From: Macrocybe gigantea
Taxonomy: Eukaryota > Basidiomycota > Agaricomycetes > Agaricales > Callistosporiaceae
Assembly: GCA_011319805.1 (NCBI GenBank)
Contig: SJRY01000272.1
Coordinates: forward strand, 482,129-546,128
Reading direction: 5' to 3'
DNA: 64,000 nt
A program made the translations under genes and the position numbers. The notes beneath the pieces were generated by a model. It made no database searches, had not been told where the DNA came from, and saw nothing but the letters and a program-made list of their open reading frames with translations. Shown here piece by piece: positions 1 through 64,000 of this stretch (position 1 is its first letter; every line of letters begins with the position of its first letter).

Positions 1-955
1 AGCATCTCATCTTCATCCAGGTTCATCTATCACAACTGCGTTCCCCTCTAATCGATTTGAGTCGTTCAGAGCCAAGCGTCTTGGTTTGTCGTCACGGTCC
101 GTGACTTTGTCATTGACGCGCATAATGTTGGAGGGATTCAAGGCAACGGACAGGTACGTGCGCCCAAACTCCTTTCTGTTCTCCAATTGCACGCTGCCTC
201 AGTGTGACTTCAGCCATGGTAGTCCTTCTTCGCGATGCGCACATGCGCCGATGGCGACGGGCACCCCGTCTCGCTCACGCTCTTCTGCGTCAGCCGCGGC
301 ATCGTGCACAACTTCCGCATCGAGTCGCCACCATTCTGGTCCAATGCCGTCGCCGATTCCCGTGTTGTCCTGTACGATGGGATGTTTGTTAACGCGACAA
401 ATGGTGGCCCTACGTTCTTTGGCCAAAAGTAAGGATCGGCACATACTTGTGCCATTGATTATGTATTAAACGACTGTTAGGAACGCACAAATTGATGGAG
501 CTGATACGCCTGTGCACCTCTTTCAAACGAACAAGGGCCATCCATCAGTCTTCCATGAATTCTTGCTAATTTTGTCGTTCGCAATCCTGATGTATAGTTC
601 CATATCGAAATGTCTTGAACAGAAGCGACGCGCCCTCGACGCTCAGCTTCGATAACCTTCGGTTCTCCAACTGGAACGGTACGTCGTCGACGAACAAAGG
701 TGAGCATTCACTTAACCAGGAAAATGGAATAGAATGCCGATCCTGTCCATAGTCGTGGACATTGAGTGCAGCCCCGCGGCAGCCTGCACCCAGTTTGCAT
801 TCCGGGATTTCGAGGTCTGCGCCGCACCAGGCCAGGTGCCGAGCTTCGTGTGCGAAAACGTGCAGGGCCTATCTGGCTTAGGCGGTGTGTTTTCCATCTG
901 CTTTTATATCTTGAAAGCAAGTGGCGCTGACAGTGTTTTGAAAACAATGCCATGA
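1..955 (+). pseudogene. GH28 pectinase (exo-polygalacturonase type) pseudogene, left copy, cut by the window edge
   Basis: Glycoside hydrolase family 28 beta-helix enzyme, which would hydrolyse polygalacturonan outside the cell. The stretch SQASWFVV, the block DAHNVGGIQGNGQ (about 110-150), the block PVSLTLF through VNATNGG (about 270-410) and the C-terminal SIVVDIECSP block (about 740-890) are recognisable family segments. Two lesions are visible. In the expected PWWSFFA segment after the first intron, the second Trp is a TAG stop (near 223). The sequence then jumps at about 470-480 from the FFGQ exon directly to the segment VDGADTP, losing about 690 bp compared with the right copy. The lost part contains the NTD, GDDC and GSLGQY motifs, so all catalytic residues are gone. 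The upstream exons lie outside the window. It is the partner of the copy at 30.5-32.5 kb. Confidence 0.8.
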
Positions 956-3900
956 AATAACACTAGCCCATCGTAAAACCAAGCCGGGAGAGATTGCTGC
1001 GATTGTGAACGGTGGACTGGTACTGCCATTCTGTTGTCCGCTTCTCACGTCCTCGTGTTTTCCGACTCTGCCAGCAGCGCGTTGAGCTCCATTTGGTGGT
1101 GAACACGTCCTTTTGCACCTTCCATATCTTTCAACCAGGCAGTCGCTTCTGTTCAATGCCAGATGCTATGATCATTAGTGCTTCAGCTGGACGGACAACG
1201 CAGCACGATGCCTGACGCAATCAGACAATTCGTGAGCCGACACTGTCGCCTAGAGTCAAAAATGCAGGGTACACGAGGGTACACGTTGTGAGGATCTGAC
1301 TAAATTGACTGCCACGTTCACCGTTGTGGAGCGGCGCTATACAATCCTCAACACGTATTTGCCACACCCCTTCACATGGCAAACGCTCGAATTCAACATC
1401 GCCGAGAAGCATGGACGCCCAACGGCAACGAAGCTTACAACGGAGCAACAAGAGGCGTCTCCCCAGCGTTCAGCCGAAGTGGCCGACGACGGCCGGAATC
1501 GCAGTGAACAGGCCAGCATTCCTAGGTAATAATCCGAACACAGTTTTCAAGACGAGAGCTCATCTGATCACCCATAAAGGTACGATTCTGAGGACGATAA
1601 CTGGGACAAGAAATTCCGGGACCATTTTTACCTCGCAGCCAATCTCTCCATCGCTGAATATTTTTGCTATTATGTCCCTTCTGCGGATGAGAGGGGCATG
1701 CCACCAGAAAGCAAGCTTTCTGATGTGTTTAAAAGCCTGGAACAACCCATTCAGAACGAGAAAGACATGTATGATCCTTTGGTGTGTAACGTCCCTTACG
1801 TCTCTATGGATTGATAGAAGAGAAACAAAACTAGGTGAAAGGCCTTACTTCGCTTGCTGAAGATTTTCCCGATCATCTGAGGCCAGTCTTCGGTGACACG
1901 AGCAAAGCTGTCTTTGAACCCTCTCATTTTTCTCAACGCAGGCCCTCGCCGGATATATGCTCTTTCTACCCTGGCGTTAAGCAAATCGAGAAAGGCTCAT
2001 ATAGCTCAGCAGCTGCTATTTGGGAGGTCCACTCTCAGGAATCAGCGGACCCCGTTAGGTCCTCAGGCATCCTGAAGAGGAATAAAAGAACCAGGCTAGT
2101 AGGAGTGCGAATAGCCCAGTACGCTCGGAACCTTTTTCTCGGCAACAAGAGCTGTTTCGTTTTCATCACTGGAGTCTACGGCCGACGTATGCGTATATTC
2201 CGTTTCGATCATGCTGGGGTCATTGCGTCGGTCGCAGTTGATTATGTGGAATCTCCTGGAATTGTCCGTGAATTCCTGTGGCGTCTGGTCCATCCCGCTC
2301 ATAAGCTTCCCGGCACCGTTGTTGGCTGGGATCCTACCATTAGGAGGCCGACGAACGAAGAATTGGGAACGATGTATACGCGGCTGGTGCGTATCCTTGG
2401 CCCACGGGCTCCCCTGAAGAAAACGTTTGAGAGGGGTGCAATGTGGATGACAGCATGTATAAAGCTCGAAGGCCACAACGGTGAGCCTAGATGTCGTAGA
2501 CTTGACCCGTCATTCTGACATCGCACATGTGCCGCAGACGAAAGAGCTCCTGAAATCATCATTCCAGACGGCCATAGATTTACCCGATCTCCACGTACGA
2601 TTGAATATATCAGTGTTTTTGCCGTTACTGACACAATTCACAGTCAAAATCAATCGTTTTCAAGGCATTGAAGTCGAATGCTTAGCATTCAAACTGTTAT
2701 ACGAAAGTTTCACACTCTTCGGTCGTGCCACCACGTCTGAAGTTTTGATTGATCATCCCCAATTCGCCGACAAAACCTATGTCCTGAAGGATGCCTGGCA
2801 ACAACGAACGCGAATCGATGAAGGCTATAACTACTCACGCATCAGAAATCATCTCGCTGATGCTCGCATTCGTCAACAAATAGAAGAAACGCTCGGGCCT
2901 CACTTACCACAGTTTCTCGGGTTCGCTGAGAGGGAGGATTGGAATTCCGTGCACGTCGGCTTGGCATTGTGGCTTGGGACATACAACTTTGAATTATTCA
3001 CTGCAAATCCCGAAGAGTATGGACTTGTAACGAACGCGGCTAGATTGAAGTGGGAACATGATCAAGCGATGGCGAATTATGAAGACTTTCTGCAAGATTC
3101 CGAGGACGAGACCGATGAGACGGAATCCGACCGAAATATAGCCAGCGACATTTATCGTGAATTTGACAATGACGACCTATGGCGCATTGGAGGGAGATAT
3201 ACTCCTGGGAGAGGTGACAATGATGCGAGCGAATTGAGTGATGATGAGGAGCGTCCTACTGGTAGCAAAAGCGAAGATGGTAGCAGCGAGCTCCAGCAAA
3301 GTGACGAAGGAGGAAAAACCACCGATGAGATTCCAGCTGATACTTTTGACCGAAGACGAGTTCGCACATTGATTGCCTCGGTTGGGAGACAGCTTACCAG
3401 GTTCCGGTCCACCAAAGAACTCACTGCCACTTTACGAGACATCGTTGTCGGTAAGCTGTTCCTGTCCTCCTGTTTGTTTTTTCCATTCATAGGATTATAT
3501 TCCAGGGTTGATCGTAGCATACTTCTGCGGCGTCACACATCGTGATGTTAGCGTAGGCAATGTCTTGATTTCGGATGATCTTGATCGCCTTGGAGGCTTC
3601 CTCCACGACTTGGATTACAGCACTCCCCGTGTCACCATCCTCGATGAAAATCCTGATGAGTTCATGCCTTATGTCGACAAGCAGTTGAAGGACGTGACAG
3701 TGAGCCATGTTTTACCTGGCTTATGGAACGGAGTGATTCACTGTTGGTCTGCCCAGGGTACCTTGCCTTTCATGTCGGTACTTATACTTCCAATATCGGG
3801 AAACATGGACTTCAATCCACCCCCTCATGAGCTAGGACATGACTTGGAATCCGTCTTCTGGGTCCTGTACTGGTGCTTGCTCAGGCACGTGGATGTCAGC

Positions 3901-4335
3901 AGTGGGAAAATTAACGCTCAGGAAAAATTCGTGGATGCATTCCGAGGCCGTCCGAAAGAGTACCGAACCAAGAAGATGGGTCATTTTTTTCAAGGACCTA
4001 GCAGCCGTTACACTGGCAATCAACCCTTGGACGGCCTCGTGAAAGACTTATTCGACCATTTTGCAGATTACACTGGTCAAAAGCTGCGCAATCCAGATCT
4101 ATGTCTTGATCCGGTCCGTGTGCTCCTCTCTTTCAATCGGGCCTTAGAAACGAGTGGTTGGCCGAGCCGTGATGCGTCCATTCCGTACCCTCCTCCGAAG
4201 AATACTGAAAAAGAAAAGAAGAAAGGATGCCCAATTGGTGAGGTGCAAGGGCGACCGAAGCCCATTAAGACCACGGACATGGGCCAAACTCTGGGATCCA
4301 TAAGCAAAGGAGAATATGATTTGCGACCTAGGAAG
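1..4335. repeat. Left arm of a large imperfect inverted repeat (GH28 + FunK1)
   Basis: The plus strand here is collinear with the reverse complement of about 27012-32030: GH28 fragment, spacer, then FunK1 gene. Sampled stretches are nearly identical. In the GH28 C-terminal block, 54 of 55 residues match, and in the acidic segment of FunK1 63 of 64 match. Other stretches, such as the FunK1 C-terminal lobe, differ strongly. Homology reaches window base 1 and may continue outside. It ends near 4335, just after the FunK1 C-terminus. Spacer sequence between the genes (about 960-1290) is also shared, so this is a segmental duplication and not two independent gene copies. Confidence 0.85.
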
Positions 4336-4341
4336 CGATGA
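1411..4341 (+). CDS. FunK1-type fungal protein kinase, left copy
   Basis: Member of the Agaricomycete-expanded FunK1 family (fungal-type protein kinase domain). Its substrates and role are unknown in general. An N-terminal helical segment reads around YDSEDDNWDKKFRDHF (about 1568-1615). The kinase N-lobe region runs from about 1840 to 3440 with short introns, and includes an acidic serine-rich insert (about 3070-3320) rich in D, E and S. After the intron near 3450-3505 comes the catalytic loop THRDVSVGNVLI (about 3535-3570), with HRD Asp and Asn present, and DLDYS (about 3608) in the place of the usual DFG. The conserved HELGHDLESVFWVLYW lies at about 3826-3873. The C-terminus is basic and ends LRPRKR. 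The start is uncertain: ATG 1411 is one option, and an upstream frame from 1305 is another. This copy appears intact or nearly so, unlike the right copy. Confidence 0.75.
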
Positions 4342-4484
4342 AGCGATTCTGATCATATTTATGGCGACTAGATCTGCGAATGAGTTTAGACTTGGGTGTT
4401 TACCCGTCTCATTGAACGTCATTGAAAGTTTTGGCGCAGCGTGCGAAATGCGACCAGCGATGCGTGAAAGAGATTCGGCTGCTC

Positions 4485-4780
4485 ACTGCATATCTCCCAA
4501 AGTACATCCTCCAGCTGCGCGATCCCAGTCGACGTGCTTCGCCCCTTTAGTCAGACCTTGGAGGAGAAGGATTGGCCAGAGCCTGAGCGAGACGCATCGA
4601 TTCCGTGCCCACTCTGGAGAAGACCGATAAGAAGGAGAAGATGGGACGTGGAGCTCAAGGTCGCAAGCTGAAGCATGATCATGGGGCTCCGCAACCCGTT
4701 TGGCGAATCTGTCAGGAAGCACAAAGCCCTCTCCTTTGGCCTGCGACCTAGGAAGCGACTGCTGAAATGCATGCAGATGC
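4485..4780 (+). pseudogene. Degenerate C-terminal remnant of another FunK1 kinase
   Basis: Downstream of the left FunK1 gene the plus strand contains, in broken frames, a second version of that gene's C-terminal end. The words PFSQTLEEKDWPEP and RDASIPCP match FNRALETSGWP and RDASIPYP of the neighbour. The closing words LRPRKR recur as a nucleotide match (tgcgacctaggaagcga at both about 4322 and about 4742). No kinase catalytic segment is present. This suggests an old tandem duplication, most of which was lost before or outside the inverted-repeat event. The right arm has no counterpart because its homology stops near the equivalent of 4335. Confidence 0.55.
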
Positions 4781-4789
4781 AATAGTACT

Positions 4790-5264
4790 TGCTGCGACGA
4801 GACTCGAAAATGCGTTCAGAATCGTGCACCTACGGTCTACAGCGCTTGCGCAGCATGTCTAGCGTTGGAGGCTCCTCGCAACGTCCCTTTCTCTCGTCGA
4901 CGGCTGTGAGTGGCCGATATTCCGAGTGTATTTCGTATTGCGCCATTGAGCTGGCGTGGGTAGTGATTGGCTCAAAAGAATGCAAGTTTCAGCGACGCGT
5001 TTATAATGTGAAAGAAGATGATGTGGTACATCGCTGACGGATTGGCCTTCAAGCTTCAAGCTTCAAGTCTTTCGGCGGCACTGACGGCCCGCCTGACTTT
5101 CTTTTCCCTGATACCCATGGTCTCCTTGCAAAATTCAGGCCAACTTTCACATGCCAAAGTTATTAACGTTAAGGCAATGCATGAGGGCCCTCACTGACCA
5201 ACGTGCGTAGGCATTGGAAGAGATATATCATACATGCCGACCCGCCTGTGTGTCGAAGGCTTTG
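4790..5264. other. Intergenic region upstream of the acid phosphatase
   Basis: No convincing coding frame. A short triple direct repeat of the 7-mer cttcaag occurs at 5047-5067. It has no recognised function. The promoter of the acid phosphatase should lie here, but no clear TATA element was picked out. Confidence 0.4.
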
Positions 5265-7132
5265 ATGAAGGGCTGTTCTCTTCTTCCTCTTCAGGTCCTC
5301 GGAGCGAGTCTTCTTGTATGTGCAGAGCCGTTCAACCCGCTCCAGCACTCTGGCCCCGCGTCTCCATACTTTGACGCGCCCTCGCAGTTCGGGATCCCGG
5401 TCGAGACGCCAGAGGGTGTACAGTCGATCAGGCGGCGTACATTCTGCGACACGGCTCGTGAGTTTCTCTTGTTCCGCCCTCGTCCTCGCTCATGCATTCC
5501 TGGCCAAATTGAAAGGCGCTACCCCGAGCCCGGCTCCTTCGCCGGCTGGCAGGCCCTCTTTGCAAAGTTCCAGAACGCATCGTACATCGCGCGTGGGCCG
5601 CTGGCCTTCATCCCGTCCTGGGCGCCGCCCGTGGACGATGTGCCACACCAGCCTCTTTTCTTGACGTCGATAGGCGCGCAGGAGGCGTTTGACCTCGGCG
5701 TTCAGCTGAGGAAGAAATACAGATTCACACAGGGCGGCAACAACTTTACTGTCTGGTGCGTGGCTGATCCCGTCCGCTCTACCAGGCTCTCGTCCTGATC
5801 GACGGGACGGCTAGGGCCGCATCGCAGCAGCGAGTCGTTGACACCGCAACCTACTTTCTCCGAGGCTACCTGTCGCAAGGCAATTACCTCGCCGCACCCA
5901 GTCTCAACCGCGGTTCGATCGTCGCACTTCCTGACTCGGTCAACTTCACTTTTGCCGATTCGCTCACACCTTCGTCTTCCTGCCCCGCCTACGACTCGGG
6001 AAACACGGGCTCCCAGGCAGCGAGTGCCTTCCGCGCGTCGTATCAGGATCGGATTGCAAAGAGGCTGAATACATTTTTGGAGGGGCTACAGCTGAACGCG
6101 GGCGATGTGGGACCGACGATGGATCTTTGCGGGTTCTCATCAGAGATTGACGGGGATACGCGGTTTTGCGATATATTCGAGCGTACGCCGATCGGGCATT
6201 TCAACTTTATGCTGAGACACTCATGGTTCCATTCCTCTTGCAGCCTCGGAATGGCTAGACTATGAATACGCGCACGATTTGAACTACTACTATGGGTATG
6301 CACGGTTTGGATTTCGTATCAGATAACAGACCTAATCCTTCCGTTCTCAGGTCTGGACCCGGAAATCCCATTGCAGCAGCGACAGGCTACCCCTGGATCA
6401 AAGCCATCACTGACCTCTTCCTCGCAGGCCCTGGTAACGCCACTTCCACCGACCAGTTCATACCTCCCCCGCTCATCATGGGCTTCACCGTGCGCAAGAG
6501 TCCCCCGCACGGTTCTCGGATTACAACTGACCATATTTCCTATACAGCACGACAACAACCTCCCGCCCGTCATCGCCGCGCTCGGGCTGTGGAACACCTC
6601 CTCACCCGCTGCAGCGCACGTGTACCCACTCTCCCTGACGATGCCGGATCCGCGTCGCACGTTCAGGGCATCTTACTCAGTCGCATTCCGCAGCTACGTC
6701 GCGCTCGAGCGCCTCACGTGTGTCATCCCGCCGCCGAACGCGAATGCGAAGGAAGTGGTGAGGCATGAACGGGGCACGTTTGGGCCCGCCCCGGACCGTG
6801 GAAGCGGAAGCGGTGAGCGCGATTCTGAGAGCTATGTCAGGATCAGGGTAAGCCACGATTCCCTCCATTTCCTTCCCTCTCCCCCCCTGGAGTGGTGAAC
6901 GTTGCCTTTTTGGCAGATCAACAATGCGCTCGTGCCAATACCTGGCTGTGCCACCGGCCCCGGCTTGACATGCGCGCTGCACGACTTTGCGGCGTACGTG
7001 GCTAGGCGCGGCGCCATCGCGGGCGACTTTGTCGAGCGCTGCGGTTTGCGTGGTGTGCAGAACGCTACCAGCGAGGTGTCATTCCTCAGGCGGCTACCCC
7101 ATCCTGCGACTGTTCAAATTGTCGGTCTATGA
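5265..7132 (+). CDS. Secreted histidine acid phosphatase (phytase-like, phosphoglycerate mutase fold)
   Basis: Histidine acid phosphatases hydrolyse phosphomonoesters outside the cell through a phospho-histidine intermediate. The start at 5265 gives a short hydrophobic leader (KGCSLLPLQVLGASLLVCA), a plausible signal peptide. The N-terminal family block FNPLQHSGPASPYF follows. The catalytic RHG lies at 5447-5455 and is continued after an intron by SRYPEPGSFAGW. The proton-donor HD dipeptide is in FTHDNNLPP (about 6549). Six or so exons joined at GT-AG sites give continuous family sequence to the stop at 7130. One problem is visible: between ETPEG and the CTVDQAAYILRHG block the frame changes by the loss of one base in the ggg run at about 5414-5416. 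Everything else is conserved, so this is more likely a sequence error than decay. The gene is convergent with the dehydrogenase that follows. Confidence 0.85.
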
Positions 7133-7353
7133 TCTTGACGTCATCTTCGGTATTTCGTTTTTGTCGCTTTTCATTTTGTTTTGGGATGACTGTCTGCCTC
7201 CTTATGCCTTTCGTTTTTTTGGGTATCCGAGGTGGTATGCTCATAAGCTATAGACATCACAAAAAGGGACACAATACACGTTGCACCTTAAAGAAACACA
7301 AAAAAAATAGCTCAAGTAGTGAAGGTCATCTTACCCCACCTCCATGTCCGACT

Positions 7354-9449
7354 TTACGGATGCAGCAAGACCTTGGTGTATCCGTCAATCCGCTTGTCGA
7401 ACTTGGTGTACGCGTCCGCAGCCTCATCAAGTGCCAGATTGTGCGAGACGACGAAGGATGGCTTGGCCTTGCCTGCGATGATGAGGTCGCGCAGGTAGCG
7501 GTTATATGCCTGGGTAACCGACGTGTTTCAAAGCTAACCAAGTCAGAACGAGGACTGCACCGACCTTGACGTTGCACTGGCCCGTCCCGACTGTCAGACC
7601 TTTCTCAAACAGCTTGCCTGTGCACAAGTCGCGTCAATTTTCCATGCGATCCTCGAAGCTACCCACCGAATGGGAAAGAAATATACCCTCTGCGAAGGCG
7701 AAATCATGTCAGTAGCGCATGACGGAGCAGAAAAGGCGGACGCAGGGAAACTCACTTTGCAGCTGCTGAATCCGGCGCGCCTGGGTCGCTGGGACATACA
7801 GGCCTGGGATGCCGAGACCGCCTGTAGGGCGGACAACGCGGATGAGCGCCTCAAGCACTGCGTTTGGCTGTTCTGTCTTTCCGTCTCCAGTGGTTGCTTG
7901 GTACCCCACAGCTAGAAGAGAAGAAACACGGGCGATTAGTGTAAGAATCGAGCTGTAGCTTTGCAAGCATTGAGTTGACTTGTTCTCACCGTCTACCCCG
8001 CGGTCGACTTCTCGTCTGGCGAGTGAATGGAAAAAGGCGTCATCAGATAGGAACCGAGGAAGAATGAAGTGGGAAAGGCGCGCACCCATCGCGATGCTTC
8101 AAGATCTGTCCCACAGGATCGCCAGCCGAAAAATCGATCGGGATGCATCCGATATCTTTCGCCTTGGCCAATCTTTCAGGGACGCGGTCGACTACGTAGA
8201 CTTCGGACGCGCCGCGAATGACGGCAGAGTACGCCGCCATGAGACCAACGGGCCCTGCGCCAAAGACGGCAACGGACTCTCCTGGGCAGAACCCCTGAAC
8301 GGACGTCAGTCACGATCCTGCTATGCTCCTCGTGCTGTTCAAGGCGTGCATAACGACTTACGGAAAGCTGGACGCCGTGCCATCCCTACCGTCAACCCAC
8401 TTTCAGCAATGGAAACCTGAGACGGGCACTTTCTCTTCTCGGACACGCACCGTGGGGAATATGTCGGCGAGCAAAGCAAAGTCCTCCTCGTGTTCTGTGC
8501 CAGGTGGAAGCTTCAGCGCATTGAAATCCGCGAATGGGACTCGCAAGTATTCCTGTATTTCGCGCATCATTCAACGGCTTTTTAGGCATAAAAGGGACAA
8601 AGGTGCTCACTGCTTGGCCTCCCGTGTAGGGACCCATGGCGACGTACCTGAGCAGAATTCAGCCTGATCCGTGGCCAGGCATGAAAATGTGCAACGCACC
8701 CGTAAGCGCTATGATTACCCCGGTGAATACTTGTGAGACCATAGGACAAGATAGTAAGATGGCTCACCCTCCAGCCTGCCGAAAGAAATCGTGATCAGTT
8801 CGTCATCCAGTCCCCGAAAATTCGGACGACGTACGAATCCAGGATTAACGTTGGTGCAAAAGGCGGTTCTGCCCTCTTCGCAGTTGAGGCATCGGCCGCA
8901 AGCCACGTTGAATGGCATCACCACGCGGTCTCCTTTCTTGAGAAGCTATATGGAATGGGGTAAATGAAACGACGCTGAAGGAGGTTGTCGCCCAGACTTA
9001 CGGTGACCGCCTCCCCCACTTCCTGCGAAAGCCACCGTTAGAGTCATACATGGACAAAAAGGACTGAGACCCACATCGACGATCCCCAGGCTGAAAAGGG
9101 TAGGTGTTATTTATGGACAAAGATCTGTTGCTAGCGGCAAATGGACATACTTTTCGTGTCCGAATACAATACCTGACTGGGCCGCAGTACGTCCTTCGTA
9201 CATATGCAAGTCGCTGGCACGTCGAAGGATGACGAGAACGCTACATAAAGTCCGAAATATGGGACAGACCTGCCGCAGATGCAAGACGTAGTGACTGATC
9301 GTAAAGAGGCATGAGGATGCGTTTCAGTTCACGACAAACGTAAAATAAAACATACTTCGAACGATGACATCGTCAGGATGAATGATCCTTGGCTTCGGGA
9401 CTTGCTTGACGGCGACCTTGAACGGCTGCTCGTATACGACCGCACGCAT
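7354..9449 (-). CDS. Zinc-containing medium-chain dehydrogenase, glutathione-independent formaldehyde dehydrogenase-like
   Basis: NAD(P)-dependent alcohol/aldehyde dehydrogenase of the medium-chain family, closest in recalled motifs to glutathione-independent formaldehyde dehydrogenase. Reading the minus strand from the ATG at 9449 gives MRAVVYEQPFKVAV, then DLHMYEGRTA (about 9200) and the structural-zinc block MPFNVACGRCLNCEEGRTAF (about 8920-8865). The Rossmann glycine motif is VFGAGPVGLMAAYSAV (about 8265-8220). The C-terminal end is FDKRIDGYTKVLLHP with a stop at 7354-7356. The coding sequence is broken by about eight short introns, so no single reading frame is long. Its exact substrate cannot be set from the sequence. 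It is convergent with the acid phosphatase, with about 220 bp between the stops. It could act in C1 or aromatic aldehyde detoxification; that is inference. Confidence 0.8.
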
Positions 9450-10170
9450 GGTTTCGTTGAAGACATCGCTGATACAGTTTCCTTCCTAGAGGTCTGTGGT
9501 GTTCCTCGTGAGGCTTCCTTTGATCTAGGCCCTTGTGTACTTTTGATTTTTGCTCGTTATATACGTATTCTCGTATGTATGTTCCGCTGACACGGCCTGA
9601 CCGCTGCGAAATGGACTCGTGATGCCATATAGGATCAGCTGGATGTTGAACATTTGATTTTGTCCTCTTCACAAAGGTCACATTATAACACAAACTCACA
9701 CGATACGGTTTTTGAATGTTGCATTGACGTGTGTCCTCCTAGTCATCATCACTGCAATGGCTTGATCTGAGCTCCGTGTAACAGTGCCCACTCTGTTTCT
9801 CACTCCAAGAGAGACTCGACATGACATGGCTTGGAAGAGGGCAAATTGACCCGCTGATCACATAATGTGTGTCAAGAATACGCGAGTCTGAAAACTTGAA
9901 TACCATCCGCAATGTCCCTTTCAAAGATTCAGAACAACCTGGACTGTGGGAGCTCGGGGACGTGACATGGTGACCTCCATACGCTCTCACGAACAGACTC
10001 TAGGGAAGGCTCAGCTATGGCCGCTATCGCTCCAAGTGCCAAATTCATGACCTGTTAAGGACTGCGCATGGTCAGCTGCCTACTTGCGCCCTTCATCGGT
10101 AGCTCTGGATCCGCAAGCCGCTGTGCCTTCCCCACGATCTGTTTAGCTTGCACAACATCGTCTTCGAATC
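9450..10170. other. Intergenic region between divergent genes
   Basis: It lies between the start codons of the dehydrogenase (minus) and the nucleotidyltransferase-like gene (plus), about 720 bp. Several short open frames exist but none looks like a known protein. It presumably contains both promoters. Confidence 0.4.
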
Positions 10171-11862
10171 ATGTCCGCCCGCAAGCGACTCGAAGAACGC
10201 GAGAAAAGGCAACGGCATCTGTACTGCTCCGCTGCGGCGGCTCTTGCTGACGTCTGTCGGGCGCTGAACGTGCCGTGGGCGCTGTGTGGTGACTCTGCAT
10301 TTGCGGCGTTCTACGATGCTGGCAAGAATGCGAGCGCTCCTCAGGTAAACCGTACTCACGAGCCATCTGCGCATTTCAGCGGGAGTAGATGACGGCTTCG
10401 GGCTACATAGGACATAGAACTCATGACAATGTCACCTGACAAGAGCGACTTGGACGACTTGAAGCGGGAATTCGCGAACAGGAATCGGGCCAGCTTCTGC
10501 TTCCGCAAGCCGAAGCTCTGGTACAGGGAGTCTGATCAGCCAGAAAGCCCTCGGATCGAAGTGATTCTTTCCATTTCAGCGACGAAACTCGCCCCGTCGT
10601 TGGTGCACGAGGAGGACGGGATGCCCGTGGCGCCGTTTCAGTTCCTCCTACTGCAGAAGCTCTCTGCGTGGGATTCTGACTCGGCTTCAGCTTCGGCGCG
10701 GAACCAGTACGCCCTGGCGGTACACCAGATGTTAAACCGGTGCGACCTCACGAAGGCGCGCGCGTCCGTGCCAGGAGATGAATCTTCCGGCGCATCGCTC
10801 CGCGACTCGTTGCGAGACGCCGCTGTGAAGTTCTGCGCGCAGTTCCCTGGCGCAGCGGAGAAATGGACACTTTTGGGGTTCTCTTTCCAACAGCCCGAAT
10901 CAGCATCAGGACCATCGAACGATGATGCCACTGCGGCTGCTAAGCAGGCTCCCGAGCCTGCTTCTCCTGCTCCTGCTTCTCCTGCTCCTACTCCTCCTCG
11001 CAGCCTTTCGTCGGGAAAGGAATCGAGGCGTGCTCCGATACGCAGACGGCGCGGCACAGCCTCCTCTTCCGGAGGGGCAGACGCGCTGCAAAAGGATTTC
11101 GCTTCGCTAAGCCTGCGACCCTCCGCACCGCGGCGTCTCTCACACGTCCAGATAAGATGTAACGCCGCTCGAGCGGCAATCGACGTCTTGCGCCAGCTGG
11201 GCTTTGCCTCTGCGGTCTCAGGCAGCATGGCGTGCCACTTGTACGGAAGTCCGCACGTACCCGACGTGAGTGACTGCGTTCTCTTGCCTGAATGAAGCGC
11301 TCATCTACCTGATCAGGACGTGACGATGCTCGCGGTCCCTGCGTTCGAGAGGCCGACGACCTCGCAAGAACTGAAAGAAATCTCATCGTCCATGGCGCGC
11401 TCCGACGCAGAGCACTTCTTCATCAAAGCCGCTCCGGAGAAGGAGCTGTGGTACACGTCCGACCGGCGGGAGCGCGAGCCGAACCCGTCCATGTCGTGCA
11501 GAGTCAGCGTGCACGGGCACCCAGGTCTGTCCGCAAACGCGATCGTCTGGCACAAGTCGCACAACATGGTGTTCCCGCTCGCCCCATTTGAGGTGCTGTT
11601 CGTGCACAAGCTTGAGGAGTGGGATGACCATCTCCGCGTCCCCGATACAGCATGCATAGACGCGGAGGAGCTGAGGTGGATGCTGAAGAATGCAGACCTT
11701 TTGACTTGGAGGTTGTCCTCCTATGTGTACAGGGAAGAACTTTGGTCGGATCGGTCTCTGTTCAGCAGGGACTTTATATCGTTGACAAGAGACAGGGTGC
11801 AGAGATTCCGACTCATGTTTCCGGGTCACGACAGAGAATGGACGGCGCTTCGTCTAACCTGA
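10171..11862 (+). CDS. Tandem two-domain nucleotidyltransferase-like protein
   Basis: Two copies of a fungal nucleotidyltransferase-fold domain in one protein. Domain 1 (about 10171-10900) has ALNVPWALCGDSAF, then DIELM, and later PFQFLLLQKLSAWDS. Domain 2 (about 11150-11862) has VSGSMACHLYGSPHVPD, then DVTML, and later PFEVLFVHKLEEWDDH. Between them is a Pro/Ala-rich, then Arg-rich linker (about 10910-11060). The G-S pattern followed by D-x-D is typical of polymerase-beta-like nucleotidyltransferases, but here the second acidic residue reads E in domain 1 and T in domain 2, so domain 2 at least may be inactive. Both domains are interrupted by a phase-0 intron at the same place, just before the Asp of that motif (about 10345-10410 and about 11265-11318). 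The substrate is unknown. The fold assignment is from motif recall. Confidence 0.65.
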
Positions 11863-12034
11863 TGGATCATGTTCGTTTGAGAGCGCATATGCATGCAGGT
11901 TCATAAGGCATTACAAACATGGGCGGTGTTGTATATAGGTATGCGCATAAAAAAAACCACTTCTCTCTCGCAGAAAAACGGTTCGATGTGACAACAAGAA
12001 CCAAAAGTGAAAAAAAAACCAGCAACGATCTTTT

Positions 12035-12590
12035 TTATGCCTTCTTGGTCTTTGCTAGCGCTTTCCTGACCGTGTCTCTCCGCTGCTTCTTGGCGAGCAT
12101 GACGGCGAAGCGGCCAAAATCGTTGAGCGAGCGCCTCTTCTCGAGGGCGGCGCGTTTCTGTGCCCAGCTGCTCTTGTTCCACTTGTCGACGATGGCCTCC
12201 TTCTCAACGAGCTTGCGAATCACGCCCGAACCAGCGCCACGCGGCAGCGAGGTCAGCCGAAGCGAGGTCAGCGTCAGGTGGCGGTATGGGAAGGCCTGTC
12301 GTGGCACGCCCGTCGTGGGACCGTCGATGATGGCCTGATGTGCGTGATCGCGGACATGAAGTCAGTCGTGCGGCTTTCTTTGAGATGACAAAGAGGAATG
12401 GACTCGCCCTGTTGTGGTCGATGATTTCGGAGATGATGGCGATTTTACCAGAGTATGGGCCAGCTTTCAGCAGCACGACTTGGGGAGCATTAGGCACGAA
12501 ATTGAACAGTGAAAAAAAAAAAAAATTGGGCTTACCTCGGCCGACCTCGACGAAGCGTTTAAAGTTGGATTCCTGCTGCTGGAGAATGAT
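12035..12590 (-). CDS. RPL14: 60S ribosomal protein eL14
   Basis: Component of the large ribosomal subunit. The last exon (12035 to about 12330) encodes PRQAFPYRHLTLT, RGAGSGVIRKLVEKE and the conserved tail KWNKSSWAQKRAALEKRR through ALAKTKKA. The middle exon (about 12400-12484) encodes VVLLKAGPYSGKIAIISEII. The upstream exon contains ESNFKRFVEVGR (about 12540-12575). Splice joins fit: the A13 run near 12512-12524 is the pyrimidine tract, on the minus strand, of the first of these introns. The N-terminal methionine sits in a very short first exon further upstream that could not be placed with certainty; ATG at 12661 is in another frame. It is oriented away from the PC-esterase gene. Confidence 0.9.
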
Positions 12591-13255
12591 AAACCGACAT
12601 CAGCTTCCTGCTCAAGGGGCACTCGCAGCAGGAAACAGCCATCTGGACGACCCGCAGCCATCACCCGTCCCTCGAAAGGCCCTTCCTTGACCAACGATCC
12701 AACTCCATCGCCAAACATCATCCGTTCCCAGGACACCACATCCAACCTTCAAAGGCCCAATCCACCCCTCCCGATGGCTGCGAATCGTCCGAACCGGCGT
12801 CTCCTAGCTCGTCTCGACGTGAACAACGCTCACTGGCATGATGAATTTTTGGGTCTTGAGGACGGTGAGTCTTGCGGCGCGACGTCTGTTTTTTTTGCGT
12901 TGATCAATCGACGCAGTCTGTCGTTGTTGAGAGTTTGTTTGTGCGAGTTAGGATCGGGAGTTGCCGAACAATTACTTGAACATGGTCATATTTCTGCGCC
13001 AACATAACTTTACAACTTTTTTATTTTCAGGACGAGTGTACGCCGACACAGAAGTCGTCCAGCTCTGAATGTCTGCAAGTGTTATTCTCTGTAAACGCAG
13101 CATCTGGAAATGCAGGATTCGATGACGTGGGAATCAACTGCCTCCTTTTTCTGACATCGCCCCTTTTTCTCCGGTCTCGAAGAACTCGTGGCTTACGAAA
13201 ATCTTCAAAAAGGCTTTCGACTAAGAAATAGGATACTTGCTTCGTCTCTAGCAAA

Positions 13256-15035
13256 ATGCCGCGATTCAGAAGTCGGCTGCGTCTCGCGAGTCTCATCTCA
13301 ATGCTAGGACTCGTCTTCTGGTTGTCTACGCTTGATTCTGGCGCTTCGGACGACACCGCATCCGAAAAGCCTAGTCGAAAGTACGCCCAGCAGCTCGGAT
13401 CGCTGTTTGAAAACTCCTGGCGGTTCAGCCTCAAGAAGAACGCTTCATTAAACTTGAACAACGCGGACTCTGACCAGGACAGCTTCTCGTCCGCGTCCGC
13501 TGCCAACTCCACCGCCACCGCCTCCTCGAGATTCCACCCATGGTGCGACCGTAATGAATGCTCCAACGGGCGTTGGGTCCCGCTCGACCCACCCTTTCGC
13601 TCTCTCGCTGACTTTCAGGCCGCCTACGCGAACCGGCTCGACCACGTCTGGAAGGGCTGTCGCGCGATCCCGCGCAAGTCCGAGGAGGGCGCGCCAGTGG
13701 ACCAGAAAAAGGTCGACGAGGACCGCCTGATGGACGTCATGAGCTGGGCGTGGCGCCCCTACGTCGGCGAGATGCGCAAGTGGGACGTTGACGAGTTTGC
13801 GATCAGGTTGTTGAGGAGCCCCGGAGGCCTGATTCTGATCGGAGGTATGATTTCGACGGCGCATTGTTGAATCGTAAATTTCGGGTGTGTAATGGTTGGG
13901 CTAGATTCTATAACGCAGCAGCACCACCACGCGCTCGGCTACGCGCTCAACCAGGGCGATCTCGAGTTTGACATCGACCCGCCCCACCTGCCCATGCACG
14001 ACCACAAGAACGTGCACCAGCGCGTGCTCAAGCCTCACTCGCCCAAGACGCGCGAGCTCCTGCGCCGCGCCGGCGTGCCCGAGTCGCGTCTGCAGCGGCC
14101 CATCCTGACCATGCTCGAGGACCACATGCTCATCGGCCAGAGAGACATCAGGGCCATCACCAACGCGCGCGAGGACTATTACTGGTACCACGACTTTCAG
14201 CGCGTGCCTGGCTGGGAAGAGTTTGTCAAGAAAGCGACGATGCCGAGGGAGGGCGAAGAGAACACCGTGACAGAGGACACGGTCCTGGTTATGAACGCCG
14301 GAGCTCATGTGAGGACGCGCCATCCTTCGCCCGAGCTTCGCTGATGTCCTCCTCAGTGGTCTAGGCACGAACTCGCAATGCTCCCTGCTCGATCCACAGA
14401 CGAAGAAGAACAAGCTCAAGTTGTAGCTACCTATCACAAAATGGTAAGCACAAACTCATCCTCTCTTCCAACCAATCCAAACGCGGGCATCTCTCTCCAG
14501 ACAAAGCTCATCACAGACCGCATCGCACCGATCGATCGCCTGCTCGTCTACTACCGCTCCACCTCGCCAGGGCACCCGATCTGCGAAGCCCGCTCCAAGC
14601 CGTACCTCTCGCCTCACGAAGCGCTCGACGCAGAGCAGCGTCCCGTCGAACGGCTCAAGTCCCAGGTGGACACGCCGGACCTCAAGCAGCAGCGCGCACG
14701 CTGGGACTGGGACCTCTTTCAGCCGCACAACGCCGTGTGGCGGCGCTTGATCGAGGACGAGCTCGCGCCTACGCGTCGCGCGCGCGTTCAGGCGGGTTTG
14801 AGGCCCGGCGCGCGGTGGGAGTACGTCGACCTTTGGCAACTCGACTTGCAGCGCCCCGATGCGCATTCGGAGCCTGGCATCGATTGCTTGCATTGTGAGA
14901 CTTTTTCTTTTCCTCCTGCTCTGTCGTGGCTCATGTGACACACCTCTGACAGGGTGTCTACCTTCTGTGCTCAATCAATGGACGGCGCGCATCCATCATT
15001 TGCTCTTCCTCGACTCTATCTCGCGCGACGAGTGA
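13256..15035 (+). CDS. PC-esterase / CAS1-like SGNH acyltransferase, type II membrane protein
   Basis: SGNH-fold O-acyltransferase or esterase of the plant TBL / fungal CAS1 kind, probably acting on polysaccharides in the Golgi. The N-terminus has a short basic stretch and one hydrophobic segment (SLISMLGLVFWLSTL), fitting a signal anchor. It is followed by a variable lumenal stem and the block WCDRNECSNGRWVP. The nucleophile motif GDSITQQHHH is split by an intron with the donor at about 13845 and the acceptor at about 13904. The C-terminal catalytic motif is DCLHWCLPSVLNQW, the D-x-x-H pair expected for this family, and is again split by an intron at about 14894-14952. Five exons join cleanly and end at the stop at 15033. 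Length about 510 residues. No lesion was seen. Confidence 0.85.
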
Positions 15036-15816
15036 CTTTTATCCTGTCTTTTGTTTATACCAAGGGTTCTAGAGTAATTTGGGTAATTGACGGTCAAGTA
15101 CTGTATAGCTAATTTTGAGATCCCCCAAAAGTTTGACTCTTTGACATTTATCGTGCTGAAGCGTCTGCCAAGGATACGAGACGACTATGCGAAATCGATC
15201 AGCCTTGCTGGCGTTTTTGAGAATATGAAGGTCTTTCAGCATTGTGCTTTTATACATCACAATTCGTCCGGGCTCTGTATCGGGGGTCACTTGTAAAAAA
15301 GCGGAGGTAGCAATGAATTTTTTGACTCAAGTTCGGCTGGTACCGCGCGTCCTGACAAACTCACATCACGCGTACTGCACATTCACTGGCACCCCGTGTC
15401 GCCTGCATGTATCATCGGCTTACTCTGCTCTTTTCGTGCACGCGGCGTTGCTCGACGAGATCGATCCATGTCTGGCAAAATTTCATATGGAGCCATGGAC
15501 ATGAACCGCGCTCCTCCCTGCCATGCGGCATGCCATAGCTCTTGCGCATGTCTGCTAATTATACGGTATGTGACTGGACTGCGCTCGCACCAATGATAGT
15601 TCCAACGGTCGACAGAGCGCCTCGAGTTGTGCCGAGACAGAGAGAGGGCGGCCAGACGTGGCATGCTGCCCAACTCTGCCGTGCGTATCACACGTGGCGT
15701 CTCGCAAGGCGTTGATAAAAACATGTAAAAAAAAAAAGGATTGGAGACGCAGTCGCAATACTCTCAACCTCCCAACCATACGTTCCTCGCATCATCACCA
15801 AGCAAGCAACCCAACC
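15036..15816. other. Intergenic region
   Basis: About 780 bp between the acyltransferase stop and the FHA-protein start. No supported gene. An A11 run lies just upstream of the FHA gene near 15726. Confidence 0.4.
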
Positions 15817-17063
15817 ATGGATCAAGCATCGCACCTCCTCATACGAATCGCAGAAGCCGACAAACAGTTGGCGATAACGCTGCCATCCAACCGGCAAATC
15901 CACATCGGGCGAGCGAAGCACTTGGTGGTGAATGACGCCTTTCTGGGCCTTCCTCACCCTGGCATGAGCAAATCACACGCAACAATATGGACGGATGGAC
16001 AAAACGTGATCTCTTTTTGTTTCGCAAACGTCGCTCATCTCCTCATGAACGTCGTTCCCTCGACAGGTCTATGTAGTAGATCAGGGCAGCAGAATCGGAA
16101 CATACGTCAACGGAGAGCGCCTCAGCGCTAGACGAGAAGTCTCCGAACCATACGCACTTCAGCACGGAGACAGCCTGGTGAGCTCTCTACCCTGACCCTG
16201 ACCCATGTCCCCGTCAACGCCGTGACTGACGTGATCGGACGCAACTCTCCCAGCGCTTCGGTGCCCAATCGTCTGAAAGCACTTCAATCACAATAGAAAT
16301 GGGAGCGCCAACCACAACCGAGTCTGACTCCGCACCTGACAGCGAAGATCTGTCCAGAGCGATAGCATGGGCGCAGCGGTGGGACGACACTGAGCCCGTC
16401 CTGCGATGGCTCACGCATGCAGATCCGCGAGAACGAATGCAAATGGCCAAACGGTTCAGCGACGAGTGCGGAGCCGCTTGCGCAAAACTGGATCTCTCGA
16501 GAAGGAACATCTCCACATGGGACGTCACTGATGTTCTCATGCTCCAGCTGTGCGACATCATGCAGGACCTCGAGCCTGTCGGAGAAGACGCGACGTCCTT
16601 TCCCGAGGACTTCGGAGACATCGACGAGGAATGGATACGAGAAAACTTTGTTCAACCGTTGCTCAAGTATAACCCACCACGGGTGGTGATCATCATCGAC
16701 TCTCTAAGTGCTGCTGTGCACCGTTCGCTGGTGGAGCCCCTCATCTCCCTGATGATGCTCCTGGAGCACACAAGACAGATCCCCATGAGGATTTTCGTGA
16801 TGTCAGACTCGGAGCTAAGCGAACTGACCAGGAAGGCAACTCGACTTCCGGCGGCACCATCGTCAATGAAAGAAAACACGACGGAGGCATCTTCCCTTTG
16901 CAGAAAGTCCGAGTGGCCACTGATTACAAAGGTATGACCCACCTACGTGCATCCGACAAAAAAGGCTCAACACTTTCGCACACAGGTGTATGAAGCACCA
17001 GTTCCCAACCCGGATCGAGTCGATGGCGGCGTGCTGGTATGCGTTTCCCCAAACTCTGCGTGA
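15817..17063 (+). CDS. FHA-domain protein
   Basis: The N-terminal forkhead-associated domain would bind phosphothreonine peptides. The order IHIGRAK, MSKSHATIW, then QGSRIGTYVNGERL gives the conserved Gly-Arg, Ser-x-x-His and Asn-Gly positions. The domain is split by an intron starting at about 16006 (gtgatct) and ending at about 16068. The remainder (about 230 residues) is acidic, with a block DEEWIRENFVQPLL and a hydrophobic strand PPRVVIIIDSLSAAV resembling a Rossmann-like or NTPase-type beta strand. It has no motif I can name. The start at 15817 sits just before the domain. Three introns join in frame to the stop at 17061. Partners are unknown. Confidence 0.7.
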
Positions 17064-17866
17064 CATGGTGTGAAGAAGGTGGATGGAGACAGGTTGCTGG
17101 GCCTGAGAGATGACCAAGACAGTGCGACGCATGTGCGTTCCGGGAAGGTGTGATGCGATATTGGATTGCAATTTGTATCGAATAAGGTATTTATAGGAGA
17201 TTCCAATGGTGAGATTTGGATGATTGTGCTGTTGCCCACCCGCAGAAAGTATAGAAAAAAAAAGTGCCTGATGTTAGGAAATAGTAAGGCCTGATAGCCT
17301 CGGAACACTAGGAATACGTATGCTGTTATCAAGGGAAGGGAAAACGAATCGACGGATCTAGATTTGCGAAAATTTGGGGGGTTTGAAACGCGTGAAAAAC
17401 TGAATGGAATGGCTAGACGTTTCATAGTCACGAAGAAAAGGTTTGAGCGGGGGCGGAAGACACATGGGGCAATGTCAACGTCAGAAAGGCATTCGTGTGT
17501 GGCAAAGGGGTTTGAAAACAGACTGCATTGCACCCGCAGCAGCATTGTTCAGTACGTTCCGGTACGACAAAGTGTCTTGTTTCCCATGTCATTACGGCTT
17601 TGAAAGACATGATATGAAGGAGCAGCAGGTCATGAGGTTCATTGCATTACGAATCGTTTGATGGAGGCCGCCGAGGATTGAGAGGATAGACGGTCAATTG
17701 AACGAAGACGGACTGATCAGATGGTGGTCTGGAACTTGGAATGGATCGGTGAATGAAGACGTCGCTCAAAACACGGGGTGAAATGTCGCAATGAAGTGTA
17801 AATACGGTGAAACGGAGTACGGGCACGTCGGAGTCTGCGACTGATGCTGTGTGGACTAGGAGGGCG
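17064..17866. other. Convergent intergenic region
   Basis: About 800 bp between the 3' ends of the FHA gene and the TMEM242-like gene. Scattered short frames only; no supported feature. Confidence 0.4.
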
Positions 17867-18718
17867 TCACGACACGGTGTCAGTTTTTGTGGATTCTTGC
17901 ACCTCCCTTCCCCGTCGGGCTCTCTCGACCTTCAGTTCTGCTTCCATCTCTAGCAACGCGGTCTGGGCCCAGACGGCGAATCCGCCCTTGTCGTAAGCAT
18001 CGCGCAATCGCTTTTCCGCATCTTCCCATTTCCACTCGAGGTCGACCTCGGAGTTGTACACAATCGGCTTGCCGCTGTCGTCCACGGGGTCCCGATGTAT
18101 TTGCGCGGTGAGACCGGGCATTCTTTTCCATATAGCCAACCGCACTTTTCGCGCGAATTCGCTCGTCTGTAAAGGAGAGTGAATTCGCTCAGCTGGCGGA
18201 GACGAGCATACGCCTGATGACCTACATCTTGCACGTCCATAGTTGTCTTGACGCCGTAAACCAGGAGTGCCGCCCCGACAGTAACCAGGCACGTTGCGAT
18301 GCCAAACGCCTTGCCTGCGAAAACAGCGGTGCTGGAGTCCAATTTCGACAACGCCGTCATGAACTGCCCTGAACCAGGCGAGGTCTCGTCGGAGGAGGCA
18401 AGCTTGATTTCGGACATGTCTGCCGCGGGAGCCGCCGTTGTCCGCGGAAATTGCACCGCACCACGGGAGGCATGACGTGGAGGAGGAGCTGCCGCATTCT
18501 TCAGAGAGGCGCGAGCTACCTTTGTCCGTTGTCTGGCTATGAAAACAAGGGGAATAGCCAAGGCTATTGACGTTCCGACAAACTGACATGATCTGCAATG
18601 AGCATTCCCGACAAAGTCACAGTGAGACAGCCAGACTCACCGCGGCGACTGGCACCCACTTTGAAATGCGACGCGCAGCTGGTTTGTCTTGTTCCGCCGC
18701 ATCCTGGACGTCCGACAT
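17867..18718 (-). CDS. Small mitochondrial-type membrane protein, TMEM242-like
   Basis: Reading the minus strand from ATG 18718 gives MSDVQDAAEQDKPAARR, a hydrophobic segment FVGTSIALAIPLVFI, a Pro/Ala-rich loop, a second hydrophobic segment GIATCLVTVGAALLVYGV, then DVQD joined across an intron to TSEFARKVRLAIWKRMPGL and a charged helical tail. This two-helix layout and spacing recall TMEM242, which in animals helps assemble the ATP synthase c-ring and complex I. The match is by pattern only. The first intron uses gtgagt after PVAA. To keep frame its acceptor must be the second cag (about 18585), 10 nt past an earlier one. If the family guess is wrong, it is still a two-pass protein with a soluble C-terminal tail of about 100 residues. 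Confidence 0.5.
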
Positions 18719-19604
18719 ACCCTTTGGCGGAGGGGAGGCTGGGTCTTGTTTTGTTGGGCTACGATTGCATGTGTTTGCTATCACCAAATAATTATGTACC
18801 AGGTTCTCACGATGAGCTTAACCCTGACTCACGACTACACAGCAAAAATGCCGCGTCTTGCTTTCTAGCGGGATGTCCCTAACACTTGGACGACATTCCA
18901 AGCCCACGCGCTCACGCAGTTATTCTCAAGCATTGTGATATTGAGCAAAAAGGCTTTCTCCATGCAGTGTCAGGTTTGATTGCGGCCCTCCGGCGGAAAT
19001 TGACTGTGAGCCGTACGTATTTTGGGAGTGAAAGAGCTACCGTGTATCCTTCGGCTGAGGTCCTCTTTGGACGTCTTTGTGGCAAGCTCACGCGTGCTAC
19101 GACTCTAGCCACGGAGACTTCATTGTTCGTCTCTCGCTTTGTCCGCAAAGCTCAAAGTGTGCAGCGAATCCGTCTGCACAGTGCACACCGTCATGACCCC
19201 TGGCATGCTCTAAAACGCATGCAGCTGTCTGAATTTATCAAAGACTGGTCACGGAGATCTTCAGGGGACTGCGGCTTTTGCTCGGCTTTACGCGGTTTCG
19301 CTGAGTTTTGTTTTTGACCTCAATATGGTTCGTCCTTTGTCAGTTTTATCGAACATGTTCAACCGTCTCCGACGCACCGCCAGACGGCAAACAAATAAAT
19401 AGAGAGCCACGGCTGATCAGGGGCGTTTCACGTTCCGGTGCTGGAGAAGTATATACTCTCTTTCGGATGTTGCTTTTATAAAAATTCGTGTGAATTCCCC
19501 CAAAGCTAGCAGCACAATTGCAACGCAGAAAGAAAGGCACAGAAAGAAAGGCACCAAAAAGGCGAAACTGTAAACCGACACTTTTGATCATCTCTGATGA
19601 CAAT
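18719..19604. other. Intergenic region
   Basis: About 885 bp. An open frame of 143 codons on the plus strand (18886-19317) has no family resemblance, no plausible splicing context and no neighbour relationship, so it is not called. Confidence 0.4.
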
Positions 19605-20553
19605 CTAGACAGGCGATGTCTCCTGCTTTGATCGCGGAAGTTTTTCAGCGCTGTTAACTTTTGTCCTGTCCGGATCCTGTTGGATCACATTCACTTCTTC
19701 CGCAGAGTCCCGCTGCTCTGCAGAGCTAGACCGGTCCGCAGAATCTGTCTCCGGTCCACCAAGATCGGGCGCTGGGGGAGCAGGTATCGATACCGCAGGT
19801 TGGTACCAAAAGACAGGGTACCTTCGCTGGACGTTGTTGGTCAACAGCGCTACGACCAAGGCGAGGGCGGAGGACAAAAGGACGACGGGAAGGTAATACC
19901 ACCCCATGGCCCTGATTTCCGCGTTGGTCGCTGCAAGCAGGGCCGTCGCTCCTGGGAAGAGAAGCATGGTCAACAGTTAGGAAAAAAAAAAGTGCACGAT
20001 GAATTCGCGTGGAGCCTGACCTGCAGGAGGGTGGGTGGTGGAAGTCATTTGCATCAGAACGATAGCGCTGGCGCAGGACAAGGACCCAGCGAGCCATATG
20101 AGGTCTTGAAATCTTTGCTCCGTTGGAAGGAGGTGGAACAGCTTAGTAATGCACACGCCGACCAAGGCGCCTACGAAATGGCCGCCCACCAGCGCACGCG
20201 GCTGCGCTAAAGGTGCATCGATGGCGCCGTAGATCAGAACCGCTGAAGCTCCCTGTTATGCTCGTCAAATGACTGAAAAAAAAAATAGCGAGGCGATACG
20301 AAAAGTGTGCAAGACTCACGTAACTCGCAACGATCTCCGGAACACCTCTTCGAATGAAATATTGCGCGTTTCCGAAGAATCCCTGCAAAAGAGAGATACC
20401 ACCGAAAGCTCCTATGAATGACCAGATCCAGATGACGTATTGAGGCTGTTTTGGAGGCGGGCTAGCGCGGTACCCGATCCAACGACTGAGCCATGGCGGA
20501 AGCGTTGACAAAATATGGGGCTTGTGTCCATGGTTGTATACCTGTGTAATCAT
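19605..20553 (-). CDS. HPP-family integral membrane protein
   Basis: The family is named after the His-Pro-Pro motif, seen here as TTHPPAGATALLAATN (about 20031 to about 19930, split by an intron). Several transmembrane segments are visible: VIWIWSFIGAFGGISLLQG, GASAVLIYGAID, GHFVGALVGVCITKL, LAGSLSCASAIVLMQM and YYLPVVLLSSALALVVALL. After VQRRYPVFWYQP the C-terminal tail is acidic and serine-rich and probably cytosolic. Three exons join in frame. Plant and cyanobacterial members have been linked to nitrite transport; the fungal role is not established. The start at 20553 gives MITQVYNHGHKPH; a start closer to the PPWLSRWIGYR block is possible. Confidence 0.85.
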
Positions 20554-21958
20554 AACTGCGCCACGCTAAACTATTCAACGGGAAATATCGAAAGACAAGA
20601 GTTATTTGCCAAGCTCACCGTAGAGACTATGCCCTTCTGTCAGACAGAAGAAGAATGAAGACTTGAAAGTTGACAGCCTGCGGGTGGCAGGCCGTTCAGG
20701 AAGTTTTAACCTGTTGTGGGATCATGGCATCTAGCTCGACGCGAGTTGACGATTAGGTAAGCAAGTACCCTTATTTACCGGGTTTGTTTGCAATACGCGA
20801 ACCTGCAGTGGTTCTCTCCGTGACGGTCTCATCAACAAAAATTGATTGCTCCTTTCTTCGCAATTGGATCAGCCGTCGAGAATCAGCTACGCTTGGAGAA
20901 TCTCTTTCCTTTGACCGCTCGACTTGTGACCGAGTATTTTTAGTCTATCGCCAATAGGTAAGGCGCTTCATCCACAATTGAATGCTGGTTCTTTGTCGTA
21001 AGCGGAACTTTCCCCGCCAAATCCACGCTTCCCGAGGTAGTAGACAGTGACACTAATGCGTGTCTTTAGATATGGAGCGAATGTGCGTTTATACCGAACC
21101 CGCGCAGAATGTCATGCCTGAATAGCACGCTGCTCTTGACCGCGTGATCAGGTCACAGATCATTCGGGTCTCTGATGAGACAGGCAGGGCGCCGTACACA
21201 CCGCGGGGCTTTCTTCATGAGCCGATTTGACTTGACAGTTGTTACCGTGGACAGTTGCTCACCACTGGAAATGAGAGTGACAATAGCCCCGGTTCACTCT
21301 AGCCGGTCCCGTGTGTGTTTCTTTTTTCCTAACAAGATGTCACGCTAAACACCCGTCAAAACAATTTAAATGGATGGCCCACGGACGATATCGCATTCTT
21401 GTTCTCACCGTCGGAGAGATCGATGGTTGGACGGTATAGCGCTCCTGGATAGCATTGCGAATTTTCGCTGACAACTGTCAACCTGCAAATAGTACCATCT
21501 CGTGTATCGGAAGCAACAGCAAAGCGTATCGTCCCGCTGACGTTCACGCACAAGCACAAGCAATCGCAGCTGGCTAAGCTATGTCACAAACAACCGCTCA
21601 TCAAGGTCCCTAGGGTACCTGATTCACCTCGCCACCACTGCGAGAGTGATTGTGGAAATTAGCGACATCGCGATCTTTCAACATCTATCAATCTACGCGG
21701 TTATGCCCATAAGACGACACGCACTCTTTGGATCCATAACTGATCGTGCCTTCTTGGTATTCATCTTGTCAGACGTTTCTCCCACCGGGCGAGCGTCACT
21801 GTAGCGAACACAGCGTATTGTCTTCCGAACCGCTCGGTATCCGACCGCCTGAGAACTGCCAATTTGTTACCCTTTTTCAGACCGCAAAGACGGAGGCAGG
21901 ACGATTTAAAAAGGCCCATTGAAAGAGCCAGTCCTCCATCACACCTCACTGCTTCACC
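20554..21958. other. Long intergenic region upstream of P450 genes
   Basis: About 1.4 kb with no supported gene. A TATA-like tttaaaaa occurs at about 21905, some 55 nt upstream of the P450 start, and is a candidate core promoter element. Confidence 0.4.
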
Positions 21959-24040
21959 ATGGCGAGTTTCTCTCTCCTGGGCGGTGACTCCATTCCCTCT
22001 CTATCTCAGACCATTGTGTTGTGGGCCTCTATCGTGTCCGCGACGGTCTACCTCTTCGCCCGCTTTTTTTCTGCCAGACGTCTTGTAGACAAGGATGGAA
22101 ATACCATCCCTCCAGGTCCCATCGGTCTCCCGATAGTCGGTACGTTTCTTCAAGTCGCACGATTTCTAGCTCTGCGTTTAACATTCCAACTTCAGGATCT
22201 TTCCCCTTCCTCACGCGTTATCCTGAGCTGACGCTCGACTATTGGGCGAAGAAGTTTGGGTCCTTGTATTCCGTCTGGCTTGGAAACCAACTTTTCGTCA
22301 TCATCTCTGATCCTCAAATCGTAAAAGATCTCATGGTCACAAACGGAGCCGTCTTTTCTTCTCGCAAGGAGATGTTCCTCAAGTCCCAGACTATATTTGC
22401 GGGGCGTGGCATTACCGCCACGCCTTACAACGACAAATGGTGTGCTCATCTTTTTCAGTACAGCATTTTGACAGCGTTATTCATGTTGGACTCCTAATAT
22501 TACAGGCGCAAGCATCGCAGGATTGCTACGGGTTCTCTGAATACGCGCGCCGTGGACGACTACACTCATGTCTTGGACTTTGAAGCCACCGTTCTCATCA
22601 AGGAACTCTATAAGAACGGAAAGGCCGGCCAAGCGCCTATCAATCCTCAGCCTCACGCCGGGCGCTGCTCTCTCAATAACATGCTGACGATCGTCTTCGC
22701 GACGCGCACTGACAGCATCGATCACCCCCTTGTCGCCCACGCACTCAAACTGTCCCGCGAATTCATGTCAGTATCAAACACCTCGCTCGCGTCAAACACG
22801 CCTGTCGGTTTGCTGATCATCATTCAACAGGAACTGTACAGGTCCGGTGTCCAACCTGACCGACTTTGTCCCTCTTCTTCAACACTTGCCCAATTCTATG
22901 ATCAACCGCGGGAAGAAACTGCATTCGGGCTTGGTGGATACGTACGGTGGCATGATCCTAGCTCTTGAAGCTCGCATTAAGCGTGGGGAGGCCGTGCCTG
23001 ATTGTCTGGTGAAGACGATGTTGGAAATAAAAGAAGACGAAGAATTGGACCACCTGGACATGTCTGTCCTTTGCTCCGCATTCATGATCGGTGGCGTGGA
23101 AACAGTAAGTTTATACGACAAAGAATCTGCCCGTGCACTGTTGACAAATTTTCCTTTTTTTTTCTTTTGGCGCAGACCGCTTCCATCATGCAATGGTTCT
23201 CAGCATTAATTCCGGCATATCCCGAAATTCAGGCAAAAGCCCATGAAGAATTAGACCGCGTCGTCGGTCGACACCGTCTTCCGACCGTTGCAGACGAGAA
23301 AAATATGCCGTACATTCACGCTATCATCAAGGTTCGCCCTTAGTTTCACACACCTGTACTGCTAATTCTCCTGATCGTCCATCAAACCGTCATTCAGGAA
23401 GTCGAGCGTTGCCACAACCCTTTTTGGCTGGGTACTCCCCATGTGAACACGCAAGACTTCACGTATCAGGGTCAATTCATACCGAAAGACACCGTTTTAG
23501 TTTTGAATACGGTTGGTCGATTCGCATGTCATGTCCATCGTGAGGAGCTGACTTCTACGCTGGAACAGTACACCATGCACTATGACTTCACGCGTCATCC
23601 AGACCCCTTCACATTTAATGTAGTATCCATAACTCCATTTACCGAAAAACTGTCTTCTGACGAGTTCTTCCTCAGCCCGAGCGATACATCAATGATTCCA
23701 CCTTGTCTTCTGAATCCGCTAATCTGGCGAATGCGTATGAACGTGATCACTGGATGTTTGGCGTAGGGTGAGTGACGTGGAAATTATTCGGTGATGCATA
23801 GCCCTCACGCCAAGATGCTTTCGTGGCTTCAGGCGCCGAATATGTCCGGGAATGTGGGTCGCTGAGCGGGAAATATGGTTGGTCATTTCCCGCCTGCTTT
23901 GGGCATTCAGGATGGAACAGATCCCTGGGGAACCCATCGATTTAAAGGAGTACGATGGTCTTTCCGGGCGATCACCTGTCCCGTTCCGCATCAGGATGAT
24001 ACCTCGGGACGAAAATGTCGCCCAGGTCCTTGGTCTGTGA
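21959..24040 (+). CDS. Cytochrome P450 monooxygenase (first of two)
   Basis: Microsomal heme-thiolate monooxygenase. The N-terminal membrane anchor (about residues 13-30) is followed by the proline hinge IPPGPIGLPIVG, split by an intron. The C-helix block is KWRKHRRIA, and the I-helix oxygen-binding segment is FMIGGVETTASIMQW (about 23082-23200, split by an intron). The K-helix ExxR reads EVER at about 23400. After HPDPFTFNPERY, the heme loop FGVGRRICPG (about 23750-23855, split by an intron just before the Cys-bearing part) carries the axial cysteine. About ten exons join in frame to the stop at 24038, and all hallmark motifs are intact. It resembles the OrdA-like group I enzymes common in mushrooms. 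The substrate cannot be inferred. A second, clearly different P450 follows in the same orientation. Confidence 0.85.
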
Positions 24041-24812
24041 GCAAACTCCGGCGCTTGAAAAGAAATGAATGCGGCATTGTTTCATCTATCTCCTTGCTGC
24101 AAAGTCTAAACCGTCTGCCATGATACTCGCTTTGTATCAAGTTTAAATTTATTGGTCGCTGTGTAACGCATCCTGACGGTTTTAGCTTCGAAGCATCGTA
24201 CAGTTTGATAAAATTCCCAGCTGCCTCGAATTCGGATTTGCCATCTAAGTCAAAGCCCGATTCGTTAGGAACGGACTCAGTCGCGTGGCCTGACTAATAG
24301 TATCATATTGCTGTGCGTGGAACCAACTTCAGCTTTCCAGAACCGGTCGCCTTCAATCGCCACGCTCCTGAGTCCTTTGCTGTGTTCTGCCCGTTATACG
24401 CCGTCGCCACATACGCGACGTTCCATTTCGTGGCCAACATTCTCCTCAGCGATGAGCTAACGACGATAGAAGAGCTTCACTAGACAATCAGCTCGCTGTC
24501 ACTTGGCTTCTTTCAGTGGTGGTGGCAGTCAACGTCAGTCAGGGGCAGCTGAAAATTAACGAGATTTTAGGCCTTTAGACCCCGCATTATGATAGAATCT
24601 CTACCACGGCGCGGAGTGGGTATTCCGTCGCCACGTGTCCTTTGAATTTGAGACGGATGAAGCCTACTGGGGTTACTGGCACTGGAGCCTGACTAGTATC
24701 ACCATTTCATGCCGACCTGACTCATGATGGTTTCGAATTGCAGCAGCTCGCGCCACACTCCGTTATAAAAGCTGTATAGAATGCTTGTGAGCGGTGTTCA
24801 CGAACACTCTGA
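24041..24812. other. Intergenic region between the two P450 genes
   Basis: About 770 bp, no supported gene. Confidence 0.4.
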
Positions 24813-26816
24813 GTGATGGGTTTTCTGACTTTCATCTTCTTCGGCATAGTTTTCTTCGCTCTTTGGAGACGCCTTTGGTCACGTCGACTCAGCTGCCTCT
24901 GCCGCCTGGGCCGCGGGGCAGTTTGCTGTATGGCGTCAAGAAGTTGCTTCCAGCGACGGAGCCCTGGAAGACATACGCGGCCTGGAGCAAGGACTTTGCG
25001 AGTAAGGGCTGAGCCTTGTGCATTCAATATCATTCAAGTGACCTTCTGCCCTGCAGGCTCTGTTATTTCATTTAGAGTTTATAATCATCGCATCGTCGTA
25101 TTGAATGACGCGTCTTCCATCCGCGATCTACTGGAAAAGCGCGCCGCTATCTATTCTGATCGACCAAAGTCCTGGATGTATCACGAGATATGTGATAGGA
25201 AGAAGGCCGTCTTCAATATATCGTCGCAGGACCCGCGTCACAAGCAGTACCGGAGGCTTCTTCAGTCGGGACTTAGTGCCCGAGCGACTCAAGAATACTG
25301 GCCACTGCTTCAGTCCGAGATTGGAAAGCTTCTGGACGGCCTCAAAGCTAGCCCGATGAACTACGAACAGCATATAAGAAGGTACTTTCTGTTCTCAAGA
25401 ATATATTTCATCCCAGCTGACAGCTCGACGTCAGAAACTCGGCCGCCGTCATCATGAAGTTGGCCTACGGCTACAGCGTTCAGGAGAATGATCTATTCAT
25501 CAATGTCGCTGAGGAAGCAAATAAGATCTCTGGTTTGGCACTGGCCCCTGGGCGGTGGCTAGTCGATTATCTGCCTGTAGGTGTGTTTCGCATATTAACG
25601 TCATACATAATACTTCGATATTTATTTGTCTCTCGATAGTACGTTTCATTCCGTCTTTTCTCCCTGGCGCCGGCTGGAAACGACAAGGTGAAACATGGCG
25701 GGAGCGCCTCGACTATTTATCGGGCGTACCACATGAGTGGGTCAAACAGCAGATGGTAATTTTCACTTGTTCCGTTCCACGAAACTCTCTTCATCTCATT
25801 TTCCTCCTCAGAAATCTGGGAACTACGAAGAGTCTTTTACGTCTCGTCATCTCTTGGATAACGGTGATGAAGTCGTCAATTCTGAGCTAGAAGACATCAT
25901 AAAATGGTGTGCAGGAGGGCTTCATGCTGGTGCCAGTGACACAGTATGTGCTCCATCTTAGCCGTCTCTTCTGCGTTACTGATGATCGACAGACGGTTTC
26001 GGCGATCTTGTCTTTTGTGCATCTCATGGCCCTTCACCCTGAAACACAGTTCCGAATCCGAGAAGAGATCGATGCTGTAGTTGGCCGTGGAAGCTTCCCA
26101 AAACCTTCCGACATTCCTCGCCTTCCTTTCCTAGAGGCAGTGTACAAAGAGACACTACGCTTTGCGCCCATTGCCAACCTCGGTACGGGCTTCAGACTTT
26201 GTCCTATCTGATTCACTCATTAAGTTCCTTTGTACAGCTCTCCCGCACAAGGTCATCGAGGACGATGAATATGAAGGATTGAGAATTCCAAAAGGATCGA
26301 CAATAGTCGCTAATGTCTGGTGAGTGTCTTTAATAGCAGGGCCGGGTTGAAACAACTGTTGACGATAATGTTTCTAGGGCGGTTATGCATGACCCGATCG
26401 TCTACCCTAACCCATTTACCTTCTCCCCCGATCGGTTTACTTCCTCCAACGATGTTTCAAAGCAAATCCAAACAGATCCCAGAATCTTCGCTTTCGGTTT
26501 TGGGCGTAGGCGGTGTCCTGGTGAGATGATCTCGCAGCGTCCTGTCTCAATCCAGAGTCTCACCGCCGGCTCAATTTCAGGCGTGACTTTCGCTGAAACG
26601 GCGATGTTGTTGACTATGGCAAATATCATTTCGCGGTTTGAGATTGCTTTACCGCGCGGATCAATCTCCCCGAAGCTCGAGTTTACCTCTGGGATTACAA
26701 GGTCCGTATTGCACATACTTTCGGTGCCATTCGTACTGAGCACTCACGTACTGCATCCTGGTTTTAGCCATGTGAAGCTCTTCAACATCACTATCACTCC
26801 TCGCGAAACTCGTTAA
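24813..26816 (+). CDS. Cytochrome P450 monooxygenase (second of two)
   Basis: The ATG at 24813 opens a hydrophobic anchor MGFLTFIFFGIVFFALWRRL. The proline hinge QLPLPPGPRGSLLYG follows in a frame one base off, with one base apparently missing between about 24840 and 24885. Downstream motifs are all present: KQYRRLLQSG (C-helix), AGGLHAGASDT (I-helix, before an intron), KETLRFAP (K-helix ExxR, about 26144) and FGFGRRRCPG with the heme cysteine (about 26491-26520). The protein ends ITITPRETR at 26816. There are about nine introns. The sequence differs strongly from the first P450, so this pair is not a recent tandem copy. Given the similar one-base losses in unrelated genes of the window, the shift is more likely an assembly error than a true break. 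The right arm of the inverted repeat begins about 200 bp downstream. Confidence 0.8.
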
Positions 26817-27011
26817 AACGCTCGCCAAGTGAACCTTATCATGATGAAGATGTATTCCTCACCTAGGAGGGTAAAGAGTAGAGATATGAAGAGTCAACAT
26901 CTGTATCAATTAGCATCATTGAACGTGTCGGAATACATACATAATAATATTTCAGTCTGTGCAACAGTAGAACGCCTCTAGCGACTGACCTTTTCGATAT
27001 GTCTTCAATTA

Positions 27012-30000
27012 TATGTCTTCAGCTAAGTCGCAAATCACATCCTCCTTTGCTTATGGGTCCCAGAGTTTTGCCCATGTCCGTGGTCTCACTGGGTTTCGGT
27101 CGCCATCGCATCTCGTGTTTCGAGCCCTTTGTCTTCCTCAAACGCTGTTACGGCGCCCTACCTTTCCGCAGGCTTTCCTTCATTGGATGGTGGTGGCTTC
27201 TGTTTTTCCTGGCCAAGAGGCCGACGGAGTTGTTGGGCAGCATGACTGTATTTCAGCTTGCTGCCTTGGCGTCCCTTCTTCTTTTCCTTTTCAGTATTCT
27301 TCGGAGGAGGGTATGGAATAGACGCATCATGGCTCGGCCAACCACTCGCTGCTAAGGCCTGATTGAAAGGGAGGAGTACACGGACCGGATCAAGCGATAG
27401 ATCTGGATTGCGCAGCTTTTGAGCAGTGTAATCTCCAAAAAGCTTCAATAGGTCTTTCATGAGGCCGTCCAAGGGTTGAACGTGGGTGTAATGAGGAAGT
27501 GGTCCTAGGGTCAGATGGCCCAACTTGGTGGCTTGGTAGTTACCCAGGCGACTTCGGAATACAGCGTGAAATGTATCCGCTGCATCGAGATTTGGGCCGA
27601 GTTTTACATGCCTGAGCAGGCACCAGTACAGGACCCAGAAGACGGATTCCAAGTCATGTTCTAGCTCATGAGTAGGTGGTTGGGAGCCCAGTAGCCCCCG
27701 CCTCGGAAATAGGTGCACAGATATGAATGGTAGCGTGCCCTTCGTAAAGAGTCAGTCGATCAGTGTATTCTACTAGTATTAGCCAGGTTAAAAAGAAACA
27801 GCTTACTGTCAAATCTTTCGGCTGTTGTCAATATTAAGCATGAACTCATCAGGATTTTCATCGAACATGGTGACACGGGGAGTGCTGTAATCCAAGTCGT
27901 GGAGGAAGCCTCCAAGGCGATCAAGATCATCCGAAATCAAGACATTGCCTACGCTAACATCACGATGTGTGACGCCGCAGAAGTATGCTACGATCAACCC
28001 TGGAATATATCCTATGAATGGAGAAAAACAAACAGGAGAACAGGACAGCTTACCGACAACGATGTCTCGTAAAGTGGCAGTGAGTTCTTTGGTAACCGGA
28101 ACTTGGTAAGCTGTCTCCCAACCGAGGCAATCAATGTGCGAACTCGTCTTCGGTCAAAAGTATCAGCTGGAATCTCATCGGTGTTTTTCCTCCTTCGTCA
28201 CTTTCTTGGAGCTCGCTCTACCATTTCGCTTGCTACCAGTAGGACGCTCCTCATCATCACTCAATTCGCTCGCATCATTGTCACCTCTCCCAGGAGTATA
28301 TCTCCCTCCAATGCGCCATAGGTCGTCATTGTCAAATTCACGATAAATGTCGCTGGCTATATTTCGGTCGGATTCCGTCTCATCGGTCTCGTCATCGGAA
28401 TCTTGCAGAAAGTCTTCATAATTCGCCATCGCTTGATCATGTTCCCACTTCAATCTAGCCGCCTTCGTCACAAGTCCATACTCTTCGGATTTGCAGTGAA
28501 TAATTCAAAGTTGTATGTCCCAAGCCACAATGCCAAGCCGACGTGCACGGAATTCCAATCCTCCCTCTCAGCGAACCCGAGAAACTGCGGTAAGTAAGGT
28601 CCAAGCACGTCTTCAATTTGTTGACGAATGCGAGCATCAGCGAGATGTTTCCGATTCGTGTATAGTTATAGCCTTCATCGATTCGCGTTCGTTGTTGCCA
28701 GGCATCCTTCAGGACATAGGTTTTGTCGGCGAATTGGGGATGATCGATCAAAACTTCATAGACGGGTGGCACGACTGAAGAGTGTGAAACTTCGTATAAC
28801 AGTTTGAATGCTAAGCATCTGACTGCAGTGCCTTGAAAACGATCGATTTTGACTGTGGACTGTCTCAGTAACAGCAAAACACTGATACATTCAATCGTAC
28901 GTGGAGATCGGGTAAATCTATGAATGATGACTTTAGGAGCTCTTTCGTCTGTGACATAGGTACGATGTCAGAATGACGGGTCAAGTCTACGACGCCTAGA
29001 CTCACCATTGTTGCTTCGAGCTTTATACATGCCGTCACCCACATTGCGTCCCTGTCGAATGTTTCTTTCGGCAGAGCCTGTGCGCCAAGAATACGCACCA
29101 GCCGCGTATACATCGTTTCCAACTCTTCTTTCGTCGGCCACCTAATAGTAGGATCCCAGCCAACAACGGTGCCGGGAAGCTTATGAGCGGGATGGACCAG
29201 ACGCCACAGGAATTCACGGACAATTCCAGGAGATTCTACATAATCAACCATGACAGACGCAATGACCCCAGCATGATCGAAACGGAATATACGCATATGT
29301 CGGCTGTAGACTCCAACGATGAAAACGAAACAGCTCTTGCTGCCGAGAAGAAGGTTCGAGCGTACTTGGCTATTCGCACTCCTACTAGCCTGGTTCTTTA
29401 TTCCTCTTTAGGATGCCTGAGGACGTAACGGGATCCGCCGATTCCTGAGAGTGGACCTCCGATTTGCTTGATGCCAGGGTAGGAAGAGCATATATCCGGC
29501 GAGGGCCTGCGTTGAGAAAAATGAGACGGCTCAAAGATAGCTTTCGTGTCACCGAAGACTGGTCTCAGGTGATCGGAAAATCTTCAGCGAGCGAAGTAAG
29601 CCTTTCACCTAGTTTGTTTCTCTTCTACAATCTATAGAGACGTAAGGGACGTTACACACCAAAGGATCATACATGTCTTTCTCGTTCTCAATGGGTTGTT
29701 GCAGGCTTTTAAATACATCAGAAAGCTTGCTTTCTGGTGGCATGCCACTGTCATCTGCAGAAGGGACATAATAGCGAAAATATTCAACGATGGAGAGATC
29801 GGCTGCGAGGTAAAAATGGTCCCGGAATTCCTTGTCCCAGTCATCGTCCTCAGAATCGTATCTTTATGGGTGATCAGATGAGCTCTCGTCTTGAAAACTG
29901 TGTTCGGATTCTGCAGTGCCGTTCCGCAATGGTGACGTGGCAGTCAGCTTGGTGTACCCTCGTGTACTCTGGTATTTTTGACTCCGGGACTCCAGGCGAC

Positions 30001-32030
30001 AGTTTCGGCTCACGAATTGTCTGATCGCGTCAGGCATCGTTCTGCGTTATCCGTTCAGCTGAAGCACTAATGGCGAATGATCATAGCATCTGGCAATTGA
30101 ACAGAAGCGACTACCCTGTTTAAATGTATGGAAGGCGCATTTAAAAGGATGTGTTGACATCACCAAATAGAGCTCATGTGGCGGTTTTAGTAAACGCAGT
30201 CAAACTTCACTTTCTATCCCCTGTGGAAGGTCTCTTCCTCGATGCAGATCAGGTGTGATACATGCACCATATGTGGTTGATTCCAAAATAACATCTGCTT
30301 CCTATTGTCTGAAAGGAGGCACTCGATCGAGAGCAGGGCATCATGATGAAGACCGAGAATTCAAATATACACAACAGAGTGGCAGTAGCAGTCTGGTTCA
30401 CAATCTCAGCAGTCTCTCCCGACTTGTTTCACGCTAACCAGTGTCATTGCATGACACTATTCCCAAAATACCGTCAGCACCACTTGCTTTCAAGACATAA
30501 AAAAGTATAGAAAACACACCACCTAAGCCAGACAGGCCCTGCACGTTTTCGCACACGAAGCTCGGCACCTGGCCTGGTGCGGCGCGGACCTCGAAATCCC
30601 GGAATGCAAACTGGGTGCAGGCTGCCGCGGGGCTGCACTCAATGTCCACGACTATGGACAGGATCGGCATTTTATTTCATTTTCCTGGTTAAGTGAATGC
30701 TCACCTTTGTTCGTCGACGACGTGCCGTTCCAGTTGGAGAACCGAAGGTTATCGAAGCTGAGCGTCGAGGGCGCGTCGCCTCTGTTCAAGACATTTCGAT
30801 ATAGAACTATACATCAGGATTGCGAACGACAACATTAGCAAGAATTCATGGAAGACTGACGGATGGCCTTTGTTCGTTTGGAAGAGGTGCAAAGGCGTAT
30901 CGGCTCCATCAACTTGGACGTTCCTAATCGTCACATTCTGCACGAGGCCTAAGATAATTGCACGCATGAATTTCTCTCTGTCAAGTTTAACTAGGCATCA
31001 TCACCTGTTCCTCCTCCTCCATTATCTGGGGGAGAGCCATTGACAGTCCCAGTCCATGTCTTGAAATACACCTGAATGAAGGCAAACCATGGCTCGTTTT
31101 TGGACCAAAGGTTTCTCGTTGGCGTTCGTCAACTCACGCCATTGGTCATGAAGGGCTGGATCGTCGAGTTGATTCTGAATATCTGAATGCACATGAGGTT
31201 CAATGTTAATAACATAAAGAGTCAGAGGGAGAGGCTTACTTTGAGGTTCTCCATAAGAACATTGAAAACATTATCGCTCTGGCGGGAGGTGAGCAATGAG
31301 AATGGCAAGTGGTAATTCACATCCAGGTTGTGCTTACCATATTCGAGTATTGCCCTAGTGAGCCAAACGCTACACCTGTACCGCCTCGGCAGGTGATATC
31401 GCGTGCAATGATGTTAGAGGAGTTCTGGAACATGAAATTGAGCTTTTGGTAGAACCTTGAAATATTTATGCCTCAAAGCGCACCCCTTTGATGGCTAAGC
31501 AATCATCTCCACAGGTGATGTCCCAGTTCTGCATGACAATGTTGTCGCTTCGATACGTGTCCATTCCGTCCGTGTTCGGAACTACACTGTATTATGCCAA
31601 AGAAACAAATATATCAGTCATTCAATACTTAATTAACTGCACAGGCATGTGCCAAAGCTCACTTTTGGCCAAAGAAGGTCGGGTCGCCATTCGTCGCGTT
31701 GACAAACATCCCGTCGTACAGGACATCACGGGATTCGGCGATGGCATTGGACCAGAACGGCGGCGACTCGATGCGAAAGTTGCGCACGATGCCGCGGGTG
31801 ACGCGGAAGAGCGTGAGCGAGACGGGGCGCCCGTCGCCATCGGCGCGTGGCTGAAGTCACACAGAAGCAGTGTCCAATGTAGAGAGTAGGGGAGCATTTG
31901 GGCTGAAACGTTATGAATGACGAAGTCCAACGACAAACCAAGATGCCTGGCTCTGAATGACCCAAATCGATTAGAGGGAGAACCTGTTGTCGGTCGCATA
32001 GACGGACTTGGATAAAGATGACTCTGAAAG
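27012..32030. repeat. Right arm of the large inverted repeat
   Basis: Reverse-complement counterpart of 1-4335. It is longer because it keeps about 690 bp of GH28 that the left arm lost, and it lacks about 190 bp (left 1345-1525, the candidate FunK1 first exon). The inner boundary near 27012 is sharp: the shared end of the FunK1 gene stops and unrelated sequence follows. Homology to the left arm is last seen near 32030 because the left arm runs off the window. Confidence 0.85.
27158..29890 (-). pseudogene. FunK1-type kinase, right copy, apparently broken
   Basis: Minus-strand counterpart of the gene at 1411-4341. The catalytic loop THRDVSVGNVLI and DLDYS are intact (about 27970-27890), as are HELEHDLESVFW (about 27670) and the acidic insert. 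Several frame changes are seen against the left copy: after GYNYTRIG (about 28660), in the PTGSK region (about 28225-28190, several small deletions) and around YEVSHSSVVPP. The region matching the candidate first exon of the left copy is missing. The C-terminal tail also differs and ends KPAER. Some of the single-base shifts could be sequence errors, but the multi-base differences and the missing 5' part argue for a pseudogene. Confidence 0.65.
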
Positions 32031-32533
32031 TGTTGTTGGAATCGAGCCAAAACTCAATGTCTGGTTTGAACTATTCAGACGTGATCAGCGTTGAATATTG
32101 AATTCTGATGTTTGCCGTGTGGCAAAAAAAACAGACACTGAGGAAGCCTCTGAGGTCTACTCTAGACGACACCAAATTCCAGGTCATCTTTCTGCAGAAA
32201 GAAACATGCAAATTAGCCAATATCGAAGGCATATGCGAAAGTTTGAACTTGCCTCGTTATGTTATAAGTTCCCGCCTGAAAAACCGTCGTCCCAAAGTGC
32301 CCACATTGAGCGATAGCTCCTTCAACCTATGCAGGATGGAAGATGCAGTGTCATCACTAGAAATCATAGAATTGAGGCTGAACCTGGTCAGTGTCGTCCC
32401 TTCCCTGCCCAAGCGGAGAGATCGTGCAGGCTCTCGACTTTGTCTGAGCATCTGCCAGCAGAAAATTGTGACATGCGAGAAGTAGCCAGGTCAGTACATT
32501 CTTGAGTGTGGAGCGGCACCGGTAGTGTCTCAT
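30480..32533 (-). pseudogene. GH28 pectinase (exo-polygalacturonase type), right copy, damaged near the N-terminus
   Basis: Reading from ATG 32533 gives a hydrophobic leader (TWLLLACHNFLLADA) as signal peptide, then ACTISPLGQGRDDTDQ, AIAQCGHFGTTVFQAGTYN, TWNLVSSRVDLRGFLS, DIEFWLDSNNTFRVIFIQ and SQASWFVV, spread over short exons. After WFVV the frame breaks, and the DAHNVGGIQGNGQ and PWWSFFA segments seen in the left copy are replaced or deleted (27 bases missing at about 31838). Downstream the active-site parts are present: [52 protein letters not shown] and VDGADTPLHL, ending in SIVVDIECSP. The N-terminal damage makes function doubtful, although the catalytic core survives. Family function: exo-hydrolysis of pectin, extracellular. 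Confidence 0.75.
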
Positions 32534-33203
32534 CGTCTGGAGAGATGAAGAAGATCGATGCACTGATGAGGGGCGTTCACGAGGGAAACTCTACGATACC
32601 TGCTTTTTAATATGATATAATGCCAGCATTGCTTCTCATGGCTCGGCCTCCGTCTTCTTGATGTTGGCGGTAGGGTACAAATATAGCTCAATTCATCGTA
32701 GAGAAAGTGCATCAAACATGGTCACAAGGTCATGATTTCAAGTTTTTCGGCGGACCGATAGCTGCCATGCGAGGCGTACGCGGTACACGGTGCTCTAACC
32801 ATGGGGAGAATCTGCACGACGGATGACCTGAGCTATTAAGTGAGTGGCAAGGATGACGGCTGTGAAGGTGTCTGAGCAGGCAAGAGAGAAGTGGTTTGAC
32901 GTTAGAAAAAAATGGAAGGAATAATTTTCTAGGGCCGATTCAAATGGGCTTCATAACGTATAATAGAGGCTCTTTGGAGGATGTGCTGTTTGTTTAACTA
33001 CGTTTAATGCGTTGGGAGCGGGCACGTGACTGAGAACGGAATGATCCTTCGAAGCGTCAATCATCTCGCCACTTCTGAGCCAACATGGAAGTAACGGCGG
33101 CTTGTTTAACTTTGAGCGCTCCCCTTATCTTTACTCATCGACCGCAGTTACCACGTTGTGAACGCCTTTCACATCAACCACCACATCGACCTTCAGGAGG
33201 ACT
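32534..33203. other. Intergenic region between divergent genes
   Basis: About 670 bp between the right GH28 copy and the helicase-AAA gene. No supported gene. Confidence 0.4.
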
Positions 33204-36200
33204 ATGTCTGTGAACGAGCGACGACAAGCTAAACTTGAGCAGCATTTCAAAAGGTTTTTGCAGTCTAGGGATCCTCCCCTCTCTGCTCAGAAGGATTTGT
33301 TCTTGGAATCAATTATTGCACAGAATCCTGAGCGATGCGCCAGCGATTTGCTTGCAAGCTCGTTCGCCCTCAAACATCTTGCCTCATGCATGCACAGCGA
33401 CCTCAAGATTTCTTTCCTGAATGGACGAGCGACGGATCTGCTTATGTATCTGCAGAACCAAGCCATTGCTGGAATCAACAACGGCGAGTATCTCATACGC
33501 ATCCTTCAAGTGATTGTCGACCCTCCAATATTCTGGTCCGCATTCTGCGACGCGTTCAAGGGAGGAAGGCTTGAGAGCCAAGGAGAGTGAGTAGTATCCA
33601 ACATGTCTTCACTCGTGTTATCTTAATTTTGATATGTACAGGGAATGCTTCGCATGGCTACTGCATCGCCTCATTTCTTTGCCTCACAACGAGGCGACTT
33701 TGTATCGCCAACAGGCGGAGGGGGAATTCCTCACCCTTCTGGAAAATTCTCAAAACTCTAAAGTTCGCAATTTTGGCAGTAGAATCAAGCAGGTCCTCTC
33801 TGATACAGCAGACGCACCTGCTTCATATGCAGACAGCGTCCCAGGAGGCCGCCACGATAACGACTTCGTCGATTTCCGCAAGATATCCATTCTCCCTACC
33901 TCGGAGGAGATCAGTTCAACAGAGCGCCCTTTCTACAGGCCCGCCATCGTCATTGACAGCCCTGAAACGAAGGACAGTCGTGTTCCCATGTATCTTGACA
34001 ACCAATTCCGTTTGCTTCGAGAGGATATGTTGAGCGAACTCCGAGAGGAACTTCAAGTCATCCTTGGAACAAAGAAGAAGCGGCGCCGTGCAATCATCAT
34101 CGACGGGTTATATCCAGTAGAGATTTTCTGCAAGACAGACTCCAAGCGCCCACATAAATGGGGCATCAAGTTCAGGCTAAGCGAAGACCTTCCGCCGCTC
34201 CGAAATGTGCAACCCAAGAATCGTAGAGCGTTTGTAGATGAGAAACGGTGGCTACTTCCGCATGGCTCTCTGACGTGCTTACTTGTCAACGACCAGATCG
34301 TCGCGTTCCCCATCGTCAATAGAGATGAAGAGCTACTGGCAAAGAAGCCACCTATCGTCATCCTGCAGTTCGAGAATGAACTCAGCACAAAAGATGCCCT
34401 TCTCTCCCTCAAAGACGCCCAGTCTGTCAAACTTATCAGCGTCGATGTCGGTGTCTTCGCGTATGAGCCCATTCTGAGAGCGATTCAAGAAATGGGACGC
34501 TTCCCTTAAACGAAGAGATTCTTTTCTGGGAAGACGGCATGCGTCCCAAGTCTGCCAGCGTCATTCCGTCCAGCATTGTCGTCACCCTCCGCAACGATCC
34601 AACACGTAACCTCCAATCATACCTGCAAACCAGTAAACCCTAGTTTTGGGCGAATCACAAGTTGATTCCTTCGTGGCAGGTTTGACACAACGTGTGTCTT
34701 TGATCCAAGGTCCACCGGGTAAGTGAAACAATTTCTCATTTCACGTTTTCGTTAGCTCATTCGATATCTCATAGGGACCGGGAAGAGTTTCATTGGTGCG
34801 CTGATCGCGAAGGCCATCTATCAGTATACGGAGCAGCGTATTCTTGTTGTCTGTTATACCAATCATGCACTAGACCAATTCCTCGAGGATCTTCTGGACG
34901 CCGGCATTCCCGAATCTAGTGTTGTCCGCCTTGGCGGCAAGTCGACACCTCGAACTGCGGGCTTAGCACTTCATCAGCAGACGGACGTGTCATTCAACTT
35001 TCGGCGCGCAGACTGGACCATTATAGATGCACTCAAAGCCGCACTCCAAGACCATGCGGACGAATTGGATAAGTTTTTCGGCAGTACCGATCCACGCATG
35101 TACAACTGTCCGACCTGTTGGAATATCTGGAATTCGCGGAGCCGGACTACTATGTTGCATTTTATGTTCCACCTCCTGATTCGGATGGGATGGCCATTGT
35201 CGACAGGAAGGGTCGGCCATTACCACCTACCTTTCTCCTAAGTCAATGGGCGCAAGGCCGGAATGCAGGCCTTCTTCACAATAGCGCTCAGGTCCAAAAT
35301 GCCTCAGAAGTGTGGCAAATGCCGGCCACAGCTCGTCAACAGAAGATCGCGGAATGGAAGAAGAAGATCCTTGAGGAGGACATCGTGCGTCTCATAGATT
35401 CGGGAAAGCGATTCAATGTTTGCCAGGAACGACTTGTGCGCAAATTTTCGGAAAAAGATGTCTCGATCTTGAAGAGCAAGAGAATCATCGGCTGTACCAC
35501 GACAGCGGCTGCCAAGTACACAGACATTATCAACGGGGCCGCTGCTGACGTATTGCTTGTGGAAGAAGCTGGGGAAATTCTCGAGAGCCACATACTCACC
35601 GCTCTGGGCCAGTCTAAGGATCAATTGATATTGATCGGAGACCACAAGTAAGTCCTGCACTTCGCTATTGCTACGAGTAACTGATGCCCCTCAGACAGCT
35701 GCGCCCCAAGGTCAATAATTATCTTCTGACGGTGCGTGGTCAGACGTCACTCGCCTTTTTATCACACATTAATTGCCTTCCAGGTCGAGAAGGGCGAAGG
35801 ATATGATCTCAACATGTCCTTGTTTGAGCGGCTCGTGCTCAAGGGATACCCTCATACCACGCTCACGGAACAACACAGGATGCGACCCGAGATTTCTACT
35901 CTGGTGCGCGAACTGACTTATCCGGAATTGCAAGATGCTCCACAGACCAGAGGCCGTGACGATCTTCGAGGTGTGCGCGACAACATTGTCTTCATACACC
36001 ACTCCTACCCCGAAGACGAGAATAAGGACCTCGGTGATCGCCCTGAAGAGAACTATGGCGCCAAATCATCCAAACAGAACACTTATGAAGTAGATATGGT
36101 CCTGAAGATTGTTCGGTACTTGGGTCAGCAAGGGTATGGAACGGATGACCTCGTCATTCTCACCCCGTACCTGGGTCAACTGCAAAACATGATGTCGGCA

Positions 36201-39200
36201 TTGAAGAAGGACTCTGACCCCGTCTTGAGCGATCTAGATTCCTATGACTTGATCAAGGCGGGTTTAATCGATCCTGCCAACGCTGATGTGAAGAAGAAAA
36301 GGATTCGTCTAGCAACAATTGGTTCGTGGATCTTTCAGACTGTTGACAGGGATTGCCGCTCAGGTTCCCCCAAAGATAACTACCAGGGTGAAGAGAGCGA
36401 CATCGTCATCGTGAGCCTGACAAGGAGTAACCCGAATAACGATATCGGTTTCATGTACTCCCCGGAACGTCTCAACGTTCTGCTTTCTCGCGCTCGGAAT
36501 GCCCTCATTATGATCGGAAACGCTGAGACGTTCAAGAAAGCACGAAAAGGCAGAGAACTGTGGAATAAACTTTTCAGTCTTCTTGCGGCAGGAAATCATA
36601 TTTATGAGGGCTTACCGACTCGATGTCAACGTCACCCTGACAAGATCGCCATGCTGGTTGGTTTCATGTTTCCTTATTGTTGCGTGACGGGTTCATGTAC
36701 GAATCATAGAAAGAACCGCACGAATTTGACATTGAATGTCCTGATGGTGGTTGCCCGCGGCCATGGTGCGTGACGTACTTCTCGGTATGCCAGCGCTCTG
36801 ATTTTTTTTCCGACTCCAATCCTAGTGGTACTAAACTGAATTGCGGGATTCATGACTGCCCTTCCAAATGTCATCAGCTCTACGACCATTCCAAGATGCG
36901 ATGTGAATATCCGATCACCGATATATGCCCAAATGGACACCAGCAGCGATACATGTGTCATCAAGGCCCCCGTCTGTCTGTATGAAGTGCCAGAGCAGAA
37001 AGAACAAGCGGAACGTAAGCTCAAGGAAGAGACTCTACAGAAGCAGAAAAAGGAAGCCGAGCAGTTGAAGCACGATCAACGCATAGCAGAGCTAGAAATA
37101 GAGCTCAAGCGGCAAGAATTGCTATCGCTGACGCTCAGCTAGCTGAAGAGAGGGAACGCGCAATTCGTGACAAGGAGAAGGAGCTTCAAGAAATTAGAAA
37201 GATGGCTCACCGAGGCCGGAATGGCACGTTGCAGAGCGACTCGTTGCGGTCACCTCGCTCGTTCTCACCGACCCCGAGCCACAGTGCTCCAGACAATTCC
37301 GCCACTCCAGATCCGCCTGCATCCACGGGGACAGATCCATCGCCCAACCGGCTTACAGACACGTCCCCGTCCGAAGCCTCATCGAAACCCTCGGCTCCTC
37401 GACTATCTGAGTCGGAGGTGGAATGGGAACGTCAGAAACGAGTAGAAGGGGCAAACAACGATGCGATTGATGCCCTGATGAACATGACGGCTTTGGAGGA
37501 AGTGAAGGCCAAAGTGTTGGAAGTAAAGGCAAAGATTGACGTTACTACTCGCCAAGGGGCGTCGCTGAAAGGTGAACGGTTTAATGCCGTATTACTTGGG
37601 AATCCCGGTACAGGTATGCGTGGCGACTGAGAACTCATGCGAGCTTGTCTGATGATCCTACTAGGAAAGACAACCGTGGCTCGATTGTACGCCAAATTCC
37701 TCGCGTCTGTCGGCGTCTTGTCCAACAACGAGTTCATTGAGACGACCGGCTCAAGACTCGGAAATGACGGCGTTTCGAGTATTGAGAAGAAGATCAACGA
37801 GCTCGTTCAAAATGGCGGTGGCACGATCTTTGTCGATGAAGCATACCAGCTGACTAGCGGTCACAACTATCAAGGAAAACAAGTCTTGGACTTCTTATTG
37901 GCAGAAATAGAGAACAAAGCCGACAAAATCGTATTTCTGTTCGCTGGATATTCCAAGGAAATGGAACAGTTCTTCGAGCACAACCCGGGGCTAGACAGCC
38001 GAGTACCGTACAAATTCAAATTCGCGGACTACACAGACGACGAACTCCTCAAAATCTTTGTTGGGGCCATCACGTCAAAATGGAAAGGGAAAATGATCAT
38101 TGAAGGCGGTCTCATGGGCTTGTACAGTCGTATAGCTGTACGAAGAATCGGCAGAGGAAGAGGGCGAAATGGATTTGGGAATGCGCGAGCCATTCAGAAT
38201 ATGCTCGCTCAGGTTACAGGTCGGCAGGCGCGACGTATACGAAAGGAAAAAACGAAAGGCAGGACGCCAGACCATTTCCTGCTTACGAAAGAAGACCTCA
38301 TCGGACCGGATCCTGCCACGGCGATGAAGGAAAGCCTAGCGTGGAAAAAGCTTCAGAAGTTCATTGGCCTAGAGCAAGTCAAGAAAGCAGTAGAGCAACT
38401 TTTTTCGGTCATCGGCACCAACTACAAACGGGAACTCGCAGAGCAGAAGCCGTTAGACTTTTCCCTCAACCGGGCGTTCGTGGGTTCCCCTGGAACGGGT
38501 AAGACGAGCGTTGCTAAGCTATACGGGGAGATCTTGCGCGACCTCGGCGTTCTGAGCAATGGCGAAGGTAAGCAAATTCGGTGTGATGATAGTCAACTTG
38601 TCTCAGCTTCGACATCAGTTGTCATCAAGAATCCGGCCGATTTCATTGGAAGCGTCCTTGGAGAGTCGGAGAGCAAGACGAAGGCCATCTTGGCCACAAC
38701 TGCGGGAAAGGTTCTGGTAATCGACGAGGTATGACAACAATTAGTGAATATAAACAAGCGCCCTCAAGCACTGGCAGGCGTACATGCTATATACTGGGAC
38801 CGGAGGCACGGGCAACCAGTCAGACCCCTACAAGACGGCTGTCATCGACACACTCGTCGCGGAAGTTCAAAGCACTCCTGGTGAAGATCGATGCGTTCTG
38901 CTCCTCGGATACAAGCAACAGATGGAAGAGATGTTCCAGGTAACACAATATTTCAATTCGTGACTCCCGGCGTTGATCAGCTTTCGCAGAACGTTAACCC
39001 CGGTTTGTCGCGTCGGTTCGACATCGAAAACGCCTTCCACTTCGCCGACTACAATGATGAACAGCTGCTAGCGATACTGAACGGCAAGCTGAAGGACCAG
39101 GATTTAGATGCGACGGACGAAGCGAAGAAGGTGGCGATTGATTACCTGAGTCGGCTTCGGAACCGGCCCAATTTTGGCAACGCGGGGGAGGTCGAAAACA

Positions 39201-40869
39201 TCCTTGGCAAGGCGAAGGTGCGATGCCAAGGCCGCGCAACGGACGGACGGATTGTGCTGCAGCCGAGCGATTTTGACCCAGACTATAACAGACGGGACAA
39301 TGCGTCGACGAATCTAGCAAAGCTATTTGAAGGTGTCGTAGGAGCAGAGCACATCGTCGCGAAACTGGGTAGCTATCAACGCATCGCGCGCAAGATGGCG
39401 AACATGGGAAAAGACCCGAGAGACCAGATACCGATGAATTTCATCTTCAAGGGCCCGCCAGGTAATGCACAAGCGCCAAAGAAGGTTTTCTTGTACTCAT
39501 TGCCTTTTAGGAACGGGAAAAACGACGACGGCGCGCAAGATGGGTCAAGTTTTCTACGACATGGGTCTTCTCTCATCGGCAGAGGTCAAAGAATGCACTG
39601 CGTCCGATCTGGTGGGACAGTATGTCGGTCAAACGGGACCCAAGACGGTCAAAGTGTTCGAGCAGGCTTTGGGACGTGTTCTGTTCATTGACGAGGCGTA
39701 TCGCCTAGCGGAGGGGCACTTTGCACAGGAAGCCATGGACGAGCTGGTGGGGATCCTGACGAACGAACGGTTCAAGAGCAAGTTGGTGGTCATTCTAGCG
39801 GGCTACGATCAGGACATCAACCGGCTGATGCAAGTCAACTCAGGCCTGACGAGCCGGTTCCCCGAGACGATCGCGTTCCCGAACATGAGCGCGCGCGAGT
39901 GTTTGAAGATCTTGGGGATCGAGCTGAAGAAGCAGGGCGTGTTCGTGCCCGCGCTGCACGACAATGTCGCAAAGGTGCCGCGGGAGATGATGGATGCCTG
40001 GAGGAGCTGGCCGAGCTGCCGTCGTGGGGTAACGCGCGGGACGTCAAGACACTCGCGAGTCAAATGGTGCGGCTTGCGTTTGGACAAGACGACGACGCCG
40101 TGCCAGGATTAGAGCTCGTCTTGGCAGAAGACAAGGTGCTGAAATGCATGCGCGATATGCTGCAGGATCGCAGGGAAAGGGAGACGAACGTGTCGTCGGG
40201 AGGAGAGGCGGGCGTAGCTTTTCATCACCACCACCGCCGGTGCAGAACGCCACGGCTGAGCCACCTAAATCAAGACCGCGACTGCACAACGCGCGTCTGC
40301 ACGCTCTCCGCCACCACCCGAACCGGCGACGCCGCCGCCAGCACGGTCTCAAAAAACGCAAAAGGCGAACAAGTCGACGGCCGCCGCCGCCGAAGCGCGA
40401 CGGACCCTGGCGTATCTGATGAGGTCTGGGGGAGCTGCAACGCGCTAAAGACTCACAGAAGCGCGAAGAAGAACGGGTGGTTAACGAGTTGCGTCTCAAG
40501 GAGCAGATTATACAGCATGCGCGGCAGGAAGAGGCGAAGCGGCAGGCCGAGGCGAAAGCGCTTGAAGAAGAGATGCAGCGAAGGAGACAGCAAGAGGCGG
40601 ATGACGCGGCGATGCGGGAGCTCAAGAAGAAGATGGAGGAGGCGCGTCTGAGACAGCTGAAGGCTCGGCAGGATCGAGAGCGGCGCCAGGCGGAGCTGGA
40701 GGCCAGGCGGAAGGAAGAAGAGCAGAAGAGGAAGGAGGAGGCGCGGGCACAGGCCAAGTTGCGAGAGATGGGGTGGTGCGTTGCGGGATTCAGGTGGATT
40801 CCCGTCGGAGATGGGTATCGGTGTGCTGGTGGTTCGCATTTCGTGAGCAGGAGTCAGCTCGGGCTGTAA
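33204..40869 (+). CDS. Giant fusion: NFX1/ZNFX1-type SF1 helicase + Cys/His region + three CbbX-like AAA+ ATPases + coiled coil
   Basis: Modules in order. (1) An N-terminal region of about 450 residues with no named motif. (2) SF1 helicase core: GPPGTGKS (about 34713-34790, split by an intron), VVCYTNHALDQFL (34845), DVLLVEEAGE (35547), LILIGDHKQLRP (35627-35705), TEQHRMRPE (35863), YQGEESDIVIVSLTRSN (36382) and LNVLLSRARNALIMIGN (36470). (3) A Cys/His-rich NFX1-like stretch with CPDGGCPRPCG, CGIHDCPSKCHQLYDH and CHQG (36740-36970). (4) A basic/acidic coiled coil. (5) AAA domain 1: GNPGTGKTTVARLY with FVDEAYQL (37600-37850); domain 2: GSPGTGKTSVAKLYG with VIDEAYML (38485-38775); domain 3: GPPGTGKTTTARKMG with FIDEAYRL (39450-39705). 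(6) A Pro/Ala linker, a long R/E/K/Q-rich coiled coil and the tail WIPVGDGYRC. At least eight one-base losses at short homopolymers (for example 34503, 34638, 35074, 36967, 37117, 39999, 40428) interrupt the frame. Role unknown; ZNFX1 relatives act in RNA surveillance. Confidence 0.8.
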
Positions 40870-41417
40870 TTGTTCCATTTTTACCGTCGCTACTTGTCGT
40901 TTACGGTAATATTGCACGGGATTCCAGAAGATATAGAAGAGCGTTGGGGAGAGATTCCCAGATCCTGCGTTGTGTTCTCCTGTTTCAGTTCTTTTGAGAT
41001 CCGTTTACCGCCCTGCAACTTGCAGCAATAACAACCGGTATCGATTCAGCCAGCGGGGACTACAACCTATAGTACACTGGATTCCAAACAATGATGCGAC
41101 CAAAGCAACAAAAAAAAACACGGACAATATGCACAGGACGAAAGAAACAAGGGGGATAATAAGACAGGATGGTATGATAAGACGTGCGGGCCAGAGAGCC
41201 AGCTGGCTTGCATGGGGAATCATAGATAAGGCTGGGGGAACGCTTTCGAGAAAGAAAAAAAAAAAAAAGAACAAAGGAACGACGATGGTGTGAGAAAAAA
41301 AAAGCAGACGGGGAATCCGGTCGTCAGCTAGAGCACAAGACATGAATCGTGTCGGCGTGGGTGGTTGTCGTCGGCTATTAAGGTATAATGTAGAAAGCTG
41401 GAGATTTTTTTCTTCTG
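40870..41417. other. Convergent intergenic region
   Basis: About 550 bp between the stops of the helicase-AAA gene and CHS7. It contains poly-A runs (41109, 41260, 41296) and no supported gene. Confidence 0.4.
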
Positions 41418-42539
41418 TCACGGGTTGTAGTAAGCGTCTTCATCCCATGAACCTGGAACGGAAATGAGCAACAGGAAGAAAGGATGAGAAGGGGGCAACG
41501 TGCTTTCTGTTATGCTTCTCCAAGCTAAATACAGGAAGCCGACGGAGGCGGTCTCGAGGATGGTGGCGATAAAGGCGCCGTCGACACGTTGATTGGAGCG
41601 CTGGCATATGACCTTGCCGAGAAGGAACCAGGCGAGCTGAGCTAGGACGAACAAGAAGGCGGATATGGAATAGTAGATCATCGGACGTCGCTCGTTGAGG
41701 ATGCGGACGACGATGTAGGCCATGAGGACAAAGTAGGTGATGGCGGCGCTATCGGGGATAAAAAAAAAAGTGAGGATGGAATCCGTTTTTGGAAATGGGC
41801 AGGTTGAGGAACGCACGCGGCAGGCCATATGTTGAGGAAGACAAAGAGGGAGATGGAGCGGAGGGCTTCGGGCGGATCAGAGGCACCACCGACGACGGTG
41901 GTGAAGCCAAGGCCGGTGTCGAGAGAGAGGTAGGTGGTCGCTGCAAAGAATAGCACGGAAAAGATGTAAAAGGGCTGCGTTGTGGTCGGGGGTTGGTTAA
42001 AGCGTCGGGCAGGAAATGAATGGGAAACGTACGACTAGACTGGCGAGCGTACCGTCCTCGACGATTTGGGTTGCGACGATGGCGTTGCCGAGCAGGGTCC
42101 AGAAGAGCGCAGCAACAAAGCCGGCATGGATGCTGGTGACGACGACGAGGCCCGTGCTTCCTTGCCTGACAAGCCCGCCTGTGTCGACGAGCTGCAAGGG
42201 GAGGGTGATGGCATAGAGAACGAGGAGGGCGCGGAACTCGACACGGCCGACGGCGGCCTTTCTGCGCTGGCCGAGTGCAACGAGGGCGAGTGTGAAGAGG
42301 AAAGCGAGGGCGCAGACGACGATGTTGGCGATGTTGCCGAGAGCGGGGTGGGGTGCTGTCGGGGAGAAGATGGGGGGGATGCCGCAGACGGGGTTTACGC
42401 CGCCTGAAGGTGCGGTGGCAGGGTCGGGGACGAGAGAGGCGTTGGTGCGTTGTAGCTGTCGAAAGAAGAGGTTGCACCAAGGATACGAAGGCGTGTTGGT
42501 GCAGAGCGGACGAAAGTCACCGAAACGCGTCGAGACCAT
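41418..42539 (-). CDS. CHS7: Chitin synthase export chaperone CHS7
   Basis: ER membrane chaperone that allows chitin synthase III to leave the ER. The start MVSTRFGDFRPLCTNTPSYP at 42539 matches the family opening (FGDF followed by C-x-x-TP). Several hydrophobic segments follow: IVVCALAFLFTLALVALG, ALLVLYAITLPLQLVDTG, SIHAGFVAALFWTLLGN (with VEDGT after it), YIFSVLFFAATTYLSLDTG, AITYFVLMAYIVVRIL, ISAFLFVLAQLAWFLLG and ATILETASVGFLYLAW. This fits the expected seven-pass layout. The conserved acidic C-terminus reads SWDEDAYYNP. Four or so introns separate the exons, and the last exon is only about 35 nt. No lesion was seen. Confidence 0.9.
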
Positions 42540-43277
42540 TTCAAAGTAGAAAAAAAGAAAGAAAAAAAAAAAAGAAAAAAAGTGCTTGACACTAAAGCGC
42601 TATGGCACGGTCAACGTGCCGCGGTTTGGAGGGACCTTGTCCCTTTTTTTGCGTTCCTTCTCACACAAAAGATCGATGGCAACAATGGACACGTGCTTGG
42701 ATTGATGAATGCCACGCGGAAACAGCCAGGATAAACATTGCAATTGCACGGCCCAAGAACTGCGAGATCGATGAGGTCTGCATCCTGATCGGCGACGAAA
42801 ACCCGTCGTCTGTCCAAAAGATTATGATCAGTCCACGTCTGGATCACTCCAACAAAAAATCTCATGTCAAAACATCTGGATCGACACGAAACAGATCGTT
42901 TTCGGGGTTGCTGGTATCCTTGGCGTTGGCTCATAGATGTATCCAATCTCAAGATACCGAGAAAGCCCATTCAGAGAAATGATCATGTCGGATTTCCCCG
43001 GTCCTCGCAAGTTGAGTTACGGTTCGCAGATATTTCAAAGGGTACGACGGGCGTCCGTGCAGAATTGTTCCGCACGTTTCGTCGCGTCTAGCTCCATGAA
43101 CGCAAGCGAAGATTTGGTCCGATCGTGGCAAGCGCAGAGTGCTGGACCCATCTGCCAGCAGCTCACGATGTAAGGCATAACATTGCCCCAAGCAGATTTT
43201 TTTCAGTACAACTTGGACAAAAATCATGAAGATCGTAATTCTTAATGTTCGACAAGCAGTCAAGTCCTTCCATTCCA
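42540..43277. other. Intergenic region
   Basis: About 740 bp upstream of CHS7 and downstream of the amino acid oxidase. Short frames only, none supported. Confidence 0.4.
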
Positions 43278-45368
43278 TCAAAACAACTCTGGATGCGTGA
43301 GAGCGAGGTGCTCCAAAACGAGATCCTCCTGCGCGTGTGGAATTCTGACAGGCGTATTGCGGGAGGGGCTACCCTTGACCCATTCAGGATTCACGCCGAA
43401 CTTCTCAAAGAATGTCTTCTCATACTTCTGGAACGGCGGGAACAGCAGCATCTCGCGAACGGCCCTCCAAGCACTGTCCAGAGCGCCGGCGACCCACGCG
43501 TGTCGGGTGCTGATGGCTTCTCCTGCAAAGTGAAGGTATCCTTTTGCGGCCGGGTCTGTCAAGCTCGTGTAAAGGTTTTCAAACTTGCCGGGTCCGAAGA
43601 AGCCAAAGGCACCTAGAAAAGGCACGTCAGACGTGGCGAACGTGCCACAAGCAGCTACGATGGACACGGTTGTGCTTACCCATGGTGTAAGGATCGTTGT
43701 TCCAGCTCCACGGTTTGGTGGCGATCAGCTGGTCGTGCAAAAAGTCCTCGGTCACGTTGTGTACCTTGGCGAGCTCCCTGATGACGAGGTGAACAAGCTG
43801 ATCGTCCGAAGGCTCAGTGATGACCGAATCCTCCGTATTGTCCTTGATCCACGCGCTCGTCCGCATTGCCTCTTCCATTGTGCTATAGCTCGCAATCATC
43901 GTGGGCGTCTTGCCGTGAAGAGCGTCTCCGAAAGAGGGATAGACGATGGTCTGAAGCGGCGTGTCGGTGGAGGACTGTCCTCCAATGATATTCAGCTTCC
44001 GGCCGCTCTCCGAGTTGGCTGTCGTCCACCACGCCGTCTTGAACTGCATACCGATCTTGATGGCAGGCGCGTAGTTGAGCTGTCGAAGGGCGTTGGCTTG
44101 GAGGGGAGTGAGCCCGGCGTCTTTGAGCTCGACGGTACGCATGACCGGGAGAGGCAGCGTGCTGACGACGTGCGAGAAGCGATGGTGTTTCTTGTTGTCC
44201 GTCACAATGTCCATGTAGCCGCTTTCCTCGTTGAGAGCCATGGACGTCACTTTGGTGTTGAGGATGACGCGATCGGGGTGACGCTTCAAGAGGTACTTGT
44301 GCAGGCTGTTTGCGATCTCCTGGGAACCACCGCTGAGCGTGTTTTGTCAGCACGCGCTGCCCGAAGAAAGAACGAGAAGAGACTGACTCGATGAGATACC
44401 ACTTTGCTGGAGGTGGCGAGTCGGGCTGCCACCCAAAGGAGATCATGTCGAGGACAAAGTCGGTGAGGGCACGATCGAACCTGTCCTTGGGATCGACATA
44501 CGTCTCGATCCAGTTGACGACGTCGACCGAAAGCGTTTTCTTCGGAATGTTGATGTTGTCGCTAGGCTTGTATTCGCCGATCATGTAGGAACGGACAGAG
44601 TGATGATCGTATTTCATCATAAACTCCCAGCCTTCCGTTCCACCCGTCTCCAGATCCTTGTACAGAGCACGGGCAAAGGGCTCGGCGACGTCGTTCATGA
44701 TCGCGTTCGGTCCCACGGCGATGTACTGCTGTGCGTCGGGCTCATCCTTGATGACCGCGCTCGCCTTGAAAGGATCGCCAGACGGCACCTCGTTCTTCCT
44801 CACCACCACTCCGTTGTAGGAAAAGAAGGCGCTGTCTTTGCCGGTACCAGAGTAGTAGTACGGTCTCAGCTTCTTCTTGAGTGCAATGTCGGGCGTGTTG
44901 AGGCCTGGATGGTCGAAGAGGTCAAAGACCCTCTTCATGGCGAGGACGTCAGGGAACCGCATAGCGCCGATGTCGTAGTAGTTGTATGGCGCGCCGGTGG
45001 GGTTGGGAAACTTGTATGTGAAGAGACGTCCTCCAACTCTGTTGCGTGCTTCCAGGATGCGATATGGGATGCCCAGTTCCTCGAGCATGAGGGCGGTGTA
45101 GAGACCCGCCGCACCTGGAGAGGATTGATGAGTTATGTTACTCGACTTGGCTTTGAAGCATGCACCGACCTGCTCCAATAATCCCGACAGGATCTATGGA
45201 CTCCGACCTATGGGTCAGAGCCGGCTGAAGGCGTACGCTGGTGAGGTTGAGTGGGATGCCGAGCGTCTGCTTCAGGTTGTCGTTGTAGGATTGTATCACG
45301 TTACGGGCATGATGAGCCGTCACATCGTAGGGCATAGTGACGATGGGACCATTAGTGATGAGCGACAT
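43278..45368 (-). CDS. L-amino acid oxidase (FAD-dependent)
   Basis: Flavoprotein that oxidatively deaminates L-amino acids to keto acids, ammonia and hydrogen peroxide. From ATG 45368: a 40-residue lead, then the FAD-binding GIIGAGAAGLYTALML, split by an intron within the glycine motif (about 45180-45118). Next come LEARNRVGGRLFTY, the aromatic-lined DIGAMRFPD and WQPDSPPPAKWYLIE, and after an intron GGSQEIANSLHKYLL. Later blocks are HVVSTLPLPVMR, MQFKTAWW and the C-terminal FAD contact GYLHFAGEAISTRHAWVAGALDSAW. The end, LALTHPELF, is followed by a stop at 43278. No signal peptide is evident, so it is probably intracellular or released otherwise. About 620 residues with four introns; no lesion. 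The mushroom LAO family matches in length and order. Confidence 0.9.
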
Positions 45369-45908
45369 TCTGGCAGAGGAAATCCTGTCGGGATTGAGGG
45401 TTCCTCAGAGCGACTGTCGTGCTTTAAAAGCAATTGGACATGAGGTTGTTCGGCAGCACAAGTAATAGAGACCATGTTTTGGCCCACCGGGGCGGGCAGA
45501 AGGAACTTGTGGCTTGTAACGGCAGACGAGGATCGCATCGTGGCAGGAAATGTAGAAAATTGGCTAAATTCGTCATAAAATGCCATCATATTGGCCTTGA
45601 GTTCTTGGCAGAATGAGGAGCGACGTTATTCGGTTGAGAGATACCCCAAAGAAAAATAACAGCACAAAAGGACGGCCCGGGGCATTAATCCGTGTCTTCT
45701 GTCGAGGCGAGAAGCAAGAGCAGAAGCAAAGAACGAGCCATCTCGACAAGCACAGCGAGCACGGTGACTGATGTCGCTGGAAATCATGGCGATCAGGGAG
45801 CTTTCAGAGGGCACTGAACGTAAAGCAGATCAAGGGTCCATTTAATTGAAAGATAATTCAACACCGGGCTGCAATAGAATAGAGAGAGACGGAAGCAATG
45901 GCAGACAG

Positions 45909-45954
45909 TAACCCTAACCCGAAAAAGTGAATCACCGAATTCGGCAGTAGGGTT
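45909..45954. promoter_or_regulatory. Telo-box-like motif pair upstream of VPS74
   Basis: The sequence aaccctaaccc at 45910-45920 and the opposite-strand form tagggtt at 45948-45954 lie 79 and 45 nt before the VPS74 start codon. Such AACCCTAA boxes occur in promoters of housekeeping genes in several eukaryotes, where telomere-repeat-binding factors can act. Binding here is inference. Confidence 0.35.
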
Positions 45955-45998
45955 GCGCAGAAACCTGTTCACCGCCCACGCTGCCCGTCCCATCCACC

Positions 45999-47396
45999 AT
46001 GTCCACTGCTGGACTCTCCAGGCGTCGCATCGCTGGGACGTCTGCCTCCTCGACCTCTGTAGATGACGAAAACGACATTACGCTCGTCCACTCCAGGAGC
46101 GCCTCGCGCAATGCTCACACGAACGGCAGCACAAACGTGACAGCATCTCATGCTGGCTCTGCCTTCGAGGGTGGAAACAGGATTGCGTTTGATCCCAGGG
46201 ATCTAGATCAGGACGCAGGAGAGGAGGCGCGGATAGGCGGCAAGATGCCTCGACTGACCATCATGGAGGAGGTCTTGCTCCTCGGTATCAAGGACAAACA
46301 GGTAGGTTTCTGTCTGTCTCGCCCTATCTCCAATTTCCGCCACGTCCTCTTCATATACTCCAAGTCTTGTCTAGACGGAATATATAAGATTACTTATTCC
46401 AAGTTCTTCCCTTTGCTTCCGCTGGTCAACTTTCACTCGTCCTCCTTTTCACCTCACCCTCGCGGCATTCGGTCATCATTCTGAAGGGATACCTGTCATT
46501 TTGGAACGACAACATCTCGTATGCTCTACGGGGTTGCATACTGATAGAACTGGCGCTGCGGCGCCGAATAGCGCTTGTTAAGGATCCCAATCGCCGGCGC
46601 AACCCTCTAGGCGACAGATTGGTCGAAGTCGTAGACGATAGGCACACCGGTGAGACGATCCTCGACGAGGCGCTGAAAATGATGAAAGGTCAGGAAACGG
46701 AAAAGATGAGCGTGAACAGCTGGATCGATCTGCTCAGTGGTATGTGGACCTATCGATCGATCGTCTGACCGATAACTTTACACCTCTGCAGGCGAGACAT
46801 GGAATGTGATGAAGATTGGTTATCAGCTCAAGCAAGTCCGCGAACGCTTAGCCAAAGGACTCGTGGACAAGGGCGTGCTGCGCACCGAAAAGCGCAATTT
46901 TCTCCTCTTTGATATGGCGACCCATCCCGTCGCCGACGTGCGAACCAAGGAATCGATTATCAGCCGCATCGTAGCCTTGCTCACCTCCACGACGTCCTCC
47001 GTTCCTCCACAGGCACTCGACAAGGAAGGCGTCCAGTGTAGGGCCCTTCGTGCGGTCTGTCTCGCCTGCGCAGCGTACACAGCAAGTGTGCTCGATAACG
47101 CGTTTGGGCGATTGGGATACGAGGACAGAGAGGCGGCTTTTGCGCGGTGCGACGAGATTCTCGGCGAATTTTCGTGCTGGCCATTTGGAGGCAGCGGTTC
47201 CGGCGACGGATCCTCAGCAGGGTCGAGAAGACGCCAGAATGTCAAAATCGCGAGCGGCGGAGAGGTCAGCGGCCGGGAAGTCATTCTTGGATTGGTTCAG
47301 GAAGTCAAGAAGGAAAGTCAGGGAGAAGAGGACCTGGGATTCGAGCTCGTTGCAGGCGTGCTGGAGGTTTTGTCCAAACTCGATTCCCTTCTTTGA
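45999..47396 (+). CDS. VPS74: VPS74 / GOLPH3 (GPP34) Golgi phosphatidylinositol-4-phosphate effector
   Basis: Peripheral Golgi protein that binds PI4P and retains glycosyltransferases in the Golgi. After a Ser/Thr/Asn-rich N-terminal tail comes the GPP34 domain: [19 protein letters not shown] (46241 to about 46300), then after an intron [20 protein letters not shown]. Next are [17 protein letters not shown], then [13 protein letters not shown], split by an intron at about 46740-46792. Further blocks are [21 protein letters not shown] (a beta-hairpin with surrounding helices) and [18 protein letters not shown]. The late segment [17 protein letters not shown] is the typical hydrophobic helix. 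A Gly/Ser insert follows (about 47180-47230). The stop is at 47394. The PI4P-pocket Trp and Arg region is present. Three exons, no lesion. The gene is divergent from the amino acid oxidase. Confidence 0.9.
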
Positions 47397-49059
47397 TGAA
47401 CCGTGGACAGGCGCCTTTTGCTAAAATATAGTAATTATTACTTTGGAGACTTCATCGCATTCCTCGTTTCATTTGGTCTACTTATCCATATGCCTACTTT
47501 CGTTTAGCAATTTTTTCCCTTTCGTGTAGGTGACGTCCCGCAGACGGGGGCATAGTCGCTTCTCTACTTGATACCAATACATATGCACCTGGCAAATCTC
47601 ATCCTCTGCTTGGCTACGAAAAGTTGGGTCTGGCGCGGGAAGGCCGGAACGACCTTGAACGGCAAATTATTTTGCTCCCGAGCGGAGGTCACGGTTGTCA
47701 GGGTTTCAATGAGATGATTCCAGTGAATTCTGAGCGCACAGATTGGCGACACATCCGCGAACCTTTCACTGTCATTAAAGACAGAAAGACCGTTTAGTCT
47801 TGAAACATCTAAACTGCAATGAGGTCTAAAGTTTCGCGCTCACGGATGAACGAGTGACTGTTCATTGCACTACTCCGTCGGCCCTGGAGGCCTGGAAGCC
47901 ATACGTAAAGGTCTGAATGGGACCTGAATTATTTGGCAACACGCTTCTATTTGTTGATAAGGTCTTGCACGTTGACAGGGATAGGTGTAGCTGTGGGATA
48001 GCCCAAACCTAGCAACACGCCAGCCACGCCGGTAGCACGAGTTCTGTTGGTCTATTATTCTGAGAGCAAGTACATGCTGATCGACGTTGAATGATGGACG
48101 TGTCATGAAGTTTTGACAATTTGGTGGCTACACTTCCACGACGCATCGTATGCTGATGATCGTTTCGAGTTCGGTGCGCTCACGCCGCACATCTGCGAAG
48201 CTATTTTTTTTATGATTGCGTATACTGCCACCCTGCGCGACCCTTCCATGGCTCCGAGGCGCGGAACTGCAACGCGTTGGTACGGGCCGCGAGGTCGAAA
48301 TGTATCAGACGGGACGTTTACAGGGCCTTTTTTTTTTTTCAATGTGCCAGAGAGCCTGAAGTCGAGGGTGATAACTTTGCAAATTGTGGCGTTTAGCCGA
48401 GATCATTGCTCTGTCGTTTGGGGATATGTCGAGAAAAGGCTCAGATTTAAAATCCAAGCGCCCAGAAACGACTTCTTCCTTCAGCTTCCGCTTTCTCACT
48501 GATCTCGTCGCGACTGGCCTCGTTTTCCTGTGGACTTCGTCTTTGGGAGGCGTGGAGAAAGGAACTCGTGACTTTGGACGAAACATTGCTTATTCTTTGT
48601 TTGACAGTATGTTCCTCATGTCTAGATTTGCGTTAGAAACGTCGAGGCGAACTGATCATTCATGGCCTCGTGGTAAAGCATAGAACGAATACTGCCCGCC
48701 GACACACGTCGACCTTGGCGGTGGTGGGTTGAAATCGTCGTTCAGGGAGAAACTATTTCAACAGCGGGACCCTGTCGAGACCTCGGCGATACTATACTGC
48801 AGCAGTGCTTCATTTTCCTATCTCGCTTTACCTTGGCAACACCTCTGATATTCGTGATCCATTCACATCGGTGCGGATATTTTCATTCATCCAGCACCTT
48901 AATCCACTTTTGACAAAGGCTCGACAGCTGGGCGTTGGGTATGGATGTCAGAGGTCATTCCACGTAAATGGTTCTGATGTTGCTTGAATTGGTTTCAGAT
49001 TAGTTTTTCTGCGTCAACAAGCTACCGATATAAACGCAGTTTACCAAGCAAAGAGAAAG
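47397..49059. other. Long intergenic region
   Basis: About 1.66 kb between VPS74 and the G-alpha gene with no supported gene on either strand. Several short frames are present, and a T14 run lies near 48330. A small multi-exon gene or non-coding RNA could be missed here. Confidence 0.35.
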
Positions 49060-51097
49060 ATGCCTGGTGACAAAGACCCTCTTTCAATCTTTACCGCCCC
49101 TCCTCCGAATGAGACACCCGAAGAGAAGGCGCGAAGAGAGCGAAAGGAGGCAGAGGCACAGCGCGTGAGCGACAAGATAGACGACGAGATCAAGGCCGAG
49201 AGAGCGGCGCTCAAGAAGCAAAAGGGCGTTGTTAAGGTGTTATTGCTTGGCCAATCCGAGAGCGGTGTGTTCAACCTTCCTGCCTAAACGCAAGGTTTCA
49301 GGCATGCGATCAACTTCATGCTCATTTTATTTGTATTTTATTCCGTGTAGGTAAATCTACAACGCTGAAGAGTGAGCCGCATGGCCGATTGTGTCTCAAT
49401 CGAAGACTGAAGAGTTACTGAATTGTCTTCTCTCTCAGACTTTCGAATGAAATACGCGAAAGAGGCATGGCTGGAAGAGCGCGCGTCCTGGAAGGCCGTC
49501 ATACAGCTGAACTTGATCCGATCTATCATTACCATTGTCGAAACGCTTCAAGCCGAGATGGACAACGAACCCATTCATCAAGCGACAGGGCCCGCTTCCG
49601 CGCGGGGGATAGCCGATTCAGATTTCAATGACACGGACACTATCGACTCTATGGAGCCGCCCATTCCCGTCCGCCTGACAGAGAAGCACCAGCTTCTGAA
49701 ACTCAGGCTAGGTCCGCTTCGAAATGTCGAAGCGGATTTGAAGAGGCGTCTGGGCGCCGCCACGGAAGAGATCATTGGCAAGGATGGTCAGACCGGAGTC
49801 TTGGACCCGGAACCCTCGGCAGAAGCTGGCTCGCAGACTTCGGGGATGCCAGTCGGTCGACCCCGCGAGTTCGGAGTCCGTGGTTGGAGGCAGGCGTTTG
49901 GGAACCTCCATAAGAATGGACGCCAAGGCAAGGAGCATGAAGCGCAAGATCCAGGATCGGACGAGTCGACGGAGGTCATTGCCAGCTGCCGAGAGGACAT
50001 GAAGGCGCTCTGGGCGGACGAAGTCGTCCATGCCGTGCTGACTAAGCGCCGGATGCGTATCGAGGACTCTGCAGGGTTTTTCCTCGAAGACCTCGACCGA
50101 ATCGCGACGAGGACTTATGAACCATCGGACGACGATGTCATGCGAGCCAGGCTCCGTACCCTCGGTGTTCAAGAGTACAAGATTAGTTTCGATTCTGGTG
50201 GTGTGTTGGGATGTGCGTTGCCCCAGAATTTGACGTTTTGGTGACTTGATCATGGCTCCAGCGGTTGGTCTAAATCCAGATTTTGGCAGGGAATGGATTA
50301 TATACGACGTTGGAGGATCTCGAACTCTCGTTGGTCTCTTTTCAAGAAAAAAAAAAGGCAAAACTAAAGCTCTTCTCCAGCGTCATGCCTGGCTGCCATA
50401 TTTCGATACGGTCAACGCTATCATATTCTGTGAGTTTACCATTTTCTTTTTTTCCAGCCGAATGCTTACTTGGATCGTAGTGGCTCGTGAGTCGCGTCAT
50501 TGGGCGATTCAGTAAAAACGTATTTATAACCCTTTCAAGCGATCTCCTGCTTCGATGAGCGACTGCTCGAGGATTCCAGTGTCAACCGTTTGGAAGATTC
50601 GTTCTTGCTGTGGCGAGCCATATGCGCCTCGAAATTGTTGGCAAAAGCTACCATGATCCTATTCTTGAACAAATGCGACATTCTCAAACGAAAACTCAAA
50701 AGCGGCGTGCAGGTCAAACAATTCCTGCCTAGCTACGGAGACAGACCAAACGATACTGCCGTTGTTGTCAAATGTCAGGCTAACCCCTTCACATATGTTG
50801 AACATACATTGAAATGCTCCGTAGATTTAAGAGAAAAGTTCAAGGACACCCTTAGGCAACACTCGCCTGAACCTCGCGTGAGCTATTTCTATGCGACGTC
50901 GGTTACGGTGGGTCATTCCAGCTTGCCCTAGATTCCTCTTCGTTTAACATCCTCCCAGGACACAAAGGCAACGGCAACCACCTTGAAAACTGGTAAAATC
51001 GATGATCTACCCGCGAGATGACTATCAGACTTATAAGGTTTCCGCAGTCAGGGACAGCATTCTTCGCGAACACCTCAAGAATGCAGACTTTGTCTAG
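49060..51097 (+). CDS. Atypical heterotrimeric G-protein alpha subunit
   Basis: GTP-binding alpha subunit of the mushroom-expanded atypical class. The P-loop GQSESGKSTTLKN is split by an intron after GQSESG (donor at about 49264). The helical domain carries a long, low-similarity insert (about 49560-49960). Switch I region: RARLRTLGVQEYKI. Switch II: WIIYDVGGSRTLRHAWLPYFD, where the usual catalytic Gln after DVGG is Ser. Further blocks are VNAIIFLAPISCFDERLLED, FLNKCDIL (guanine specificity) and YFYATSVTDT (in place of the TCAT motif). There is no Met-Gly start for myristoylation; it begins MPGDKDPLS. At least ten exons, including the 6-nt microexon at 50481. Stop at 51095. Slow or absent GTP hydrolysis is plausible but unproven. 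Confidence 0.85.
50481..50486 (+). other. 6-nt microexon in the G-alpha gene
   Basis: The bases tggctc lie between an acceptor (tcgtag, ending 50480) and a donor (gtgagt, from 50487). Joined to the exon ending at 50429 and the exon starting at 50540, they supply the codons for Leu-Ala-Pro in IIFLAPISCFDE, which matches the conserved G-alpha sequence. Without them the frame stays open but the protein reads IIFSISCFDE. Confidence 0.75.
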
Positions 51098-51690
51098 GTG
51101 CCACGTGGTCCTTTTCGTATCAGTGTATATCTACAAAAGTGTATTGTGTTGGTTATCATTCTTTGTTGTCTTCGGTCCCACAATATCTGTGATATACTTT
51201 TTGGTGTCCTTCGATTTTCTCCGTAAGAGACATGGCGCATAAACGGCGGATGCAAACACGGTACTCCATTTAAGCAGGTCTAAAGATAGATCCATCGCGC
51301 TAACTCGTTGTACTTTGCGGCCGCCTTAAAAGATCTTATTGTCCGAATTCTCTGATAAAGGACGAGAAGCGAGTGGTGCGCTCGGCATCTGAGATGATTA
51401 CAGTGGAAAATTCGACATCGGCGCCTTCAGATGGACTGTGTCGGCGATTTGTCAAGTCGTGATGGCGAGAATGTTTGGAATCCCATTCGCGCAAATGGAG
51501 GAGAAAGCGGGCAGTAAGTAAACCAGAAAGCCTGACCGGAACCTCGTCAGGCTGACGAGAAAATGCGAATTAAGACGGATTTAAAGCGCACGGTAAAGTG
51601 ATGGCATTGAGGAGGCGCTGGAAGAATCCTCCCTGAGAAGGACGAAGGTGAGTTTAGGACTAAGGTGGGGCTGAGAATTTCTCACAGGAA
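51098..51690. other. Convergent intergenic region
   Basis: About 600 bp between the 3' ends of the G-alpha gene and the DUF6533 gene. No supported feature. Confidence 0.4.
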
Positions 51691-52960
51691 TAGTCTAAGG
51701 GTGGGATAGTTGAGAGATACTTATTGCAGCAACGAGTTTTACTCACCATGCTCAAAACGAGGGAGGCAACTGTGAGGGTCGAGACGAGACTAACGCATAT
51801 CAAATGACTCTCGATTATTGCAAAATAGAGGCCATTTACCAGAAATATATTAAACCTACAATTTGACGGTCTTTCAGGCCGGCCATGTCGACAAAGCATG
51901 CTTCCGCACCTTGCTCAAGAACGAGGAACACAAATCCATTTTTGGATGTCCTCCTCATACCGGCGATCCGCAGCATTTGCAAACCTCGAACGGTAGTGAG
52001 GATCGCAGAAGCGATCTCGAAGACGCACATCAAAATGGAGAGAAGCCCTCCTAGTTCCATTATCGTAATATGAAGTGTTGTTCGTCAGTCGTCGGTAAAC
52101 CTGCTTACTTCTGAACACGAGGTCATATGCATTGTTTTAGAGTTTCACCCCGTCCAAATGAGCGCAGAATGGACGTGAATGGAGTCGAGTACCTACATTG
52201 GTATGTTAGAATTTCGTGTGCAGCTCAAAGTGGGAACATGGGTCTATTCTTCAGCTCAGCGAATCGCCATTTGTCCTGGAGACCGAACATCACGAACGAT
52301 GGCAACAGCGATGCACGAGAGGCCCAGGAGTCCGAAAACGCCTAGGATCATCTTATTTTTGTTGAAAATAGCATAGGTTCTTGCGGTCCAGACCACTAGC
52401 CAAGTGTGAGGGCAACAGCGGAAGCAGATTGTTGGCACTCGCCTATGATAGCACTTCTGCCTATAACGCTTAGAGCGCCGCTAATACGATATCCATAGTC
52501 GCAGCTTAATCGCACAATGATGAGACAGCATACCCTATTGCGAAGCACGATGTTACTAGAACGAGCATGGGTGATCCTTCCGCATTTCAGGACAGATAAG
52601 AACGCACCCTTATTTGGAGTTTGGCAGAGATGTTTAATAGATAGACAATGTTGGAGATGAGGGCATAGCGACAGCAAATGTAGAGGACGGTTGACAATTG
52701 CAGTGGCTTCTTCCAGATGAATTTGACTTCAAGTGGAAAAGTCAAAACATAATCATAATACAATAAAGCTGCAGGTTCCCAGTGTCTGATAGTCTAGTTT
52801 GAAGATATGTAACAACCACGTATACTCGCCAAGGCTTGCGTATTGAATACAAAATTGAACGTAGCTTGAGGATTCTGGATTCAGGCACCGTATATGTCAA
52901 GTGGCAAGAGAGACTCACTCGGAAAACTCGATGGTCATTGTGCAAGGAGCATCAAGGTGT
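51690..52960 (-). CDS. DUF6533-domain multi-pass membrane protein
   Basis: Basidiomycete-specific integral membrane family of unknown function. The domain reads ALLYYDYVLTFPLEVKFIWK and continues LSTVLYICCRYALISNIVYL (about 52770-52640), the typical YDxxLTFxxEVxxIW followed by a transmembrane helix. Further exons encode GYRISGALSVIG, VVWTARTYAIFNKNKMILG, LLGLSCIAVAIVRDV (about 52390-52265), ELGGLLSILMCVFEIASAIL (about 52055) and LIYFC plus a last hydrophobic stretch STLTVASLVLSMVS (about 51800-51735). Exons are small and the first exon and exact stop are not certain, so the ends are approximate. Confidence 0.6.
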
Positions 52961-54171
52961 CTGCGAGGAACATATTCTTCTCTTTTCGGCGGACCTAAGT
53001 TGAAAATATAAAGGAAGACGCTGAGCGCGGCGGAGAGGTTCAAGCTTTTGAAGACTGCCCGGCCATTACTTAAATCAGATCAGATCAATAGCCGTAATTA
53101 TGGGTGATGCAGCTGAATTCGATGTACGACGCTGATCGTTACGATGGTCAGTGCCGCGCGTTGGCCATTACCTCGACATGCGAATCCGACAAACGATTTG
53201 GTGTGCTTGGTGTCCTATGCGAGGGTTCACACTAGCCGAAAACGTATGCGAGGAGTCCGATGGAATTACCTACATTTCTAAGTTTTGGATTAAATTCTGC
53301 TGAGCGGATTGAACCTAGCAGGTCATCGTTGCGCAAGGCACAACATCATGATGTGTAGCACATGCCAACATGGTTGGAGTCAGTCGGCAAGCTGAAGTGA
53401 GATCGAAACGCCTTTGCACGTTTACATAGGAACACCGTAGACATTCACATAGTGTCCACATGCGACGACCGCTCAGTATGTTGGCAACTGAGGACGAAGC
53501 GTGGCAATAGGCACGAACATCCTAAAGGTCTGAAATCATTTTTGAATCAGAGCGTGTAAACACACACCGTCACCGGTAAAGAAACAAAGTCGTCATTTGT
53601 GAATGCGTTGTGAAGAATTGCAGTATAAAGACATTCGAATGGACCAAGATGTCAATATTGTCAATACTAACACCCGTCCCTGAATTTTGGTCTGCGCGCT
53701 ATTTAGGGCGAGTAAGGTGTTAGAAAATACGCACCACTGAATTCATAACCACGAAGTACCGTAGCTATCTATTGGTTCAAGCTGTTCTTTGACTGACAGC
53801 CCTCGGGAAGATCCGTGACAGCGGCAAACCAGTCGACATTCTTAAGTTGCCACTTTTCCAGCACCTCGACACGGTCTACGTCGAACGAACCTTGCGATCA
53901 ACTACGGCGAAACTTGATCGCCGTCGAAACGCATTGGATGGTGCAGTATGGCCAGGTGTTTAACACGTGCCGTGGCTCGACGTCCATCCAGGTCAGCACT
54001 CCTGCAGATCTTCACACCGCCATAACCCGTATCTTCAAATCGTTGTAGGAACCACCTTGGGGTCTATAGCGATTCAGTTTTTCAGTTTTTATTGTAAAAA
54101 GCAACGCACATAGCCGTACTCATCGTCGTCGAACTACGAGGTCGACAGATCCCCACGCTATCGGTCTCCCA
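52961..54171. other. Intergenic region
   Basis: About 1.2 kb between divergent genes. A 77-codon frame at 53815-54048 has no family resemblance and is not called. Confidence 0.35.
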
Positions 54172-55422
54172 ATGCCTTCGCGCCTTCCTTGGGAGTTGAT
54201 TGACGATATACTCCACTACCTCCAAGTCGATCCTTCGACTCTCAAGTCGTGCAGTCTAGTTTGTCGCTCGTGGACCCACACTTGCCACATCCACCTTTTC
54301 CGGCATCTCCATGTCCATCTCTCGGCAGCTGATACTCCAGGTAGTCGCACTCAAAGTCTTTTCGACGAGCTCAGATCTTCTGCCTCGATGCCAGAGCTCA
54401 ACGTGGACGATATTAGCTCATTTGTCAAGTCCTTGTGTCTTCGAGGAGATCTTTCGCGGGCATCCATCGCTAGTGACCGTTTACTCCACAAGATTGCTGA
54501 ATTTCGGAAAGTCGAAACTTTGAAGTTAACCAACATCCGAGACTTGCCACTTTGGAGGCAGGCTGATGCGGGCGGAAATGCAGTGTGGCTAGAGAGCCTC
54601 GGGTCGGTCCGAGTGCTCACATTGAAAGACTGCGGGATCACTCTAACCGTATTCTTCGAACTCCTCTGGCATCTACCCCACTTACACACCCTCATTCTCG
54701 ATACAATTTTTTGGCATTATGATCACGACGTCCCGCACTCGCGATTGGCCCAAATTCAGATCGCGCAGAACATTCACACCTTGGTTATTGGACCGCAGAA
54801 GGATTTAGTCGTATTTTACATGTTGAGAAGGGCGTCGGAGAGCGGTTTGTTAGGAGATTCTGTTGAAGAACTTCGTTTCGATTACAGGAGATCGCTTGGA
54901 AAGTCGTCTGCGAAAGCTTTGCTCAAAGCTCTTCCCTCTCTGAAGGACATAACGATAAGGATTTACCGCGAACATGGTGAGTGTGGCTGTCTATAGCAAA
55001 TGTATCTCAGCTCACGCTGCTGCTGCATCTTCCAAGTTCCTTCGTCAGTTGGCCGGCTGAAGCTTCGGTACCATCCCAATCTTGTCCACATACGTTTTAG
55101 TGCCGCTGTTCAGGCAGAGTCTCTGAAACCCAAAGAAAACTACAAACATACACTGGATTGGGTTTGCACGACGATATTGAACCTACGATCATCGTCGTTG
55201 AGCAATATCACATTCGACTATAGAGGTTGGCCAGAAGGAACAACACTAGAAGCCATCGATTGGACACAGCTATGCGAAGTTCTGAGATCCAAACGAAGAG
55301 AAAACGAACTACGAGTTGTGTTTCGTTTACGTGCTATACACGACCCAAGCGCATGGACTCTGCGTGACGTTATTAGCCGGCTGCCGGGCCTTGAAGACAT
55401 AATATTCATAGTTCGCACTTGA
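54172..55422 (+). CDS. F-box protein with LRR-like C-terminus
   Basis: Likely substrate adaptor of an SCF ubiquitin ligase. The N-terminal F-box is LPWELIDDILHYLQVDPSTL followed by KSCSLVCRSWTHTC, with the usual Leu-Pro, Ile-Leu and Cys-x-x-Val-Cys-x-x-Trp positions. The rest (about 360 residues) has irregular leucine-rich repeats such as VETLKLTNIRDLPLW, VRVLTLKDCGITL, LPHLHTLILD and LKDITIRIY. One intron splits EH|VPSSVGRLKLRY (about 54977 to 55030). Stop at 55420. No lesion. Such F-box genes are very numerous in Agaricomycetes and usually fast-evolving; the substrate is unknown. Confidence 0.85.
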
Positions 55423-56386
55423 GCGTACGTCGAGTTCTTTAGACTATGACATGACAATGACTTGAACTACTCCCAGACAGATTTCTATGCGCTCTAATGG
55501 TCATGAATCGTTAATGGGCAGAAGATGCCAATTTTGTGATGTATTTCTACCTTTACAACTACAAATTACTCCGTTCCAACGTCTCAAGCCGCACTGATCC
55601 CTAGAGCACCGGCGCTAACAAGGCGCTTGTTGCCCTGATGCGAGAACGCCATCACATATCGCGCTAATCGGCAGCATTCTGATCGTTTGGCGATGCAGGC
55701 CTTCTCTCCGAAGGCTTGTAGGACCTTGCTTTGGAAACCATCTTGATGCTGATTTCAATGGTTATTTGTCTTGCCATGCATTGGGGTGGATGAATGCACC
55801 ACTGCGAGCAATCTCAAAGGTCCAATCTGATTTCGTCCGCTTCGGGCGGAGGATGGGTCCTATGTTTTTACAGTGCGACTCCTTTCCTTGCGACTCGGAG
55901 TTTTCTCAACTCCGTTTGAGCAAAACACTGCACGTGTTGCTTATATGTTCGTGACAGATCACGACTGGTTTGTCTTGAAGGCTCACACAGCTTAAACTCG
56001 CTTCCATGAAAAGAAGTCCTGCGATTGTTCGGGTATCGAATCTGCAGACAGCGGCTCGTCAAACGTCTCGAGTTCAACTATAAACGGTTTTTGTTTCTTC
56101 CTGTGGAGCATGACTCGGAATATCCAGAAGGAGCATTGGCAGTTGCTACATGATCAGTAATTCGAACCATCAGAAATTGAATCCATTTTAAGGTGAGGAA
56201 ATAGGCTGATCTCATACTGTCTATTGAGCAAACGACTCGTCCCTAACTCGCGGTCGAAGCATTACTCAACTCGCCATTGCCGTGGAGTATCACGTCTTCT
56301 ACAATACCACCTATTTAGGACATCTGCTCCGGGCGCAACGCATATAACAGATCATTGTAAAATCACTTTCACTCCAGAGTTTCTCG
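55423..56386. other. Intergenic region
   Basis: About 960 bp with no supported gene. Confidence 0.35.
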
Positions 56387-57256
56387 ATGACATCCTCTGT
56401 AATGAATCGGCGCCAAAGACTAGCGAGCTTCGACGACCTCCGTCGCAATCCAGAGGATGGAGCATACCATTGTCCTCGATGCGACACGCCATTCAGCAGA
56501 CGGTCAAACCTCCGCCGCCACTACACAATTCGTAGGTTGCACTTCACCTATGACCGCCTCGCATAAACAGACATGCATGCAGACGTCCGGAATGCCTCCT
56601 CTACTTGTCATGCTTGTGGCAATTTATTTCAGACCGCGTTCGTGACCTTGTAGCATCCAAGACTGGACAGACGCGCTAATGTTTTCGACAGCGCCGACCT
56701 GCAGCACCACTTCCTTCAGTGCCACAGCGTAGTCGGAGATATGTCTGCCTCGCGCCTCCACTCCAGAACCGCGCAAACAGAGATCTTTCCGGGGAGTTAT
56801 CCGCAGATGTTGTCGGCTTCGTCTCTAGAGGGAGAGTTATCACTCAGCCCTTTCACGGATACAGTCGTCAACTCCCCATCCCCGAGCACCCTGCCGCAAG
56901 ATGATGACTTTTCTGACTTTCTGTCGTCGTTGGCGCCTTCACCCACGGAGGACAGCCCGAGTACGAGTACCCCATCCCTTCACGAGATAGGATTCTTTCA
57001 CGATTCAGCAACTTGGATGGCGGACAAGCTGGAGACGACCAGTTCTGCAGTGAGGACACCATTCAACTGGAAATGTGTATCAGCTAATGGATACTCTAGT
57101 CACATTATCAACGGCCTGGCAAGGCTCGGGTTGAAAATGTTCGGCGGCGCGATCGACGTTCTCACGGAGAAACAGGGAAAGCGAAACCGGGAGAGAAGAT
57201 GTACACACGTCAGCAAGTCGATGACATGCTCAATGTCGTCAGCAAGGCATTCTTAG
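56387..57256 (+). CDS. Two-finger C2H2 zinc-finger protein, probable transcription factor
   Basis: Found by joining small exons. From ATG 56387 the frame gives CPRCDTPFSRRSNLRRHYTI. Removing a 39-nt GT-AG intron (56532-56570) continues it with HMHADV, giving a perfect C-x2-C-x12-H-x3-H finger. A second finger CHACGNLFQTAADLQHH-FLQCH (C-x2-C-x12-H-x4-H) appears after removing a 54-nt intron (56638-56691). The downstream frame runs to 57256. It holds a Ser/Pro/Asp-rich stretch with PQDDDFSDFLSSLAPSP, which looks like an acidic activation region, and then a segment WKCVSANGYSSHIINGLARL. Two independent introns each restoring a finger makes this more than chance. Further 3' introns are possible. 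Target genes are unknown. Confidence 0.6.
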
Positions 57257-58021
57257 ACAGAATTGTACGGTTAAATCATGCTCAACGGAATTCGAAACCG
57301 AGTACCATTTATTTGTGAATTAGGAAGAGCTTGCTCGTCGCCCAGATCGAACATCTGTGGTCTGGAGCAGGCGAGATTCCAGTCTGCCATTTTCATCACC
57401 ACATGCTGGCGAAGATGCTAACCCAGGCAAATAAATATGATATTAACGGTGAGTGCTTTTGGTAGACAAGCTGAAAAGGACGGCTTACCGTGAAGGCCGC
57501 TTTCGCCAGATGCCGCCATCTCAATAACGAAGGCGGCTGAATGGATGATTCAGGTCCTTGGAGATATAGAGTGGTCAAAAGTTGCGGCTAAGTCTCGCTG
57601 AGGAATAAGGGTCGTATGTATAATCTATTGCAAAAGAAGATCATGAAACGAGTAAAGACCATGTGGGCTTTGACGTGGCAACGCAGAAAAATGCACCTGT
57701 GGAGATTCATTCAAAGACTAACTCATGATGACGGAGTTGACGCAGCGAGCAGGCACTATGACCTGCTGACTCCCTTCACCCGGGGTTCGTAGCTTCGCAA
57801 CGCCAACTTATTGAGGGCAGTCTAGAAGTATAGTGGGCATCCAGCTATATGGGAATATAATTGCAAGGAGTAAGGTCTTCACCAGTACATTGGCCGACAG
57901 GAAGGTGGCATGCTGGCCAAGCGTCGCTAAACTCCCGCCCTACCACGCGCCAAGGCAGTATCAAAATCCGCAGCCGAAAGGGTCTCTAGTGAGATGTCTC
58001 TGAGATCGGCTAATTTGGAGG
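57257..58021. other. Convergent intergenic region
   Basis: About 765 bp between the zinc-finger gene and the kelch gene's 3' end. No supported gene. Confidence 0.4.
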
Positions 58022-60975
58022 TCAGCGGCGATTGCGATTTTCCTTGACGCCACCTGATCCGGTACGGGCTACGGAGCTCCTCTTCATCTCGTCCTCGTCT
58101 AACCCTGCTTCAACTAGAATTTTCTCGACTTCTTGAAGGGTCGGCTTATAGGAAGCTGAAGACGAACGGGATCAGTATTAGGAAAAGGGCCAGGAAAATA
58201 CTGTGCGTGAGTCATGTATAGGCGGATCAAGAAAAGGTGCACCAACCATATCGTTCTTGAGCAAGACTGAACCCGTCCCTTCGGAGGTCCTTTCCCCGAT
58301 TGTCGCTAATGTATAAGGCCTTCTGGGACCAGTATTCACCTAAAACGATTTCTTAGCTTCCAGTGCACAGCGAGGAGTACGAAGAATAGGATAGAATCAT
58401 ATGTCGATGGAACATACGGGAACGTGCATAGAACGTGGCCAATGTTTCGCCTGGTAATGGCGTGCTAATTACGTATTCCGGGGAACGTGTGACATCTTTA
58501 GATACTCCCATGAAAGCTGTTGCTCTGTCAAGAAGATCGTCGTTCTGATGGGGTCAGAGAGTGAGGCGAGATAAACAAGTGAAGGAGTAAAATCCTACTT
58601 TGCTTTTGGGAATCGCAGGCGTGCCTGTCACATCATTGCTGTCTTTCACTGCTCTAATCTCCTGAGATCCATAATCTGAACCGGTGGTAACGGGGGCTTG
58701 CTTATTGTCTTCTCCGACTTCGTCGTCGGTGCCATCTCCGCCACTTGGATCGTCATCATCTTCAACTTCCTCGCTGTCGATAGCACCTTCGTCTCCGTCG
58801 CTGCTACTCTCATCGGTATCATCCGGGAGATTGAGGGCGGTCTCCTTGAGACAAATATACCGTTCTGGTTTGTCCAGCTGCAATGAATAGAAATCATCCA
58901 ATGTGTATTCTCGAGATCCTCGCTCAAATATACCGCCGTAACTAAGCATAGAGTATGAGAGATTAAAGAAGGAACGTCATGAAGTCAAGAAACGCACATG
59001 AACAATGTGTTTCTCAAGACCGCCAACATAGTATTGTACCGAGGCAGAGGAATGGTTGAGTTCGGGTCGTCCGGATCTTGTGCCTTAGAAACAGTATATG
59101 GCGTGGGTGCTGTTTTGGAATGCTGATGGTCCCCGGCATTCAAAGGCTGAATAAAAGGGGAAAGAACAACAAAAACATCAGAATTATATGGTTTTGTTTA
59201 CAGCGGCCCACTTTACCGCCTCGTCTTCCCCTTCTTGTGTCGCCGACTCATTTTCTTTGTTTTTTCTGCCCTTTGTACTCGGTTTCTTTGGCTTCTGAGA
59301 GCCAATGACAGCCATTTCCCCTTCCCATCGATCCGGTACCCATATCTGGGTGGCCAGTGAGAGGCATAATAATATCTCAGCCAGAAAGAGGCGGCGACAC
59401 CCAGAGGCTTACAGGTCGTTCCAGAAAACGCTTTCCAGCGTCTCCTCGCTTGTATCTTCATCCGTCACTCCTCCAAATAGAATACCCATGTTTCTGGTGT
59501 GCCAAAGGGCCATTGTGCAGCCGGATCTAGCAGAGGGTGCGTACGGCAGCTTCCTACGACGTTCCCATTTGGCGGCAATGCCTATGTTCTTACTCGAGGG
59601 ACCGGCGGAGGTTTTCGAGCTCCTCCCGGTTAAAGCATTCAAACCCGCAGCGGCGGATGTTTGTTCGGGGGAATAGAGAGGCTAAGAGGTAAAGAATTAG
59701 GGTGGAATGGCAGTGCATCATATGGAAGGCCTCGCTACTGGAGAAACCACGTATCCTCAAGCATAACGCCAACAGGGCGTTTGCCTTTGGCGGATTCCTT
59801 GCAATATCCGCCTTGTTGGTTTTGATTGAGTTGCATCGAGATTTACGACGGTTTTCTTACTCACCATGTAGTAAAACGCCATTAGTCGTAGACAGGAAAG
59901 AGAAGCCGCTTCTCGGGCTTGGTTTGGAGTCGGCCTCTCGGAATTCGATTTGGTCCCATTTGTAATCTTGTGTGTCGAATATCCAAAGGTCGTTGAGGTA
60001 CCGCGCTTTCAGATGGTGTTTGAATGGACATAGGCGGCGGAAGCGTAGGACATACTGGTTATTCCCGGATCGTAGAATCCCCCGAAGAGAAGAATGAAAT
60101 GTTTCCAGATCGCCAATCTAGGATGAGGAAGAGAGACTTGACCAAACGGTTGTTGCAGAAAACATATGAACTGACCTGTGTCCGGAACGAGCTGAGGGCT
60201 TTATTTTGGTCTCGATGCGATCCCATGTATGGTTTTGAACGTCGAAACACCAGAAGTCGCGATAATGGTGGAAGGTCGTTTGGTGGAGGGAGGAGAATTC
60301 GCCGCCTGGAGGTCGGAAGACAGGCCATCAACGGTAATGAAGGTGATCGGCGAGCGATGAAACGAACCAAAGAGGAAGATTTTTCCGCCTCCCGCCGGCG
60401 AGGCGACTGCGGCGTGGGCTGAACGGGGACGGGACATGTCTGGGAAACAAACTTCCGCCATTCGTCCTGTCGGCCTTGCCGTAAGCATCTGTTGGTCAGG
60501 CTCGGGGAGAAAATGTCTGCGTGCCTTCTCCGGGAGTAACGGAACACGTCATTGTAAAAATGCTGTAGAGATGTAAGCACTAAAAGTCGGGGAAAGATTA
60601 CGGCGACCTACGGCCTTGCCATCTTCGCTGAAAAACTCGCCGCCGATGCACCAGAGATAGTTTCCGCTGGGACATGTTGTGAGGGTAGCATTTGCTCGCC
60701 TGCTCGGTGGACCCTCGGCGATTTCTTCAGTGACAGTATGGGAGGCCTCCCATTCTTTTTTGCATCTACTAGATCGACCATGAGCGCTAGTACTATTGAG
60801 ACCGTTGCAAACCTTTTCCAAGATCGCTTCAAGGTCATCGTCGTCGTCGTTCCGAGTCAATTAGCTTTTTCGCTGTTTTCTTCTTTTCTTTTTTTTTCTA
60901 TTTTCTGAGCTGCCTTGGCCTTTTTTGCAGCCTTTACGACGGACTTTTTCGTTGCGTTTGTTTTCTTTTGGCCAT
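58022..60975 (-). CDS. KEL3: Kelch-repeat protein of the KLHDC4/Kel3 type with DUF4110 C-terminus
   Basis: Beta-propeller protein of unknown cellular role. From ATG 60975: a Lys/Ala-rich N-terminus starting MAKKK-like and continuing SVVKAAKKAKAAQKIEKKR, then the family signature DDDDDLEAILEKVCN (about 60850-60810). Kelch blades contain PSRRANATL, YLWCIGGEFFSEDGKA, FYNDVFRY, PRSAHAAVASPAGGGKIFLF, DFWCFDVQNHTWDRIE, LNDLWIFDTQ and VLLHGGYCKEY. A very acidic DDTDESSSDGDEGAIDSEEV stretch precedes the C-terminal DUF4110-like part (GEYWSQKALYISD, LRRDGFSLAQERY, EVEKILVEAGLDEDEMKR), ending NRNRR with a stop at 58022-58024. Two one-base losses interrupt the N-terminal exon: in a run of four T (plus strand 60966-60969) and at 60859. 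They fit the error pattern of the window. Confidence 0.85.
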
Positions 60976-61086
60976 TGTGGAGTTGGGAGGTAGTCTGGCA
61001 TTCCCACGGTCGAGTTTGTTCCCTTCCACTCACTCGGTGCCGCTCCTCGCCGCTGCTCGTCGCCGGACTCATGCCCGCTCACCGCC
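60976..61086. promoter_or_regulatory. Short bidirectional promoter region
   Basis: Only 111 bp separate the start codons of the kelch gene (minus, ATG 60975) and the second F-box gene (plus, ATG 61087). Both promoters and both 5' leaders must fit here or overlap the opposite gene. No TATA box is evident. Confidence 0.5.
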
Positions 61087-62870
61087 ATGAACATTGCCCA
61101 CCTCCCCAACGAGATCCTCATCACTGTATTTGAGGCGCTCGCAAGCCCCGCAGACCTCCTCCCGGTAGTCCAGACATGCCGACACTTTTATGCGCTTGCC
61201 ATCCGCGTGCTCTATCGTCGCATTCATTGGTCCAACCCTTTGCACTACGCCATGAACGCCAAATTCTGGGACAACTGCAACCCATCTGTGGCCAGGGTAC
61301 CTATCTCCCTCTTCGTTGGCATCTCTCACATGCATCCAAACTCGTTTGCCAGATTTGATCCATCCTCCGCCATCGTTGAAGCAGACGGCTCCTGGAGTTT
61401 CGCCTATGCTCCTGGCAGTTCCCACGTGGGACACGGGAACGACGGCGTCACTGCCCGCGAGCTCAATCGCATGTCCTTTTTCGCGACAAAGGCCTTGTAC
61501 GGCGCCATGTCCGACCGCATTGCTACCTTCGTCATGCTTCGTGAGCTAGTGTTCCACCATGCGGATTTGCCGGACATCATCTACAACATGATCAAGAGCC
61601 TCCCGCGTCTCTCCACTCTCGCCATCCAATATTGTACCCTGCCCGTCGTCCGCACCGAACCCGATACCACACTCACCGAGCTCCCGCTCACGGAACTTAC
61701 CCTCTGGTACTGCAAGGGCGAATCTGACTCCATCCCAATGTCGAGCTATACCTACGCCCTGCATCTTTGTACCGCACGCAATCTCCGAGTTCTCAAAGTC
61801 GATTGGACCACCGTGACTGCCCGCTTCTTCTCCGGTCAGAAGAACTGGTACTCAGCATCCCCCTTCGCACAGCCCGAAAACCTCGAGGAAATCACTTTTC
61901 GTATGCCATCCTCCAAATTTTGGCCCTCGGAAAACGAGCCGTCTCGCAACCTGCTCATCAATCCACTCATCGCATTCCTCAAAAACGCCAAAAAGCTCAG
62001 CAAGTTGACATTCATGAACCGTCTCCCACCCTTTGAAATCCCCGTCGAAGCAATCCCAACCTTCGACACTATGTCGGACCCTTGTCGACTGTTCTTTCCT
62101 TTGTCAAGACTCGTCCTGTCCGCCATGTCGAGGTCACCGACCTGGAGAAAAAGTTTGTCGACTATGTGGACCTCCTACCTGTCTTAGCCGTTGATCGGCC
62201 CAACCTCCTTTCGTTGTCGTTGGCCATGCGTGACTGGGACAACGAAATCATGTACGCTGTCACGGAGCTCTTTAGCGAGCTCCGGCATCTCAAGATAACT
62301 TATGAAGACAAGTACCTTCTGAGGTATGTCCGAGTTTATTCACTCAATGTGACACTGACAGTCGCCAAGTATACCCTTCTGAGCCTTGGCTCTCACTTTC
62401 TTCATCGGCTCCCTTGCTTGGAAACTTTGCGCATCTATCAACTATCTGCGCCGCCTAGCGTTCCACCGGATCATTTCCCACCACCGCACCCGCAACACTA
62501 CTTTCTTCACCACGAACAACATCTTTCCACCCAGCTTACAGACAGTACCCCACTACAAGCTGTTTCAAACTCTAACTATCACAATGCCTCCCTCGGAAGC
62601 TCGGATGATGAATCCGATGAGGAAATCGTGACGACAGTCTCGCGGAGAGTCCGGATCAATCGTTCTCCGTGCATGCGTTATCAAGGACCCGGCGCCAGCA
62701 CCAATGACGATGATGTCCGAGACCTCATCATCCCATGGAAGAAACACTGCAAACGTCTGATGGAGATCCAATTTGCTGAAGGTGTCGTCTGGCGGAGGGC
62801 ATTCGATGGTGACAAGTGGTGTCGCCGGACGCTGGACCCTGCTGATCGGTGGAGAGAACTGCTTGGATAA
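61087..62870 (+). CDS. F-box protein (second)
   Basis: N-terminal F-box IAHLPNEILITVFEALASPA followed by LLPVVQTCRHFYALAIRVLY. The long C-terminal part has irregular leucine-rich stretches such as LRELVFHHADLPD, LPRLSTLAIQYC, LPLTELTLWYCKG and LSKLTFMNRLPPF. The frame changes near 62079-62081: TFDTMSDP must continue as LSTVLSFVKTRPVRHVEV, which needs one more C in a ccc run. Beyond it come LLSLSLAMRDWDNE, an intron after YEDKYLL (donor at about 62321), LHRLPCLETLRIYQ, an acidic SSDDESDEEIV stretch, and the terminus WRELLG at 62870. Whole protein about 570 residues. Likely SCF adaptor; substrate unknown. Confidence 0.75.
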
Positions 62871-63081
62871 GAAACAATACGTTGGCAATCATAATCATTC
62901 TTAGAATTAACGGACATTTTTTGCATAGTATACTGATGCCAATGCCATTGAGGAGTGTCAGTCATAGTGATATTTAATCTTAGGATTGAATGACAAGTAG
63001 AATCTTTTGAAAAAGGAAAAGCGGCCGAAACGCTAGAGCTAGCGGTATTGAGCAGTCGAGCTTGTTGTACATAGTCCGGCG

Positions 63082-63640
63082 CTATATCCCTCGAACCCGC
63101 CGCACCCGTCCATTACCAAAGTCGAAAAAGAACGTCGGCCCATCCGACCATTGTTGGCCCGCTACAAACTCGGAACCTTGGCTGATGAACATGCCATAAA
63201 AAGCTTCGGCAGGACGAGAGCATACAAGATAATTCTTATCCGCTGCCCTTCCGCGTCGGTGAGGATGAAAGGTAAAAAGGTTGTTCCGATAGAGGTCATG
63301 GCTCCACCCGTCAGAAGCTCAACTGACTGACCCGCTAAGGTCGTATCGAGAGGCGGGCGACGCTGAGCTGGGATCGACTCGTAGAGGGCCTAGCAAAGAG
63401 CGTCAAGATGAGTAGGCACTTGTTTGCTCTAAACCGTTAGAGAGACTGACCTGGCTCATGAAAACGCCAGTACCGCCAGCAATGCAAATGGCAAACGAGC
63501 CATCCGTGCGTGGAGAATGGAATTCCAACTGTCCGAGCAGGTTGGGTCTGTTGGCCATGCTCATGATGGAGGGCTCGAGATATGCTTTGCACGAAACGTC
63601 TCGTCATAGACGGTGTGGATGTAAGATGGTAGAGGCTGAT
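63082..63640 (-). CDS. Conserved-looking protein of unknown function, 5' end unresolved
   Basis: I do not recognise the family. Reading the minus strand gives YIHTVYDETFRAKHISSPPS, MANRPNLLGQLEF, PRTDGSFAICIAGGTGVFMS, an intron (about 63455-63391), then ALYESIPAQRRPPLDTTLAG, LTGGAMTSIGTTFLPFILTD, ALVLPKLF and GMFISQGSEFVAGQQWSDGP, ending FGNGRVRRVRGI with a stop at 63082-63084. The last part needs one extra T in a run of five (plus strand aaaaa near 63197-63201), and another shift may lie near 63565. The even spread of hydrophobic strands and turns suggests a compact beta-rich domain. The start lies upstream in small exons or beyond what can be traced. Confidence 0.5.
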
Positions 63641-64000
63641 CATGGCGGAGGCCATGGTCGGTAACGTCTGAGACCAAATCTGTTTGTTCAAGGGCACCCT
63701 GAATGGCGCGTGCATACCGCCCAACTTTCTAAGGACTATGATCTCTAATTAACTATTTTGAGGTCGATGGTTCCCTTCAGCAATACCACAGGCACGCCGA
63801 TCGCGACAAGATGACGCCGCGTCGATCTCGGATTTGTGGCAAGCATTCATCAGATTTCCATCGCTACATACCGAAATCGGCAGCGACGAAAGTCGAGGAC
63901 AAGATCCAGATACGAACTCTAAAGTCTCTCAGATACTATTATTATACAGTGCTTTTATAAGATTAATCATATAAATTACAAGATGCAAACTTAGTATTTT

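What the first reader, a model, noticed from the sequence alone, without database searches (positions are those of the whole stretch)
33204..40869. One gene fuses an NFX1/ZNFX1-type helicase, a Cys/His zinc region and three CbbX-like AAA+ ATPases
Seen: all SF1 helicase motifs, then NFX1-like CxxC/H clusters, then three separate Walker A/Walker B pairs of the CbbX/SpoVK kind, then a long coiled coil. Known: ZNFX1-type helicases act in RNA surveillance and antiviral defence in animals; CbbX-like AAA rings remodel proteins. I recall similar uncharacterised fungal proteins, so the architecture may not be new, but its function is. Inference: an RNA- or stress-sensing NTPase coupling a helicase to a remodelling ring. 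Helicase motif II reads EEAG rather than DEAG.
Basis: partly seen in the sequence, partly recalled or inferred. Interest (0 to 1): 0.75.

Follow-up and report, generated by a model that had tools for sequence, protein, structure and literature searches.

The report
Fungal RNA-helicase and chaperone-motor fusion protein
A fungal gene really does join an RNA-surveillance helicase (ZNFX1 type) to three protein-remodelling motors in one protein; many other fungi, mostly mushrooms, carry the same protein, and I found no study of what it does.

Summary
At 33204-40869 (+) one spliced gene (12 short GT-AG introns) encodes a helical N-terminus, an SF1 helicase, a Cys/His region, a coiled coil, three CbbX/SpoVK-type AAA+ domains, a second coiled coil and a conserved Cys/His tail. 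The frame changes without introns all shift the same way and look like assembly errors. The helicase is ZNFX1-type: human ZNFX1 scores 325 bits against about 105 for the next solved structure. Motif II 'EEAG' is the family norm (119 of 119 readable homologs; ZNFX1 has EEAA). The architecture is not new: the 120 listed of 1315 homologs share it at 48-58% identity, mostly Agaricomycetes; some Ascomycota have it, and a 2023 preprint mentions SF1-helicase fusions in this AAA+ clade. The modules also occur apart, and the states interchange many times on trees (split gene models inflate this). Most likely it is an RNA-surveillance or silencing helicase carrying its own dedicated AAA+ chaperone that remodels proteins on RNA: inferred, not shown. 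A predicted model of a homologous triplet places AAA2-AAA3 like the stacked D1-D2 of Drg1/Cdc48, so a three-tier motor is possible. Verdict: real, a new member of a known but uncharacterised family.

The parts
33204..40869 (+). Whole gene, ATG to stop; helicase + Cys/His region + AAA x3 + coiled coil + tail
   Evidence: Splice and frame model; full-length homologs
33204..33845 (+). N-terminal helical domain (query residues 1-195; limits approximate)
   Evidence: Home-made profile in 119 of the 120 listed full-length homologs; all-helical in the model of homolog P0122
33846..34637 (+). ZNFX1-like region before the helicase core (PTxxE...PFxRP...YLDxxFRLLRED)
   Evidence: Homolog P0001 aligned to human ZNFX1 9q9z residues 413-475, i-Evalue 0.0049; inside the 203-1073 fold match of P0122
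34640..36590 (+). SF1 helicase core, motifs I to VI
   Evidence: Pfam AAA_11/AAA_12; ZNFX1 best PDB match of the window's own protein and of homologs; motif conservation
35556..35591 (+). Helicase motif II, LVEEAGEILESH
   Evidence: EEAG in 119 of 119 readable homologs, one gap
36322..36375 (+). In-frame 54-bp intron between motif IV and motif V, not removed in my first search queries
   Evidence: GT...AG; homolog P0001 lacks these 18 residues (sequence)
36624..36990 (+). Cys/His region (NFX1-like); spans two introns and one placed frame change, a second follows directly
   Evidence: Cys/His nearly all in 119-120 of 120; P0001 aligned to ZNFX1 there; Pfam NF-X1 finger not reached
36993..37447 (+). 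First coiled coil and Ser/Pro-rich linker to AAA1; no stop once one frame change (near 37113) is bridged
   Evidence: Translation
37448..38251 (+). AAA1: Walker A/B, GY, Arg finger and sensor-2 Arg kept; no aromatic pore loop
38369..39271 (+). AAA2: Walker A/B, GY and Arg finger kept; sensor-2 Arg replaced by Gly
   Evidence: Gly in 119 of 120 listed homologs
39323..40084 (+). AAA3: keeps a CbbX-like pore loop, LVGQYVGQT
   Evidence: pore-loop Tyr in 113 of 120 listed homologs
40085..40425 (+). End of the AAA3 stretch and Pro-rich linker with several frame changes not placed precisely
   Evidence: Three-frame reading
40426..40869 (+). Second coiled coil and conserved tail (tail 40726-40866, CxxGFRWIxxxxGYRCAGGSH), stop at the end
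   Evidence: tail profile (built from 100 of these fusions) in 127 of 135 helicase+3AAA and 95 of 110 AAA-only proteins

Best explanation
It is one polypeptide in which a ZNFX1-type RNA helicase is permanently tethered to its own dedicated AAA+ chaperone of the SpoVK/CbbX/EccA clade. Proposed working: the N-terminal helical domain, helicase and Cys/His region find and move along an RNA or RNP; the coiled coils bring chains together; the AAA triplet forms a ring stack in which AAA3, the only domain with an aromatic pore loop at the CbbX position, pulls on or reshapes a protein bound to that RNA (a silencing complex, a polymerase or a coat protein), while AAA1 and AAA2 drive assembly and power. 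Shown here: domain content, family identity, and conservation of the catalytic residues. Inferred: RNA as target, oligomer, substrate, and a role in RNA surveillance, silencing or antiviral defence.
Against: No direct evidence for RNA binding, oligomer or substrate. The AAA part is dispensable in evolution: 66 of the 120 helicase-length homologs listed have no AAA domain by my profiles (at least one, P0167, is a split gene with a Pfam AAA piece), and AAA triplets exist without helicase, so a tight mechanical coupling is not obligatory. The Cys/His region does not reach the Pfam NF-X1 model. AAA2 lacks the sensor-2 Arg of the clade. By Foldseek E-value the triplet model's first six rows are Drg1, Cdc48 and Rix7 chains, with CbbX at rank 7. 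Both structure models are of homologs (P0250, P0122), not of the window's own protein. RNAi genes in the genome show no link to this gene.
Confidence: 0.5

Rival explanations
1. The AAA triplet is mainly an ATP-controlled assembly scaffold: it clusters helicase chains into a ring and so turns the helicase on, as in switch-like signalling ATPases, and does not thread a protein.
For: Only AAA3 keeps an aromatic pore loop at the CbbX position. Coiled coils lie on both sides of the triplet. Some helicase-only paralogs keep the tail but no AAA (tail profile in 9 of 66).
Against: AAA3 keeps a CbbX-type pore loop (Tyr in 113 of 120) and all three domains keep Walker B and Arg finger, more than a scaffold needs. 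Clade relatives with known function are chaperones.
Confidence: 0.2
2. A fast-evolving innate immune or self/non-self gene: local duplications, loss of the AAA part and module reshuffling reflect conflict with viruses or transposons.
For: Fusion and helicase-only states change at least 23 times on the helicase tree, fusion and standalone AAA at least 13 times on the AAA tree. MkoA match. A relic-like second locus in this genome.
Against: Catalytic motifs are almost invariant rather than diversified. Split gene models inflate the change counts. Only one full fusion was found in this genome (such counts are lower bounds).
Confidence: 0.18
3. The window's copy is a decaying pseudogene.
For: Seven frame changes without intron placed, several more in the linker.
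Against: All seven shift the same way, no in-frame stops in the read-through, splice sites present, catalytic residues kept. This is the pattern of base-dropping sequencing error. Other genes of the window were not checked for the same pattern.
Confidence: 0.07
4. Two neighbouring genes read as one.
For: Some relatives are annotated as two adjacent proteins, e.g. Blastosporella P0134 and P0351 with consecutive locus tags. In the window the stretch from helicase to AAA1 is open only after bridging frame changes.
Against: All 120 listed full-length homologs from many genera are single proteins.
Confidence: 0.03

Closest known systems
Unnamed fungal family annotated as 'P-loop NTPase', 'CbxX/CfxQ family protein' or 'NFX1-type zinc finger-containing protein 1' (e.g. 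Amanita inopinata AX17_007240, Cyathus striatus P0068)
   Same: Same domain order over the whole length, 48-58% identity in the listing; P0068 is nearest, 65% in the helicase and 73% in the AAA part
   Different: No difference of architecture found; this copy carries assembly-like frame changes
Human ZNFX1 / S. pombe Hrr1 / C. elegans ZNFX-1
   Same: Helicase core, TNHALDQF and EEA motif II, region upstream of the helicase (only human ZNFX1 was compared)
   Different: They lack the AAA triplet (recalled); here the Cys/His region is short and weak and no RZ-type finger is found in the tail
CbbX, SpoVK, EccA AAA+ chaperones
   Different: Three domains in one chain; AAA2 lacks sensor-2 Arg; AAA1 lacks the pore-loop aromatic
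Cdc48/p97, Drg1, Rix7 tandem AAA proteins
   Different: Three AAA domains, not two; about 16% identity
Mokosh MkoA (bacterial anti-phage helicase)
   Same: Helicase region, 250.1 bits for the own protein, 228.6 for P0122
   Different: No AAA triplet (recalled); Mokosh partner parts were not looked for

Membership tests
ZNFX1-type SF1 helicases | Helicase core closer to ZNFX1 than to UPF1, SEN1, Aquarius or IGHMBP2 | tested here: met
ZNFX1-type SF1 helicases | Motifs shared with ZNFX1: TNHALDQF and EEA in motif II | tested here: met
   Alignment of P0001 to 9q9z; 120 listed homologs and the window
ZNFX1-type SF1 helicases | NF-X1 zinc fingers after the helicase | tested here: inconclusive
   Cys/His conserved and aligned to ZNFX1, but Pfam gave 0.092 on a hand-written consensus and nothing on the real P0003 piece
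Animal ZNFX1 proper | C-terminal RZ-type zinc finger (recalled as a ZNFX1 feature) | tested here: not met
   No RZ match in the window's last 147 residues or the tail consensus; the model does find it in a ZNFX1-like protein, L052
Hrr1 / RDRC RNA-silencing complex | Works with an RdRP | not testable with these tools
   RdRP and Piwi genes exist in the genome, no link shown
SpoVK-CbbX-EccA AAA+ clade | GY signature at sensor-1 | tested here: met
   All three domains, 119-120 of 120; feature from PMC10659427
SpoVK-CbbX-EccA AAA+ clade | Asn 4 residues before the first Arg finger | tested here: inconclusive
   Asn conserved (120, 117, 120 of 120) but the conserved Arg is 6 residues after it
SpoVK-CbbX-EccA AAA+ clade | Second Arg finger (sensor-2) | tested here: inconclusive
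   Met in AAA1 (120 of 120) and AAA3 (117, three gaps); not met in AAA2, which has Gly in 119 of 120
SpoVK-CbbX-EccA AAA+ clade | CbbX-type lid (AAA_lid_6) | tested here: met
   1e-19, 2 stretches
SpoVK proper | NCBIfam spore_V_K score over its cut-off | tested here: inconclusive
   429.8 against 422.95 on homolog P0250, but summed over three domains
CbbX (Rubisco activase) proper | NCBIfam cbbX_cfxQ score over its cut-off | tested here: not met
   369.7 bits, summed over three domains, below 459.25, on homolog P0250
Mokosh | MkoA-type helicase domain | tested here: met
   1.4e-74 on the own protein; domain resemblance only
Mokosh | Partner or fused nuclease part of the Mokosh system (recalled) | not tested
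   Not looked for

The most novel reading that the evidence does not exclude
A three-tier AAA+ motor: the triplet builds three stacked hexameric rings (one tier more than Cdc48/p97) fed by a tethered ZNFX1-type RNA helicase, making an RNA-gated machine that strips or unfolds proteins on viral or transposon RNA. The helicase-only paralogs that keep the tail would be regulatory partners in mixed assemblies.
Probability: 0.15. Interest if true: 0.7.

Novelty: new member of a known kind. Interest (0 to 1): 0.38.

Why it matters
ZNFX1-type helicases act in small-RNA inheritance and antiviral defence in animals, yet their fungal relatives that carry a built-in AAA+ chaperone appear unstudied in the literature I could search. 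If the coupling is real, these proteins give a tractable system for asking what ZNFX1 helicases do to RNA-bound proteins, in cultivable mushrooms and in filamentous ascomycetes.

Tried and rejected
Rejected: EEAG as an anomaly. Rejected: CbbX as a Rubisco activase (fungi have no Rubisco, recalled). Not supported: origin in a bacterial helicase-AAA operon. The one genome-contig scan (two peptide patterns, 166 stretches) gave two loci, both in one Verrucomicrobiaceae MAG; of the two only the L052 protein was scanned with Pfam and it shows a ZNFX1-like protein with an RZ finger and no PF00004 AAA match at 0.01. The L053 ORFs were only read by eye. The patterns were strict, so absence elsewhere shows little.

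Tested without gain: whether the C-terminal tail is a degenerate RZ finger (no Pfam match). Whether the helicase beside an RdRP at C271:365-370 kb is a ZNFX1 relative (it is UPF1-like). Rfam and tRNA scans of the window (no match). An NCBIfam scan of window pieces failed for a wrong frame.

Limits: the homolog lists show only the best 120 of 1315, 3144 and 7673 hits, each with about 7990 candidates scored, so counts describe the listed sets. Candidates were limited to 0.55-1.75 times the query length, so separate genes could hardly appear there. The domain profiles were built from the same 120 fusions that they then scored, and the tail profile from 100 of them. Proteins from metagenome sources may be cut at introns, so forms with helicase and one or two AAA domains (17 and 31 of the 360 listed) may be truncations, and some helicase-only forms are truncated or split gene models (P0167 is one: the listing shows a Pfam AAA piece). 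Trees are FastTree with long branches flagged; the AAA tree leaves 25 'partial' rows uncounted, and the helicase tree uses only proteins with 0 or 3 AAA domains. The query with the 18 intron-derived residues was used and, through the saved file. VIA and Foldseek matches of AAA2-AAA3 to tandem AAA proteins may reflect what AlphaFold2 learned from Cdc48-like chains. Class names of fungi are recalled from the species names.

Literature: searches showed no functional study of the fungal fusion in their listings. PMC10659427 (passages) does mention SF-1 RNA helicase domains in eukaryotic members of this AAA+ clade. PMC9276528, PMC12511879, PMC5437159 and PMC6770048: passages only. PMC11574294: search listing and start of abstract. 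The U. maydis helicase survey lists four SF1 RNA helicases and its text has no occurrence of ZNFX1, NFX1 or Hrr1, but human ZNFX1 is not among the human helicases of the table that I saw, so this is no test.
Full report
OBSERVATION. The window lies in an unnamed 41.2-Mb genome of 333 contigs, fungal by its homologs. The gene runs from the ATG at 33204 to the stop at 40869. Splicing at GT-AG introns of 47-60 bp joins eleven places. A twelfth, in-frame intron at 36322-36375 is recognised because homolog P0001 lacks its 18 residues. Seven further frame changes have no intron; each shifts the same way, and most of them touch a short run of C. More lie in the linker before the last coiled coil. With no in-frame stops in the read-through, splice sites in place and intact motifs, I read them as dropped bases in the assembly; decay is unlikely but not excluded, and no other gene was checked for the same pattern.

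DOMAINS. Pfam finds the two SF1 helicase halves, AAA domains and the CbbX-type lid. The order is N-terminal helical domain, helicase, Cys/His region, coiled coil, AAA1-AAA2-AAA3, linker, coiled coil, and a tail of the form CxxGxxWIxxxxGYRCAGGSH. An intron falls in or beside the Walker A codons of the helicase, of AAA1 and of AAA3.

FAMILY. A whole-length search gave 1315 hits, of which the best 120 were listed and fetched. All 120 have the helicase, the Cys/His region and three AAA domains by profiles built from these same sequences; 119 also have the N-terminal domain. Identity is 48-58%; for four of them the best local alignment covers only 57% of the query. By name most are Agaricomycetes; a few come from unnamed sources and two bear Ascomycota names (Sticta, Geoglossum). 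Records named Alternaria alternata (P0172), Teloschistes (P0204) and Monilinia (P0233) also have all three AAA domains. So the architecture is common and probably old.

CATALYTIC STATE. Over the 120, helicase motif I is invariant and motif II is EEAG in 119 of 119 with letters. Walker A Lys is invariant in all three AAA domains. Walker B Asp/Glu is invariant in AAA1 and AAA3 and present in 116 (four gaps) in AAA2. The Arg finger is kept in 120, 119 (one gap) and 120. The domains differ: AAA3 keeps a CbbX-like pore loop (Tyr in 113), AAA1 lacks it, and AAA2 has Gly in place of the sensor-2 Arg in 119.

WHAT THE HELICASE IS. For the window's own protein human ZNFX1 is the best solved relative, 324.9 bits against 105.3 for the next; homolog P0001 gives the same order. 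A model of the helicase-only homolog P0122 (pLDDT 86.5) matches ZNFX1 best by Foldseek and by VIA-align, with 659 residues at 3.2 A. By Z alone UPF1 is nearly tied (31.2 against 32.1) but with 5.8 A and 21% identity. The helicase also matches the anti-phage helicase MkoA (1.4e-74).

MODULARITY. Searches at helicase length and at triplet length listed 120 each. Among the first, 66 have no AAA domain by my profiles, 17 one, 31 two and 6 three; among the second, 94 are AAA triplets with no helicase, Cys/His or N-terminal piece, 25 triplets carry some such piece, and one has only two AAA domains. On a 193-row helicase tree the fusion label changes at least 23 times; on a 245-row AAA tree at least 13 times. 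Split and truncated gene models inflate these numbers. Some AAA-less forms nevertheless look genuine: nine of 66 keep the tail, P0121 keeps fragments that by eye resemble the end of AAA2 and what follows it in P0003, and P0137 ends in an MA3 domain instead. The tail goes with the AAA module: 127 of 135 helicase+3AAA and 95 of 110 AAA-only proteins. In 12 cases two listed fusions of one species share a contig length, which points to local duplication. In this genome only one full fusion was found.

MECHANISM. I commit to a tethered RNA-surveillance helicase plus dedicated chaperone (confidence 0.5). Support comes from the roles of ZNFX1 relatives in small-RNA amplification and viral RNA recognition (PMC9276528, passages), the dedicated-chaperone character of the SpoVK/CbbX/EccA clade (PMC10659427, passages), the retained catalytic residues, and RNAi genes in the same genome. 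RNA target, oligomer and substrate are all inferred.

NOVELTY. The preprint PMC10659427 already states that this AAA+ clade includes eukaryotic proteins predicted to act in RNA processing and that eukaryotic members carry an SF-1 RNA helicase domain. The window's gene is therefore a new member of a known, uncharacterised kind. I found no functional study.

Noticed in passing
L049 (G000:C216:46500-52500) and near-identical L050 (C248:14000-20500): A second locus keeps an N-terminal-domain piece (about 39-45% identity) and the tail (71-72%) of this family with no helicase or AAA match between them: a relic or chimera of an old copy.
   Followed up: partly
L051 (G000:C271:362500-372499), about 110 kb upstream of the window: An RdRP gene is followed on the same strand, about 2.5-3.5 kb on, by a UPF1-like SF1 helicase; possibly one RdRP-helicase gene.
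   Followed up: partly
L052 and L053: Two intronless ZNFX1-like proteins in one Verrucomicrobiaceae MAG; L052 has an RZ-type finger by Pfam. Probably eukaryotic contamination or gene transfer.
   Followed up: partly
window 40726-40866: A conserved C-terminal Cys/His tail (GYRCAGGSH) follows the AAA module in fusion and AAA-only proteins, occurs twice in some AAA-less paralogs (P0123, P0132, P0188), and its consensus matches no Pfam family.
   Followed up: partly
P0137 and P0144 (Desarmillaria and Armillaria homologs): Helicase-only paralogs that end in an MA3/MI domain (translation-factor type, recalled) instead of the AAA triplet (P0137; P0144 by the precomputed listing only).
   Followed up: no
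window 34719, 37614, 39462: Introns fall in or beside the Walker A codons of the helicase, AAA1 and AAA3 but not AAA2.
   Followed up: no
window 43886-45193 (-) and 54070-54993, 60994-62184 (+): By eye only: an amine-oxidase-like flavoprotein frame and two F-box-like frames.
   Followed up: no
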